A stretch of DNA of 64,000 bases from NCBI RefSeq assembly GCF_012567685.1, contig NZ_CP046184.1, positions 354,422 to 418,421 on the forward strand. Direction: 5' to 3'. The notes beneath the pieces are model-generated. The model was not told the origin of the DNA and ran no database searches. It saw only the letters and a program-made list of their open reading frames with translations. Each line of letters starts with the position of its first letter. Within the stretch, counting starts at the first letter, position 1. Below, piece by piece: positions 1-64,000 of this stretch. Made by a program: the position numbers and the translations under genes. Origin of the DNA: Enterobacteriaceae endosymbiont of Donacia marginata. Lineage in GTDB: Bacteria; Pseudomonadota; Gammaproteobacteria; Enterobacterales; Enterobacteriaceae.

Positions 1-50
1 ATAAGAAACTTTAATAAAATAAATTTATAAATCATATTGTAAAAAAAAAA

Positions 51-98
51 TTACAAATTTGAAAATTTACAAATTTAAAAATTTACAAATTTAATAAT
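51..98. repeat. Three tandem copies of a 16-bp unit in the rRNA leader
   Basis: Three direct copies of a unit close to ttacaaatttaaaaat lie end to end at 51-66, 67-82 and 83-98. The second copy differs from the first by one base (g to a) and the third by one base (a to t). They lie between the rRNA leader boxA and the place where 16S rRNA should begin outside the window. Replication slippage in AT-rich DNA is the simplest origin. Confidence 0.8.
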
Positions 99-109
99 AC
101 TCTGTAAAA

Positions 110-148
110 GAGTGCCCTTAAAAATCTTTTATAAATTTTGAAAGAACA
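110..148 (-). promoter_or_regulatory. rRNA operon leader with boxA antitermination element
   Basis: On the minus strand this reads TGTTCTTTCAAA (137-148) followed by AATTTA and, 19 bases on from the core, GGGCACTC (110-117). In E. coli rrn leaders the boxA TGCTCTTTAACA is followed by AATTTA and GGGCACTC at nearly the same spacing, so the match extends well beyond boxA. boxA recruits NusB/NusE to prevent premature termination of rRNA transcription. 16S rRNA itself is not in the window and should begin just past its left edge. murI lying directly upstream is the E. coli murI-rrnB arrangement. Confidence 0.8.
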
Positions 149-165
149 ACAAAACAATATTAACT

Positions 166-193
166 ATCTTACATATTCACAATAAATAGTCAA
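166..193 (-). promoter_or_regulatory. Probable sigma-70 promoter of the rRNA operon
   Basis: On the minus strand a -35 box TTGACT (188-193) is separated by 16 bases from a -10-like TAAGAT (166-171). It sits about 20 bases upstream of the boxA leader and just after the end of murI, where an rrn promoter is expected. The -35 is a near-perfect consensus and the -10 is 4 of 6. No GC-rich discriminator typical of stringent rrn promoters is visible. The promoter call rests on sequence and position only. Confidence 0.6.
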
Positions 194-227
194 GTATTTT
201 ATTTCAATTTTAAAGAAAATTATATTT

Positions 228-1040
228 TTATATTTTAAAACTAGAAATTTTTTTAAAACCTTTTTTTAAAAATAAAAACTCTATTTGTTTTATATATTTA
301 CTTTTTTCAGTATATAAAACAACATTTTCTTTTTTTTTTACATTTATTTGATTATAATTAAGATATTTTTTAAATTTTAAAATAATACTTTTCTTTGAAT
401 CTAAAAAATATATATTTTTAGGGAAAATAGTTTTTAATTCATTCAAAATTAATGGAAAATGTGTACAACCTAAAATTATAGTATCTGGAAATATTTTAAA
501 ATTATCCCAAGATTTAAAAATTTTTTTTATTTCGTTTATTTTAATTTTATATCCTAATAATTTTTTTTCTGCTAAAAAAACTAATTTTGAAGATGATATA
601 GTTTTTATTTTATATTTTTTATTTAAAAAATTAATTTTTTTTCTAATTTTAAAATTTTTTAAAGTTGTATTAGTTGCTAAAAATCCAATTACATTATTTT
701 TAGTTTGCTTTATAGCTAAATCAATAACAGGAGTAACTCCAATAATAGGAAAATTAAAATAATTTCTTATAATTGGTAGACTCGAAACACTAGCAGTGTT
801 ACATGCAATAACTGCTAATGTAATATTATAATAATTTGAAATTTTTTTTAAAATTTTTTTTAAACGTTGTAAAATAAAATTTTTTGATTTATTTCCATAA
901 GGAAAATATTTATTATCTAATAAATAAATAAAATTTATATTTAAAAAAATACTTTTTATATAATTATATATAGTAATACCACCTAATCCAGAATCAAAAA
1001 TAAATATTGTATTTTGTGATCTTAAAAATATTTGTTTCAT
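228..1040 (-). CDS. murI: Glutamate racemase MurI
   Basis: Cytoplasmic enzyme that converts L-glutamate to D-glutamate for the peptidoglycan stem peptide. The 270-residue protein begins its fold with the IFDSGLGG loop (about residues 14-21) and has both catalytic cysteines in their usual motifs, ACNTAS about residue 80 and LGCTHFP about residue 190. The length is close to other MurI proteins. As in E. coli it is followed on the same strand by an rRNA operon leader. It implies that a peptidoglycan precursor pathway is or was active, which contrasts with the dead glmU further along. It is divergent from iscS, with 136 AT-rich bases between them. Confidence 0.95.
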   Translation of the reverse strand: MKQIFLRSQNTIFIFDSGLGGITIYNYIKSIFLNINFIYLLDNKYFPYGNKSKNFILQRLKKILKKISNYYNITLAVIACNTASVSSLPIIRNYFNFPIIGVTPVIDLAIKQTKNNVIGFLATNTTLKNFKIRKKINFLNKKYKIKTISSSKLVFLAEKKLLGYKIKINEIKKIFKSWDNFKIFPDTIILGCTHFPLILNELKTIFPKNIYFLDSKKSIILKFKKYLNYNQINVKKKENVVLYTEKSKYIKQIEFLFLKKGFKKISSFKI

Positions 1041-1176
1041 AAATAATCCTAATTTATTTACAATATTTATATTTAAAATATAAATAATGTTATTTTATAA
1101 CAAATAATATATATTATTTACTATAAATTTATAAAATTTTTTAAAATATTTAAATTAAAGATTTATATCTTAAATT

Positions 1177-2328
1177 ATGAAAAAGTTAATTTATTTAGAT
1201 TATGCTTCTACAACTCCCACTGATCAAAGAGTTTTAAAAAAAATGAATAATTATCTTACTATAGAAGGAGTATTTGGTAATTCATCTTCTTCAAATTATT
1301 TAGGCATAAAAACGAAAAAAAAGATTGAAAATGCTAGAATAAATATAGCAAATATTATTGGTAGTAATCAAGAAGAAATATTTTTTACATCTAGTGCAAC
1401 TGAATCTATAAATTTAGCTATTAAAGGAATTATATATAGTTATTTTACTAATAAAAAAAAATATATTATTACAAGTAATATGGAACATAAATCTGTATTA
1501 GAAACTTGTAATTTTTTAAAAAAATTAGGGATTAAAATTATATATATGACTAATTCAAATATTGGAGTTTTAAATTTAAATTTATTAGAAAATAAAATTA
1601 TAAATAAAACTATTTTAGTTTCTATAATGCATATTAATAATGAAATAGGAACAATTAATAATATTAAAACTATTGGTAATATATGTAAAAAAAAGAATGT
1701 ATTTTTTCATGTAGATGCTACACAAAGTGTAGGTAAATATTCATTAAATTTAAGCAAAATGAATATTGATTTATTATCATTTTCTTCTCATAAATTTTAT
1801 GGACCAAAAGGTATTGGAGTTTTATATGTAAAAAAAAAATCTAAAATTATTTTAACTCCATTATTACATGGTGGAGGACAAGAGAAAGGATTAAGATCTG
1901 GTACTTTAGCTAATCATCAAATTATTGGTATGTCAACAGCATTAATTATTGCTAATAACGAAATAAAAAAAGAAAAAAAAAGAATAAAAATATTAAAAAA
2001 AAAACTTTGGAATGGAATAAAAAATATTTCAGGGATATATTTAAATGGAAGTCTTCAAAATAGTTCTCCTTATATAATAAATATAGGTTTTAAAAATATC
2101 TTCAATAAAATTCTTATGTTAGAAATGAGAAATATCCTTATTTCATCTTCCTCTGCATGTAATTCAAATAAATATAATATTTCTCATGTTTTAAAAGCTT
2201 TAGGATTAAAAAAAGAATTAATACAAAGTTCTATTCGTATTTCTTTCGGAAGATTTACTACTGAAGAAGAAATTGTTTTTTTAATTAAAAAATTACATAT
2301 TATTGTAGAAAAAATTAGACTGAAATAA
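1177..2328 (+). CDS. iscS: Cysteine desulfurase IscS, lacking the C-terminal tail
   Basis: PLP enzyme that takes sulfur from cysteine as a persulfide and hands it to tRNA thiolation enzymes or Fe-S scaffolds. It starts LDYASTTP like E. coli IscS and has the PLP lysine in SSHKFYGPKG (about residue 206) and the catalytic cysteine in SSSSACNS. The mobile-loop, GGGQEKGLRSGT and FGRFTTEEE segments are conserved. The protein ends at 383 residues where E. coli has 404, so the last 20 or so residues, the tail involved in docking IscU, are absent. No iscU, hscBA or fdx lies beside it and a complete SUF system is 1.5 kb away. Its remaining job may be tRNA thiolation, which is an inference. Confidence 0.93.
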   Translation: MKKLIYLDYASTTPTDQRVLKKMNNYLTIEGVFGNSSSSNYLGIKTKKKIENARINIANIIGSNQEEIFFTSSATESINLAIKGIIYSYFTNKKKYIITSNMEHKSVLETCNFLKKLGIKIIYMTNSNIGVLNLNLLENKIINKTILVSIMHINNEIGTINNIKTIGNICKKKNVFFHVDATQSVGKYSLNLSKMNIDLLSFSSHKFYGPKGIGVLYVKKKSKIILTPLLHGGGQEKGLRSGTLANHQIIGMSTALIIANNEIKKEKKRIKILKKKLWNGIKNISGIYLNGSLQNSSPYIINIGFKNIFNKILMLEMRNILISSSSACNSNKYNISHVLKALGLKKELIQSSIRISFGRFTTEEEIVFLIKKLHIIVEKIRLK

Positions 2329-2377
2329 TATTTTATAATATTTAATTTATTTAAAATAAATATAATTTATATACATA

Positions 2378-3787
2378 TTATATAATATGTACAGATGTAG
2401 TATTTGTTGTTCCACTAGGAACAAGGGCACCAGAAACCATTACAATAACATCTCCTTTTATAGCATATTTACTAGCTAACGCTACTTTTTTACCTATGAT
2501 ATAAAAATCATCTGTAGATGATATTTTATCAACTAATTTAGGAATTACTCCTTTACTTAAAATTAATTGTTTTACAGTTTTTTTATTCGTAGTTAAAGCT
2601 AAAATTATTGCTTTAGGAAAATATTTTCTTATTGATTTTGCAGATTTTCCTAATTGAGTTGCTACTATTATTAAAGGAGCTTTTAATTTTTCTGCAATTT
2701 CGACTGCACTACGACATACTGCATCTGTAATACTCATATCTGTATTATCATAAAAATTTATTCTATTAGTCATTGTAATATCTGTTCTTTCACAAATTGT
2801 AGCCATAATAGATACAGCTTCTAATGGATATCTACCGTTAGCACTTTCTCCAGACAACATAACTGCATCTGTTCCATCTAAAATAGCATTAGCTACATCA
2901 CCAGCTTCAGCTCTAGTTGGTCTAGGATTTTTAATCATAGAATCTAACATTTGTGTTGCAGTTATCACTACTTTACCAAAATAATTACATTTTTTAATTA
3001 TCATTTTTTGAGCAAAAATAACATTTTCTACAGGTATTTCTACTCCTAAATCACCTCTAGCAACCATGATTCCATCAGATACTTCTAATATTTCATCAAA
3101 ATTATTTAATCCTTCTTGATTTTCAATCTTTGCTATAATTTTAATATCATTTCCATTATGTTTTTCTAAAAATTTTTTTATTTCTAAAATATCTTGTTTT
3201 TTTCTAATAAAAGAAGCTGCAATATAATCTATTTTATTTTTACATGCAAAAATTAAATCATATTTATCTTTTTTTGATAGAGAAGGTAATTTTATAGATA
3301 TTCCAGGTAAATTAATACTTTTATTCTCTGATAATTTTCCGTTATTTAATATTTTACATATTATTTTATCATTAATAATTTTTAATACTTTCATTGCGAT
3401 TAAACCATCATCTATTAATATTTTATTTCCTATATTTAAATCATTTATAAGACTAGGATATGTAATCGCAACACATTTATTATTACCTATTACAGATTTA
3501 TCAGTAGTTAAAATAAATTTTTTTCCAGTATATAAATATACATCTTTACCTTGATATAACTTCATAGTCCTTATTTCAGGACCTTTAGTATCTAATAAAA
3601 TTGCTGCATTTTTACCTGTTTTCTTTATAATTTTTTTTAAAGTATCAATACGTTTTTGATGATCATCATGAGTACCATGTGAAAAATTTAATCTTATAAT
3701 ATTCATACCTAAATTTAATAAATTAGATAAAATATATTTAGATTCAGAACTGGGGCCTATAGTACAAACTATTTTCGTTTTCTTCAT
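2378..3787 (-). CDS. pykF: Pyruvate kinase, PykF type
   Basis: Glycolytic enzyme that converts phosphoenolpyruvate and ADP to pyruvate and ATP. The protein has 469 residues against 470 in E. coli PykF and matches it closely throughout: [16 protein letters not shown] start, [17 protein letters not shown], the active-site lysine and metal ligands in AKIENQEG and [22 protein letters not shown], and [11 protein letters not shown] at the C-terminus. In E. coli pykF lies downstream of sufABCDSE with ldtE and lpp between. Here those two genes are missing and pykF follows sufE by about 75 bases. It converges with iscS. Confidence 0.97.
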
Positions 3788-3861
3788 AAAATTTATATTT
3801 CCTAGATTATTTTATTGAAAAAATAGTAAAATTTATATTATAAAATTTTAATTTATTTATT

Positions 3862-4287
3862 TTAATTAATAATTAAATTTTTTAATTTCTTTTTAATTGT
3901 TTTTATAATAATATTAATACCTTGTATTCTAGAATAAGTTAAATATCTATTAAAATTTAATTGTTGAAAACATGATTTAATATCAAAAGAAATAATTTCA
4001 TTATAAGTTTTTCTATTATAAAAAATAAAAATTATTGTTAGTAATCCTTTAACTATCGAAGAATCACTATCACCTTTAAATTGAATATAATTATTAGAAA
4101 TAATTTTCATAGAAATCCATACTCTACTTTGACATCCTGGAATAAAATTTTCTGAAGAATATTCTTTCTCTGATAAAATAGGTATTTGATTACCTAATTC
4201 AATTATATATAAATATTTTTCTTCCCAATTATTACAACTTATAAAGTTATTTTTGATTTCATTTATACATGGTAAAGTATATGACAT
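3862..4287 (-). CDS. sufE: Sulfur acceptor protein SufE
   Basis: Accepts persulfide sulfur from SufS and passes it to SufB in the SUF Fe-S assembly pathway. The 141-residue protein has the NWEEKYLYIIELG segment and the acceptor cysteine in IPGCQSRVW (about residue 51). The length matches E. coli SufE (138). It starts two bases after the sufS stop, so the two are translated from one message. It is the last gene of the suf operon. Confidence 0.95.
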   Translation of the reverse strand: MSYTLPCINEIKNNFISCNNWEEKYLYIIELGNQIPILSEKEYSSENFIPGCQSRVWISMKIISNNYIQFKGDSDSSIVKGLLTIIFIFYNRKTYNEIISFDIKSCFQQLNFNRYLTYSRIQGINIIIKTIKKKLKNLIIN

Positions 4288-4289
4288 AA

Positions 4290-5522
4290 TTATTTACTTA
4301 ATAAATTATTTATATAAATTAATTTTTCTATAAAAAAATTAATATCATTTGTATTATTATAAATAGAAAATGAAATCCTACACATAGATTGAACATTAAA
4401 ATACTTCATAACAGGAATAGAACAATGATGTCCAGTACGAATAGCTATTCCATATTGATCTAAAAAACTACCTACATCATATGAATGATGTTTCCCTAAA
4501 TTAAATGAAATTATACCTACTCTATTTTTATTAAATTTTTTTTTTCCAAATATTTTTATATTTGATATATTATTAAGTTTTTCCAAAGTATATTTTGTTA
4601 AAAACCTATTATGGTTAATTATATCTTTTATATTAAAAGACATAAACCATGATATTGCCATACCTAATCCTATAATACCAGCTATATTAGGAGATCCTGC
4701 TTCAAATTTCCAAGGTATTTTTTCCCAAATAAATTTATTTTTATATATATCCATAATCATTCCTCCTCCACCTTGCCATGGAGGCATTGATTCTAATATT
4801 TTTTTTTTCCCATATAATATACCTATTCCAGTAGGTCCGAAAATCTTATGACCAGAAAAAACAAAAAAATCACAATTTAAATCTTGAACATCAATTTTTT
4901 TATTAGCAATAGCTTGCGCTCCATCGATTAAAGTTATAATTTTTTTTTTTTTAGCTAATTTAATTATATTATCAATTGGATTAATCGTTCCTAAAATATT
5001 TGAAATATATGTAATTGATATTAAACAAGTATTTTTATCAATTAAATTATTAATTTTATTTAATTCTAAATCTCCATTTTTATTTAATGGAATTATACGT
5101 ATATTAAAACCTATTTTTTCTGATAATATTTTCCAAGGAATAATATTGGAATGATGTTCCATTTCAGAAATAATAATATTATTATACGATAAAATATTAT
5201 TTAAACCCCAAGTATTTGCGATTAAATTAATACTTTCTGTAGTACTTTTAGTAAAAATTATTTCTTCAGTATATTTTGCGTTAATAAATTTTGATATTTT
5301 ATAACGTATATTTTCCATTTTATTTGTTGCTTTTACACTTAAACTATAAATACCTCTATTTACTGAAGAATATTCATTCTTATAAAAATTATTTAATGCT
5401 GAAATTACTTTTTTAGGTTTATGAACAGTAGCTGCATTATCTAGATAAACAAAATTTTTTCCATTAATTTTATTTAATAAAATTGGAAATTGTTTTCTAA
5501 TAATTTTTATATTAAAACTCAT
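4290..5522 (-). CDS. sufS: Cysteine desulfurase SufS
   Basis: Group II PLP-dependent cysteine desulfurase that supplies sulfur for Fe-S clusters, acting with SufE. It has 410 residues against 406 in E. coli. It has YLDNAATVHKP near the start, EMEHHSNIIPW, the PLP lysine in FSGHKIFGPTGIG and the catalytic cysteine in RTGHHCSIPVM near residue 370. Its start overlaps the last 11 bases of sufD, a sign of tight coupling. It is a separate paralogue from the truncated IscS nearby, so the genome keeps two cysteine desulfurases. Confidence 0.96.
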   Translation of the reverse strand: MSFNIKIIRKQFPILLNKINGKNFVYLDNAATVHKPKKVISALNNFYKNEYSSVNRGIYSLSVKATNKMENIRYKISKFINAKYTEEIIFTKSTTESINLIANTWGLNNILSYNNIIISEMEHHSNIIPWKILSEKIGFNIRIIPLNKNGDLELNKINNLIDKNTCLISITYISNILGTINPIDNIIKLAKKKKIITLIDGAQAIANKKIDVQDLNCDFFVFSGHKIFGPTGIGILYGKKKILESMPPWQGGGGMIMDIYKNKFIWEKIPWKFEAGSPNIAGIIGLGMAISWFMSFNIKDIINHNRFLTKYTLEKLNNISNIKIFGKKKFNKNRVGIISFNLGKHHSYDVGSFLDQYGIAIRTGHHCSIPVMKYFNVQSMCRISFSIYNNTNDINFFIEKLIYINNLLSK

Positions 5523-6804
5523 GAAAAAAATTCTCTATTGATAAATAAAATAATATTTTTTTTAAAATTTTTTTTTTTAAATCATTATTTTTAATTTCTT
5601 TTAAAGAATCTAAAATAAATGATATAAGTAATATATTATATGCTTTTTTAAAGCTTATTCCTCTCATTCTTAAAAAAAATATTTGATTATAATCTAATTT
5701 CCCTGTAAAAACACTATGTGTGCATTTTACATCATGATTTAATATATCTAATCTTGGTTGTATATTTATTTTTGATGATTTACTTAATAGTAAACTACTA
5801 TAATTTATTTGTCCATCTGTTTTTATGGCATTTTTATTAATTTTTAATAAACCAATTGAATTAATAATTGAATTATCTAATGTAATAGCTTTATGTATTT
5901 GAATACTACAACAATTTTGTCTATTATGTTCAACATAATTATTTAGATTTATAAAATTATTATTTTTAGCTAATGATATACTTTTATATATTAATTTTGA
6001 TTTTTTTCCTATAAATTTAAAATTATTATTTTGTTCTATATTTTTATTAGACATTAAAAAATCATGTTTTTTAAAAAAAACATTATTATGTATATAAAAT
6101 TCATTATTTATGATACAATAATTCTTATTTTTATTTTCATTTGTAATAAATTTATAATATTCTAACTGAGAATCATTATTTAAAATTAAAGTATTATAAA
6201 TATTATTTAAGTATAATTGATTTATATTTATATGATGTTCAATAAATATTAAAGGATGTTTATTATTTAAATAAATATAATTTCGATAATTAGACATAAA
6301 AATTTTATTTTTTTCATTATTTATATTAAAATAAACTAAATAAAGAGGCATAATATTAATTTTTTTTTTATCATGAATATGAATTGTTACGATTTCTTTA
6401 GTTAAAGATTCAGATAAATATGTATAAATATTCTGTTGAGAATTAATATCTTTAAAATTACAAGTATTATACTTTTTTATATTTATATTATAATATAAAT
6501 TATTTATATTACTAATATTTTTATTTATTTTACCATTAATAAAACATATTATAATTGCATCTATTTTAAACAAAAACTTTTTTAATTTATTAATATTTAT
6601 TAATAAATTTTGATTATTTATTAATAGATTATTATTAATATATTTTAAAAAATTTTTTTTATTATTATCATATAATTTATTTTTTAATATATTTTCTAAT
6701 TTTAACCAATTAAATTCTGATTTCTTAGAAAAATGACATTTTTTATGTAATTTATAAATATTTTTTATTTGTTTATAAATATTATTTTTCATTAAAATAT
6801 CCAT
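5512..6804 (-). CDS. sufD: SufD, Fe-S scaffold subunit of SufBC2D
   Basis: Partner of SufB in the SufBC2D scaffold. It has 430 residues, close to the 423 of E. coli SufD. The N-terminal two thirds is highly diverged and rich in Asn, Ile and Lys. The C-terminal third is recognisable: the beta-helix segment ending in LDILNHDVKCTHSVFTGKLD, then RMRGISFKKAYNILLISF, which is the SufD end pattern. The assignment also rests on its place between sufC and sufS. The first ATG overlaps the sufC end by 23 bases, and a second in-frame ATG four codons on (6792) is an equally possible start. Confidence 0.92.
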   Translation of the reverse strand: MDILMKNNIYKQIKNIYKLHKKCHFSKKSEFNWLKLENILKNKLYDNNKKNFLKYINNNLLINNQNLLININKLKKFLFKIDAIIICFINGKINKNISNINNLYYNINIKKYNTCNFKDINSQQNIYTYLSESLTKEIVTIHIHDKKKINIMPLYLVYFNINNEKNKIFMSNYRNYIYLNNKHPLIFIEHHININQLYLNNIYNTLILNNDSQLEYYKFITNENKNKNYCIINNEFYIHNNVFFKKHDFLMSNKNIEQNNNFKFIGKKSKLIYKSISLAKNNNFINLNNYVEHNRQNCCSIQIHKAITLDNSIINSIGLLKINKNAIKTDGQINYSSLLLSKSSKINIQPRLDILNHDVKCTHSVFTGKLDYNQIFFLRMRGISFKKAYNILLISFILDSLKEIKNNDLKKKILKKILFYLSIENFFHEF

Positions 6805-7525
6805 ATCCGTGTTTCTCTATATGAGAAATAATATTACAATTTCCTGATTTTATAATTTTTTTATTATATAAAATATGAATATAATCAGGATTTATATATT
6901 CAAGAATACGACGATAATGTGTAATAATTAAAAAAGATCTATTTGAATTTTTCATAATATTAATTATTTTACATACCAATTTTAACGCATCTATATCTAA
7001 TCCAGAATCTATTTCATCTAAAATACATAAATCAGGTTCTAATACAAGCATATGAAATATATCATTAATTTTTTTTTCTCCACCAGAAAAACCAACATTA
7101 ACAGAACGTTGTAAAAAATCTTTTGATTTACCTAAAATCTTAATTTTTTCATTAATAATTTTATTATAAGTAAATCTATCTATTTGTTTTTTTTCTTTAT
7201 ATTTTTTTATAGCTTTTAAAGAATTATATAAAAATATATTATTACTTACTCCTGGTATTTCAATTAAATATTGAAAAGACACAAAAATTCCTTTTCTAGC
7301 TCTAATTTCAGGTTTCATACATAATAAATTTTCATTTTTATAAAATATTTCTCCTTTAGAAATAATATATTCTTTTTTACCAGATAATACATATGATAAT
7401 GTACTTTTCCCTGAACCATTAGGGCCCATAATTGCATGGATTTCTCCAGAATTGATATTTAAATTAAATTTATTTAAAATAATTTTATTATTTATGTGAA
7501 CTTGTAAATTATTAATTTTTAACAT
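6782..7525 (-). CDS. sufC: SufC, ABC-type ATPase of the SUF scaffold
   Basis: Soluble ATPase that powers conformational change in SufBC2D during cluster assembly. The 247-residue protein has Walker A GPNGSGKS (about 34-41), a Q-loop region at FVSFQYL, the ABC signature in GFSGGEKKIND, Walker B LCILDEIDSGLD, and an H-loop in IITHYRR. All ATPase motifs are intact. It ends inside the start of sufD and follows sufB by 12 bases. Length and motifs match E. coli SufC (248). Confidence 0.97.
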   Translation of the reverse strand: MLKINNLQVHINNKIILNKFNLNINSGEIHAIMGPNGSGKSTLSYVLSGKKEYIISKGEIFYKNENLLCMKPEIRARKGIFVSFQYLIEIPGVSNNIFLYNSLKAIKKYKEKKQIDRFTYNKIINEKIKILGKSKDFLQRSVNVGFSGGEKKINDIFHMLVLEPDLCILDEIDSGLDIDALKLVCKIINIMKNSNRSFLIITHYRRILEYINPDYIHILYNKKIIKSGNCNIISHIEKHGYGYFNEK

Positions 7526-7537
7526 AATTTTCTTATA

Positions 7538-8980
7538 TTATCCAATACTATCTTCTAAATGAAGAGATAATAATTTTTGTGCTTCAATTGCAAATTCTAA
7601 AGGGAATTTAATAAAAACTTCTCTACAAAATCCATTAATAATAAGTGAAATAGCATCTTCCATATTTAATCCTCTTTGTAAACAAAAAAATATTTGTTCT
7701 TCTTCAATTTTAGAAGTAGTTGCTTCATGTTCAACCTGTGCTGTATTATTTGCAATATTTAAAACAGGATATGTATGTGTACTACATTTAGAACCAATTA
7801 AAATTGAATCACATTGAGTAAAATTACGAGAGTTTTCTGCAGTTTTATTAATACAAACTAACCCTCTGTAAGTATTTTTACTATTTTCAGTAGAAATACT
7901 TTTAGAGATGATTTTTGATTTTGTATTTTTTCCTATATGAATCATTTTAGTACCAGTATCAGCTTGCTGATACCCATTTGTTAAAGAAACAGAAAAAAAT
8001 TCGCCTATAGAATTATCTCCTTTTAAAATAACACTGGGATATTTCCAAGTAATTGCAGCTCCTGTTTCTGATTGAGTCCAAGACATTTTACTATTTTTTC
8101 CTTTACATATTGCTCTTTTAGTCACGAAATTTAAAATACCTCCTTTATCTTTAATATTTCCTGGGAACCAATTTTGTACTGTTGAATAATTTACTTGAGC
8201 ATTTTTATGGAGAATTACTTCAACAACAGCAGCATGTAACTGAGAATTTTTTCTAATTGGAGCTGAACACCCTTCTATATAATTAAGATAACTATTTTCA
8301 TCAGCAATTAAAATAGTACGTTCAAATTGTCCAACATTTTTTTGATTAATTCTAAAGTAAGTAGATAAATCTATAGGACAACGTATGTTTTTCGGAATAT
8401 ATATAAATGTACCGTCAGAAGCTACAGCTGCATTTAATGCAGCAAAAAAATTATCATCAGCAGGTACTACTGAACCTAAGTATTTTTTAACTAATTCAGG
8501 ATAATTTTTTATAGCATTGTTTAAAGAACAAAAAATAATTCCTTGATTTAATAATTTTTTTTGATTTGTTGTAATAACTGATACAGAATCAAAAATAGCA
8601 TCTATAGCTATATTAGAATTATTATTAATAGGAACATTTAACTTATTGAATGTATTTTTTACTTCAGATGTTAAATATTTATTTTTAATATTATTTTTAA
8701 TTTTTAAATTATATAAAGGAGCTGAATAATATATATATTTTTGATAATTTAATTTTTTATAAAAACCATTTAACCAATGAGGTTCTTTTTGCTTTATCCA
8801 TGAATAATATCCTTGTAATCTAAAATTTAACATCCATTTTGGTTCATTACGAATTTTAGATATTTTATGTATTATATCTAAATTAATGCCAGGAATAAAT
8901 TTTTCATTTTTTAATTCAGTAAAAAAACCTTCTTTATATGTTCTTTTTTTTTCTCTAAAATATTTTAAATTATTATTCAT
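7538..8980 (-). CDS. sufB: SufB, Fe-S scaffold subunit of SufBC2D
   Basis: Main scaffold subunit on which Fe-S clusters are built. It has 480 residues against 495 in E. coli, with the loss at the N-terminus. NEPKWMLNFRLQGY, VPADDNFFAALN, EGCSAPIRKNSQLHAAVVEV and the long beta-helix are well conserved. The C-terminal stretch SKCSTHTYP and AQVEHEATTSKIEEEQ holds the cysteine and the HE pair known to matter for cluster assembly in E. coli SufB. It is the second gene of the suf operon, 15 bases after sufA. Confidence 0.97.
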   Translation of the reverse strand: MNNNLKYFREKKRTYKEGFFTELKNEKFIPGINLDIIHKISKIRNEPKWMLNFRLQGYYSWIKQKEPHWLNGFYKKLNYQKYIYYSAPLYNLKIKNNIKNKYLTSEVKNTFNKLNVPINNNSNIAIDAIFDSVSVITTNQKKLLNQGIIFCSLNNAIKNYPELVKKYLGSVVPADDNFFAALNAAVASDGTFIYIPKNIRCPIDLSTYFRINQKNVGQFERTILIADENSYLNYIEGCSAPIRKNSQLHAAVVEVILHKNAQVNYSTVQNWFPGNIKDKGGILNFVTKRAICKGKNSKMSWTQSETGAAITWKYPSVILKGDNSIGEFFSVSLTNGYQQADTGTKMIHIGKNTKSKIISKSISTENSKNTYRGLVCINKTAENSRNFTQCDSILIGSKCSTHTYPVLNIANNTAQVEHEATTSKIEEEQIFFCLQRGLNMEDAISLIINGFCREVFIKFPLEFAIEAQKLLSLHLEDSIG

Positions 8981-8995
8981 AAAATTATTTCTTTT

Positions 8996-9370
8996 TTAAT
9001 CAATATTAAAACTTTTTTTACAACCACAAAATTGTTTAATTTTTTTATTATAAAATTCAAATGATTGACTAAAATTATTTTTTTTAAAATCAATAATAGT
9101 TCCATCTATAAAAATAATATCTTTTTTATTTACAAAAATATATATATTATTTTTTTTAAATAAAATTTCATTACTAGGGATATCTTTTACTAAAAAAATT
9201 TTATATTTAAAACCAAAACAACCAGATTTTTTTAAAAATAATTTTATGCCTTTATCATTATATTTTTTTATTATTTTATTTATTTGTAAAAAAGCATTTT
9301 CCGTTATATATAAACCTTCATAAAAATCTATATCACATTTAAAATGTACTAAATTTTTTTTTATTATCAT
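8996..9370 (-). CDS. sufA: SufA, A-type Fe-S carrier
   Basis: Carrier that receives clusters from SufBC2D and delivers them to target proteins. The 124-residue protein has the three cluster cysteines in their usual places: one in KKSGCFGF (about residue 51) and two in CGC near the C-terminus, followed by KKSFNID where E. coli has GESFGV. FIDGTIIDF is also conserved. It is the first gene of the suf operon. I see no IscR or Fur site upstream, so iron or redox control may have been lost. Confidence 0.93.
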   Translation of the reverse strand: MIIKKNLVHFKCDIDFYEGLYITENAFLQINKIIKKYNDKGIKLFLKKSGCFGFKYKIFLVKDIPSNEILFKKNNIYIFVNKKDIIFIDGTIIDFKKNNFSQSFEFYNKKIKQFCGCKKSFNID

Positions 9371-9444
9371 ATAATAACCTAAAAATATAATTATATATAT
9401 ATTTTAATTTATAGAAAAGATAAAAAATATAATTTATAAAAATC

Positions 9445-9469
9445 AATTTTAATTATTTAAATTAAAATT
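9445..9469 (-). terminator. AT-only inverted repeat between murJ and sufA
   Basis: Arms aattttaat (9445-9453) and attaaaatt (9461-9469) pair perfectly around a 7-base loop. It lies in the 145-base gap downstream of murJ and upstream of sufA. It could end murJ transcription, but it is made only of A and T, so the stem would be weak and chance formation is quite likely. Confidence 0.25.
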
Positions 9470-9515
9470 ATTAATATAATAATATTATATTATATATTTT
9501 TTTTAAAAAAAAAGA

Positions 9516-11060
9516 TTATTTTTCTTTCTTTAAAGAAAAATCTTTTAAACGAAATCCTAATAAAAATAATATAATCATATATAAAACAAAAATAATTAAA
9601 CAAATACTTAATAAAAAAAATATACGTATTTTAAAAGATGATAAAATTAACCATTTTTCAGAAATTAGATGAGAAATAAATAATAAAATTATGCTTAAAA
9701 TAAATGTTACTAGACTAATACGAAATAAAAAATTAAACCAACCAGGTTCTGGTTTATAAATATTTTTTTTAATTAATTTATTAAATAATAAAATAACATT
9801 TAAAAATGCAGCAAAACATATAGAAATAGGAAATCCTATATGGTGTAGAAAAAAAATAAAAAAAGGACTAAATAATTGAGTAATTATTAAAACTATTATA
9901 TTAATTTTGACAGGAGTTTTAACATCTTGTCTAGCATAAAATCCAATTGCTAAAACTTTAGCAATTATTAAAAATATTAATCCTACTGAATATATAATAA
10001 TATTTATTTGTGTCATTAATACATCAAAATAAGTAAAAGCTCCATATTGAAATAAAGAAATTAATAATGTTTTTGATAAAAAACCTAAAATTAAAGAACT
10101 AGGTATTATTAATAAAAAACATAAACGTAAACCAATATCCATTAATTGATTATATTCCTTTTCATTATTTTGTGTAAAAGAATCAGTTAAGGCAGGTAAT
10201 AATACTATTGTTAATGCGATACCAAACATTCCTACCGGTAATTCCATTAAACGATCAGCATAATAAATCCAAGTAATAGATCCCGTAATTAAAAAAGATG
10301 AAAAAGCAGAATTAATTAATAAAGATATTTGAGTAGCCGCTACTCCAATAATAGCTGTACCCATTTTTTTAAAAACTCTTAATACTCCTTTATCAAAATT
10401 TTTAAAATGAGGAAAAATTAACATATTTATTTTTTTTAAATAAATTAATTGATAAAAAATTTGTAATAATCCTCCAATTAATACTGCCCAGGCTAAAATT
10501 AAAATTGAGGGTTTCAGCATTTTAGGAAAAATAATAATTAATAAAATCATACTTAAATTTAATAAAATAGGAGTTACTGCTGGTACAAAAAAATTTTTCC
10601 AAATGTTTAAAATTGAACTTGCTAATGAAGATAATGATATTAATAAAATATACGGAAAAGTCATTTTTAATATTTTAGATGTCAGTTTTAGTTTAAAATC
10701 TGTATTAACAAATCCAGGAGCAATTATAGAAATGATTAAAGAAGAGAATATTATTCCTAATAATACTATTATAGAAAGTATAATAATTAATATACCTAAT
10801 GTGGAAGCAATAAAATTTTTTGTATCTTTTCTACTTCTTTTATTTTTATACTCAGCTAAAATTGGAGTAAAAGCTTGAGAAAAAGCTCCTTCTGCAAAAA
10901 TACGACGTAATAAATTAGGCAATTTAAAAGCGATAAAAAAAGAATCACTATAAACACCTGCCCCAAAAACTTTTGCTATAAGACTATCTCTGATAAAACC
11001 TAATAATCTAGAAAACAATGTTATTATACTCACTGTCGTTAATGACTTTAATAAATTCAT
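9516..11060 (-). CDS. murJ: Lipid II flippase MurJ (MviN)
   Basis: Integral inner-membrane protein that flips lipid II for peptidoglycan synthesis. It has 514 residues against 511 in E. coli, with about 14 hydrophobic segments. The N-terminus MNLLKSLTTVSIITLFSRLL and the RDSLIAKVFGAG and PNLLRRIFAEGAFSQAF segments are the MurJ hallmark, including the cavity arginines. YADRLMELPVGMFGIAL and GFYARQDVKTPVK are also conserved. It is divergent from ribA and lies upstream of the suf operon. Its retention fits murI but not the loss of glmU. Confidence 0.97.
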   Translation of the reverse strand: MNLLKSLTTVSIITLFSRLLGFIRDSLIAKVFGAGVYSDSFFIAFKLPNLLRRIFAEGAFSQAFTPILAEYKNKRSRKDTKNFIASTLGILIIILSIIVLLGIIFSSLIISIIAPGFVNTDFKLKLTSKILKMTFPYILLISLSSLASSILNIWKNFFVPAVTPILLNLSMILLIIIFPKMLKPSILILAWAVLIGGLLQIFYQLIYLKKINMLIFPHFKNFDKGVLRVFKKMGTAIIGVAATQISLLINSAFSSFLITGSITWIYYADRLMELPVGMFGIALTIVLLPALTDSFTQNNEKEYNQLMDIGLRLCFLLIIPSSLILGFLSKTLLISLFQYGAFTYFDVLMTQINIIIYSVGLIFLIIAKVLAIGFYARQDVKTPVKINIIVLIITQLFSPFFIFFLHHIGFPISICFAAFLNVILLFNKLIKKNIYKPEPGWFNFLFRISLVTFILSIILLFISHLISEKWLILSSFKIRIFFLLSICLIIFVLYMIILFLLGFRLKDFSLKKEK

Positions 11061-11221
11061 ATAATTCCTAAAAATAATAGTTTATTATATAAATAAATTA
11101 TTTTAATAAAAAATTCAATATAATAAAATATTTTCTTTTTTAAGAAAAAATATTTTTTATTTTAACAAAAATATTTATTTTATTTTTTAATAAAAATTTT
11201 AAATTTTATAGGTAAAATTTT

Positions 11222-11815
11222 ATGAATATAAAAGAAATATCTAGAGCTAAACTTCCAACAAAATGGGGTGAATTTATTATAATAGGTTTTGAAGAAATAA
11301 ATACAGGTAATCATCATATTGCATTAGTATACGGATTAAAAAAAATATATAAACATTCAATTATTTTAACAAGAATACATTCAGAATGTTTAACAGGAGA
11401 TGCTTTTTTTAGTTTACGTTGTGATTGTGGTTTACAATTACAATTAGCTTTAGAAAAAATTTCTAAAGCTAATTGTGGTATATTAATTTATCATAGACAG
11501 GAAGGTAGAAATATTGGTCTGTTAAATAAAATTAAAGCATATAATTTACAAGATCATGGATTAGATACTATAGAAGCAAATTTAAAATTAGGTTTTCGTG
11601 CAGATGAAAGAAATTTCATCTCTTGTATCAATATATTAAAAATATTAGGTATTTTAAATATTAAATTATTAACAAATAATCCTTATAAAATTAAAATTTT
11701 AAAAAAAAAAGGGATAAATGTTATAGATAGAATTCCTTTAATTATAGATTATAATGTTTATAATTATAATTATTTAAATACTAAAAATATCAAATTAGGG
11801 CATATATTAAATTAA
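11222..11815 (+). CDS. ribA: GTP cyclohydrolase II RibA
   Basis: First enzyme of riboflavin synthesis. It opens GTP to the 2,5-diaminopyrimidine phosphate, formate and pyrophosphate. It has 197 residues against 196 in E. coli. The zinc cysteines are in [17 protein letters not shown], and [11 protein letters not shown] plus [19 protein letters not shown] are the substrate motifs. The gene is preceded by ataggt about 8 bases from the ATG. No FMN riboswitch is visible upstream. Its last 9 bases overlap the convergent end of sbcB. Confidence 0.96.
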
Positions 11816-13231
11816 TGTATTATATAATTTTTTAGCATATTTTAATAAATTTTTTAGAACTAGAATTTTTTTTTCACATAATTCATTTTGTAAAAATTTT
11901 TTTATTTTTAAAATATAATTATCAAGAAATTTTTTATTAAAAATATTTTTTTGATATATATTCCATTTTTTTTGTTCTACTTTACTTAAAGTAGATGGAA
12001 AATTTCTTGCTTTATATTTAAATAATAAAATATTAGCTCTTTTATCTTTAAAAGATAATTTATTTAAATTTGAGTAAATATATTTTTTATCATTTATTTT
12101 TTTAAATTTATATAAATCTTCATTTGGAAAAAAATTTTTATATAATTGTTCATCTACATTATATATATTTGTATTATCATATTTTTTATAAAAATTAATT
12201 AAATTTAATTTAATAAAATTTTTTATTTTTAAAAAATTTTTTTTTAATATTAAAAAATTTTTTATATATAATAAAATATTAAATTTTAATCGCTTAATAT
12301 CTGTTTTTTTTAAAATCTTAATTGGTATTAATAATGGAGATTTACTAAAATTAATATATTGCATATATAAAAAAACATATTCTTTATTTATTTTGTTTTT
12401 ATTATTTAAAATTTTTAATAAATTATCTACATTTTTTTTTAAATTAAAAGTAATTAATATATTTTTATTTTCTGGATGCCAAAATAAAGGGGTAATACAA
12501 TTTATATTGTTATCTTTATTTTTATAAATATTACTAATATGAATTAAAATTTGAATTTTTGATAAATTTATGATTTTTATTAATACTTTTTTATTTCTAT
12601 ATTTTAAAAAATATTTATATAACAATGGTTGTTTATTTTTTATTAATTTAGTAATAGATATTGTTGTATATACATCAGATAATGCATCATGTGATTTATA
12701 ATACGGTATTATATTATTTAAAATAGCTATTTTTTCAAGATTAAATATTGGAATATTATTAATTTTTGGCCAAAAGATACCATTAGGTCTTAATACATAA
12801 CATGCTCTAACTAAATTTATTATATCCCAACGACTATTATTATTTTTCCAAAACCAACTATATGAATCATAAAAATTACGATAAAATAAAAATTTACTAA
12901 ATTCATCATCAAAATTAATATTATTATATCCTAAAATACAAGTATTAGGATATGAAAATATTCTATTAATAAAATTAGCAAATTTATTTTCTTTAAATCC
13001 TTTTAAATTAACTAAAGAAGGACTAATATTATGAATAATAATAGATTTAGGATTAGGTAAATAATCACTAGGTAATTTACAATAAATTACTGTAGGTTCC
13101 TTTATAATATTTAAATCTATATCAGTACGTATACAAGCAAATTGTGCAATTCTATCTTTTTTAGGATTTAACCCAAAAGTTTCATAATCATAAAATAAAA
13201 AATTAAATTTTAATTTTTTTTTCTTTAACAT
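11807..13231 (-). CDS. sbcB: Exodeoxyribonuclease I SbcB
   Basis: Degrades single-stranded DNA 3' to 5' in mismatch repair and recombination. It has 474 residues, equal to the E. coli length of about 475. The DEDDh exonuclease core is clear: [20 protein letters not shown] (first acidic pair about residues 15-17), [11 protein letters not shown], and [11 protein letters not shown] with the final His-Asp. The middle and C-terminal SH3-like and helical parts are diverged but [17 protein letters not shown] is recognisable. Its 3' end overlaps ribA. Confidence 0.93.
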
Positions 13232-13290
13232 AGTAGTATAATACTATTATATTATTAATATTTTAACAATATTTATTATATAAAATTATG

Positions 13291-13375
13291 GGTGAGATGG
13301 CCGAGTGGCTTAAGGCGCATGCCTGGAAAGTATGTATATGGAAACATATCAAGGGTTCGAATCCCTTTCTCACCG
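13291..13375 (+). tRNA. tRNA-Ser(GGA)
   Basis: The acceptor stem ggtgaga (13291-13297) pairs with tctcacc (13368-13374), followed by discriminator G. The anticodon loop ctggaaa (13323-13329) gives anticodon GGA at 13325-13327, closed by catgc and gtatg. A long variable arm (tatatggaaacatat) marks class II serine tRNA, and the T arm contains ggttcgaatcc. It is very close to E. coli tRNA-Ser(GGA). CCA is not encoded. It is a single gene in the gap between sbcB and yohD. Confidence 0.97.
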
Positions 13376-13422
13376 AGATATTGTATTTTATAAATATTTA
13401 TTTTATAAACGTGATATAAAAC

Positions 13423-14004
13423 ATGTTTAATATAAATATAACTAAAATAATGAACCATTATGGTTATTTAATTATATTATTAGGATCATTAATTGAATGG
13501 GAAACATTAATTATTATTTCTGGAATGTTAGCTCATAAAAAAATATTATTTTTACATAAAATTATTATTATTACTATTACAGGATCTGTGATAAGTAATC
13601 AAGTACTGTTTTTTATAGGTAAAAAATATAGTAAAAAATTTTTATCTTTTTTAAAAGATCATAATTTTAAAATTCAAAAATATCATAATTTAATGATTAA
13701 TTATCCCTATATATTTATTATTATTACAAGATTTATTTATGGTTTTAGATTAATTAGTCCAATTACAATGGGTATTACTAATATTTCTAATATAAAATTT
13801 TTTTTATTAAATATTATTGGAGCTATTATTTGGACTATTTTTTTTACTATTACTGGATATTTTTTTGGTGAAATTATATCTAATTGGATTAAAGATTTTA
13901 GCAAAATTATTAAATATTTTTTATATATTGTTTTATTATTTATAATAATAAAAATTATTATAAAAATAATAAAAAAATTATTTTTTATTTTAAATAAAAA
14001 ATAA
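13423..14004 (+). CDS. yohD: DedA-family inner-membrane protein, YohD-like
   Basis: Member of the DedA/VTT superfamily, thought to move lipid carriers or phospholipids across the membrane. It has 193 residues against 192 in E. coli YohD and follows it along its length: NHYGYLIILLGSLIEWETL near the start, the re-entrant-loop arginine in YIFIIITRFIYGFR (about residues 105-118), PITMGITNI, and a GAIIWTIFFTITGYFFG helix. It has about four hydrophobic segments. Neither candidate start (13423 or 13450) has a clear ribosome binding site. A DedA protein fits a cell that still flips lipid intermediates, but its substrate cannot be read from the sequence. Confidence 0.85.
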   Translation: MFNINITKIMNHYGYLIILLGSLIEWETLIIISGMLAHKKILFLHKIIIITITGSVISNQVLFFIGKKYSKKFLSFLKDHNFKIQKYHNLMINYPYIFIIITRFIYGFRLISPITMGITNISNIKFFLLNIIGAIIWTIFFTITGYFFGEIISNWIKDFSKIIKYFLYIVLLFIIIKIIIKIIKKLFFILNKK

Positions 14005-14011
14005 TTTTAAT

Positions 14012-15478
14012 CTAAATTAAATTTTTAATATAATGAATAATAAATTCAGGATAAATACCTAATATAATTATTATTATTGTTAATAATAAAAATAAATTTT
14101 TAATAAAAAAATAAAAATTATTATTTTTTATTTTAGAAATATACCAATCTCTATTTACTTTAGATGGTATTAAATATAAACTAATAATAATTCGTAAATA
14201 ATAATATAAACCTACAGAACTTCCTAATATAATAATAATAGTTAAATACCATATTTTCATTTTTATACTTAAAAGTATTAAATAAAATTTAGATATAAAC
14301 CCTATAGTTAATGGAATACCTGCTAAAGAGAACAACATAATTGTAAATATAAAAGCAAGCATAGGATCATACCAAAATAATCCTCGATAGTAATATAATT
14401 TATCTATATTTTTTTCTTGAAAATTAAAACTTTCAAATAAACTTATTATTCCTAAAATTACTAAATTATTTACTATATATCCAATAATATATATTACCAT
14501 CATTTCTAATGAAAGAATATGTATTGTATTTTTTTGATTATAAATTAAAATTATTAACATATAACCAATATGGGCTATAGATGAATATGCTAATAAACGT
14601 TTAATGTTATTTTTTGTTTTAACTCCCATAATATTACCAAAAATTATAGATAATATTGATAATATTATTAATATTTTATATAAAAAATATTCATTATTAT
14701 TAATTTGAGTAAAATAAATTAAAAATTTTACTAAAAATATAAAAATAGATAATTTATTAAATGTAGTTAAAAATATTGTTACCGATGTAGGAGCTCCTTG
14801 ATATACATCAGAAGTCCATAAATGAAATGGCACTATTGATAATTTAAAACTTAAACTTACTAAAATTAAACAAAATCCAATTGTAGTTAAATAATTAACT
14901 AAAAATTTATTATAAAATAAATAATGATTTATTAAAAATGTAAAATTTAAATTTCCATTATCTAAGTAAATAAAAGATATTCCAAGTATTATAAAAGATG
15001 ATGCAATAGTAGATAAAATTACATATTTAATACTAGCTTCTAATGAATATTTTAAGTTAATATTATAACTTATTAGACCAAATATAGGTATAGATATTAA
15101 TTCAATACCTACTAACATAGAAATAAAATTATTTGAATTTAATAATACAATACTACCCATAGTAGATATTATTGTTAATAAATAGAATTCATCTTTATTA
15201 TATTTTAAATTAGATAACCATTTATATGATATTAAACATGTTATAATATTATTACAAATTAATATAATTATATAAAAATTTGAATACATATCATTTAAAA
15301 ATAAATAATTTATTGAAAAATTATTATTTTTAGTATAAAAAATAGATATTATTGTTAATATAAATCCCCAAATTGTAATAATTAAACTTGTTAAATTATT
15401 TCTTTTAATAGATATTTTTATTAATAATAATATTAAAAATGTAATAATAGTAATTAAAGGTATTAATGATTTAGTCAT
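14012..15478 (-). CDS. nuoN: NADH-quinone oxidoreductase subunit N
   Basis: Antiporter-like proton-pumping subunit of respiratory complex I. It has 488 residues against 485 in E. coli and about 14 membrane helices. The core has GIELISIPIFGLI with the helix-5 glutamate, the SFKLSIVPFHLWTSDVYQGAPT segment with its conserved lysine, and KRLLAYSSIAHIGYML. It is the last gene of the nuo operon, 52 bases after nuoM, and ends 8 bases from the convergent yohD stop. Confidence 0.97.
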   Translation of the reverse strand: MTKSLIPLITIITFLILLLIKISIKRNNLTSLIITIWGFILTIISIFYTKNNNFSINYLFLNDMYSNFYIIILICNNIITCLISYKWLSNLKYNKDEFYLLTIISTMGSIVLLNSNNFISMLVGIELISIPIFGLISYNINLKYSLEASIKYVILSTIASSFIILGISFIYLDNGNLNFTFLINHYLFYNKFLVNYLTTIGFCLILVSLSFKLSIVPFHLWTSDVYQGAPTSVTIFLTTFNKLSIFIFLVKFLIYFTQINNNEYFLYKILIILSILSIIFGNIMGVKTKNNIKRLLAYSSIAHIGYMLIILIYNQKNTIHILSLEMMVIYIIGYIVNNLVILGIISLFESFNFQEKNIDKLYYYRGLFWYDPMLAFIFTIMLFSLAGIPLTIGFISKFYLILLSIKMKIWYLTIIIILGSSVGLYYYLRIIISLYLIPSKVNRDWYISKIKNNNFYFFIKNLFLLLTIIIIILGIYPEFIIHYIKNLI

Positions 15479-15530
15479 AAAAAAATTCTATTTTATTTGA
15501 TAAATTTATTTAAAATTAAATATATATATT

Positions 15531-17051
15531 TTATATATAATTAAGTAACATAATTCTATTATAAATACTATTTACAGTAGAATATGAAATATTTAAAATA
15601 ATTTTTGGATAAAATCCTAAAATTAATAATAAAATTAAAAGTATAAAAATAATAATTTTTTCTCTTAAAAACATATTTTTTATAATAATATTTATTTTAG
15701 TTTTAGGCCCATAAAAAATTTTTTGTACCATATTTAAAGAATATATACTAGAAAATAATAAACTAAAAGAAGCAATACTTGCACATATAGGATATGTATG
15801 AAAAGTTCCTAGCAAAATTAAAAATTCTCCTATAAAATTTCCTGTACCAGGAATACCAATACTAGCTAAAGAAAAAAATAAAAATAACCCTGGTAATGTA
15901 TTTAATTTATTCCAAATTCCTCCCATTAATTTAATATTCCTTGTTTTTAATCTTTCATATATTTGCCCACAAAGAATAAATTGTGCTGCAGCAGAAATTC
16001 CATGTGATATCATTTGTATAATGACTCCTTGATAAGCTAATTTATTATGACTATAAATTCCCATTAAAATAAATCCCATATGAGAAATAGAAGTATATGC
16101 TATAATTTTTTTAATATCAGATTGTATACAAGCCATCAAAGAACCATAAAATATACCAGACATTCCTAATAATATTGCAATAAAAGAAAATTTTAAAGAT
16201 GATATAGGAAATAATGGTAAAGTAAATCTTAATAAACCATAAGCAGCTGTTTTTAATAAAATACCAGCAAGATCAACCGAACCAGCTGTAGGAGCTTGAC
16301 TATGTGCTTCAGGTAACCAACCATGAAATGGGAGGATAGGCATTTTCACTGCAAAAGCAATAAAAAAAGATAACATTAATAAAAATTCTGTTTTTAAATT
16401 TACATAATTATTTAATAAAGAAGTATATTCAAAAGTTAATATACCAGTTGTTTTTTGATTTAAAAAAACTAAAGATAAAATTCCACATAGCATTAATAAT
16501 CCACTAGATTGTGTATAAATAAAAAATTTTGTAGCTGCTTTTATACGGCTTTTTCCGCTTTTCCCTTTATGTCCCCATAAAGATATTAAAAAATACATAG
16601 GTATTAACATAATTTCCCAAAATAAAAAAAATAAAAACATATCTACAGATAAAAATACCCCAATAACAGCGCTTAAAATCCATAATAAGTTTAAATGAAA
16701 AAAACCATGCCATTTTTTAATTTCATTCCAAGAACATATAATTGCCATTAAACCTAATAACCCAGTAAGATTAATCATTAATAATGATAATCCATCCATC
16801 GCCAAATGAAAATTTATTCCAAATCTAGGAATCCAGTTAAATATAAATTCTGATATCCAAACAGGATATATAAATAATGTTTTTGTATTATAATTAATTT
16901 TATATGTAATACATTCAAAAATTGATAATAAAAAGATAAAACTAATAGAAATTAAAGATATCCAGCGAGGTAATTTGAAATTTATTTTTTCACTTTGCCA
17001 ACAAAATAAACCACTAATAAAAGGTACTAGTATTAACCAGGGTAATAACAT
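15531..17051 (-). CDS. nuoM: NADH-quinone oxidoreductase subunit M
   Basis: Antiporter-like proton-pumping subunit of complex I. It has 506 residues against 509 in E. coli. The conserved glutamate is in LFFLFWEIMLIPMYFLI, the channel lysine and histidine are in AVKMPILPFHGWLPEAHSQA, and KKIIAYTSISHMGFILMG follows. GIPGTGNFIGEFLIL is typical of the NuoM C-terminal half. It is one of the least diverged membrane subunits here, which suggests real selection for respiration. Confidence 0.98.
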   Translation of the reverse strand: MLLPWLILVPFISGLFCWQSEKINFKLPRWISLISISFIFLLSIFECITYKINYNTKTLFIYPVWISEFIFNWIPRFGINFHLAMDGLSLLMINLTGLLGLMAIICSWNEIKKWHGFFHLNLLWILSAVIGVFLSVDMFLFFLFWEIMLIPMYFLISLWGHKGKSGKSRIKAATKFFIYTQSSGLLMLCGILSLVFLNQKTTGILTFEYTSLLNNYVNLKTEFLLMLSFFIAFAVKMPILPFHGWLPEAHSQAPTAGSVDLAGILLKTAAYGLLRFTLPLFPISSLKFSFIAILLGMSGIFYGSLMACIQSDIKKIIAYTSISHMGFILMGIYSHNKLAYQGVIIQMISHGISAAAQFILCGQIYERLKTRNIKLMGGIWNKLNTLPGLFLFFSLASIGIPGTGNFIGEFLILLGTFHTYPICASIASFSLLFSSIYSLNMVQKIFYGPKTKINIIIKNMFLREKIIIFILLILLLILGFYPKIILNISYSTVNSIYNRIMLLNYI

Positions 17052-17106
17052 AAAATTTCCTAATTATATTTTATATAAAAATATTAATTTTATTATAAAT
17101 TTAATA

Positions 17107-18966
17107 TTAACTATTAATTAATATTATTAAATATAATATAATTAATATTATTCCTAAATATATTAATGATATATACCAACGAATATATCCATTTTGACTT
17201 AATAATAATATATTTCCTATTTTATTGATCATTTTTATTGTTAAAAAATCTATAAATTTAGCAATAGGATCATTTTTTATAATTAATAATATTTTCATAA
17301 AAATATTTACAAAAATTTTTTTATAAATAAAATCTATATAACATCCATGTAAAAAAAAATTATTTATAAAAGAAAATTTATAATAATAATTAATAATTAT
17401 TTTAATAAGATAATTTTTTTTAATATAAAATATATATAATATAAAACTAATTAGAAATATAATAATAGATATTATTTCTAATATATGATTATAATAATTA
17501 TTATTAAATAATACTTTATTAGGTAATAAAATATTATTTTTTATTGGTAATAACTTTATTCCGATATGGCTAGAAAGTATACTTAATACTATTAATGGGA
17601 AATTATGTGTAAATTTATTATTAATAATAGGTAAAATATTATTTTTACCATAAAATATAATATAAATCATACGTATTGTATATAAACATGTAAAAAAACT
17701 ACCTATAATACCAATTATAAATAATATAATATGATTATTTATTAAAATTTCATATAATATTTTTTCTTTAGTAAAACCACTCATTGTTATAAAAGGTAAT
17801 GATGCTAAAGATATAGCACCACATAAAAAACAATAATATATAAAGGGAAAATATTTTTTTATCCCTCCCATTTTAAATATATTTTGTTGGTTATTACATG
17901 AAGTAATAATAGATGCAACACATAAAAAAAGTAATGCTTTAAAAAAAGCATGAGCTATTATATGAAATAAAGCAGCATGAAATGAATGAATTCCTAATGC
18001 TAAAAACATATATCCCAGTTGACTCATTGTAGAATAAGCTAAAATACGTTTTATATTATTTTGTGTTAATGCAGACCAACCAGATAATAATAAAGTTATT
18101 GATCCTATAATACTAGTTAAAAAAAGTATATTATTATTCATCAAAAATAATATATTATTACGTAATATTAAATAAACTCCTGCTGTAACCATAGTAGCGG
18201 CATGTATCATTGATGATACGGGTGTTGGTCCAACCATAGCATCTATTAACCAAGTATTTAATGGAAATTGAGCAGATTTTCCTAATGATCCTATAATTAA
18301 CATTATAGAAATAATTTTCAAATAATATGCTTTATAATAAATAGGGGAAGATGTTATTAAATATGATATTTTAGAAAAACTTAAAGTATTAAAAACTTTA
18401 AATATAAAAAAAATTCCAATAATTAAAAAAATATCACTAAAACGAGTTATTAGAAATGCTTTTATAGCAGATAATCCATTTTTTGATTTTTTATTAAAAA
18501 ATCCTATTAATAAATAGGAACATACTCCTACCCCTTCCCATCCAAAAAACATTAAAATAAAATTATTAGCTAAAATTAATAATATCATATTTGAAATAAA
18601 TAAATTAGTATATGCAAAAAATCTAGAATATCCTTCTTTATTTTCCATATACCAAATTGAAAAAATATGAATTATAAATCCGACCCAAGTAATGAGTAAT
18701 AACATAATTAAAGATAATTTATCTAAATATAGAGAAAAATCAATATATAAATAATCAATATTTAATATTTTCCATAAAGTTTGTTGATATAATAAAATAT
18801 TATTTTTTATAAAAATAAATCCTATAATTAATGTAAGAATTGCACTTATTCCTACAAAACTAACTCCAATAATTGAAATTTGAGTTTTATTAAGATAATT
18901 TGAAAATAATGATAGTATTAAAAAACTAACTAATGGCATTAAAATAATTAAAAAAAGAAATTTCAT
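17107..18966 (-). CDS. nuoL: NADH-quinone oxidoreductase subunit L
   Basis: The most distal antiporter-like subunit of complex I, with the long amphipathic lateral helix. It has 619 residues against 613 in E. coli. The core is intact: FFGWEGVGVCSYLLIGF, KSAQFPLNTWLIDAMVGPTP, SSMIHAATMVTAGVYL and KRILAYSTMSQLGYMFLALG. The C-terminal third, which forms the lateral helix, is strongly diverged and rich in Ile, Asn and Lys. Its start overlaps the nuoK stop by 4 bases. Confidence 0.97.
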   Translation of the reverse strand: MKFLFLIILMPLVSFLILSLFSNYLNKTQISIIGVSFVGISAILTLIIGFIFIKNNILLYQQTLWKILNIDYLYIDFSLYLDKLSLIMLLLITWVGFIIHIFSIWYMENKEGYSRFFAYTNLFISNMILLILANNFILMFFGWEGVGVCSYLLIGFFNKKSKNGLSAIKAFLITRFSDIFLIIGIFFIFKVFNTLSFSKISYLITSSPIYYKAYYLKIISIMLIIGSLGKSAQFPLNTWLIDAMVGPTPVSSMIHAATMVTAGVYLILRNNILFLMNNNILFLTSIIGSITLLLSGWSALTQNNIKRILAYSTMSQLGYMFLALGIHSFHAALFHIIAHAFFKALLFLCVASIITSCNNQQNIFKMGGIKKYFPFIYYCFLCGAISLASLPFITMSGFTKEKILYEILINNHIILFIIGIIGSFFTCLYTIRMIYIIFYGKNNILPIINNKFTHNFPLIVLSILSSHIGIKLLPIKNNILLPNKVLFNNNYYNHILEIISIIIFLISFILYIFYIKKNYLIKIIINYYYKFSFINNFFLHGCYIDFIYKKIFVNIFMKILLIIKNDPIAKFIDFLTIKMINKIGNILLLSQNGYIRWYISLIYLGIILIILYLIILINS

Positions 18967-19265
18967 CCATTCATCTCACTAATTGAATCAATATTAATAT
19001 TATTTTTATAATGATATAATTTTATTAATAAAATTAAATTTATACAAGTTTCTATAGCTGATATACTAATTGATATAATATACATAATTTCTCCTTCTGT
19101 TTGTTTCCAATAATTACCAGAAATTATGCATGATAGTGCTGCAGAATTAATCATGATTTCAGTAAAAATTAAAATATATAACATATTATTTCGAATAATT
19201 ATTCCTGTTAATGCAAGAATAAATATTACGATAATAAATATTAAAACATGATATAAAGGTATCAT
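18963..19265 (-). CDS. nuoK: NADH-quinone oxidoreductase subunit K
   Basis: Small three-helix membrane subunit in the proton path of complex I. It has 100 residues, the same as E. coli. The two essential glutamates are visible in helices 2 and 3 (ILIFTEIMINSAALS and SISISAIETCINLIL). The start MIPLYHVLIF matches the family. It sits between nuoJ and nuoL and overlaps nuoL by 4 bases. Confidence 0.97.
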   Translation of the reverse strand: MIPLYHVLIFIIVIFILALTGIIIRNNMLYILIFTEIMINSAALSCIISGNYWKQTEGEIMYIISISISAIETCINLILLIKLYHYKNNINIDSISEMNG

Positions 19266-19308
19266 TTTATACTCTTCTATTATTTTAGATTTTAAAAATA
19301 ATTTTTTA

Positions 19309-19806
19309 TTATTCTTGTGTTTTACCTATATGGAACACAGTAATTATTGCAGATAATAAAAGTATTGATATTAATTCTACAATAATTTTGTATTGTGTAA
19401 ATAAATTAATACCAATATCTTTTATATTAATAAAATTCATAAAAATATATTTTTTATTATATGTTTTTTTTAAAATAAAAAATATAAGTATAAAAAATAC
19501 TAAAGTTAAAAATAACATAATAAATAAAAAAAATATTTTTTTTAAAAATATTTTTTCTTCTTCTAATTTAATATTTTTATAATCTAAAAACATTAAAACA
19601 AATATAAATAGAATAACAATAGCTCCTGTATAAATAATAATTTCTAATGAACCTGCAAAATAATCTCCTAAAATAAAAAATATGCATGATATTGAAATTA
19701 ATGAAATTAAAAAATATAATAGTGAATAAATAGGATTAATACTAATAATAATTAAAAATATGAAAATTATTGATATTAATTCTAAAGTATAAAATATTAT
19801 TTCCAT
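19309..19806 (-). CDS. nuoJ: NADH-quinone oxidoreductase subunit J
   Basis: Five-helix membrane subunit of complex I whose third helix moves during coupling. It has 165 residues against 184 in E. coli, with the loss in the C-terminal tail. NPIYSLLYFLISL, FILGDYFAGSLEIIIYTGAIVILFIFVLM is the conserved helix 2-3 region, read here in two adjoining pieces, including the pi-bulge segment and a conserved glutamate. It lies between nuoI and nuoK in the standard order. Confidence 0.96.
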   Translation of the reverse strand: MEIIFYTLELISIIFIFLIIISINPIYSLLYFLISLISISCIFFILGDYFAGSLEIIIYTGAIVILFIFVLMFLDYKNIKLEEEKIFLKKIFFLFIMLFLTLVFFILIFFILKKTYNKKYIFMNFINIKDIGINLFTQYKIIVELISILLLSAIITVFHIGKTQE

Positions 19807-19833
19807 ATGTAATTCCTTTTTAAAATTTAAAAA

Positions 19834-20376
19834 TTATGGTAAGATATTTTTAATATCAACTTCAATATTTAAATCTTTATTTTTTTTATTATCATTATTT
19901 TTAATATTAACCCCCGAAATATCATAAAAATTATATTTAGTATATTTTCCTTGATTATTTTTTAATAAATCATTTTTTTCATAAATTAAATCTTTTCTAT
20001 TTAATTCACATAATTCAAAATCTGGGATTAATTGTATTGCTCCTGTAGGACAGGATTCTTCACAAAATCCACAAAAAATACATCTAGATATATTAATTCT
20101 AAAAAATTTTGGATAAGACCTTCCGTTTTTACTTACTGTTTTTTTTAAACTTATACACCCAACTGGACATGATACTGCACAAAGATTACAAGCAACACAA
20201 CGTTCATTATTATTAACATCAGATGTTAGTATAATTCTTCCTCTATATCTTGGTGGTAAATAAATTTTTTCTTCTGGATACATTATAGTCTCTCTTTTTT
20301 TAAAGAGATTAATCCATACTAAAAAAATACTTCTTATTTGACTTATTAAACCTTTAAAAAATTTTTTTATTTTCAT
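19834..20376 (-). CDS. nuoI: NADH-quinone oxidoreductase subunit I (two 4Fe-4S)
   Basis: Peripheral arm subunit that carries clusters N6a and N6b between NuoG and NuoB. It has 180 residues, as in E. coli. Two ferredoxin motifs are intact: [15 protein letters not shown] (about 60-74) and [16 protein letters not shown] (about 98-113). The N-terminal amphipathic helix that anchors it to the membrane is present. The last 45 residues are Asn/Lys-rich and poorly conserved. Its clusters probably depend on the nearby SUF system. Confidence 0.97.
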
Positions 20377-20392
20377 TATTTTTAAAATTTAC

Positions 20393-21367
20393 TTATTTAA
20401 GTATTACAAAAAATGCAGTAATAACGAGATTAATTAATGTTAATGGTAAACATGTAAACCAACTAAAATACATTACTTTATCATAACGAGGTCTAGGTAA
20501 TGATGCTCTTATTAAAAAAAATAATAATATAAATATAAAAGTTTTTCCTAAATACCATATTATAGGTGGAAAAAATGGACCTAACCACCCTCCAAAAAAT
20601 AAAATTACAATTAAAGAAGATACAACTATAATATTAATATATTCTCCTATAAAAAAAAGACCAAACTTCATACCAGAATATTCAATATGATAACCATCAA
20701 TAAGTTCTTGTTCTGTTTCTGGTTGATCAAAAGGATATCTATGACATAATGCAATAGAAGAAATAAAAAAGGGTATAAAACCAAAAAATTGGGGAATAAT
20801 ATTCCAACAATATTTATATTGATAATAAACAATATCATATAAATTAAATGATCCTGTTTGACAAACGATACCCATTAAGGATAAACCTAAAAAAATTTCA
20901 TAACTTATTATTTGAGCAACACCTCTTATTGTTCCTAATAAAGCATATTTATTATTACTTGCCCATCCTGCAAATAGAATAGAGTAAATAGAAAGACTAG
21001 CCATCATAAAAAAAAAAAGTATCCCAATATCTAAATTAGATATCATTAATTTAGGAGTAATTGGTAATGTAGCAAATACAGATAATAATGTATTAAAAGC
21101 TATAATTGGAGAAATATTAAATAATAATTTATTTGAAAAATTTGGGGTCCAATCTTCTTTAAAAAAAATTTTTATCATATCTGCTAATATCTGTAAACAT
21201 CCATATAATCCAACTCTATTAGGTCCATAACGATTTTGAAATAAAGCTAATATACGCCTTTCAGCAAAACTTAAAAAAGCACCACTGATTATTAATAATA
21301 ATAATATAAATATTATTTTTAATAAAAATCTTAATTCTATATTATTAAAAAAAGAAAATAAAATCAT
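20393..21367 (-). CDS. nuoH: NADH-quinone oxidoreductase subunit H
   Basis: Membrane subunit at the quinone chamber that links the peripheral and membrane arms. It has 324 residues against 325 in E. coli. It has [19 protein letters not shown], the E-channel glutamates in [42 protein letters not shown] (two adjoining conserved pieces) and [15 protein letters not shown]. It is highly conserved. The first 4 bases overlap the nuoG stop. Confidence 0.98.
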
Positions 21368-24096
21368 TTTAATACCTTTATTTTTTCAATAGTTTTTCCT
21401 AAAAAGGATAATGAAATTTCTTTTGCTCCTAATGGCATACTAATTAATCCCTGATGTAAAAATTCTGAAATACATACTTTTAATATAAAAACATTGTTTA
21501 AACAATGTAATTCAACTAAATTATTAGTTAAAATTCCTAATTTGTCAGCATCTTTTTTATTTAAAAAAACATAATGATTAGGAAAATACTTTTGTATTAA
21601 AGATGATTTTTGTACTAAACTATTACTATTAAATAAAGTATAATGAGAAATAATTATTAATTTATTAGATATAATAAATTTGTTATCATAATTTTTTTTT
21701 TTAAAATTTATTTTACAAGTTTTTTTTTGAGAAATTTTAAATCCTGTAGAGCCATATTTTGAAGAAATTCCTATTTCTTTTTGAAATTTATGTAATGCTT
21801 GAGAAGAATTCCATCCAGGAGACCATAAAAATGGAATTTGAGTACAATTAATATTTGAATTATAATTTCCTTCCATAGAAAAATTAAAAATAGTATCTTT
21901 ATCTTCTGGTTGTTTAGGTTCATGTACATTAATATTAGATAATATAGATGTTCTACCACTCAATCTGATCGAAGATCTGGCGAATTTTCTATTATATACT
22001 TTATAATTAGAATAATATGATGCTAAATGAATACCATTAAGTATTGGGATATATTCTTCGCATTTTTTAATAATTTCATCTAATGTAATTTTTTTATTTA
22101 AATTATTTAATTGTGCATATATTTGATATATCCATTGCCAACTAGATTTTCTATTATTTTTTTTATTATAAAAGGATGGTTTATATACTTGGAAAAATCG
22201 TTGTGCTCTACATTCATTATTAATTACAGTCCCACTACTTTCTAAAAAATTTGATACTGGTAATATTATATTAGCTTGTCTCATAGTTTTAGTCAAAATA
22301 TGATCTAAAACAATTATGTTAGGAATATTTTTAAAAAAATTATTTAATTTATTTTTTTCTTCATAAAAATATAAATCATTTTCCATAATAATAATTGTAT
22401 CTATATCAATATAATTGTTAAATTTATTTTTTAGAAATAAATCATGTAAAGATTTTCCTTTAATTAAACCAATTCCCATACTATTTACTTTATTTAATAC
22501 ATAAAATAAACCTATATTTTTTTTTTTTTTATTTAATGCTTTAGCTATAGCATAAGATGCTGAAATTAATTCTATAGAACTTGATCCAGTACCAGAAATA
22601 ATTAAGGGTTTTTTAGCATTTAATAATGTTTCCTTTATTTTTAAAATTTGATTTTTTAAATTTTTATTATTTAAATTAGAATTAATATTTTTATTTTCAA
22701 TATAATTAGCTAATATAAACCCAAATTCAGATTGATCTAAAGTAGGTGCGTAATAATTCCATGAAGATATATCATCTAATAATGTTTTATCGTTACTTGT
22801 TATAAATAATGGATTAAAAAATTTATTTTTAAAATTTAAAATTGCATCAGCATGCCAATAAGGAATATTTTTATATTTTTTAAAATTAAAATTATTTTTT
22901 ATAGCTTGTCTTACAGCTAAGGCAGCTCTTGGATTAGTATTTGTTAAATCTTCTCCTAATATTAAAATAGCATCATAATCTTCTATTTCAGATAATGTAG
23001 GAAAATATATATTTTTATTTTGTATTATTTTAATAATATTATTAATTTGTTTTTTTTCATTTTCTAAAATACCTAAATAAAAATTATTTTTTCCCACTAA
23101 TTTTTTTAAAATAACGTTACTTTCTATACTTGCTCGAGGTGAGCCAATTCCAATTATTTTTTTTGATTTTAAGATTAAATTAGTAATTTTTTTAATAATT
23201 TTTTTATTATTTAAAATTAATTTTTTATTATCTTTATAATATATTATTTTAATAGGATTACTTTTTAAAAAAGTATATCCATACCCAAAATAACCCTTAT
23301 CACAAAGAAAATAATGATTAATTTTTTCATGAAATCTATTTTGTATACTAGATAGTTGTCCATAACGTTCTCCTACAAAAATATTACATCCTAATGAACA
23401 ATTTTGACAAATACTGGGAGCATATTGCAAATCCCATTTTCTTGAATAATTTATATTATAAGTTTTATCAGTAAAAACTCCTGTAGGACAAATTTCAATT
23501 AAATTTCCAGAAAATGGACTTTCTAATATACCATCTAAATATCTTCCAAAATAAATATTATTTTTTGAACCAAAAACATTAAAATCTTTACCATCTGCAT
23601 AATTTTTATAGAATCTTAAACAACGATAACATGTAATACAACGATTCATTGTATGTGATATAAATGGACCTAAATATTGATTTTTATATTTTCTTTTAGA
23701 AAATTTATATCGACGAATATAATGTTCAGTCATTACAGTCATATCTTGTAAATGACAACTACCACCCTCATCACAAATTGGACAGTCATGTGGATGATTT
23801 AACATTAATAATTCAATATTTTTTTTACGGAAATTAATAGAATCTTGATCATTAATAGAAATATATAATTGTTTTATCGGAGAAGACATACAGGACATAA
23901 TTATTTGTCCATTTTTTTTCATATTATCATATTGTTTTATAGCACACTGACGACATGAACCAATACTGCCTAAAATTGGATGCCAACAAAAATATGGTAC
24001 ATTAAACCCTAAAGATAAACATATTTTTAATAAATTATCTTTTTCATTAACTTTATAGAATTTACCTTCTATATTAATATTAATCATAATATACAT
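21364..24096 (-). CDS. nuoG: NADH-quinone oxidoreductase subunit G
   Basis: Largest peripheral subunit, carrying the N1b, N4 and N5 clusters and the extra N7. It has 910 residues against 908 in E. coli. The N-terminal 2Fe-2S cysteines are in [16 protein letters not shown] and MSCMSS, the N5 ligands in [16 protein letters not shown]4 in RCITCYRCL and EICPTG. The N7 ligands, known only in some lineages such as E. coli, are kept in CQNCSLGC and FLCDKG. The molybdopterin-like fold follows. N7 retention supports an enterobacterial origin. Confidence 0.97.
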
Positions 24097-24169
24097 TCCA
24101 TCATATTATTTTAGTATATTTACTTTTATTAAAAATAATATATTAAACATAATTTTTATATAAAAATAT

Positions 24170-25450
24170 TTAATTAATAATTCCATATTCAAATTCATGT
24201 AAAAAATATTTTAATGCACTATTTAAAGGTTCCATTGCTCCAGGTGCATGAGCACAAAAAGAACCTCCATTTGTTAATTGTTGACTTATATCTTTAAGAA
24301 GATAAATATCTTTCTTATTACCTTTTTTTTTTTCTAAATTATTTAATATTTTAACAATCCAAGGTAAACCTTCTCTACAAGGAGTACAAAAACCACAAGA
24401 TTCTCTAGCAAAAAAAATTTCTAAATTTTTAACTAAAGATACCATATTAATAGTATGATCTATAGCCATAGAGATACCTGTCCCTAATCTACTTCCTGCT
24501 TTACTAATACTTATAAAATCCATAGGTAGATCTAAATGATTTTTTGTTAAAAATCCAGTTCCAGCTCCTCCTGGTTGCCAGGCTTTAAATATAAATTTTT
24601 TTTTCATACCACCTGCATATTTTTCTAAAATTTCACGAGCAGTTATTCCAAAAGGCAATTCCCATAATCCTGGTTTTTTTACATTACCAGAAAAACCTAA
24701 TATTTTTGTTCCGTTATCATATATACTTTTAGATATATTTTTATACCAAAGTGGTCCATATTGAATTATACTAGGTATATTAAATATAGTTTCTACATTA
24801 TTAATACACGTTGGTTTACCCCATAATCCAACTGCTGCAGGATACGGAGGTTTAAATCTAGGATTTGCACGTTTTCCTTCTAAAGAATTAATTAAAGCTG
24901 TTTCTTCTCCACATATATATCTTCCTGCTCCTATATGTAAATATAAATCAAAATTAAAATCACTATTTAATATATTATTACCTAAAAATTTTAAATTATA
25001 AGCTTCTTTTATAGCTATATTTAAAATTTTTGCACAATTTATATATTCACCTCTTAAAAAAATATATCCTTTATTAGCTTGAATAGCAAAAGCACTAATA
25101 ATAATACCTTCTATTAATTGATGAGGAATATGTTCCATTAAAAACCGATCTTTATATGTACCTGGCTCCATTTCATCAGCATTACATAAAAAATAACGAA
25201 TTTCTTTGTCATTTTTTTTCTGGGGGATTAAACTCCATTTTAATCCAGTATAAAATCCTCCCCCTCCTCTCCCCTTTAATTTTGATTGTTTCACTATATT
25301 AATAATATCTTGAGGAGAATGTTTTAATAAACTATTTTTTAAAATTTGATAACCATTTTTTTTTATATATTCTTTTAAAAAAATTGTTTTATTTTTCTTA
25401 ATACGCCATGTTAGAGGATGTGTTTCTGGATTGGGATTTATTATTTTCAT
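24170..25450 (-). CDS. nuoF: NADH-quinone oxidoreductase subunit F (NADH/FMN site)
   Basis: Flavoprotein that oxidises NADH and passes electrons through FMN and cluster N3. The FMN and NADH loops are clear: [32 protein letters not shown] and [19 protein letters not shown]. The N3 cysteines are in [14 protein letters not shown] and SFCAHAPG. The length is 426 residues against 445 in E. coli because the last 20 or so residues are missing after HEFEYG. Its first 53 bases overlap the end of nuoE in another frame, an unusually long overlap. Confidence 0.97.
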
Positions 25451-25946
25451 TAATATAATTATCCAATATTTGATTTATATAATTAATAGATAATGAAGTA
25501 TAAATTTTTTCATTAATCATTATAACTGGACTATTTTCACAATGTCCTAAACAGCAAATAGGTATTAAAGTAAATAATTTATTAGATGTTGTTTGTCCTG
25601 GTTTAATATTTAATTTTTTTTGAATATATTTTAAAATTTTGTTATATTTAGTAATATAACAAACAACACTATCACAATATTTAATAACATATTTACCTAC
25701 TGGAGATCTAAAAATTTGACTATAAAATGTTGCTATACTATCAACTTCAGAAGGATTTACATCTAAAAGATTAGAAATAATAATAATATTATTATTAGAT
25801 ATCCATCCATATTTTTTTTGAAAAAATATTAATATTTCAATAATAGCTGCATTATTAGATTCATAATGACTTTTAATTTTATCAATTATTTTTAATTCTT
25901 TTTTACTTAAAAATATATTTATATTATTAGTTATTTTTTTATTCAT
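25398..25946 (-). CDS. nuoE: NADH-quinone oxidoreductase subunit E (2Fe-2S N1a)
   Basis: Peripheral subunit holding cluster N1a next to [23 protein letters not shown] and [16 protein letters not shown] contain the four cluster cysteines. The protein is 182 residues against 166 in E. coli. The extra residues are a hydrophilic tail ([16 protein letters not shown]) that runs into nuoF, so the ancestral stop codon seems to have been lost and translation continues to a later stop. It lies directly after nuoCD. Confidence 0.96.
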
Positions 25947-25959
25947 TATATTATACTTT

Positions 25960-27786
25960 TTAACGATCTACATCAGACATAACAAAATCAATACTACCTA
26001 AATAAGTAATTAAATCTGATATTAAATTACCCTGAATAACAGATGGTATTTGTTGTAAATGTGCAAAACTAGGTGTTCTAATTCGTGTTCTATAACTTAT
26101 AGTATTTCCATCACTAATTAAATAATAACTATTAATTCCTTTTGTAGCTTCTATCATTTGAAATGATTCATTGGCAGGTATTAATGGCCCCCAAGAAACT
26201 TGAACAAAATGATGAATTAAATTTTCTATATTATTTAACATTCTTTCTCTTGGTGGTGGAGTTGTTAAAGGATGATCAACTTTATATTGTCCTGAAGGCA
26301 TATTATTTAAACATTGTTTAATAATATGTAAACTTTGCCAAATTTCTTCAAATTTTAATAAAATTCTTGAATAAGAATCACTAATATTATATTGTCCTAT
26401 AGGAATATCAAAATCAAAATTTTCATATCCTGAATAAGGTCTCCATTTACGAATATCAAAATTTAACCCAGTAGCTCTTAATCCTGTCCCAGTAATTCCC
26501 CAAGATATAGCTTCTTTTCTATTATAAGAAGCTATATTTTTAGATCTAGATATTAAAATACTATTTTCTAGTGCCACTTTTTTATACATATTTAATCGTT
26601 TAGGTAACCAATTTAATAATCTTTTTACTAAAATATCCCAGCCATTAGGTAAATCTTGTGCTAAACCTCCTATTCTAAACCAAGCAGGATGCATTCTAGC
26701 TCCTGTAATAGCTTCAATTATATCATATATTTTTTGTCTATCTGTAAAAACTAAAAATATAGGAGTCATTATACCTAAATCTTGCATAAAGGTAGATAGA
26801 CATAATAAATGGCTATTAATACGAAATAATTCAGATAACATAATTCTAATAACTTTAATTCTATCTGTAACTGAAATATTAGCTAATTTTTCTATCGCAA
26901 GAATATAAGGCATTTCATTTATACAACCACCTAAATATTCAATTCTATCTGTATATGGTATGTATGTATGCCATGTTTGTCTCTCTGCTATTTTTTCTGC
27001 TCCTCTATGGTGGAATCCTATTTCTGGGATACACTGTACAATTTCTTCACCAGATAATTGTAATATTATTCTAAAAGCACCATGAACTGACGGATGATTA
27101 GGCCCTAAATTTAGATACATATAATTATTTAATTTATTATTTATTGAAAAATTATAATTTTCTGGATTAAATTTAGTAGATTCAATATCTTTCTTATATT
27201 TTTCTTTTGTTAAGAAATAAGGTGTACATTCAGTTGCTCTAGAAGGAAAATCTTTACGTAAAGGAAAACCATAATTCCAATTTTTTGGTAATAATATATG
27301 TGATAAATTAGGATGATTAAGAAAATTAATTCCGAACATTTCCCAAATTTCTCTTTCATACCAATTAGCATTTTTAAAAAAATTTGTAATAGTATTTATA
27401 TTTAAATCATTTTCTTTTAAAGGAATTTTTATAATAATATCAGAATTTCTATTAATAGATATCAAATAATAAAATAATGAAAAATCCATTTTTTTCATTA
27501 AATTAAATTTATTAAAATGTAATCTTTCATCTATACCATGCATATCATATAACATATTATATGGATTATCTATTTTAGAAAAAAATTTTATAAATTTTAT
27601 TAAATCTTTTGGTCTAATCCAAATAGTTAATGGCATTTTATTAGTAAAATTATTTTGTATAATAAAATCTTCAAAATTAAATTTTTTATTTAATTCATTT
27701 ATGATAGGTTCTATATTTTTCTTATAAAAAAATTTATTATGTGCATCTCCTATTTTTTTAACTATATTATCAAAAAAATTATTCAT
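25960..27786 (-). CDS. nuoC: Fused NADH-quinone oxidoreductase subunit C/D
   Basis: Natural NuoC-NuoD fusion, as found in E. coli and relatives (about 600 residues; 608 here). The NuoC part includes [19 protein letters not shown] and HILLPKNW (about 150-180). The NuoD part begins near residue 210 with [17 protein letters not shown], followed by [21 protein letters not shown] and the C-terminal [16 protein letters not shown] and [12 protein letters not shown]. NuoD forms much of the quinone site with NuoB. The fusion is itself a marker of enterobacterial ancestry. The symbol nuoCD is also in use. Confidence 0.98.
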
Positions 27787-27812
27787 AATAGATCCTATTA
27801 TTAAATATAATA

Positions 27813-28475
27813 TTATATATTTTTTATTGATTTAAATTTAAAATTTTTGTCATTAAAAAATTTATTAGACGATTTTAATTTAGCTTTATAAATACCCTGA
27901 TCTCCTATAACCCATGATAAAGGACGTCTTTCATAATTGATAGATTTTTGTAATAATAATAATGCTTGTATATATGATTCTGGTCTAGGAGGGCATCCTG
28001 GTATATAAACATCTACAGGTAAAAATTTATCAACTCCTTGTACTACAGAATATATATCATACATTCCTCCTGAATTAGCACAAGATCCCATAGAGATTAC
28101 CCATTTAGGTTCTAACATTTGATCGTATAATCTTTGTATAATAGGAGCCATTTTTAAGAAACATGTCCCTGCTATTACCATAAAATCAGCTTGTCTTGGA
28201 GATGCTCTTAATACTTCAGAACCAAAACGGGAAATATCATTAATAGATGTAAATGACGTAGTCATTTCAACATAACAACAAGATAATCCAAAATTATAAG
28301 GCCATAAAGAGTTTTTTCTTCCCCAATTAATAATTTTATGTGTAATCTTTTTTAAATTACCTAAAAAAATATTTTTACTAATTTGATCAGTTAAAGGATC
28401 TGTATCAATATTTTTTTTACTTTCTAAAGGATAATTTTTTTTATTATTTTTAATTTTATTTAGAATATATTTCAT
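27813..28475 (-). CDS. nuoB: NADH-quinone oxidoreductase subunit B (N2 cluster)
   Basis: Carries the terminal 4Fe-4S cluster N2, which reduces ubiquinone. It has 220 residues, as in E. coli. The tandem cysteines are in [13 protein letters not shown], with [11 protein letters not shown] and [19 protein letters not shown] giving the other ligands. It lies between nuoA and nuoCD with short gaps. Confidence 0.98.
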
Positions 28476-28502
28476 TTTATTATGTATTTTAATTGAATAT
28501 AA

Positions 28503-28886
28503 TTAATGGTTTTTATATTGCCAATGTAGGGCTTTTGTTTTAAATAAATAAAATAAAGTTATTAAAATAGTAAAAATAAATAAAATTCCTTCAATAAAAC
28601 CTTCTAATTTTATTACTTTAATAGTAAGAGCCCATAAATATAAATATAAAGATTCAATATCAAAGATTATAAAAAATATTGCTATTAAATAAAAATTAAT
28701 ATGTATTTTAATTGGAGAAAGATCATAAGAACAAACTCCTGATTCAAATGGAATTTGTTTATCTATACCATAAGAACGACCTCCTAAAAAAAATGATATT
28801 AATATTACTAAACAACTAATAGTTATGGCAAAGACTTGAAATAATATAAAATATTGAGGATTATAAATTAATTTGTTTATTATCAT
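28503..28886 (-). CDS. nuoA: NADH-quinone oxidoreductase subunit A
   Basis: Three-helix membrane subunit of complex I near the quinone chamber. It has 127 residues against 147 in E. coli, mainly because the hydrophilic C-terminus is shorter. IPFESGVCSY and FYLIAIFFIIFDIESLYLYLW are the conserved segments. It is the first gene of the nuo set. The thrC stop is only 20 bases upstream, so there is no room for a separate promoter outside thrC, and nuo is probably read through from thr. Confidence 0.96.
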   Translation of the reverse strand: MIINKLIYNPQYFILFQVFAITISCLVILISFFLGGRSYGIDKQIPFESGVCSYDLSPIKIHINFYLIAIFFIIFDIESLYLYLWALTIKVIKLEGFIEGILFIFTILITLFYLFKTKALHWQYKNH

Positions 28887-28906
28887 AATTATTTATTAAA
28901 ATAAAT

Positions 28907-30208
28907 TTAAATTACATAATTTTTTATTAAAAAATTTTTTAAATGATTAAAATCATTAGATAATATATGAGATAAATTTTTTTTTTCTATACAATCAATT
29001 AAAATTTTAGGTAATAATATTTTTTGATGTAATGTATTATAAATATAATTTTGAAATTTAGCAGGATGTGCAGTACCAAGAAATATGTTAAACGTGTCTT
29101 CCTTTAAGATTTGTTTTTTTAATGCACAAAAACTAACAGATGAATGGGGTTCTAAAATATATTTATATTTTTTAAAAAAATTTATTGTTGTTTTTGTTGT
29201 TTGTTTATCTGTAATCGCAAAAGATTCTAATTTATTTAAATCCCAATTATTTTTATTAAAAATTTCTATAATTCGAGGCCAATTATTAGGGATACTAACA
29301 TCCATTGCATTAGATAATGTTGCTATTGTTTTTTTTGGTTTCCAATATCCTTTATTTAAAAATCTAGGTATTGTATCATTTATATTAGTTGCTATTATAA
29401 ATTTATATATAGGTAGTCCCATTGTTTTTGCTATTAATCCAGCAGTTAAATTACCAAAATTACCACTAGGTACTGAAAAAACTATTTTTTTTTTTCTTTT
29501 ATTTAAAGGAATTTGTGTAAAAGCTTCAAAATAATAACATATTTGAGCTATCAATCTACTAATATTAATTGAATTTGCTGAATTTAAATTTAGAATATTA
29601 CTAAGCTCTTTATCATTAAAAATTTTTTTTATAAGTTTTTGACAATCATCAAAATTACCCTTAATAGCAATTGTTGTTATATTATTTCCTAATGTACAAA
29701 ATAATTTTTCTTGTAAAATAGAAATTTTTTTATAAGGATATAATATAACTACTTCAATATTTTTCATTTTATGAAAAGCATGAGCAACAGCGGCACCTGT
29801 ATCACCAGAAGTAGCAGTTAAAATAATAATTTTTTTATTATCAAAGAAATTTAGCATTTGAGCCATAAAACGAACACCAAAATCTTTAAATGCTAAAGTT
29901 GGTCCGTGAAATAATTCTAAACAAGCAATATTTTTATCAATTAAGTTTAATAATAATGGGAAATTAAATGCTTTAGCTACTTGTAATTTTAAATTACCCC
30001 ATGAAATTTCTTTTTCATCCAAAAATAATGAAATTATATAACTACTTTTTTCTATAAAATTGAGATTTAATATCTTATTAATTATTTTATGATTTAGTTT
30101 AGGTAATTCCCCAGGAAAAAATAAACCTTGATTTTTTCCTAACCCTTTTTTTAAGGCTTGACAAAAATTTATATTTTCTTTTTGAGAATTAAGATTATAA
30201 AATTTCAT
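28907..30208 (-). CDS. thrC: Threonine synthase ThrC
   Basis: PLP enzyme that makes threonine from phosphohomoserine. It has 433 residues against 428 in E. coli. LFHGPTLAFKDFGVRFMAQM carries the PLP lysine (about residue 108), ATSGDTGAAVAHAF the phosphate loop, and SVPSGNFGNLTAGL and EPHSSVSF other conserved segments. It overlaps thrB by 4 bases. It is the last step of the thr operon and lies directly upstream of nuoA. Confidence 0.97.
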   Translation of the reverse strand: MKFYNLNSQKENINFCQALKKGLGKNQGLFFPGELPKLNHKIINKILNLNFIEKSSYIISLFLDEKEISWGNLKLQVAKAFNFPLLLNLIDKNIACLELFHGPTLAFKDFGVRFMAQMLNFFDNKKIIILTATSGDTGAAVAHAFHKMKNIEVVILYPYKKISILQEKLFCTLGNNITTIAIKGNFDDCQKLIKKIFNDKELSNILNLNSANSINISRLIAQICYYFEAFTQIPLNKRKKKIVFSVPSGNFGNLTAGLIAKTMGLPIYKFIIATNINDTIPRFLNKGYWKPKKTIATLSNAMDVSIPNNWPRIIEIFNKNNWDLNKLESFAITDKQTTKTTINFFKKYKYILEPHSSVSFCALKKQILKEDTFNIFLGTAHPAKFQNYIYNTLHQKILLPKILIDCIEKKNLSHILSNDFNHLKNFLIKNYVI

Positions 30209-31146
30209 TTTTTCTCCATAATTTGAGTACCTATATTATTAATTTTACATATATAAACAAATCCTGTATTATTTTTTAAATAGTTTTTTTTTAACCATAT
30301 AGCCATATTATGTGCATAATTTAGGTTATTAAAAATACTAAATATTGTTGGGCCTGATCCTGAAATTCCATAACTTAATGCTCCTAATTTTTTTGCTGTA
30401 TAAGAAATTTTTTCAAAATTAGGTATTAAAGATTTTCTGTATGGTTCGGCAATAAAATCTTTCATTAATTGAGATGCTAATAATTCTTGTTTTGTATGAC
30501 TAGCATTAATAAATCCTGCTAAATATTGATTTTGTTTAATTAAAATTTCTTTTTTATATAGTTTTGGTAAAATTTTTCTAGAACAAAAAGTAGATAATTT
30601 AATTCCTGGATATGCAATTACCCAAAACCAATTTTTAAAAATTGGAATATTTTGAATAATTAAATTATTTTTATTATCAATTAATATTAATTTCATTCCT
30701 CCTAATAAACATGGAACTATATTATCATAGTGTATATTCCCAGATAAAAATCCCTCTAATTCTCCCATTAATTTTAATAAATCAATATTATTTAATGGAT
30801 TATGATAAAATAAATTTATTGCTTTTAAAAATGCAACTATTGAACATGCACTAGAACCTAGTCCTGATGCTACAGGAACATTTTTTTCTAAAATTATTTT
30901 TAAAGGAATTTTTTTCCCAACTTTATCACAAAATTTTGTCCAACAATGAAAAATAATATTTTCATAATTATTTTTTGGTAAATCATTTATAAATATTCCT
31001 TTATTAATTAATATAAATTTATTAGATGAAGAAATTGTTATTAAGTCTCCTAAAATACCTTTATCAACTCTAGATAATGCTATACCTAATGTATCAAAAC
31101 CTACATTAATATTTCCAATAGAAGCAGGAGAATAAATTTTAATCAT
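30205..31146 (-). CDS. thrB: Homoserine kinase ThrB
   Basis: GHMP-family kinase that phosphorylates homoserine in threonine synthesis. It has 313 residues against 310 in E. coli. The start MIKIYSPASIGNINVGFDTLG matches the family in two adjoining parts, and the ATP loop is VPVASGLGSSACSIVAFLKA (about 90-109). GISGSGPTIFSIF near residue 255 is the third GHMP motif. It lies 24 bases after thrA and overlaps thrC by 4 bases, giving a tight thrABC operon. Confidence 0.97.
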   Translation of the reverse strand: MIKIYSPASIGNINVGFDTLGIALSRVDKGILGDLITISSSNKFILINKGIFINDLPKNNYENIIFHCWTKFCDKVGKKIPLKIILEKNVPVASGLGSSACSIVAFLKAINLFYHNPLNNIDLLKLMGELEGFLSGNIHYDNIVPCLLGGMKLILIDNKNNLIIQNIPIFKNWFWVIAYPGIKLSTFCSRKILPKLYKKEILIKQNQYLAGFINASHTKQELLASQLMKDFIAEPYRKSLIPNFEKISYTAKKLGALSYGISGSGPTIFSIFNNLNYAHNMAIWLKKNYLKNNTGFVYICKINNIGTQIMEKK

Positions 31147-31170
31147 AAATAATAATTCCTTATATTTTAA

Positions 31171-33624
31171 TTAAATTAAACGTAATAGATCAATTAAGAC
31201 TCCTGCAGCAGTAACATTATTACCAGCTCCATATCCTCTTAGTACTAAAGGGTATGGTTTATAATAATTAGTATAAAAAGCAAAAGAATTTTCTCCATTT
31301 TTTATTTCAAAAAATGGATGATTATTGTTAATTTTTATAATTTTTACTTTGCACACACCTTGTGAATTTATACTTCCAATATAACGTAATACCTTATTAT
31401 CCTCTCTTGCTTCTTTAATTTTTTTTATATAAATTTTATCTATTTCTGCTAAAGAATTAAAAAATTTTGTAAGAGATTTTTGTTTATTAAATTTATCAGG
31501 AATAATTGATTCAATAATAATATCATTTAATTCTATATTAAAACCAATTTCTCTAGCTAATATAAGTAATTTTCTAGCTACATCTATTCCTGTAAGATCT
31601 GTTCGTGGATCTGGTTCTGTAAAACCCATTTTTTGAGCCATTATTATTGATTGAGATAAAGTAACACCTTCTTCTAATTTACCAAAAATAAACGAAAGTG
31701 AACCAGATAAAATTCCAATAAAATTAATAATTTTATCACCTGTTTTTAAAATATTTTGTAGTGTATTAATTACTGGTAATCCAGCTCCAACATTTGTTTC
31801 ATAATAAAATTTTAAATTTAATTTACTTGCTGTAAAACGTATTTGATTATAATATTCTATTGTGGTAGAATTTGCTTTTTTATTAGTAGCAATTATATTA
31901 AAACCATGATATAAAAAATTTATATATTGATCTGCAACTTCTTGTGAAGAAGTACAATCAATAATTACTGGATTAATAAATTTATATGTTTTAGATTTTT
32001 TTAATAATTTTTTTATTATATTGTCATAAGTATTATTTTTGATTTCTTTTTTCCAATTTTCTATATTAAGACCATTAAAATTAAATAAAAAATTTTTTGT
32101 ATTTATAATACTACAAATTTTTAAAAAAATATTTTTATTTTTAAAATAACATTTATTTTGATAAATTTGTTTTAATAAAGTACTCCCAATACTTCCAGTA
32201 CCTATTATAAAAATTTCTAATATTTTTTCTTTATGAAATAATATTTTATGTGTTATTTCTATAATATTTTTTGCATATTTTTCTTTTATCGCAACAGAGA
32301 TATAATTTTGAAAAATATTTTGTGATATAGCAAATATGTTAATATTTGTTATTTTAAAAATATTTAAAAATTTAGAAATTATATTTGTAGAGTGATTAAT
32401 ATTATTATTTACTAATGTAATTAATGATAAATTTTTAATTATTTTAATTGATTTAATCAAATTATATTTTAATTCTAAATAAAATTCATCTTCTAATAAA
32501 TTCTTTAATTTATTTAAATTTTTATTTGATAGTAAAATATTGATATTACAATCTTCTGAAGATTGAGTAATAAAATAAATAGATATTTTTAAATTAAATA
32601 CAAAAAATAATATTCTTGATATAATACTTTTAATTTGTTTATTTTTATCTCCATATATATTTAATATTGATATATTTTTTAATTCTGTAACTCCTTTAAT
32701 TTTTGGTAAAATATGGTTTTTAATATTAAAATTATTAATTATAGTACCGTCTGAGTTTAAATTAACTATATTTTTAATAATACAAGGTATATTTTTCTTT
32801 AATATCGGGGCTAAAGTTTTATAATGAATCACTTTTGCACCAAAATATGCTAATGCTATAGCTTCTTTATAAGAAATAAATTTTAATAATTGTGTATTTG
32901 GTATTATATTTGGATCTGCTGTGTATATACCATCTACATCAGTCCAAATTTCACAACATTTAGCTTTTAAACAAACAGCTAATATTGCAGCAGAATAATC
33001 AGAACCATTTCTACCTAATAAAACTGTTTGTTTTTTTTTATTAACAGCAGAAAAACCAGGCATTAACATTATATCAATATTTGTTAAATTAATATTTTGA
33101 ATATTTTTTGAAGTTAAATTAATATCTACTGTAGATTCTAAATAATTTCCATATGCTAATAAATATTTCTTAGGAGAGATGATAAATATTCTATATTTTT
33201 TTATTGTTAATAAATATTCTAATAAAATAATAGAAAATTTTTCACCTTGTGATAAAATTTTTGCTTTGATAATATCAGGACAATAATTAATTAAATTAAT
33301 ACCATTTAATAATTTTTCTATTTTATTAATAATTTTATTTATTTTATTATTTATAATATTAATATCTAGATTTTTTATATTTTCTTTAAAATTATTGACT
33401 ATTTTTATAAAAAAATCTTTTAGATAAATTATATCTTGTTTATAATTTTTTTCTTTTATAGATTTTTCTATCATTTTTTCTAAAATATTTGTAATATTTG
33501 CGGGAGCAGATAGGACTACAGCTATTTTTTCATTTTTTAAATAAATACGTTTAATTATATTAGTTACTAATAAAAATCTTTCTGCATTTTTTAAAGATGT
33601 CCCACCAAATTTCAATACTCTCAT
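31171..33624 (-). CDS. thrA: Bifunctional aspartokinase I / homoserine dehydrogenase I
   Basis: Catalyses the first and third steps from aspartate to threonine. It has 817 residues against 820 in E. coli. Aspartokinase motifs are KFGGTSLKNAERF at the start, LLGRNGSDYSAA and EIWTDVDGIYTADP. Two ACT regions follow (about 315-460). The homoserine dehydrogenase half has the NAD loop IIGTGSIGSTLLKQI, NVGAGLPVINTLQNI, LSGSLSFIFGKL and GFTEPDPRTDLTGIDVARK. The ribosome binding site TAGGTGG lies about 9 bases before the ATG and is one of the strongest in the window. In the second ACT unit the usual GSSERSIS is NIFQNYIS, so feedback by threonine may be altered. Confidence 0.97.
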   Translation of the reverse strand: MRVLKFGGTSLKNAERFLLVTNIIKRIYLKNEKIAVVLSAPANITNILEKMIEKSIKEKNYKQDIIYLKDFFIKIVNNFKENIKNLDINIINNKINKIINKIEKLLNGINLINYCPDIIKAKILSQGEKFSIILLEYLLTIKKYRIFIISPKKYLLAYGNYLESTVDINLTSKNIQNINLTNIDIMLMPGFSAVNKKKQTVLLGRNGSDYSAAILAVCLKAKCCEIWTDVDGIYTADPNIIPNTQLLKFISYKEAIALAYFGAKVIHYKTLAPILKKNIPCIIKNIVNLNSDGTIINNFNIKNHILPKIKGVTELKNISILNIYGDKNKQIKSIISRILFFVFNLKISIYFITQSSEDCNINILLSNKNLNKLKNLLEDEFYLELKYNLIKSIKIIKNLSLITLVNNNINHSTNIISKFLNIFKITNINIFAISQNIFQNYISVAIKEKYAKNIIEITHKILFHKEKILEIFIIGTGSIGSTLLKQIYQNKCYFKNKNIFLKICSIINTKNFLFNFNGLNIENWKKEIKNNTYDNIIKKLLKKSKTYKFINPVIIDCTSSQEVADQYINFLYHGFNIIATNKKANSTTIEYYNQIRFTASKLNLKFYYETNVGAGLPVINTLQNILKTGDKIINFIGILSGSLSFIFGKLEEGVTLSQSIIMAQKMGFTEPDPRTDLTGIDVARKLLILAREIGFNIELNDIIIESIIPDKFNKQKSLTKFFNSLAEIDKIYIKKIKEAREDNKVLRYIGSINSQGVCKVKIIKINNNHPFFEIKNGENSFAFYTNYYKPYPLVLRGYGAGNNVTAAGVLIDLLRLI

Positions 33625-33924
33625 ATTATTAAACCACCTAAAATTTTAAAATATAAAAATATGAATAAATATATGTTTATAATTTTATAAAAAAATAATG
33701 ATAATATTATTTAATATATTTATTTTTTTATCTTAAATAAATTTTTTAATAAAAAATTATAAATAATTTAAAATAAATAATATTTTTACATAAAATATTA
33801 TTTTTAAATTTTAAATTTATTTTAGATATATTGTAACATGAAAAATATTTTATGAATTAAATAATTATATAGTTTATATAAACATTTTTAAAAAACTAAA
33901 TTATTTTTTATAAATATTATTTTT
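33625..33924. other. 300-base noncoding gap upstream of thrA
   Basis: This AT-rich gap separates the end of parC from the start of thrA, both on the minus strand. It holds the thrA ribosome binding site (33634-33639) and a perfect 12-bp hairpin at 33775-33803. The thr (and possibly nuo) promoter should be here, but AT-rich DNA offers too many -10-like boxes to choose one. I see no leader peptide with runs of Thr or Ile codons, so thrL-type attenuation appears lost. Confidence 0.6.
33775..33803 (-). terminator. Perfect 12-bp hairpin between parC and thrA
   Basis: Arms aaataatatttt (33775-33786) and aaaatattattt (33792-33803) pair fully around a 5-base loop, tacat. It lies 120 bases past the parC stop and 150 bases before thrA. 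It could end parC transcription or be part of the thr leader. It lacks G-C pairs and a clean U tract on the minus strand, so the terminator call is weak. Confidence 0.35.
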
Positions 33925-36168
33925 TTATTTTATAATAATATCTTTAATATTTTTAAAATTTTTATAAAAAAATCCTTTTTCTCCCTTAACTGAAAGAAAA
34001 ATTTTTAATTTTTTATAATCTAGTTTAAATATTTCACTTTTTGTTTTTATATAAATTACAGAATTCTTATTTATAAGAAAAATCCATTTTAATTTATCTT
34101 TTTTTTGAATAAAATCTTTATTTTTAATAAAAATTAATCTATTCCCTCTTCCACGAGATAATCTAGGGATTTCACTAATAGAAAATAATAAAAATTTATT
34201 TAAATAAGAAATCACTAATATCTTATTATTTTCATTTTGGATCACTAATGGAGGTAGTATTTCTGCATTTTCTGATAAAATAATAGATAATTTACCATTT
34301 CTATTACATGCTATTAAGTCATGAAATTTACATATAAAACCATAACCAGAATTAGCAGAAAGTATAATTTCTTTATTATTAGGTTCCATTAATAAACTTT
34401 TGATTATAGATCCTTGTGAAATATTTATTTTCCCATTTAATGGCTCCCCACTACTACGTGCAGCAGGTAAAGAAAATGGATCAATACTATAACTACGTCC
34501 TTTAGAATCTAAAACTACTATAGTTTGATTTTTTTTTCCTTTGACTGATAATAAAAAAGAATCTCCTGATTTATAATTTAAATTTAAAGGATCTATAGTA
34601 TGACCTTTTGCGCACCTAATCCAGCCCATTTTAGATAAAATAATAGTAATTGGTTCATTTAAAATTAATTCAGATTCATTTAATAATTTTGCTTCTTTTC
34701 TTTTTTTAAGTATTGAACGACGTGTATTACCATAATTATTTGCAGCTAATAATATTTCTTTTTTTAACAATAAATTCATATTTTCTTTTGAAAATAATAT
34801 TTTTTCAATATTTTTATATTCTATTTCTAATTTTTTTTTTTCATCTATTAATTTTTTTTTTTCTATAAATGAAAGAGAACGTAATTTAAAGTTTAATAAT
34901 GTTTCTATTTGTATATCAGTAAGATTAAATTTTTTTTTAAAAATAAAATCAGGATTTGGATTTAAACGAATAATTTTTATAAATTCTTCTAAATTAGAAT
35001 AAACAATTAATAATCCTGTAATTATGTGTAATCTTCTATGTATTTTTTTTAAATTAAAATTTAAACGTTTTTGTACTATTTTCCGTCTAAAGATAATCCA
35101 TTCTGACAATATTTCTATTAAATTTTTTACAGCAGGTTTGTTATTTAAACCTATCATATTTAAATTAATACGATAACTTTTTTCTAAATCAGTAAGAAAA
35201 AATAAATGGTACATAATTTGTTCTATTTTTAAATAATTAAAATTACTACGAATAACAATAACTATCCTAGTAGGATTTTCATAATCAGATTCATCTCTAA
35301 TTTCATCAATCATTGGTAATTTTTTATTTCTTATTTGTGTAGTAATTTGTTCAATAATACGTATTCCAGAAATTTGATAAGGTAATGATGTAATAATAAC
35401 TTTATTATCTTTTATCTGCCATGATGCTCTTAATTTAATAGAACCTTTACCTTTTTCATATATTTTATAAATTTCATCTTTAGGTGTTATAATTTCACTT
35501 CCGGTAGGGAAATCTGGACCTTGAATTATATTTAAAATTTCATTTAATTTTATTTTAGGATAGTCAATTAATTTAATTATAGCATTAGATATTTCTTTAA
35601 TATTATGAGGAGGAATATCTGTTGACATACCCACTGCTATTCCTGTTGATCCATTTAAAATAATATTAGGTAAACATGCAGGTAATATTTTAGGTTCAAA
35701 TAATGTTCCATCAAAATTAGGGATAAATCTTACAGTACCTTTTTCTACTTCGCCTAATAATATATCAGAATATTTTGATAAACGAGCTTCTGTATATCTC
35801 ATTGCTGCAAATGATTTAGGATCATCTTGAGAACCCCAATTACCTTGTCCTTCTATTAAAGGATATCTATAAGAAAACGATTGTGCCATTAAAACCATTG
35901 CTTCATAACATGCTACATCTCCATGAGGATGATATTTTCCAATAACATCACCAATTGTTCTAGCTGATTTTTTAAATTTACATATAGATTTTAATCCTAA
36001 TTGAGCCATAGCATATATAATTCTTCTTTGTACTGGTTTTAATCCGTCCCCGATATGAGGTAATGCTCTATCAGAAATTACATAAATAGAATAATTTAAA
36101 TAAGCATGTTCTGCAAATTTATCTAATTGTATAGATTCTATTAAATTTTTTTGTATTGCTTTATTCAT
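33925..36168 (-). CDS. parC: DNA topoisomerase IV subunit A
   Basis: Breaks and rejoins DNA to separate daughter chromosomes, with ParE. It has 747 residues against 752 in E. coli. The N-terminal [20 protein letters not shown] and [15 protein letters not shown] match ParC rather than GyrA. The active-site tyrosine is in [15 protein letters not shown] (about residue 120), and [20 protein letters not shown] is intact. The C-terminal half keeps the five-bladed ParC pattern but no GyrA-box is seen. ParE is not in the window. It is divergent from aroF. Confidence 0.96.
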
Positions 36169-36351
36169 ATATAATTTTCCTCATTATCATTTATATAAAT
36201 TATATATTTATTATTATAAAGAATATTTCTAATATTTTAACTATAAAATAAAATTTTATTTAAGTTTCAAATTTAAATAAATTAAATTGAATTTTATAGA
36301 ATAAATATGTTATTTATATGCAATAATATTTTTATCTATGGATATTTTATT

Positions 36352-37410
36352 ATGCAAAACATTTATTTTAAAAATAAAAGATATTTAATAACTCCTAACG
36401 AATTAAGAAAAAAATTACCGTTATCTCAAGAAAAAAAAGAACAAATATTAAATTCACGTAAAATTATATCAAATATTATTTCAGGTAAAGATCATAGATT
36501 ATTAATTATTTGTGGGCCTTGTTCTATTCATAATATTGATGAAGCAATAGAATATAGTAAATTTTTAAAACAAATGTTTTCTAAAATTAATAATAATATA
36601 TATCTTGTAATGAGAGTCTATTTTGAAAAACCTAGAACTATTTTAGGATGGAAAGGATTAATTAATGATCCATATATGGATCATTCCTTTAATATAAACA
36701 AGGGGATATATTTAGCAAGAAAATTATTAATTAAATTAGTTCAGAATAATATCCCATTAGCAACAGAAATATTAGATCCTAATACATTAGGATATCTTGA
36801 TGATCTTTTAAGTTGGATAGCTATTGGAGCACGTACTGTAGAATCACAAATACATAGAGAAATAGCTTCATTAGTTAAAATACCTGTAGGGTTTAAAAAT
36901 AATATCAATGGTAATATTTTTTCTGCTATAAATGCAATTCAAGCCTCTGCTATAGAGCATCATTTTATTAGTTTAGATAATAATGGTAAAATTTGTATTA
37001 TTGATACTAAAGGAAATAAAAATTGTCATCTGATTTTAAGAGGAGGACAAAAACCTAATTATGATAAATCTAATATATTAGAATGTGAAAAAGCTTTATT
37101 AAAAGTAAATTTAAAACCTAAAATTATGATAGATTGTAGTCATGGAAATTCTAATAAAGATTTTAAAAAACAAATTTTAGTTATACAGTCAATAATTTCA
37201 CAAATTAAAGAAGGAAATAATTCTATTATAGGTATAATGCTTGAAAGTTATATTAAAGAAGGAAATCAAATTTTAAATATTCAAAATTATAAAAAATTAA
37301 AATATGGAATATCAATTACAGATGGATGTATAAATTTACAAACAACAAAAAATATTTTATATAAAATTAATACTGAATTAGATTTAATTCTTAAACAACG
37401 CTTATTATAA
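36352..37410 (+). CDS. aroF: DAHP synthase, AroF type
   Basis: First enzyme of the shikimate pathway, joining phosphoenolpyruvate and erythrose 4-phosphate. Motifs are IICGPCSIHN, VMRVYFEKPRT, GWKGLINDP, GARTVESQIHRE, PVGFKN and MIDCSHGNSNKD with metal ligands. It is assigned as AroF from tyrA following it by 32 bases, the E. coli aroF-tyrA operon. The start at 36352 is chosen because homology begins there, with Shine-Dalgarno-like tatgga 8 to 9 bases upstream. An in-frame ATG at 36307 would add 15 residues with no family counterpart. The result is 352 residues against 356 in E. coli. Confidence 0.93.
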   Translation: MQNIYFKNKRYLITPNELRKKLPLSQEKKEQILNSRKIISNIISGKDHRLLIICGPCSIHNIDEAIEYSKFLKQMFSKINNNIYLVMRVYFEKPRTILGWKGLINDPYMDHSFNINKGIYLARKLLIKLVQNNIPLATEILDPNTLGYLDDLLSWIAIGARTVESQIHREIASLVKIPVGFKNNINGNIFSAINAIQASAIEHHFISLDNNGKICIIDTKGNKNCHLILRGGQKPNYDKSNILECEKALLKVNLKPKIMIDCSHGNSNKDFKKQILVIQSIISQIKEGNNSIIGIMLESYIKEGNQILNIQNYKKLKYGISITDGCINLQTTKNILYKINTELDLILKQRLL

Positions 37411-37442
37411 AATAATATTATTATTATATAATTATAAAAAAT

Positions 37443-38525
37443 ATGTTAAATAAACTAAATTTATTACGTAATGAAATTGATATTTTAGATTTAAAGTTAT
37501 TAAATATAATATCAGAAAGATTAAAATTAGTAAAACAAATAGGATTAATAAAAAATAAACATGGTTTACCACTTTATGTTCCAGAAAGAGAAAGATATAT
37601 AATTAATTTAAAAAAAAAAGAAGCAAAAAAAAAAGGAATGTCTCCTAATTTTATTGAAGATATATTTTATCGTATTATTAATGAATCATATTCATATGAA
37701 AAAATAAAAATATTTAAAAAAATAAAACCTAATTTCTCAAAAATATTAATTATTAGTCATCATAAAAAAATAAGTATTTTATTTAAAAAAATGTTAACTA
37801 TAACTGAATATAATGTTAATTATATAGAAGAAAAAAAAATTAATATTGATAATATTACTTCTTTATTTGAAAATATAGGTATGATTATTTTAGATATATC
37901 AAAATTTTTTTTTAAAAAATTAATTAAAAAATTATGTCTTTTACCTAAAAATTGTATTTTAGTTGATTTATCCCCTATAAAAGAAATATTTATGACAAAA
38001 ATATTAAAAATATATAAAGGTCCTGTTTTAGGCTTATATTATTTATTTAATTATCAAGAAAATTATCTATTTAAGGAAACAATAATATATTGTTATGGAC
38101 GTAAAGAGAAGTACTATTCTTGGTTTTTAAAACAAATAGAAACTTGGGGATTACAAATTAAACATATGAATATAATAGAACATGATAAATATATTTTTTT
38201 TATAGAATCATTAAAATATTTTTTTACATTAATATATGGTATTTTTTTAAAAAAAACAAAAATATCATTAAATGAAGTTTGTATTTTATCAAAACCTATA
38301 TATTATTTAAATTCGTTAATTTTAAAAAATTTTTTTTCAACAAATCCAAAATTATATTTTTATTTAATTGAAAATTCTCAAAATAATACTAAAAAAGTTA
38401 AAAAATATTTAGATTATATTAATAATTTAGTTATTTTAATTGATAAAGATAAAAAAATGAAAATAATTGATATTTTTAATAAAATTAAAAAATTATTAAT
38501 AACAAATATAGAAATTTTAAGATAA
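37443..38525 (+). CDS. tyrA: TyrA: chorismate mutase with degenerate prephenate dehydrogenase
   Basis: Homologue of the bifunctional chorismate mutase-prephenate dehydrogenase of tyrosine synthesis (360 residues; 373 in E. coli). The chorismate mutase part (about 1-95) is well kept: LRNEIDILDLKLLNIISERL, the downstream lysine, and LPLYVPERER. The dehydrogenase part aligns end to end but has lost key residues. The NAD loop GGGGQMG is SHHKKIS. The E. coli His197 in GLHPMF is Tyr in GLYYLF. Positions matching E. coli His257 and Arg294 are Tyr and Asn. The dehydrogenase is therefore probably inactive. It lies in an operon with aroF and ends at a strong terminator. Confidence 0.9.
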   Translation: MLNKLNLLRNEIDILDLKLLNIISERLKLVKQIGLIKNKHGLPLYVPERERYIINLKKKEAKKKGMSPNFIEDIFYRIINESYSYEKIKIFKKIKPNFSKILIISHHKKISILFKKMLTITEYNVNYIEEKKINIDNITSLFENIGMIILDISKFFFKKLIKKLCLLPKNCILVDLSPIKEIFMTKILKIYKGPVLGLYYLFNYQENYLFKETIIYCYGRKEKYYSWFLKQIETWGLQIKHMNIIEHDKYIFFIESLKYFFTLIYGIFLKKTKISLNEVCILSKPIYYLNSLILKNFFSTNPKLYFYLIENSQNNTKKVKKYLDYINNLVILIDKDKKMKIIDIFNKIKKLLITNIEILR

Positions 38526-38531
38526 AGGTTT

Positions 38532-38565
38532 AAAAACTTAATATTATTTAATATTAAGTTTTTTT
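38532..38565. terminator. Bidirectional terminator between tyrA and bamD
   Basis: Arms aaaaacttaatatt (38532-38545) and aatattaagttttt (38550-38563) are perfect 14-bp complements around a 4-base loop. A run of seven T follows on the plus strand, and a matching run of A precedes it for the minus strand. It lies in the 45-base gap between the convergent tyrA and bamD genes, exactly where a shared terminator is needed. Confidence 0.8.
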
Positions 38566-38570
38566 ATATT

Positions 38571-39290
38571 TTATTTTTTTAATAACATTTTATTATATGA
38601 ATCTTTTAAAATTTTTCTAACAAAATATATATTCTTACTAGAAGAATATTTTTTTAAAAAAATTAAACATCTATTGATAGTAGCTATATAATTTTTTTTT
38701 TTAAAAAAAAAATTTATAATATTTAAATCGAAAAATTGTATTCTTTTTTCCATATGAATTAATTTTTTTTTTAAAATATTAGTATATATATTTTTAGGGA
38801 AATTTTTAATAAATATTTTTGTATCATGAATAGCTAATTGAGTATAAAAAGGATTACAATCATTTCTATTTATTTTAAAAAAATTTTGGATTAAATTATT
38901 AGAATCTAAAGATATTTCCGATAGAATTCTTACATAAAAAACATAACTAATAAACGCAGATATATTATATGATTCCATAAATTCTTCGGATAATTCTAAA
39001 ACATTTAAAAAATCTTTATGAAGATAATTTAAATAAATTAAATATACTAAAATTTTTTCAGTATACATATTATATGGGTAATTAACATATAAATTACTAA
39101 ATTTAATTAAAGCTTTATCATACTCTTTATGAGTTAAAGTTTTTATAGCTTCTAAATAGCCATGTTTTAATGAAATATTTAAATTTTTTTTTTTTAAGAT
39201 TGAATGATATTCACAATTAGTTGTAAATACTAACAATATACATATTAAAATATTAATAAAAAAAAATTTGTTTTTTATAAAAATTTTCAT
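38571..39290 (-). CDS. bamD: Outer-membrane assembly lipoprotein BamD
   Basis: TPR lipoprotein of the BAM complex that inserts beta-barrel proteins into the outer membrane. It has 239 residues against 245 in E. coli. After a hydrophobic signal (about 8-24) comes NCEYHS. The TPR repeats follow with YNMYTEKILVYLIYLNYLHKD, the motif around FFKINRNDCNPFYTQLAIHD, and RIQFFDLNIINFFFKK. The lipobox is TTNC, with Asn at -1 where Gly, Ala or Ser is usual, so lipidation is uncertain. As in E. coli it is divergent from rluD and near aroF-tyrA. Confidence 0.9.
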   Translation of the reverse strand: MKIFIKNKFFFINILICILLVFTTNCEYHSILKKKNLNISLKHGYLEAIKTLTHKEYDKALIKFSNLYVNYPYNMYTEKILVYLIYLNYLHKDFLNVLELSEEFMESYNISAFISYVFYVRILSEISLDSNNLIQNFFKINRNDCNPFYTQLAIHDTKIFIKNFPKNIYTNILKKKLIHMEKRIQFFDLNIINFFFKKKNYIATINRCLIFLKKYSSSKNIYFVRKILKDSYNKMLLKK

Positions 39291-39363
39291 TTTCTTCTTT
39301 TAAAAAACTAACATTATATACTAATATATACTAAATCAATTTTTATATTAAAATATTAAACAT

Positions 39364-40319
39364 ATGAAATATATAAATTTAACATTAAAAGTTTGTTCAA
39401 TATATAATCAACAAAGATTAGATGTATTTCTTAATAAGAAAATTATACAATTTTCAAGATCACAAATAAAAAAAATTATAATTAATAATAATGTAAAAAT
39501 AAATAATAATATTATAAATATTCCTAAAAAAAAATTTTTTTAGGTGATATAATTATATTTAATCCTTTAATTTTAAATAAAAAAAATATATGGAAAGCAC
39601 AAAATTTAAACTTAAATATAATTTATAATGATAAATATATTTTAGTTATAAATAAAATAACTAATTTAGTTGTTCATCCTGGTAATAAAAATGAAAATAA
39701 TACTATTTTTAATTCTTTATTATTTTATTATCCATATCTACGAGATGTACCTAGAGCAGGTATTATACATAGATTAGATAAAAATACTACAGGATTAATG
39801 ATCATAGCAAAAAATATGAATTCATATATGTTTTTAAAAAAAGAATTAAAAAAACATAATATTATTAGAGAATATGAAGCGATTGTAAATGGAATAATTA
39901 AAAAAAATGGGATAATTAATTATCCAATAAAACGTATATATAAAAAAAATCATGTTTATATGAAAATTCATTCATTAGGTAAAAAAGCAATAACAAAATA
40001 TTTTATAAAAAATATTTTTAGAAATCACACTTATTTAAGAATTAGATTAAAAACAGGAAGAACACATCAAATTAGAGTTCATTTATCATATATTCAAAAT
40101 AGTATTGTTGGAGATCCAGTTTATAAACAATTTAAAAATAATTATATAATTAATAAATTTTATAAAAATAAAATTAATAAAATAATTCAAAGACAAGCTT
40201 TACATGCTTGTTATCTAAAATTTAAACATCCATTCTATAATATAGACATTAAATTATACTCAAAATTACCAAATGACATAAATAATTTAATTAATTTTTT
40301 AAAAAAAGATAAAATTTAA
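39364..40319 (+). CDS. rluD: RluD 23S rRNA pseudouridine synthase, frameshifted at a homopolymer
   Basis: Makes pseudouridines in helix 69 of 23S rRNA. The first ATG is at 39364 and the S4-like domain reads QRLDVFLNKK, FSRSQIKK and VKINNNIINIPKKK. At the A9T7 run (39526-39541) the frame stops (TAG at 39541). Homology resumes one frame back as LGDIIIFNPL and runs to 40319 with VINKITNLVVHPG, the catalytic aspartate in RAGIIHRLDKNTTGLM, KTGRTHQIRVHLS and GDPVY. One base is missing relative to an open gene. The rest shows no decay, so this may be rescued by slippage. E. coli also has rluD divergent from bamD. Confidence 0.88.
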
Positions 40320-40326
40320 AAGAAAA

Positions 40327-40367
40327 AATTATTTATTTAAAAAATTATTTTATTAAAATAAATAATT
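40327..40367 (+). terminator. Perfect 12-bp inverted repeat after rluD
   Basis: Arms aattatttattt (40327-40338) and aaataaataatt (40356-40367) are exact complements with a 17-base loop. It starts 8 bases past the rluD stop. No long T run follows, and the stem has only A-T pairs, so it is at best a weak terminator. Confidence 0.35.
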
Positions 40368-40424
40368 AGTTTATAATAATAAAATCAAATTTGATCTTTT
40401 ATTTAATCAAGAGTGATAAAAAAT

Positions 40425-41102
40425 ATGATAAATATAAAAAAATATGTATTATTTTTTAGCATGTTCTTTTTATTATTAATTACATCTAGTAATTGTATTG
40501 CATCTGAAAAATCATCTAAAATTTCATTTTATGATGTATTAACAAAAGAAGAACAAAAATTATTTATTAAAGAATTTGGTAATAAACCAGTTATAGTTGA
40601 ATTTTTTTCATTTTTATGTCCACATTGTTATGAACTTCATAAAGGGACTAATCAAAAAATTTTAAAAAATAAAAGACTAAAAAATGTAAAAATTGTAAAA
40701 ATTCATTATAATCAAGTAGGACAAGAAGATGGATTATCTACTGTATTAGGCTATACTTGGGTTGTTGCTAAAATACTAAATGTAGAAGATAAAGTAATTG
40801 GCCCAATTTTCGATGGTATACATAAAAATGCATCTATTCGTGATTATAAGTCCATAAAAAAAATTTTTATAAAAAATACTGGAATGAAAGGAAATATGTT
40901 TGATGCAGCATGGAATAGTAATATAGCAAAAATATTATTTGAAAAACAATATGATTTAGTGCAAAAATTTGGTATAAATGTAGTACCTGATATATATATC
41001 AATAATAAATTTATAATTAATCTTTCTGAATTATATTCTAGTGATAATTATAATTTTTATCAAAATTATATTAATTTAATAAAAAAACTTTTAAAAAAAT
41101 AA
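40425..41102 (+). CDS. dsbA: Periplasmic thiol oxidase DsbA
   Basis: Introduces disulfide bonds into exported proteins. It has a cleavable signal peptide (hydrophobic core about residues 8-23), the active site CPHC in FFSFLCPHCYELHKGT, and the cis-proline loop NVVPDIYINNKF. The start at 40425 (MINIKKYVLFF) is preferred because AAGAG lies about 12 bases upstream. The in-frame GTG at 40413 overlaps that site and would add four residues. The length of about 225 compares with 208 in E. coli. It lies just upstream of polA, as in E. coli apart from two missing genes. DsbB is not in the window. Confidence 0.93.
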   Translation: MINIKKYVLFFSMFFLLLITSSNCIASEKSSKISFYDVLTKEEQKLFIKEFGNKPVIVEFFSFLCPHCYELHKGTNQKILKNKRLKNVKIVKIHYNQVGQEDGLSTVLGYTWVVAKILNVEDKVIGPIFDGIHKNASIRDYKSIKKIFIKNTGMKGNMFDAAWNSNIAKILFEKQYDLVQKFGINVVPDIYINNKFIINLSELYSSDNYNFYQNYINLIKKLLKK

Positions 41103-41133
41103 AAAGATACTACTTTATAGTATAGTTATAAAT

Positions 41134-42009
41134 ATGAGAAAAAAAATAATTTTAATAGATGGATCATTTTATTTATATCGTGCTTATTATTCTTTACCTA
41201 ATTTAATGAATACTAAAGGATATCCTACAGGTGCAATATATGGTTTTATTAGAATGTTTAATAAAATTATAAAAATGAACACTAATAGTTATTTTTTAAT
41301 TATATTTGATACTAAAGGAATATCTTTTAGAAAAAAAATTTTTGATAAATATAAATCAAAAAGAATAAATATGCCTGATAATTTAATTATACAAATTAAA
41401 CCTTTATTTAAAATTATACAGGCAATGGGTTATAATGTTATATATATAAAAAATATAGAAGCTGATGATATTATTGGTACTTTAGCAATACAAGCTGAAA
41501 AAAAAAAATTTTTAGTTTTTATTTTTAGTATAGATAAAGATATAACTCAATTAGTTAATAAAAATATAAAAATAGTAAATCCTATTAACTATTCTATTTC
41601 TGGACCGAAGGAAATATATCAAAAATATGGAGTATACCCAAGATGTATTAGTGATTTATTAGCATTAAGTGGTGACCCTATTGATAATATCCCCGGAGTT
41701 CCAGGAATAGGTAATAAAATAAGTAAAAATTTAATAAATAAATTAGGTAATTTAAAATATATTTATAATAATATAAATAATATCAATAATACTAATTTTA
41801 GATCAGGAGATATTATAAGAGAAAAACTTATAAAATATAAAAAATTAGTTTTTTTATATCATGAATTAACAAAAATTAAAACAAATATTGTTATAAATAT
41901 AGATTATCTTAATCCTCTAAATTTAAAAATTACACCACAAATAAATTATTTAAAATATCTATTTAATAAATATGAATTTAATAAATTAAATAAAATTATT
42001 TATAATTAA
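41134..42009 (+). CDS. polA: PolA reduced to its 5'-nuclease domain
   Basis: Corresponds to the first 290 or so residues of E. coli DNA polymerase I (928 residues), the 5'-3' flap exonuclease. Metal-binding acidic motifs are visible: DGSFYLYRAYYS, IEADDIIGTLA, FSIDKDITQLV and SGDPIDNIPGVPGIGNKIS with the helix-hairpin-helix. The proofreading and polymerase domains are absent, and the following 235 bases show no remnants. The same reduction is known in other insect endosymbionts. It probably removes RNA primers while gaps are filled by Pol III. Confidence 0.95.
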   Translation: MRKKIILIDGSFYLYRAYYSLPNLMNTKGYPTGAIYGFIRMFNKIIKMNTNSYFLIIFDTKGISFRKKIFDKYKSKRINMPDNLIIQIKPLFKIIQAMGYNVIYIKNIEADDIIGTLAIQAEKKKFLVFIFSIDKDITQLVNKNIKIVNPINYSISGPKEIYQKYGVYPRCISDLLALSGDPIDNIPGVPGIGNKISKNLINKLGNLKYIYNNINNINNTNFRSGDIIREKLIKYKKLVFLYHELTKIKTNIVINIDYLNPLNLKITPQINYLKYLFNKYEFNKLNKIIYN

Positions 42010-42166
42010 TTTTATATATTTTATAAGTTTATTATATTTTTTTTTAAATTCTATAAATTATTTTTTTATGATTTAAAAAATTACTTATAAATTATAAGTT
42101 AGTATTTATTAAATTATTTATTTTTTTCATATAATTAAATTAGTATTAAGTTATAAAATATTTAAG

Positions 42167-42183
42167 TCTTATTGATAATAAGA
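42167..42183 (+). terminator. Short hairpin between polA and typA
   Basis: Arms tcttatt (42167-42173) and aataaga (42177-42183) pair perfectly around a 3-base loop. It lies in the 235-base gap, about 60 bases before typA. It could be a weak terminator or typA leader structure. The rest of the gap is AT-rich with no gene visible. Confidence 0.3.
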
Positions 42184-42244
42184 TTAAATTTATATTTTAA
42201 TAAAAAATTAAATAATTAAAATATTATTTTATTAGGATTTTTTT

Positions 42245-44083
42245 ATGAAAAAAATACGTAATATAGCTATTGTTGCACACATAGATCATGGTAAAACCAC
42301 ATTAATAGATAAATTATTACAAGAATCTGATAATTTTAGAAATATTTCTATAGAAAATAATAATATAAATAGAATTATGGATAGTAATGAATTAGAAAAA
42401 GAAAAAGGAATAACTATTTTTTCGAAAAATACGTCTATTTTTTGGAAAAATTATAAAATTAATATTATTGATACTCCAGGCCATGCGGATTTTGGAGCAG
42501 AAGTAGAACGTGTTTTATCAATGGTAGATTCTGTATTATTATTAGTAGATGCTGTTGAAGGCCCTATGCCTCAAACAAGATTTGTTACATTAAAAGCTTT
42601 TTCATATAATTTAAAACCTATTGTATTAATAAATAAAATAGATAGAAAATTTATTAGACCAGATTGGGTTATTAACCAAATATTTGATTTATTTGTAAAT
42701 TTAAATGCTTCTGATGAACAACTAGATTTCCCAATAATATATACTTCTGCACTTAAAGGAACATCTGGATATAATATGAATAATATCCAACATAATATGA
42801 ATGTAGTATATGAAACTATTATTAAACATGTTCCTGAACCTCAAGGTGATATTAATGAGCCATTTCAAATGCAAATATCTCAAATAGAATATAATAATTA
42901 TATAGGAAATATTTGTATTGGTTTAATAAAAAAAGGACAAATTAAAAAAAATAAATATGTAACTATTATTAAAAATAATAAAATTTTTAAAAAAATTAAA
43001 ATTTTATATATTATATTTAACATAGGATTAAAACCTATATATAGTGACAGTGCTAAATGTGGCGATATCGTTGGAATTGCTGGTTCAGGATTTGAAGAAA
43101 TAAGTATTTCAGATACTATTTGCGATATTAATTATAATATACCTTTACCTATATTAAAAATAGAAAAACCGAAAATAAGTATGTTATTTCATGTAAATGA
43201 TTCCCCTTTTTCTGGAATAGAAGGAAAATATATAACATCTAATAAAATATTTAATAGAATTAAAAAAGAATCCTTAAATGATGTAGCTTTAAAAATTGCT
43301 GAAACAAAAAATAATAATATTTTTCATGTTTCTGGTAGAGGAGAATTACATTTAGTTATTTTGATAGAAAATATGAGAAAAGAAGGATTTGAATTATCCG
43401 TATCTAAACCGCAAATTTTATCTAAAATAATAAATAATAAAAAATTAGAACCATTTGAAATATTAACTTTAGATTTTGAACAAAATAAAAAAGGTCATAT
43501 AATACAATTAATTAGTCGTAGAAGAGCGATTATAAATAATATTATTTTAGATAATGATACTAATAGAATAAAAATTGAAGCAATTATTTCAAGTAAAGGG
43601 TTAATTGGATTTCGTAATGAATTTATAAATACAACTTCAGGAAATGGTATAATGAATTCTTTTTTTAGCCATTACGATATTAATAAATATCATATGATTG
43701 AAAATAGAAGTAATGGAGTTTTAATTTCTAATAAAGAAGGTTATGCTGTTGCTTTTGCTTTATATAATTTACAATCTAGAGGTAAATTACTAATTAATCC
43801 AGGAGAAAAGGTATATGAAGGGCAAATAATAGGAATACATAATAAATCTAATGATCTTATTGTAAATTGTTTAATTAATAAAAAATTAACTAATATGAGA
43901 GCATCAGGTAATGATAATCCTATTAATTTAATTTCTGTAAAAAAAATGTCATTAGAAGAAGCAATAGATTTTATTAATAATGATGAATTAGTTGAAATCA
44001 CACCAAAATCAATTCGTATTAGAAAAAAATATTTAAAAAAATCCCAGCGTAAATTTAAAAAATTTAAAAACATTAAAAAATAA
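42245..44083 (+). CDS. typA: Ribosome-associated GTPase TypA/BipA
   Basis: Translational GTPase that helps assemble the 50S subunit, mainly under stress. It has 612 residues against 607 in E. coli. GTPase motifs are [15 protein letters not shown], the switch region [15 protein letters not shown] and [24 protein letters not shown] and the C-terminal [12 protein letters not shown] are also conserved. Start context ttattaggattttttatg gives a good AGGA site. It ends only 4 bases from the 3' end of the oppositely oriented tmRNA gene. Confidence 0.97.
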
Positions 44084-44087
44084 TTAT

Positions 44088-44447
44088 TGGAGCTGGGGGG
44101 ATTCGAACCCCCGTCCAAAATTACTACACTTTCGGAACTACATGTTTAGTTTTATCTTTTGAAAAATTATTAATATAAACTGATAAAACAAAGTTTAATA
44201 TTATATAGTCTAATAATTCTTTAATATATAATTTTTAGACCAATTATATACGATCTCTTTTATTTATGACCTATTTACTTTTTATCAAAGAGAAAAATAA
44301 TAAGCAATAGGGCTTTTACAGTTTTTTATGCTGCTAAAGCATAGTTTTGATTATTTGCAACTATTTTGTACGGTTTTTTTACAAGGCCTACCGTTCCTTG
44401 ACATGCTCCTAGAGTTTTATAACCTTGTCAAATCCATAATCAGCCCC
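44088..44447 (-). ncRNA. ssrA: tmRNA (transfer-messenger RNA)
   Basis: Rescues stalled ribosomes by acting as tRNA-Ala and then mRNA. The 5' end reads GGGGCTGATTATGG and the 3' end CAGCTCC plus discriminator A, forming the acceptor stem with the G3-U pair that AlaRS needs. The T arm has GGGGGTTCGAATCCCCC. The tag frame at 44326-44358 starts with resume codon GCA and encodes ANNQNYALAA then TAA, against ANDENYALAA in E. coli. The length of 360 is near the E. coli 363. CCA is not encoded. smpB ends 7 bases upstream, so ssrA is probably transcribed from the smpB side. Confidence 0.97.
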
Positions 44448-44454
44448 ATATATT

Positions 44455-44912
44455 TTAAAGATTTTTTTTTAAAAAACGTAATTTATTAAAATTCCATTCT
44501 TTATTTTTTAATATATTTCTTTTATCGTATTTTTTTTTACCTTTAACAATTGCAATTTTTAATTTACACCAAGATTTTTTCCAAAAAAGGCCCATTACAA
44601 CAACTGTAAAACCTTTTAAATTTATATAGTTTTTTAATAATTCTATTTCTTTTTTTTTTAATAACAATTGTTTTTTTCTATTATTATCATATTTAATATG
44701 ACTACAAGTGGTGATTATAGGACTAATATTCAAATTAAATACAAAAACTTTATTATATACAAAACTTATATAACTATTAATAATAGTCACCTTATTTAAT
44801 CTTAAAGATTTTACCTCCCAACCTTCTAAAACAAGGCCTGCATTCATTTTTTCCTTAATAAAAAAATTATAAAAAATTTTTTTATTAAAAATAATATATT
44901 TTTTTTTTCCAT
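44455..44912 (-). CDS. smpB: SmpB tmRNA-binding protein, with a poly(A) frameshift near the start
   Basis: Binds tmRNA and delivers it to stalled ribosomes. The ATG-initiated frame at 44847 gives 130 residues (GLVLEGWEVKSLR, GFTVVVMGLFWKKSWCK, IAIVKGKKKYDKR) but lacks the family N-terminus. Upstream in the same frame codons continue without a stop and read IIFNKKIFYNFFIKEK, matching E. coli IALNKRARHEYFIEEE. An ATG at 44912 would start this as MEKKKY, but it is separated by ten A (44899-44908) where eleven are needed. Either slippage makes full-length protein, or the AAGGA before the ATG at 44847 starts a short one. As in E. coli it precedes ssrA. Confidence 0.88.
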
Positions 44913-45139
44913 TATAAAATATTAAATATTAAATATTATTAATTATAATAAATTTATGTAATAATTTCAATATATTATAAAATAATATATATTTTTTAAA
45001 AAAAAAATTTTAAATTATATTTTATTTTATTATTATTTAATAAATTTGTAATATTTATTATTTAAATAATAATATATTATTATTTATAATAAGTGTTTAT
45101 TTTTAAAATTTTTTATAAAAAATTATATAAGGATAATAT

Positions 45140-45805
45140 ATGAAAAATAATCAATCATTAAATGATATAGAAAAAAATAATATAGAAAAAAAAGAGAATA
45201 ATAATAAATTAAACAATTTAAAAAAAAATAATAATATAAAAAATGAAGAATCTATAAATAAATATAAACAAAAAAATACTATTGAATATTTTAAAGAAAA
45301 AAATGATAGTTATAAACTTGAAATTATTAAATTTAAAACTAAATTAAAAAAATATAAAAATGACATATGGGATTTAAAGTTACGTTCTCAAGCTGAAATT
45401 GAAAATATTAGACATAGATCTTTACTAGAAATAGAAAAAGCCTATAAATTTTCATTAGAAAAATTTATCAATGAATTACTACCTGTAATAGATAATTTAG
45501 AAAGAGCTATTAATTTAAAAATAATACAAAAAAATAAAATTAATTCATCTATAATAGAAGGTATTAAGTTAACTTTAAAATCACTTTTAATATTAATTAA
45601 AAAATTTGGTGTTAGTATTATAGATGAAATTAATATACCTTTTGATCCTTCTAAACATCAAGCAATGTCTCTTATTGAATCAGATATTATTAAAGAAAAT
45701 TATATTATAGAAATTTTACAAAAAGGATATTTTCTTAATAATAGATTATTAAGACCAGCTATGGTTATAGTATCAAAAATTAAAAAAATTGAGAAGCATA
45801 ATTAA
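45140..45805 (+). CDS. grpE: Nucleotide exchange factor GrpE
   Basis: Releases ADP from the DnaK chaperone. It has 221 residues against 197 in E. coli. The first 60 residues are Asn/Lys/Glu-rich low complexity, followed by the long coiled coil (LRSQAEIENIRHRSLLEIEK), LLPVIDNLERAI and the beta domain with FDPSKHQAMSLIES and GYFLNNRLLRPAMVIVSK. AAGGA lies 6 bases before the ATG. No sigma-32 promoter can be recognised upstream. The 227-base gap to smpB is AT-rich with nothing else visible. Confidence 0.95.
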   Translation: MKNNQSLNDIEKNNIEKKENNNKLNNLKKNNNIKNEESINKYKQKNTIEYFKEKNDSYKLEIIKFKTKLKKYKNDIWDLKLRSQAEIENIRHRSLLEIEKAYKFSLEKFINELLPVIDNLERAINLKIIQKNKINSSIIEGIKLTLKSLLILIKKFGVSIIDEINIPFDPSKHQAMSLIESDIIKENYIIEILQKGYFLNNRLLRPAMVIVSKIKKIEKHN

Positions 45806-45816
45806 TATTTATTTTA

Positions 45817-45859
45817 ATAATATGTTCATATACTATTAAATAGTTTATGAACATATTAT
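45817..45859 (+). terminator. Long hairpin after grpE
   Basis: Two 21-base arms (45817-45837 and 45839-45859) are complementary except at one position and meet at a central A, with core atgttcat and atgaacat. It starts 11 bases past the grpE stop and 49 bases before rpmB. This is the longest inverted repeat I noticed in the window. It most likely ends grpE transcription, though no perfect T run follows. Confidence 0.65.
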
Positions 45860-45907
45860 TTATATAAATATATTTTAAAAATTTATAAAAAAATAAGGTA
45901 TTAATAA

Positions 45908-46132
45908 ATGACTAAATTTTGTCAAATAACAGGTAAAAAAACTATAAAGGGTAATAATCGTTCTCATGCAATGAATGCTACTAAAAGAAAATTTTTACCT
46001 AATATTCATTACCATAAATTTTGGTTAGAAAAAGAAAAAAGATTTATAACTATAAGAACATCTGCAAAAGGGATAAGATTAATAAATAAAAAAGGAATAG
46101 AAAATACTTTTTTATATAAAAAATTAAGGTAA
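45908..46132 (+). CDS. rpmB: 50S ribosomal protein L28
   Basis: Large-subunit ribosomal protein. It has 74 residues against 78 in E. coli. [34 protein letters not shown] and [17 protein letters not shown] match the family closely. An aaggt site lies 7 to 11 bases before the ATG. It is followed by rpmG after 4 bases, the usual rpmBG pair. The last four residues of the E. coli protein are missing. Confidence 0.97.
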
Positions 46133-46136
46133 TTTT

Positions 46137-46301
46137 ATGGCAAAAAAAACACGTGTTATAATAAAATTAATTTCATCAGCTAAAACTGGTCATTTTTATA
46201 CTATTACTAAAAATAAAAAAAATATAAAAAAATTAGAAATTAAAAAATTTGACCCTTATATTAGAAAACATATATTATATAAAGAAAAAAAAATTAAATA
46301 A
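46137..46301 (+). CDS. rpmG: 50S ribosomal protein L33
   Basis: A short gene of 54 codons. Translation from the ATG at 46137 gives [20 protein letters not shown], followed by [28 protein letters not shown] and KKIK, then TAA. E. coli L33 has 55 residues with the same pattern (IKLVSSAGTGHFYTTTKNK, KKFDPVVRQHVIYKEAKIK). The ribosome binding site aaggt lies inside the end of rpmB, 8 bases before the ATG. Confidence 0.97.
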
Positions 46302-46335
46302 AAATAAATTTTATTTAATTAATAATTAATTATAT

Positions 46336-46385
46336 ATTAATCAATAATGTTATCTTAATAATTAACCATTATTGATTAATTTTTT
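46336..46385. terminator. Bidirectional terminator between rpmG and rpmE
   Basis: Arms attaatcaataatg (46336-46349) and cattattgattaat (46367-46380) are perfect 14-bp complements with a 17-base loop. Five T follow directly on the plus strand. It lies in the 92-base gap between the convergent rpmG and rpmE. Confidence 0.7.
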
Positions 46386-46393
46386 AAAAAATT

Positions 46394-46615
46394 TTATTCA
46401 AATATTTTAGAATTTTTAAATCTTTTCTTAAATTTTTCTACACGTCCTTTAGTATCTGTTATTTTTTGTTTCCCTGTATAAAAAGGATGACATAAATTAC
46501 AAACATCTAAATTAAATTCTTTATTATTTTTTAAAGTTGATCTAGTATTAATAATATTACCACAAGAACATTTCATAGTAATTTTATTATATTGAGGATG
46601 AATATTTTTTTTCAT
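46394..46615 (-). CDS. rpmE: 50S ribosomal protein L31 (zinc-binding type)
   Basis: Large-subunit protein that helps bridge the subunits. It has 73 residues against 70 in E. coli. The start [12 protein letters not shown], the zinc cysteines in MKCSCGN and [14 protein letters not shown], and the end [10 protein letters not shown] are all present. Because the cysteines are kept, it is the zinc form. It is divergent from priA, as in E. coli. Confidence 0.97.
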
Positions 46616-46713
46616 AAATTACCAATAATATTTTTTTAAAAAACTATTATTTATTTTATAAATAAATTTTTTTATTACAAGGTTATTTTATAAAAAAATA
46701 AAAATATTAAATT

Positions 46714-48747
46714 ATGAAAATCATTAAAGTAGTATTTAATAATGCTATTATTTATAAAAAATTTGATTATTTATTATCTAAAAATATACCAATCTATATT
46801 GGATGTAGAGTAATAGCACCTATAAAAAAAAAGAATTATATAGGAATAGTCATAAAAATACAAAATAATTCTAAAATATCTATAAAAAAATTAAAATTTT
46901 TACATAAAATTTTAGATAAAACATCACTTTTTAATTCTTTAATTTTAAAATTTGCAAGTAAAGTTTCTAAATATTATCAATTTCCTATTGGATTAATTTT
47001 ATTTCAAATATTACCAATTTTTTTGAGAAAAAAAAATAAATATGTTTTAAATTTAAAAAATAATTTGCAATTTAATAAAATTAATATGATAAATAATAAT
47101 AAAATAATAAAATTATATAATAATAAAAATAAAAAAAAATTTATTATTAATAATAAAAAAAATAATATATTAAATTTTTTTCAAAAAAAATATTTTCAAC
47201 CAAATTTTTTTGTTTGGATTACACAAGATAATATTATTTTTCTTGAAAAAATAAATATTTATTTAGATCTTATAAAAATTATTTTATCTCAAAAAAAACA
47301 AATTTTAATAATAGTACCTCAAGAATATAATTTACTAAATTTATATCAATATTTTATGTCTAAATTAGATATTTTAATCTGTTTATTATATTCAAATTTT
47401 TCAAATAAAAAAATATTATCAATTTGGGAAAATATAAAAAATGGGACAATATCAATTATTATTGGTACAAAATTTACTATTTTTACACAATTTTTAAAAT
47501 TAGGATTAATTATTTTAATAGAAGAACATAATTTTATATATAAAAAAACAAACATATTTAAATATAATATACGAGATATTGCTATTTTAAGAGCAAAAAT
47601 AGAAAATATTCCCATAATACTATGCTCTAAAACATTAAGTTTAGAAACATTATATAATATTAATATAGGGAAATTTAAATTATTATTTCAAAATAATAAA
47701 AAAATATTATATAAAAATTTTTTTAAATTTAAAATATTGGATATAAATAAACAAATATTACAGTTACAATTATTTTCTAAAATTTTAATTAAAAATATAC
47801 AAGTATGTATTGAAAATAATGAACAAATTATTATTTATAATAATCATCAAGGTTATTCAAAATTAGTTTTCTGTTTCTTTTGCAAAAAACCATTAAAATG
47901 TATTAATTGTAATACAAATTATATTTTTTATAAAAAATTATGGAAATTATATTGTATATATTGTAAAAAAAATATTAGTATGTTAGATTACTGTCCTTTA
48001 TGTAAAAAAAATTTTTTTATACCAATTGGTATTGGAAATGAAAAATTAATTGAGTTTTTAAGGAAATTATTTCCTAATATATTACTTTTAAATATTACCA
48101 ATAAGAATTTTATAAAAAAAACTTTATTAATTAAAAATAATAAACCAGCTATAATAATAGCTTCTCAAATTTTATATAAAGAATATTTTTCTTTTTTAAA
48201 AAATAATTTAATTATTATTTTGAATATAGATAGTGTTTTTTTTTCAAAAAATTTTAGAGCAATAGAATATTTTTCACAATATATTTTTAATATATTAAAT
48301 AATCATTTAGATATAAAAAAAAAAACAATTATTATTCAAACACATTATCCGCAAAATAAAATTATTAAAAAAATTTTTAAAAAATATAATACATATTTTG
48401 ATATATCAAATTTTCTTTTAAAAGAAAGAGAAATGATGTTATTACCACCTTTTACTAATCATATTATTTTAATATTAGAATCTAATGATAAAAAAATTTT
48501 ATTAAATTTTTTAAATATTTTAAAAAAAAAAATTATATTTAAGTATATAAATGAAAAAAATTTTTTTATTATTGGACCTTTATCATTAATACAAAATAAA
48601 AGGAAAGGATTATTTCGAAAACAAATTATTTTACAACATATTTTTAAAAAAAAATTACAAATTATTATAAAATATATTATTTCTATTTTTAAAAAAATTA
48701 TAAATTCTAATAAAATAAAATTGATAATTAATGTTGATCCAACATAA
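46714..48747 (+). CDS. priA: PriA replication-restart protein with degenerate helicase motifs
   Basis: PriA reloads the replisome at stalled forks. The 677-residue protein (732 in E. coli) aligns over its length: KFDYLLS, GCRVIAP and QFPIGLILFQILPIFLR in the N-terminal DNA-binding part, all eight zinc cysteines (CFFC, CINC, CIYC, CPLC), and REMMLLPPF at the end. The ATPase motifs have decayed: Walker A GSGKT reads FLEKI, Walker B DEEH reads IEEH, motif III GSAT reads CSKT, and the motif VI QVAGRAGRAG is NILNNHLDIK. The frame is open with no stop, so the protein is probably made but not a helicase. The place beside rpmE is as in E. coli. Confidence 0.9.
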   Translation: MKIIKVVFNNAIIYKKFDYLLSKNIPIYIGCRVIAPIKKKNYIGIVIKIQNNSKISIKKLKFLHKILDKTSLFNSLILKFASKVSKYYQFPIGLILFQILPIFLRKKNKYVLNLKNNLQFNKINMINNNKIIKLYNNKNKKKFIINNKKNNILNFFQKKYFQPNFFVWITQDNIIFLEKINIYLDLIKIILSQKKQILIIVPQEYNLLNLYQYFMSKLDILICLLYSNFSNKKILSIWENIKNGTISIIIGTKFTIFTQFLKLGLIILIEEHNFIYKKTNIFKYNIRDIAILRAKIENIPIILCSKTLSLETLYNINIGKFKLLFQNNKKILYKNFFKFKILDINKQILQLQLFSKILIKNIQVCIENNEQIIIYNNHQGYSKLVFCFFCKKPLKCINCNTNYIFYKKLWKLYCIYCKKNISMLDYCPLCKKNFFIPIGIGNEKLIEFLRKLFPNILLLNITNKNFIKKTLLIKNNKPAIIIASQILYKEYFSFLKNNLIIILNIDSVFFSKNFRAIEYFSQYIFNILNNHLDIKKKTIIIQTHYPQNKIIKKIFKKYNTYFDISNFLLKEREMMLLPPFTNHIILILESNDKKILLNFLNILKKKIIFKYINEKNFFIIGPLSLIQNKRKGLFRKQIILQHIFKKKLQIIIKYIISIFKKIINSNKIKLIINVDPT

Positions 48748-48806
48748 TTTAAAATATTAAAAATAGATCTATTTAGTATTTTATACTTAAATAAGGTAAA
48801 TATTGT

Positions 48807-50690
48807 ATGTATGATTTTAATAAATTTGATGTAATAGTTGTAGGTGGAGGACATGCTGGAACAGAAGCTGCTATCGCTAGTGCAAAAATGAAAAAAAAAA
48901 CGCTCTTAATTACAAATAATTTAGATACAATAGGGCAAATGTCTTGTAATCCAGCAATAGGTGGGGTTGGTAAAAGTCATTTAGTAAAAGAAATAGATGC
49001 ATTAAATGGGATAATGGCCACAGCAATTGATTATTCTGGAATTAATTTTAAAATACTTAATAGTAGTAAGGGTCCCGCAGTTCAATCAACAAGAGCACAA
49101 GCGGATAGAGAAATATATAAATCTCAAATTAAATTACTTTTAAGTAAAGAAAAAAATTTATTTTTTTTCCAACAAGAAGTAAAAAAAATAATAATTAAAA
49201 ATTATAAAATAATAGGTATTCTTACTAAAAATAATGATATTATAAATGCAAAAGTTGTAATTTTAACTACTGGTACTTTTTTAAATGGTAAAATTTTTAT
49301 TGGATTAAATAATAAATTTAATGGTGGTCGAATTAATGATTCCTCATCTACAGACTTAGCCAATTTTTTAAATGAATTACCCTTAAAAAAGGGAAGATTA
49401 AAAACAGGTACTCCTCCTAGAATTGATAAAAGAAGTATTGATTTTTCTAAATTAGAAATACAAAATAGTGATATTCCTTTACCTTATTTTTCTTTTATCG
49501 GTAATGCTGAACAACATCCTAAACAATTACCTTGTTATATTACATATACTAATAAAAATACACATCAAATAATAATAGATAATATTATTCAAAGCCCAAT
49601 ATATGCTGGGTTAATTAAAAGTAAAGGGCCTAGATATTGTCCTTCTATTGAAGACAAAATTATTAAATTTCCTAATAAAGATCAACATCAAATATTTTTA
49701 GAACCAGAAGGTATATTTAGTTATGAGATATATCCTAATGGTATTTCTACTAGTCTTCCTTTTGATATGCAGTTTACTATTATAAAATCTATTAAAGGTT
49801 TAGAAAATGCATATATTACAAGACCAGGATATGCTGTAGAATATGATTTCTATGATCCTAAAGGATTAAAACCTACAATGGAAAGTAAATTTATAAAAGG
49901 ATTATTTTTTGCAGGACAAATTAATGGTACTACTGGGTACGAAGAAGCTGCGGCACAAGGATTAATAGCTGGATTAAATGCTTCTCTTTTAATTGATAAA
50001 AAAAAAAACTGGTATCCATTAAGAAATCAAGCATATATTGGAGTATTAATAGATGATTTATGTACTTTAGGTACAAAAGAACCGTATCGGATGTTTACTT
50101 CTAGAGCAGAATATAGATTACTTTTAAGAGAAAACAATGCAGATATCAGATTAACAGAAATAGGATATAAATTAGGTTTAGTTGATAATTTACGTTGGCA
50201 AAAATTTAATGAGAAATTAGAAAATATTGAAAAAGAATATCAAAAAATTAAAAATTTTTATCTTAATTATAATGACAAAAAAAATATTAAAAAAATTAAT
50301 CTTTTATTAAAAAATCCTATTAAAAATAATATAAATGGTATAAATTTATTAAAACGTTCTGAAATTAATTGTTTAGATTTAATAAAATTAAATATTTTTA
50401 ATTTTAAAATAAAAAATTTAGAAACTATTAAGTATATTGAGACAGAACTAAAATATCAAGGATATATAAAAAGACAAGAACAATTTATAAAAAAATTTAA
50501 AAAAAATGAAAAAATATTAATACCAATAAATATTAAATATTTTAATATAAAAAGTTTATCAAATGAAGCAATAGATAAATTTAACTTATATAAACCTTTT
50601 AACCTTGGCCAAGCTTCTAGAATACCTGGTATAACACCTGCCGACATTTCAATACTTTTAATTTATTTATTAAAAACTAAAAATAATTAA
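48807..50690 (+). CDS. mnmG: tRNA uridine-5-carboxymethylaminomethyl enzyme MnmG (GidA)
   Basis: FAD protein that, with MnmE, modifies the wobble uridine of tRNAs. It has 627 residues against 629 in E. coli. The FAD loop is [35 protein letters not shown] carries an important cysteine just before it. [27 protein letters not shown] and [15 protein letters not shown] are intact, and the C-terminal helical domain ends in [18 protein letters not shown]. In E. coli rsmG and the atp operon follow. Here a glmU remnant follows at once. Confidence 0.97.
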
Positions 50691-50800
50691 TATATTTAAA
50701 TTTAAAAAAGTAATTAAAAATATTTAATTAAATTTAATAATATATATAAATAAAACTTATTATTAAATATTTAAATTTAATTAAAAGAAATACATAATGT

Positions 50801-52030
50801 ATGTTAAAAAAAAATTTCAATCTCTAGATATTAGTATTCTTACTACTTTCCAAAGGAAATCGTATATATTTTACTTTATCTAGAGTATTATATACTTTAA
50901 CTTTATATAGAAAACTTTAATTCAATATATTCTTGAAACATTAAAAAATATTAATAATTTAATTAACAATATACCATATCGTATATGGTTTTGATAAAGA
51001 AAAACTTAATAAGTTTTTAAAAAATGAAACATATATTAAATGGATATATTAACTTTGGAGGTACTGTAAAATAATTTTTGTTAAATTTTAATAAAAATAA
51101 AGATATTTTAATATTATATAGAGATGTTCCTCTAATTTTAAAAAAACAATAATATAATTATTATAATGAAAAACCTAAAAAAGGTATTTCTGTATTTTCA
51201 GTAACAATAAATAATTCTAAAGAATATGGTAAAATTTATGTAACAAAAATAGAGATATAATTGGTATTATTAAACATATAGAAACAAATTAAAAAGAATT
51301 AAAAATATTAATACTGGGATATTGATTATTAATATTATTTATTTAAAATAAATAAATTAATAGAATTAATAATAATAATTTAAAATCAGAGTTTTATATT
51401 ATTGATATTATTAATTTATCTTATAAAGATAAAAAAAATATTAGATGTATAAATTTTAAAAATTTAATAGAAATTAAAGATATTAATAATAATCAATTAA
51501 CACAATTAGAAAAATTATATCAAAAAAAACAAATTAAAAAATTACTTATTAATGAACTTAAAATTTTAAGTACAAATAGATTTAATTTATAAGGTTCTTT
51601 AAAATATTGATTAGATATTATAATAGAAGAATATGTATTAATTAAAAATTTTGTGAAATTAGGAAATAGAGTAATAATAAGTAAAAGGTGTATACTAAAA
51701 AATAATATTCTTACAAACGATTATAGAATACTTCCTATTCAATAATAGAAAATATAATTTTAAATAAAAAATATCAAATTAATTCTTTTAGTTGTATAAA
51801 TCAGAATCATAAAATAGATAAAAAATAACATTATTAATTTCATAAATAAAAAAATGATTTTTTATAAAAAATTAAAAATAATAGTTTTATTTATATAAAG
51901 TTCAAAATGAATAATTTTATTAAAAACTATAATTATAAGTTAATTATAATAAAATTAATAAATAATAAAGTTTAAAAGAAATATTAATTGTAATATTATA
52001 ATTAAAAAATTTTTCATTTATAAAATTAAA
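50801..52030 (+). pseudogene. glmU: Decayed glmU (UDP-GlcNAc synthesis)
   Basis: No open frame survives, but fragments in shifting frames follow E. coli GlmU in order. They include KNETYIKWIY, DILILYRDVPLIL (GlmU: DILMLYGDVPLI), KPKKGISVFSVTINNSKEYG, IIGIIKHIETN, INTGILI, SEFYIIDIINLSYKD, EIKDINNNQLTQLEKLYQK and IEEYVLIKNFVKLGNRVI. At least ten in-frame stops (TAA, TAG or TGA) and several frameshifts lie between them. The left end (LDISILTTF at the uridyltransferase start) and right end (about 52030, in the acetyltransferase repeats) are approximate. GlmU makes UDP-GlcNAc for peptidoglycan and lipid A. Its loss is striking beside intact murI and murJ. Confidence 0.85.
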
Positions 52031-52820
52031 TTAATATGATCTTAATATGATGTTATAAATTATTTTAAAAAACATAAATTTAATTTATAAAAAAATTAAA
52101 AAATTTACATTAAAAATCATATTTAAAAATTACATATAGAAATATTTATTTTTATTTTTTACTGAAAAAATTTAAAAATAATAATTTTTATAAAATAAAT
52201 AATAGAAAACATCTATTAATAAATAGAAAATTATTAAAAAATAATTTACATAATAAAAAATTATTTTAAATACAATTTTATATATTCAATTTTTTATTAA
52301 AATAATAAAGATTATTTAATTTATTATAATTAATAAAAATTATTTATATTAGTTATTTTAAAATAATAAATAATTACTAACAATTTTTGTTCTAAAATAG
52401 AAAAATATAATAATATATATTAAAATATAAAAAAATATTTTATTTAATTAAATTTATATTTAATTTTATAAAAAAAAAATTATTTTTAGAAAATAATATA
52501 TGTAATTAAAAAATTTAATTAAATAATATTAGTTTAATTAATAATTTTAATTTTTATAAATAATTTTTAAAAAAATTAAATCTAATATATAAAATATTTA
52601 TATTTTAATAGATTATAATAATCTTTATTAATAAATATTTTAAGTTTTGTAAAATAAATAATAATTTTATCTGATAAAAAATAATATATATATTTTTTTA
52701 TATAAAAATATAATATTATTATAATTTATATTATTTATTATACTTTTATTAAAAAAAATAATGATATAAATAATCTAAAAAATTTAGTAAAATCTATTAA
52801 TTTTAAATAAAAATCTTATT
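52031..52820. other. Eroded AT-rich spacer after glmU
   Basis: About 790 bases with stops in all frames and almost no G or C. I can recognise no gene. In E. coli glmS follows glmU, so this may be an eroded glmS, but I see no fragment that proves it. It has no rRNA or tRNA signal, no repeats beyond simple AT runs, and no DnaA boxes. Confidence 0.5.
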
Positions 52821-52850
52821 AAAGATAAAGATCTTTTTTTTTTGTTTTTT
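52821..52850 (+). terminator. Hairpin and T tract upstream of nrdA
   Basis: Arms aaagat (52821-52826) and atcttt (52831-52836) pair around a 4-base loop and run straight into a tract with 15 T and one G. It looks like a rho-independent terminator on the plus strand. It may be the surviving end of the lost glmU region transcription unit, or may insulate nrdA. It is one of the few islands of order in the decayed stretch. Confidence 0.6.
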
Positions 52851-52947
52851 TTAAATTAACTAATTTTTTCTAAAACGAATTTTTATTAAATTATATTTTT
52901 AAATTTATTAATAAATATTATTAATATTTTTTTAAAAGGTTTTATAT

Positions 52948-55230
52948 ATGAAACAAAATTTATTTGTTATAAAAAGAAATGGTTATAAAGAATTAATAAA
53001 TATAAATAAAATAAATTTACTATTATCACGGGCGGCAAAAAATTTACAAAAAATATCTTTATCACAAATAAAAAAACAATTATATTTACAATTATATAAT
53101 GAAATTAATACAACAAATATTCATAATATTTTAATTAAAATTACAGCAGATTTTATTTCAGAAACAAATCCTGATTATCAATATATGGCAGCTAGATTAG
53201 CTATTTCATATTTGAGAAAAGAAGCGTATGGGACATTTATTCCTCCAAAATTATATGTTCATATTAAAAAAATGGTACATTTAAAAAAATATGATAAATT
53301 TCTTTTAAAAGAATATACAAAAAAAGATTTTTATTTAATGGAAAATTTTATTGATCATAATCGTGATATGAACTTTTCATATGCGGCAGTAAAACAATTA
53401 GAAGGAAAATATTTAGTTAAAAATAGAATTACAGGGAAAATATATGAAAGTGCACAATTTTTATATATATTAATTGCAGCTTGTTTATTTGCTAAATATC
53501 CATCTAATGAAAGAATAAATTATATAAAATTTTTTTATGATGCTATTTCTAAGTTTAAAATTTCTTTACCTACCCCAATTATGTCTGGTGTTAGAACATG
53601 TACTAAACAATTTAGTTCATGTATTTTAATTGAATGTGGAGATAATATTGATTCAATTAATGCTACCACTAGTAGTATAGTAAAATATGTTTCTCAAAAA
53701 GCAGGTATTGGTATTAATGCAGGCCGAATTCGTGCAGTAGGTAGTCCAATTAGAAATGGAGAAGCATTACATACTGGATGTATTCCATTTTATAAACATT
53801 TTCAAACAGCAATTAAATCTTGTTCTCAAGGAGGTGTTAGAGGTGGAGCAGGAACATTATTTTATCCTTTATGGCATTTAGAAATTACTAATTTATTAGT
53901 TTTAAAAAATAATAGAGGCATTGAAACTAATAGAGTTAGACATCTTGATTATGGAGTACAAATTAATAAATTATTATATCAACGTTTAATTAATGGAGAA
54001 ATAATTACTTTATTTAGTCCTTCAGATGTTCCTGATTTATATGAATATTTTTTTTCAAATCAAAAAAAATTTAATGATCTTTATGAAAAATATGAAAAAA
54101 ATATTAAAGTTAGAAAAAAAAAAATTAGTGCTGTAAATTTATTTTCGTTAATGATGCAAGAACGAACCTCAACAGGAAGAATATATATTCAAAATGTTGA
54201 TCATTGTAATACTCATTCTGCATTTAATCCTAAAATAGCTCCAATAAGACAATCAAATCTTTGTTTAGAAATTACTCTTCCTACAAAAATTTTACATAAA
54301 ATTGATGATCCTAATGGCGAAATAGGATTGTGTACATTAGCTGCTATCAATTTAGGACAAATTAAAAATTTAAAAGAAATAAAAAAGTTATCAGATTTAA
54401 TAGTAAGAGCATTAAATTGTTTATTAGATTATCAAAAATATTTAATTCCTGCTGCAAAAAATTCTGCCTTAGGTCGTAGGCCATTGGGTATAGGAGTAAT
54501 TAATTTTGCATATTATTTGGCAAAAAATAATGTACGTTATTCTGATAATAGTGCAAATAATCTAACACATAAAACTTTTGAAACTATACAATATTATTTA
54601 TTAAAAGCATCTAATAATTTAGCTAAAATTAAAGGATCTTGTCCTTTATTTAAAGATACAAATTATTCAAAAGGAATATTACCTATTGATACTTATAAAA
54701 AATTTATTGATAATCTTCATACAGAAAAATTACATTATAATTGGGAAAAATTAAGAAAAAATATAAAAAAATATGGATTACGTAATTCTACCTTATCAGC
54801 TTTAATGCCATCTGAAACTTCTTCTCAAATATCTAATGCCACTAATGGTATTGAACCTCCCAGAGGATTTATTAGTATAAAAACATCTAAGAATGGTATT
54901 TTAAAACAAGTAGTCCCTGAATTTTTAAAATTAAAAAAAAAATATGAATTACTATGGAATATACCTAATAATAACGGATATTTAAATTTAATAGGAATAA
55001 TGCAAAAATTTATTGATCAATCTATTTCTTCAAATATAAATTACGATCCTAGTCGTTTTAATAAAAATAAAATACCTATGCAACAATTATTAAAAGATTT
55101 ACTATTTTCATATAAATTAGGAATTAAAACTTTGTACTATCAAAATACTAGAGATGGAGCTAAAGATAATCAAAATGAAAACATATTACAAAGTAATAAT
55201 GGATGTGTAAATGGATCTTGTGTAATTTAA
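52948..55230 (+). CDS. nrdA: Class Ia ribonucleotide reductase alpha subunit
   Basis: Reduces ribonucleoside diphosphates to deoxy forms, with NrdB. It has 760 residues against 761 in E. coli. The N-terminal ATP cone (FVIKRNGYKELININKI) is present. The active-site cysteines are in RQSNLCLEI, FSSCILIECGD and GEIGLCTLAAIN, and the C-terminal redox pair is GCVNGSCVI. SGVRTCTKQ and PSETSSQISNATNGIEPPRG are intact. AAAAGG lies about 8 bases before the ATG. An operon with nrdB follows. Confidence 0.98.
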   Translation: MKQNLFVIKRNGYKELININKINLLLSRAAKNLQKISLSQIKKQLYLQLYNEINTTNIHNILIKITADFISETNPDYQYMAARLAISYLRKEAYGTFIPPKLYVHIKKMVHLKKYDKFLLKEYTKKDFYLMENFIDHNRDMNFSYAAVKQLEGKYLVKNRITGKIYESAQFLYILIAACLFAKYPSNERINYIKFFYDAISKFKISLPTPIMSGVRTCTKQFSSCILIECGDNIDSINATTSSIVKYVSQKAGIGINAGRIRAVGSPIRNGEALHTGCIPFYKHFQTAIKSCSQGGVRGGAGTLFYPLWHLEITNLLVLKNNRGIETNRVRHLDYGVQINKLLYQRLINGEIITLFSPSDVPDLYEYFFSNQKKFNDLYEKYEKNIKVRKKKISAVNLFSLMMQERTSTGRIYIQNVDHCNTHSAFNPKIAPIRQSNLCLEITLPTKILHKIDDPNGEIGLCTLAAINLGQIKNLKEIKKLSDLIVRALNCLLDYQKYLIPAAKNSALGRRPLGIGVINFAYYLAKNNVRYSDNSANNLTHKTFETIQYYLLKASNNLAKIKGSCPLFKDTNYSKGILPIDTYKKFIDNLHTEKLHYNWEKLRKNIKKYGLRNSTLSALMPSETSSQISNATNGIEPPRGFISIKTSKNGILKQVVPEFLKLKKKYELLWNIPNNNGYLNLIGIMQKFIDQSISSNINYDPSRFNKNKIPMQQLLKDLLFSYKLGIKTLYYQNTRDGAKDNQNENILQSNNGCVNGSCVI

Positions 55231-55264
55231 TTTTAAATAAATTTATTATTATTCGGATAATTAA

Positions 55265-56395
55265 ATGAGTTATACTACTTTTTCAAAAAAAAAAAATAAT
55301 CAATTAAAAGAACCTATGTTTTTTGGTCAATCTGTAAATATTGCACGTTATGATCAACAAAAACATTATATATTTGAAAATTTAATTGAAAAACAATTAA
55401 GTTTTTTTTGGAGACCTGAAGAAATAGATATATCATATGATCAGATCCACTATCAAAATTTACCAAAAAATGAAAAACATATATTTATTAGTAACCTAAA
55501 ATATCAAACTTTATTAGATTCAATTCAAGGAAGAAGTCCTAATATAGCATTACTCCCCCTTGTTTCTATTCCAGAATTAGAAACGTGGATAGAAACATGG
55601 TCTTTTTTTGAAACAATACATTCTAGATCATATACACATATAATTAGAAATATCGTAAATGATCCATCAATAATTTTTGATGATATTGTTACTAATAATA
55701 ATATTATTCTTCGTACAAATGATATTATTAAATATTATGATGAATTAATTAAAACAACTAATTATTGGCATTTATTTGGTGAAGGTCATTTTATATTTGA
55801 TAAAAAAAAAATAAATATTAATTTATATGATTTAAAAAAAAAATTATATTTATGTTTAATGAGTGTTAACATTTTAGAAGCTATAAGATTTTATGTAAGT
55901 TTTGCATGTTCATTTGCTTTTGCTGAAAGAGAATTAATGGAAGGTAATGCTAAAATTATTAGGTTAATAGCACGTGATGAATATTTACATTTAATAGGAA
56001 CTCAATATATTATAAATATAATGCAAAAGGGTGAAGAAGATAAAGATATGGCAAAAATTGCAATTGAATGTCAAAAACAATGTTATCAATTATTTCTTGA
56101 TGCATCAATACAAGAACAAAAATGGGCAGAATATCTTTTTTGTAATGGATCAATGATTGGATTAAATAAAAATATTTTATGTAAATATATTAAATATATT
56201 ACTAATATTAGAATGGGAAAAGTTGGGTTAAAAAGTCCATTTTCTATAAAAAAAAATCCTATTCCATGGATTAATTCTTGGTTAATATCAGATAACGTCC
56301 AAATGGCACCTCAAGAAGTAGAAGTAAGTTCTTATTTAATTGGACAAATTGATTCTACAGTAGATATTAAAAAATTTAAAAACTTTAAATTGTAA
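55265..56395 (+). CDS. nrdB: Class Ia ribonucleotide reductase beta subunit
   Basis: Di-iron subunit that holds the tyrosyl radical. It has 376 residues, the same as E. coli. The radical tyrosine is in [12 protein letters not shown] (about residue 123). Iron ligands appear in [24 protein letters not shown] and IARDEYLHL. It lies 34 bases after nrdA. No yfaE ferredoxin gene follows, unlike E. coli. It ends at a strong hairpin before a convergent transporter gene. Confidence 0.98.
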
Positions 56396-56410
56396 TTTTA
56401 TTATTATTTT

Positions 56411-56444
56411 ATGACTGTTATTTTATAAGTTATATAACAGTCAT
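56411..56444. terminator. Bidirectional terminator after nrdB
   Basis: Arms atgactgttat (56411-56421) and ataacagtcat (56434-56444) pair perfectly over 11 bp around a 12-base loop. It lies in the 66-base gap between the convergent nrdB and arcD genes. The stem holds three G-C pairs, which is a lot for this genome. Confidence 0.7.
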
Positions 56445-56461
56445 ATTGTACTTTATTATCA

Positions 56462-57853
56462 TTATCTCATTAAAAAATATAAAGAATAAAAAGATACTAA
56501 TAATAAAATAAAACAAAAAAACTTTTCTATTTTATTTAAAAATAAAATATTTGGATTATTAATTTTAGTTAATACTAAAAATATTAGGCCAGGAATATAT
56601 AAGACTAACGATAATAATAAATTTAAAAATCCTGCTGCATATAATAACCATATAGAATATATACAAGAACCTAATCCTATAAAAATATTAAATTTATTTT
56701 TTTTTATAAAAGATATTTTTAATAAATATGCACCTACTAAAAAATATGGTACTAATATCATTTCAGATGCAATAGTTAATAATTTATTATAATCTATTTT
56801 AGATATCCAGATTAATATTAAACATATTTGCATACTAATATTAGTAAACCATAAAGCATATGATGGCGCATTATTATCATTTTGTTTAGATAATATATTA
56901 GGAAATATATTATTTTTAGAAGCGATCCATGGAACTTCAGCTGCCATAATAGTCCAGCTTAAATAAGCTCCACATACTGATATAATAAGTCCCATTGCAG
57001 TAAATAAATTACCAAATTTACCAATTAAAATTGTCATTATCCCTGCTATTGAAGGATTTTTCATGCTTGCTAGATCTATTCTATTCATAATCCCAAAAGA
57101 TAATATAGTTACTAACAAATATATAAATAATGCAATAATTACTGCTAATAAAGTAGCTTTCCCTACATCATTTTTATTTTTTGCTCTAGATGATAAAATA
57201 ACAGCACCTTCTACACCAATAAATACCCATAAAGTAATTAACATTGTATCTTTAATCTGTTTTAAAAGAGAATTATTTAAATAATATCCCATTAAATCTA
57301 TTTTAAATGTTTTAAAATTAAAAACAACAAAAGATAAAATTATAAAGATACTTAAAGGTATTAATTTACATAATGTAGTTATTATATTAATAATAGATGC
57401 AGTTTGTGTTCCATTAAGTAATAAAAAATGAATTAACCATAATAAAATTGATGCTCCTAACATAGATTGCCATGTATTACCATTACTAAAAATGGTATGT
57501 TTTGGCGTGTCAATAAAAAAACTAATAGCAGAAAAAACAATAACTAAATAAGAAACATTTGCAATAACAGCACATAACCAATATCCCCATGCTGAATAAA
57601 ATCCAATTAAGTTGCCAAAACCATCTTTTGCATATGAAAAAATTCCTCCTTGAAGATTAGGTTTTATTTTATTTAATAATAATAATGTTGTAGCCAAAAA
57701 AATAATACCAATCCCAGTAATTCCCCATCCTATTAATAAAGCAAAAGGTCCAGCAATAATAGCCATATTTTGGGGTAAACTAAATACTCCAGCTCCTAAC
57801 ATAGAACTAAGAACTAATGATGTAAGTGATATTAAATTTAATTTTTTATTCAA
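56462..57853 (-). CDS. arcD: Basic amino-acid/ornithine antiporter, ArcD (YdgI) type
   Basis: APC-superfamily membrane transporter with 12 or so hydrophobic segments, probably exchanging arginine or another basic amino acid for ornithine. It has 463 residues against 460 in E. coli YdgI and follows it closely: LVLSSMLGAGVFSLPQNMA, SAWGYWLCAVIANVSYLVIV, TLWVFIGVEGAVILSSRAKN, SVCGAYLSWTIMAAEVPW and SEMILVPYFLVGAYLLKI. It is well conserved for a membrane protein in such a genome. The exact substrate and direction are not shown by the sequence. In a symbiont it could be a key route of amino-acid exchange with the host. Confidence 0.9.
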   Translation of the reverse strand: MNKKLNLISLTSLVLSSMLGAGVFSLPQNMAIIAGPFALLIGWGITGIGIIFLATTLLLLNKIKPNLQGGIFSYAKDGFGNLIGFYSAWGYWLCAVIANVSYLVIVFSAISFFIDTPKHTIFSNGNTWQSMLGASILLWLIHFLLLNGTQTASIINIITTLCKLIPLSIFIILSFVVFNFKTFKIDLMGYYLNNSLLKQIKDTMLITLWVFIGVEGAVILSSRAKNKNDVGKATLLAVIIALFIYLLVTILSFGIMNRIDLASMKNPSIAGIMTILIGKFGNLFTAMGLIISVCGAYLSWTIMAAEVPWIASKNNIFPNILSKQNDNNAPSYALWFTNISMQICLILIWISKIDYNKLLTIASEMILVPYFLVGAYLLKISFIKKNKFNIFIGLGSCIYSIWLLYAAGFLNLLLSLVLYIPGLIFLVLTKINNPNILFLNKIEKFFCFILLLVSFYSLYFLMR

Positions 57854-57951
57854 AATAATTCCTTTTTTATAAAATTATTAATTTTAATTAATTATTTTTT
57901 AAATTTAAATTAGAAATTAAAAATTTAGTTAAAAATAAAAAATATTATTTT

Positions 57952-58701
57952 TTATACTGGATTAGGTATATTAATAAAATTAGCATTTAATTTAAATTTT
58001 TTTTTTAACCAATTACCTAACATAATAACACCACCTTTTTCAGTTGCATGATGACCAGCACTAATAAAATGAATTTTATTTTCGTTAGCAATATGAAAAT
58101 TCATTTCAGATACTTCTCCTGTAATAAAAACATCTATATTATAGTTTATAACTTCTTCTAAAAATTTTTGTCCTGCTCCACTGCACCAAGCAATTTTATA
58201 AATTTTTTTTGGCGCATTTTCTCCAAAATGTAATGGAGTTCTATTTAATTTATTTTTTATAATAAAAAGAAATTCTTTTATACTAATTTTATTTTTTAAA
58301 TATCCATAAAAAACAAAAGGATTAATTTTACCTTTAAAATTTATATCTAAAATTTTAGATAAATAAATATTATTTCCTATTTTGTGATTAATATCTAAAG
58401 GAAGATGCCAACTATATAAATTAATATTATTTTTTAAAATTGTAAATATTCTTTTTTTTTTAGATCCTTTAATTATTAAAGATTCATTATTCCAAAAATA
58501 TCCATGATGAACTATAATAGCATCTGCTTTAAATTTTACAGCAATATCTAATAATTTTTGACAAGCACTAACACCCATTATAATATTTTTTATATATTTT
58601 TTGCCTTCTATTTGTAATCCATTCGGTATATAATCTTGTATACTAAAATTAGTATTTAATTTATTATTAATAATAATTTCTAATTCTTTATTTTTTATCA
58701 T
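57952..58701 (-). CDS. ybgI: Nif3-family metal-binding protein YbgI
   Basis: Member of the NIF3/GTP cyclohydrolase I type 2 family, a conserved di-metal protein of unclear function. It has 249 residues against 247 in E. coli YbgI. PNGLQIEGK, AIIVHHGYFWNNES, LYSWHLPLDI, FITGEVSEMNFH and SAGHHATEKGG include the metal-binding histidines and glutamate. It lies about 100 bases downstream of arcD on the same strand and is divergent from ffh. Confidence 0.93.
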   Translation of the reverse strand: MIKNKELEIIINNKLNTNFSIQDYIPNGLQIEGKKYIKNIIMGVSACQKLLDIAVKFKADAIIVHHGYFWNNESLIIKGSKKKRIFTILKNNINLYSWHLPLDINHKIGNNIYLSKILDINFKGKINPFVFYGYLKNKISIKEFLFIIKNKLNRTPLHFGENAPKKIYKIAWCSGAGQKFLEEVINYNIDVFITGEVSEMNFHIANENKIHFISAGHHATEKGGVIMLGNWLKKKFKLNANFINIPNPV

Positions 58702-58831
58702 TTTATTTTATGAAAATTTATTTTATTTTTAAAATAAATTTATGTTTTTTAGTCTTAGGAAATTAATAATTAATTTTTTAAATTAAAACAATACTTTTTG
58801 AAAAAAAATAAAATTTATGTGAGGAATGTAA

Positions 58832-60205
58832 ATGTTTGAAAATTTAAGTAATAAATTATCTAAAATATTATCAAGAATTAGAAATTATGGACGTTTAACA
58901 GAAAAAAATATTAAAGATACTTTAGATGAAATATATATTAATCTATTAGAAGCTGATGTTGCATTAGAAGTAACTAAAGATTTTATTAAAAAAATTAAAA
59001 AAGAAGCTATTGGTAAAAAAATTAATAATAATTTTACTCCAGGACAAGAATTTATAAAATTAATACATAAGAATTTAATAAAAATAATGGATTCTTCTGA
59101 TAAAAATATTAATCTTGCAATTCAACCTCCCGCGGTAATATTATTTATCGGACTACAAGGTGTAGGTAAAACAACGAGTGTTATAAAATTAGCATATTTT
59201 TTAAAAAAAAAATATAAAAAAAAGGTCTTAGTAGCATCAACAGACATATATAGACCAGCTGCGATACAACAATTAAATATTTTAGCACAAAGTGTAAAAA
59301 TTAATTTTTTTAAAATAAATTCAGATATGTCTCCAATAGAAATATCTAAAAATGTATTAAATTATGCTAAGACAAACTTTTATGATATTCTAATTATAGA
59401 TACAGCAGGTAGATTACATATTGATAATAAAATGATGAAAGAAATAAAAAATATTTCTAATTTATTATCTCCTATAGAAATTTTATTCGTTATAGATGCA
59501 ATGACAGGACAAGATTCAATTAATAGTGCTAAAAAATTTAATGAATTATTACCAATAACAGGAATTTTTTTAACTAAAGCAGATAGTGATACTAGAGGAG
59601 GAGCTTTTTTATCTACAAAATATATTATAAAAAAACCTATTAAATTTGTTGGTAATGGGGAAAAAATAAATAATATTGCAATATTTTCCCCTGAAATAAT
59701 TGCTGCTAAAATTTTAGGCATGTCTTCTGAATTAAATATTATTGAGAATATTAAAAAAAAAATTAATTTAAAAAAAAATCAAGAAATAATTAATAAATTA
59801 AAAAGTAAAAAAACATTAAATTTAAAAGATTTTTTAGACCAATTAGAACAAATAAAATCAATAGGTAATAAAAATATTTCGTTTTTATTAAATAAAATGA
59901 AGATAAATAATATTCAGTATCCTATAAATCCTATAATTAATATTATGAATATAGATAATTCAACTATAAATAATATTAAAGCAATAATGCAATCTATGAC
60001 TACTCTAGAAAAAGAAAATGTCGATATACTTAATTACTCTAGAAAAAAAAGAATATCATTAGGATCAGGAGTATCTATTTTAAAAATAAATGTTATACTA
60101 AAACAATATAATCAAATGAAATTAATTAATAAAAAAATGAAAAAAAATAATAATATTAATAAAATAATAAAATATGTAAAAAATTTTTTTAATTTTAAAA
60201 AATAG
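58832..60205 (+). CDS. ffh: Signal recognition particle protein Ffh
   Basis: SRP GTPase that takes ribosomes making membrane proteins to FtsY. It has 457 residues against 453 in E. coli. GTPase motifs are GLQGVGKTTSVIKLA, DIYRPAAIQQL, IIDTAGRLH and LTKADSDTRGGAFLS. The M domain follows (about 300-430) with SRKKRISLGSG that binds 4.5S RNA. It has fewer methionines than usual in the C-terminal tail, where Asn and Lys replace them. GAGG lies about 9 bases before the ATG. It starts the rpsP-trmD operon. Confidence 0.97.
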   Translation: MFENLSNKLSKILSRIRNYGRLTEKNIKDTLDEIYINLLEADVALEVTKDFIKKIKKEAIGKKINNNFTPGQEFIKLIHKNLIKIMDSSDKNINLAIQPPAVILFIGLQGVGKTTSVIKLAYFLKKKYKKKVLVASTDIYRPAAIQQLNILAQSVKINFFKINSDMSPIEISKNVLNYAKTNFYDILIIDTAGRLHIDNKMMKEIKNISNLLSPIEILFVIDAMTGQDSINSAKKFNELLPITGIFLTKADSDTRGGAFLSTKYIIKKPIKFVGNGEKINNIAIFSPEIIAAKILGMSSELNIIENIKKKINLKKNQEIINKLKSKKTLNLKDFLDQLEQIKSIGNKNISFLLNKMKINNIQYPINPIINIMNIDNSTINNIKAIMQSMTTLEKENVDILNYSRKKRISLGSGVSILKINVILKQYNQMKLINKKMKKNNNINKIIKYVKNFFNFKK

Positions 60206-60213
60206 GAATAAAT

Positions 60214-60453
60214 ATGATTAAAATTAGATTATCTAGAAAAGGAATAAAAAAAAAACCTTTTTATAAAATAATTGTTACTGATAGTAGAAATTCTAGAGAT
60301 GGCCGTTTTATAGAAAAATTAGGTTATTTTAATCCTTTTAACTCTAAAAAAAATTCTAAAAAAAAAATAATAACATTTAATAAAGATAGAATTAATTTTT
60401 GGTTATCTAAAGGTGCTATTCTCTCAAAAAGAGTACATAGTTTAATAAAATAA
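60214..60453 (+). CDS. rpsP: 30S ribosomal protein S16
   Basis: Small-subunit ribosomal protein needed for 30S assembly. It has 79 residues against 82 in E. coli. MIKIRLSRKGIKKKPFYKII, SRNSRDGRFIEKLGYFNP and INFWLSKGA are the family segments. It lies 8 bases after ffh, with a GGA in the gap, so the two are probably coupled. Confidence 0.97.
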   Translation: MIKIRLSRKGIKKKPFYKIIVTDSRNSRDGRFIEKLGYFNPFNSKKNSKKKIITFNKDRINFWLSKGAILSKRVHSLIK

Positions 60454-60469
60454 ATTTATAAATTTATTC

Positions 60470-60988
60470 ATGAATCTTTTAAATAAAAAAATAATTTTAG
60501 GTAAATTTGGTAAAATTTATGGTATTAAAGGATGGATTAGATTATTTTCTTATACTGAAGACAAAAAAAATATTTTTTTATATAAAAAATTATTTATTAT
60601 TAATCATATGAAAGATATTTTTTTTATAAAATTTAATAAATATAAAAATAAAAAAAAATATTTTATTGTTCAGATTAATAATCTTTATAAAAATCAAGAT
60701 ACTATTAAATTTATTAATCATAAAATTTATATTTTTAAAAATGAATTAATAAAATATAAAAAAAAAAAAGAATATTATTGGCATGATATAATTGGATGTT
60801 ATATATTAAATAATAAAATTTATTTAGGTAAAGTTATCAATATAGTGACGACCAAATTATATGATATACTTATTATTCAACCTAATAACTTATATATAAA
60901 AAAAAAAATATTAATTCCTTTTATTGAACCTCATATAATTAAAAATATAGATTTAATTAATAATATTATTAAAGTAAATTGGAATTAA
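60470..60988 (+). CDS. rimM: Ribosome maturation factor RimM
   Basis: Helps fold the 3' head of 16S rRNA and binds S19. It has 172 residues against 182 in E. coli. GKFGKIYGIKGWIRLFSYTE marks the N-terminal domain and YYWHDIIGCYILNN the PRC-barrel domain, ending in LIPFIEPHIIKNIDL. The middle is diverged and Lys/Ile-rich. It occupies the usual place between rpsP and trmD. Confidence 0.94.
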   Translation: MNLLNKKIILGKFGKIYGIKGWIRLFSYTEDKKNIFLYKKLFIINHMKDIFFIKFNKYKNKKKYFIVQINNLYKNQDTIKFINHKIYIFKNELIKYKKKKEYYWHDIIGCYILNNKIYLGKVINIVTTKLYDILIIQPNNLYIKKKILIPFIEPHIIKNIDLINNIIKVNWN

Positions 60989-61015
60989 TAATTTTAAAAC
61001 AAAAAAATAACAATT

Positions 61016-61774
61016 ATGTGGATTAGTATTATTAGTTTATTTCCAGAGATGTTTAAAACATATATAAAATATGGATTAATTAATAAGAGTATAAAAAAAA
61101 AATTACTAAATATTAGTTTTTGGAATCCTAGAGATTTTATAAAAAATAAATTTAGTAAAATAGATTCTAATATTTATGGAGGTGGGGGAGGAATTATATT
61201 AAAAGCAGAACCATTAATAAAATCTATTTATAAAGCAAAAATAGAGATGAAAAATAATGTTAAAATAATTTATCTATCTCCCCAAGGTAAAAAAATTAAT
61301 ATTTCTTATATTAAAAAATTATTATCATATAATAAAATGATATTTATTTGTGGAAGATATAAAGGGATAGATGAACGGGTTATTAATAATTTTGTAGATG
61401 AAGAAGTATCTATTGGTGATTATATTTTAAGTGGAGGAGAATTACCTGCGATGATATTATTAGATACAATAGTAAGACAAATACCAGGTGTATTAAATAA
61501 TATGTCATCTAGTCAGACTGATTCTTTTTTTAATAATGGTTTATTAGATGCTCCTAATTATACTTATCCGAAAGTACTTAAAAATTTAAAAAAAAATACT
61601 GTACCATCTATATTATTATCAGGAAACCATAAAAAAATAAAAGAATGGAAATTACAACAATCTTTAGGAATAACTTGGTTAAAAAGACCTGATTTATTAA
61701 GAAAAAAAAAACTAACAAAAAAAGAAAAAATTTTATTTCAAAATTTTAAAAAATATTATTTTAAAAACAAATAA
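61016..61774 (+). CDS. trmD: tRNA (guanine-37-N1)-methyltransferase TrmD
   Basis: SAM-dependent SPOUT enzyme that methylates G37 of tRNAs to prevent frameshifting. It has 252 residues against 255 in E. coli. The start [38 protein letters not shown], and the knot [19 protein letters not shown] are intact. Its retention is expected since it is nearly universal in bacteria. It lies between rimM and rplS. Confidence 0.97.
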
Positions 61775-61790
61775 TTTTATGGAGTTAAAA

Positions 61791-62147
61791 ATGAATAATA
61801 TCATTTCTTATGTAGAAAAAGAACAAATAAAAAATTATAATAAATATCCTATATTTAGATCTGGAGATACATTAGAAATAAAAATTTGGGTTGTTGAAGG
61901 TTTAAAAAAAAGACTTCAAACTTTTGAAGGTATTGTTATTTCTTTAGTTAAAAGAAATAGTTTTAATTGTTCTTTTACAATTAGAAAATTATCCAATGGT
62001 ATTGGAGTAGAACGAGTTTTCCCTTTATATTCTAAAATAATTAATTCTATTATAATAAAAAAAACAGGTCATGTAAGAAAAGCAAAGTTGTATTATTTAC
62101 GAAAATTAACAGGTAAAGCAGCTAGAATTAAAGAAAGATTACTTTAA
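61791..62147 (+). CDS. rplS: 50S ribosomal protein L19
   Basis: Large-subunit protein at the subunit interface. From the ATG at 61791 it has 118 residues against 115 in E. coli: [46 protein letters not shown] and [20 protein letters not shown]. The upstream ATG at 61779 is part of the ribosome binding site (tggag, about 8 bases before 61791) and the extra MELK has no family match. It is the last gene of the ffh operon. Confidence 0.96.
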
Positions 62148-62167
62148 AAAATTTAAAATAAAACAAA

Positions 62168-64000
62168 TTATAAATAACTATTTTCTAAATAGTTAATTAT
62201 TTTTTTTTTAATATTAGAAAATCTTTTAATTTTTGATTTTATTGCTTTATAAAAAATTGATTTATGACTATAAATATTTATTTTTTTTTTAGCTCTTGTA
62301 ATTGCAGTATAAATTAATTCTCTAGTTAAAATAGGATAAAATTTATTTGGTAATACTAATGATATATTTTCAAATTCTGATCCTTGAGCTTTATGTGTAG
62401 TTATTGCATAAGCTATATCATAAGATGGTAAATTTTTAATAGATATTATTTGATATTTACTATTAGATAATAAAAATTTGACTTTTAATTTTTTATCATT
62501 TTCATCAAAAAAAGTAATTCCAATATCTCCATTAAATAAATTTAAAAAATTATTATTTTGATTAATAATAATAGGTCTACCTATATACCAATTATTATAA
62601 AAAATATTATTTATTAAAAATTTTTTATTAAATAATTCTTTTTCTATAATATTATTAATTATTTTTGTACCAAAGAAACCATGTTTAATTGCACATATAA
62701 TTTGATAAGAATTAAATTTTCTTAAAATATCTTTGTGATTATTATTTTTTTTTAAAAATATAAAATATTTTTTATACTCATTAATAAATGAGTTAATCAT
62801 TAATTTATATTTTTTTTCATTCAAAATATTAATATAATTAATATCAGTATATTTTTTTAATAAAAATAATTCTTTAATTTTTTTAATATCTCCATTTTTA
62901 ATCATTAAAGCTAATTTATTAATACCAGAACTATTTAAATATCTATAATTATGTTGTAGTACAGTAATAAAATTACGGAAAAAAAATTTTGGGATATTAT
63001 TATTTTCTTGTAATTTATTATTATTTATCATATTTAACCATATAAAATATTCTTTTGTAAAAAAAAAATTTTTAAAATAGCATAAATCTTTAAACATATT
63101 ACCATATTCTATTGAAGGTAATTGATATTCATCTCCTAATAATATTAATTTGGTTTTTTTAGATAAAGATTTTAAAATAATAGACATTAAATTAACATTA
63201 ATCATAGATGCTTCATCTATTATTAATAGATCTAAATCTAATTTATTTTGATGATTATATAGAGTTTCTTCAGTATAAATTTTCATTTTTAATAAATTAT
63301 GTATAGTAGTTGCTTTACTAGGAATATTTTTTTTTTCATTTTTATTTATTAAATTTAAAGATATTTTTTTAAAAAAATTATTTATAGATTGGGTTAGCCT
63401 TACAGAAGCTTTGCCAGTAGTGGCCGCAACCCTAATTTTAAAAGGATAATTAAAAATTTTTATAAATGTAAAAATTATTTTAGATACTATACTTGTTTTC
63501 CCGGTACCTGGAGAACCACTAATAATACTAATCTTATGTGTTAAAGCAGCACAAATAGCTTGTTTGTGAAAAAAATCATTTTTATTATTATTAATAAATA
63601 AAAATTTTAATATATTTTTAATTTTATCTTGGTTTATAAGTATAAATTTATTTTTAAGAAAATTTTTTACTATTGTATTTTCTTCATCCCATAATTTATA
63701 TAAATAAAGACAATTATTTTCTAAAATAATAGGGGTAATTTTTTTACCATTACTAATAATTTCTTTATTTTGATATAATATGTTTTTCCAATTTGTAATT
63801 TGATTTATTTCTTTTATTTTTTTTATAAAAAAGATATTTTTTTGATTTTTAATATCAATATTTAAATATAATTTAGATATTGGTAAACAAATATTACCTT
63901 TACTAATACTATTACTAAGTAATGTAATTGAATATTTTAAATATTTTTGTTCTTCTGGTATTAATATAGATGCTAAATAAAAATCAATTAATCTAATAAT
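62168..64000 (-). CDS. recD: Exonuclease V subunit RecD, 5' end beyond the window
   Basis: Helicase subunit of RecBCD, which processes double-strand breaks. The frame is open without a stop from the TAA at 62168 to the right edge (610 codons; E. coli RecD has 608 residues). There is no ATG above 63286, but homology runs on: SIISGSPGTGKTSIVSKI (Walker A), RVAATTGKASVRLTQS, LLIIDEAS, LGDEYQLPS, LQHNYRY, FNGDIGI, ITTHKAQGSEF and TRELIYTAITRAK. The first codons at the edge match about residue 16 of E. coli RecD, so only a short N-terminus is missing. All helicase motifs are intact, in contrast to PriA. Confidence 0.94.
   Translation of the reverse strand: MIRLIDFYLASILIPEEQKYLKYSITLLSNSISKGNICLPISKLYLNIDIKNQKNIFFIKKIKEINQITNWKNILYQNKEIISNGKKITPIILENNCLYLYKLWDEENTIVKNFLKNKFILINQDKIKNILKFLFINNNKNDFFHKQAICAALTHKISIISGSPGTGKTSIVSKIIFTFIKIFNYPFKIRVAATTGKASVRLTQSINNFFKKISLNLINKNEKKNIPSKATTIHNLLKMKIYTEETLYNHQNKLDLDLLIIDEASMINVNLMSIILKSLSKKTKLILLGDEYQLPSIEYGNMFKDLCYFKNFFFTKEYFIWLNMINNNKLQENNNIPKFFFRNFITVLQHNYRYLNSSGINKLALMIKNGDIKKIKELFLLKKYTDINYINILNEKKYKLMINSFINEYKKYFIFLKKNNNHKDILRKFNSYQIICAIKHGFFGTKIINNIIEKELFNKKFLINNIFYNNWYIGRPIIINQNNNFLNLFNGDIGITFFDENDKKLKVKFLLSNSKYQIISIKNLPSYDIAYAITTHKAQGSEFENISLVLPNKFYPILTRELIYTAITRAKKKINIYSHKSIFYKAIKSKIKRFSNIKKKIINYLENSYL
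62176..62210 (+). terminator. Terminator of the rplS operon inside the recD end
   Basis: Arms aactattt (62176-62183) and aaatagtt (62187-62194) pair perfectly around a 3-base loop, followed after 6 bases by a run of 9 T on the plus strand. It begins 29 bases past the rplS stop but lies within the last codons of the opposite recD gene, so the two functions share the sequence. Confidence 0.55.

Follow-up and report, generated by a model that had tools for sequence, protein, structure and literature searches.

The priA locus

The window analysed here is a stretch of 64,000 nucleotides from the chromosome of the Enterobacteriaceae endosymbiont of Donacia marginata (NZ_CP046184.1, positions 354,422 to 418,421). 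It carries an uninterrupted frame of 677 codons, running from ATG to TAA in the ORF listing, which encodes priA and is followed by mnmG; the preliminary description had reported an open frame of this length, and its limits are exactly those given in Table 1. The longest stop-free run in composition-shuffled windows was 122 codons, against 677 for priA. The product scores 274.9 bits against TIGR00595 (cut-off 230; E 1.2e-81), its closest solved structure is the Klebsiella PriA chain 6dcr (E 1e-90), and both PriA domains, PF17764 (3'-DNA-binding, 3'BD) and PF18074 (C-terminal, CTD), exceed the Pfam cut-off. The NCBIfam subfamily NF004065 gives the top score and the PRK14873 group scores poorly, while an AlphaFold model of PriA built with three sequences is of low confidence (pLDDT 44). 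A second intact priA, which according to the preliminary description would remove the interest of the locus, was absent in a genome-wide search of the symbiont's own 467.6 kb (a chromosome of 462,406 bp and a remaining 5,198 bp), leaving a single copy. RNA-seq of the D. marginata symbiont has been published, with reads mapped to its complete genome (PMC12508126). The window also holds a tmRNA gene adjoining an smpB-like ORF.

Table 1. Features of the priA locus and of the divergent gene near secA; positions are those of the window unless a contig is named
Feature	Position	Strand	Basis
tmRNA gene, tag peptide ANNQNYALAA	44085..44447	-	
priA, motor-dead replication-restart protein, 677 aa	46714..48747	+	ORF; family and structure matches; single copy
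3'-DNA-binding domain, residues 6-101, kept	46729..47016	+	PF17764 E 1.4e-18; omega 0.11
Eroded winged-helix/linker, residues about 106-165, most relaxed part	47029..47208	+	alignment; omega 0.26
Ex-Walker A, GSGKT to FLEKI, residues 176-180	47239..47253	+	alignment
Ex-Walker B, DEEH to IEEH, residues 269-272	47518..47529	+	alignment
Ex-motif III, GSAT to CSKT, residues 304-307	47623..47634	+	alignment
Zinc cysteine-rich region, residues 387-430, 8/8 cysteines	47872..48003	+	alignment; omega 0.11
Ex-motif V, GTQMLAKG..F to ASQILYKEYF (GTQMLAKG to ASQILYKE, residues 483-490)	48160..48189	+	alignment
Ex-motif VI, GRAGR to NNHLD, residues 529-533; both arginines gone in 24/24 congeners	48298..48312	+	alignment
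C-terminal domain, residues 579-676, kept	48448..48741	+	PF18074 E 1.4e-8; omega 0.13
glmU fragments, decayed	51087..51736		
Divergent dciA-like gene, outside the window	L100:2664-3140 (about G000:C1:143163-143639)	-	upstream of secA

Domain retention and motif loss

Homology to the PriA family covers the 3'BD, the helicase lobes, the cysteine-rich region (CRR) and the CTD. In the window's clade the winged-helix domain (about residues 106-180 in E. coli) has dwindled to a short low-complexity linker; basal congeners, whose proteins have 716-729 aa compared with 677 aa here, retain it. An earlier statement that the protein aligns with E. coli PriA from end to end is thus correct as regards full-length homology but slightly too strong, because the winged helix survives only as this linker; similarly, of the N-terminal DNA-binding segments said to be kept, the 3'BD is clearly recognisable (PF17764) but the winged helix is eroded.

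None of the superfamily-2 helicase motifs I, II, III, V and VI matches its consensus. Loss of Walker A, the Walker B aspartate and motifs III and VI had been noted before, and to these motif V is now added. The EEH of motif II stays, as do some motor-lobe residues such as IGT at 300-302 (reference numbering), so the motor lobes have been remodelled and not deleted. As also described previously, all eight zinc cysteines are present (residues 387, 390, 396, 399, 414, 417, 427 and 430), with the spacing typical of PriA.

Conservation and selection among reed-beetle symbionts

PriA was compared across 24 reed-beetle (Macropleicola-type) symbionts, comprising the window's genome and 23 others. An open priA frame of 675-729 codons is present in 23/23 of the latter, and the gene is intact throughout the set at 46-89% protein identity. 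The eight cysteine columns are invariant in all 24 and the Walker A motif is absent from all 24; at motif VI, position 583 is Asn in every sequence and position 586 is Arg in none, while the Walker B aspartate persists in two. Loss of the ATPase motifs most likely preceded the divergence of these 24 symbionts. Retention of EEH in motif II (22/24) and of a lysine in 13 of the 24 Walker A remnants might point to a non-canonical ATP site with weak ATPase, in which case PriA would still be a motor. We regard this as extremely unlikely, given that none of the 24 retains Walker A or the arginines of motif VI, that the motif remnants vary between genera with no common new motif, and that the K230R change alone abolishes the ATPase of E. 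coli PriA (PMC4504706).

Selection was estimated by pairwise codon likelihood (own implementation) fitted jointly to seven phylogenetically independent congener species pairs, omega being restricted to the window's genus as the equivalent fit in other genera was saturated. The whole gene gave an omega of 0.13, with values of 0.12-0.14 in each of the seven pairs, and by domain the estimates were 0.11 (3'BD), 0.26 (WH/linker), 0.12 (HD1), 0.11 (CRR), 0.145 (HD2) and 0.13 (CTD). This heterogeneity is significant (2 delta lnL 28.6, five more parameters), the WH/linker being highest by far. The motif remnants have an omega of 0.09 in the joint codon fit, and the erased motifs now form new conserved sequence. 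For the window and its nearest congener, omega=1 was rejected (2 delta lnL 80). Fitted together, priA had an omega of 0.095 and mnmG one of 0.037, indicating that constraint on priA is weaker than in a core enzyme. The domain-wise comparison of dN/dS proposed in the preliminary description therefore yields 0.11-0.26 among congeners and neutral rates nowhere across the gene. Its argument that selective motif loss beside zinc retention speaks against neutral decay was right in its outcome, since neutrality is rejected, but the former motor lobes (0.12-0.145) are constrained as much as the zinc region and selection is not limited to the latter.

The small, AT-rich and eroding genome, the missing motifs and the shrunken winged helix of the window's clade are features expected if priA were a young pseudogene in slow neutral decay, that is, unneeded and just not yet broken. 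This is very unlikely because all 24 frames are intact despite their divergence, omega is uniformly low in the independent pairs, and neutral simulation with the third-position composition of priA, run to half the divergence from the nearest congener, produced about 40 in-frame stops. A yardstick for real decay lies within the window itself, 2.3 kb from priA between mnmG and nrdA, where the fragments of glmU contrast with the maintained priA; the ATP synthase complex, a neighbour of glmU in E. coli, has been lost in Donacia symbionts (PMC7289800). The PriA of these symbionts is thus almost certainly motor-dead, as judged by sequence, and under purifying selection.

Replication partners

The preliminary description invoked an E. 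coli precedent, in which PriA changed at the Walker A lysine can still assemble the primosome, and suggested checking for the genes of its partners. That precedent acts via PriB, DnaT and DnaC, and a search for all three found none in the symbiont genome or its genus, so the E. coli-type PriA-PriB-DnaT-DnaC pathway does not carry over. DnaB is encoded in 24/24 congener genomes and DnaA was found in 0/24; profile searches gave no match above cut-off for DnaC or DnaT in the 24, and an E. coli DnaC query returned nothing in three congeners, while true DnaC was recovered in many relatives. Matches to PF01695 were considered as DnaC candidates, and the ORFs checked there proved to be Lon, ClpX and adenylate kinase. 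The PriB model matches only SSB in reed-beetle symbionts, including the PriB-family match at G000:C1:21045-21305, which is SSB and not PriB. In E. coli PriB docks on PriA at Asp438, Thr482 and His483 (PMC10175261), and all three positions are substituted in the symbiont protein. RecA, RecB, RecC, RecD and SSB are present in the symbiont genome, P-loops are retained in DnaB, RecA, RecB and RecD, and SSB retains the acidic tip DDLPF.

With the classical partners absent, the PriB-docking residues lost and the SSB tip retained, PriA might have no part in loading DnaB and act instead in a structural or regulatory DNA-binding role, as a fork-protecting, SSB-associated or zinc-dependent scaffold, for example in recombination. 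We consider this improbable, as DnaC and DnaT are kept side by side in ten other genera with motor-dead or largely eroded PriA, which ties the dead protein to helicase loading, and as the PriA of D. radiodurans directly binds DnaB (PMC4504706).

The helicase loader of the reed-beetle symbionts is most likely DciA, based on the locus beside secA and on matches to PF05258 and PDB 8a3v. A gene of 155-161 codons lies upstream of and divergent from secA in 7/7 congener species examined. DciA (PF05258) is the one Pfam family that it matches consistently, with E 8.5e-5 to 0.21, slightly short of the cut-off, and with no match in one of the seven species; the window genome's own protein gives 0.21, which is weak by itself, compared with 8.5e-5 in a relative. 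For one congener the protein also finds the DUF721 chain in PDB 8a3v (E 4.6e-7). In gammaproteobacteria lacking dnaC, dciA sits between lpxC and secA (PMC5109545); lpxC was not found in the stretch carrying the gene here. Falling below the Pfam cut-off, genes of this kind may be annotated as hypothetical. The presence of DnaC and DnaT in ten other genera and of the putative DciA here suggests that the PriA motor can be lost whichever of the two loaders is present. No report of contact between PriA and DciA was found in the literature surveyed.

Recurrence in other reduced symbionts

The search covered 392 genomes of this family, and PriA was extracted from 31 reduced genomes. Four genera (g58, g63, g108, g147) retain the motor motifs intact, five (g91, g40, g140, g72, g148) show partial erosion, and twelve more besides the window's own (g6, g43, g55, g77, g83, g88, g98, g115, g116, g126, g144, g178) have lost them. 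All 31 sequences have 8/8 cysteines, so that motor loss with a complete zinc site is shared by 13 reduced-genome genera including the window's, and does not belong to this symbiont alone. Eight motor-intact PriAs share 173 invariant columns; 14 of these, the eight cysteines plus six more, are retained in all 24 motor-dead sequences compared. With the motif columns left out of the PriA tree, parsimony requires the change from kept to lost motor at least three times, a count that is uncertain because compositional bias and long branches may have joined lineages falsely. The accessible literature, which took in few subscription papers and no supplementary files, yielded no report of a symbiont PriA that has lost its motor.

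Several of the reduced genomes have further peculiarities. Members of genus g126 (L071, L075-L077), with genomes of 0.3 Mb, encode a motor-dead PriA with 8/8 cysteines, and in-frame TGA codons in their PriA and DnaA frames indicate that they probably read TGA as an amino acid. In three genomes of the same family (G029, G030 and G132; 0.5-0.6 Mb), no DnaA, DnaC or DnaT was found and no convincing PriA, with either no match or weak ones around E 1e-14 to 1e-16; replication start there must do without them. One genome of genus g43 (G065) has DnaT and DnaC with only a weak helicase-like match for PriA, and is the sole exception to the co-occurrence of DnaT with PriA among the genomes checked.

A putative route to helicase loading

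We posit, with a rough probability of 0.6, that PriA works without ATP, recognising forks and D-loops and using DciA to hand over DnaB. D-loops and stalled forks would be generated by RecBCD and RecA and bound by PriA, which would expose lagging-strand DNA without ATP and so mark the site for DnaB; DciA would then open the DnaB ring and place it at the marked site. The 3'BD, the remodelled fold of the motor lobes, the zinc module and the CTD are the parts that selection maintains. In the E. coli system, lagging-strand DNA becomes enclosed when fork binding moves the CRR and lobe 2 (PMC10175261); the symbiont PriA has retained the parts that this switch requires and lost the motor. We infer that it binds DNA, lacks ATPase and contacts DnaB and/or DciA. 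An ATP-independent loading scaffold, as suggested in the preliminary description, is the best functional reading of a protein that is motor-dead and maintained, except that such a scaffold would be neither peculiar to this symbiont nor dependent on the E. coli partners.

More tentatively, these symbionts without DnaA could start chromosome replication by recombination, with D-loops made by RecBCD/RecA, a motor-dead PriA recognising them and DciA placing DnaB. The joint proposition that PriA is such an initiator and that its motor was discarded independently in several symbiont lineages is likewise possible rather than probable. Speculatively, where DnaA is missing, replication may have no start other than the PriA/DciA route. 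If so, PriA would be the replication initiator of the cell, and its essential role everywhere would lie in recognising forks and in loading. The conservation pattern suggests that the essential job of PriA in shrunken symbionts is marking forks for helicase loading, not unwinding.

The importance of the PriA motor in nature has so far been argued from few mutants, and here evolution repeats the experiment in many lineages, the zinc cysteines being kept without exception in every examined reduced symbiont that lost the motor and retained priA. The value of the finding lies in this recurrence and in the DnaA-less setting. Reed-beetle symbionts possess a very small natural set for replication start (PriA, a putative DciA, DnaB, SSB and RecA/RecBCD), and as DnaA, DnaC, DnaT and PriB are missing, the old question of how replication starts in symbionts without dnaA becomes testable.

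Comparison with known PriA pseudohelicases and mutants

Loss of the motor motifs in a gene under selection, the mark of a pseudohelicase, is found in the window PriA, which is predicted to be a PriA pseudohelicase of a kind already known from Deinococcus, here more extreme. Actinobacterial (mycobacterial) PriA is annotated as lacking helicase motifs and, like that of the symbiont, is a natural family member without the standard ones, although it belongs to a different lineage and sequence subgroup.

The PriA of D. radiodurans has no ATPase or helicase activity, and binds forks and its own DnaB; neither PriB nor DnaT is clearly present in that genome (PMC4504706). It resembles the symbiont protein in its defective Walker A and B motifs and in the lack of clear PriB and DnaT in both genomes, and the symbiont protein is likewise predicted to bind forks and to lack ATPase and unwinding activity. 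In the free-living phylum of D. radiodurans the reported changes mainly affect Walker A/B residues (K to R in GKT; PMC4504706), whereas in the symbiont nothing is left of motifs I, III, V and VI, the host cell is a DnaA-less insect symbiont and the loss recurs in many genera. Direct DnaB binding is a feature of the D. radiodurans protein and is at most predicted for that of the symbiont. E. coli PriA K230R and K230A are ATPase-dead and yet assemble the primosome and load DnaB in vitro (PMC4504706; PMC10175261), K230A supporting DnaB reloading in a reconstituted reaction (PMC10175261). These are laboratory point mutants that act via PriB, DnaT and DnaC, all three of which are absent in the symbiont.
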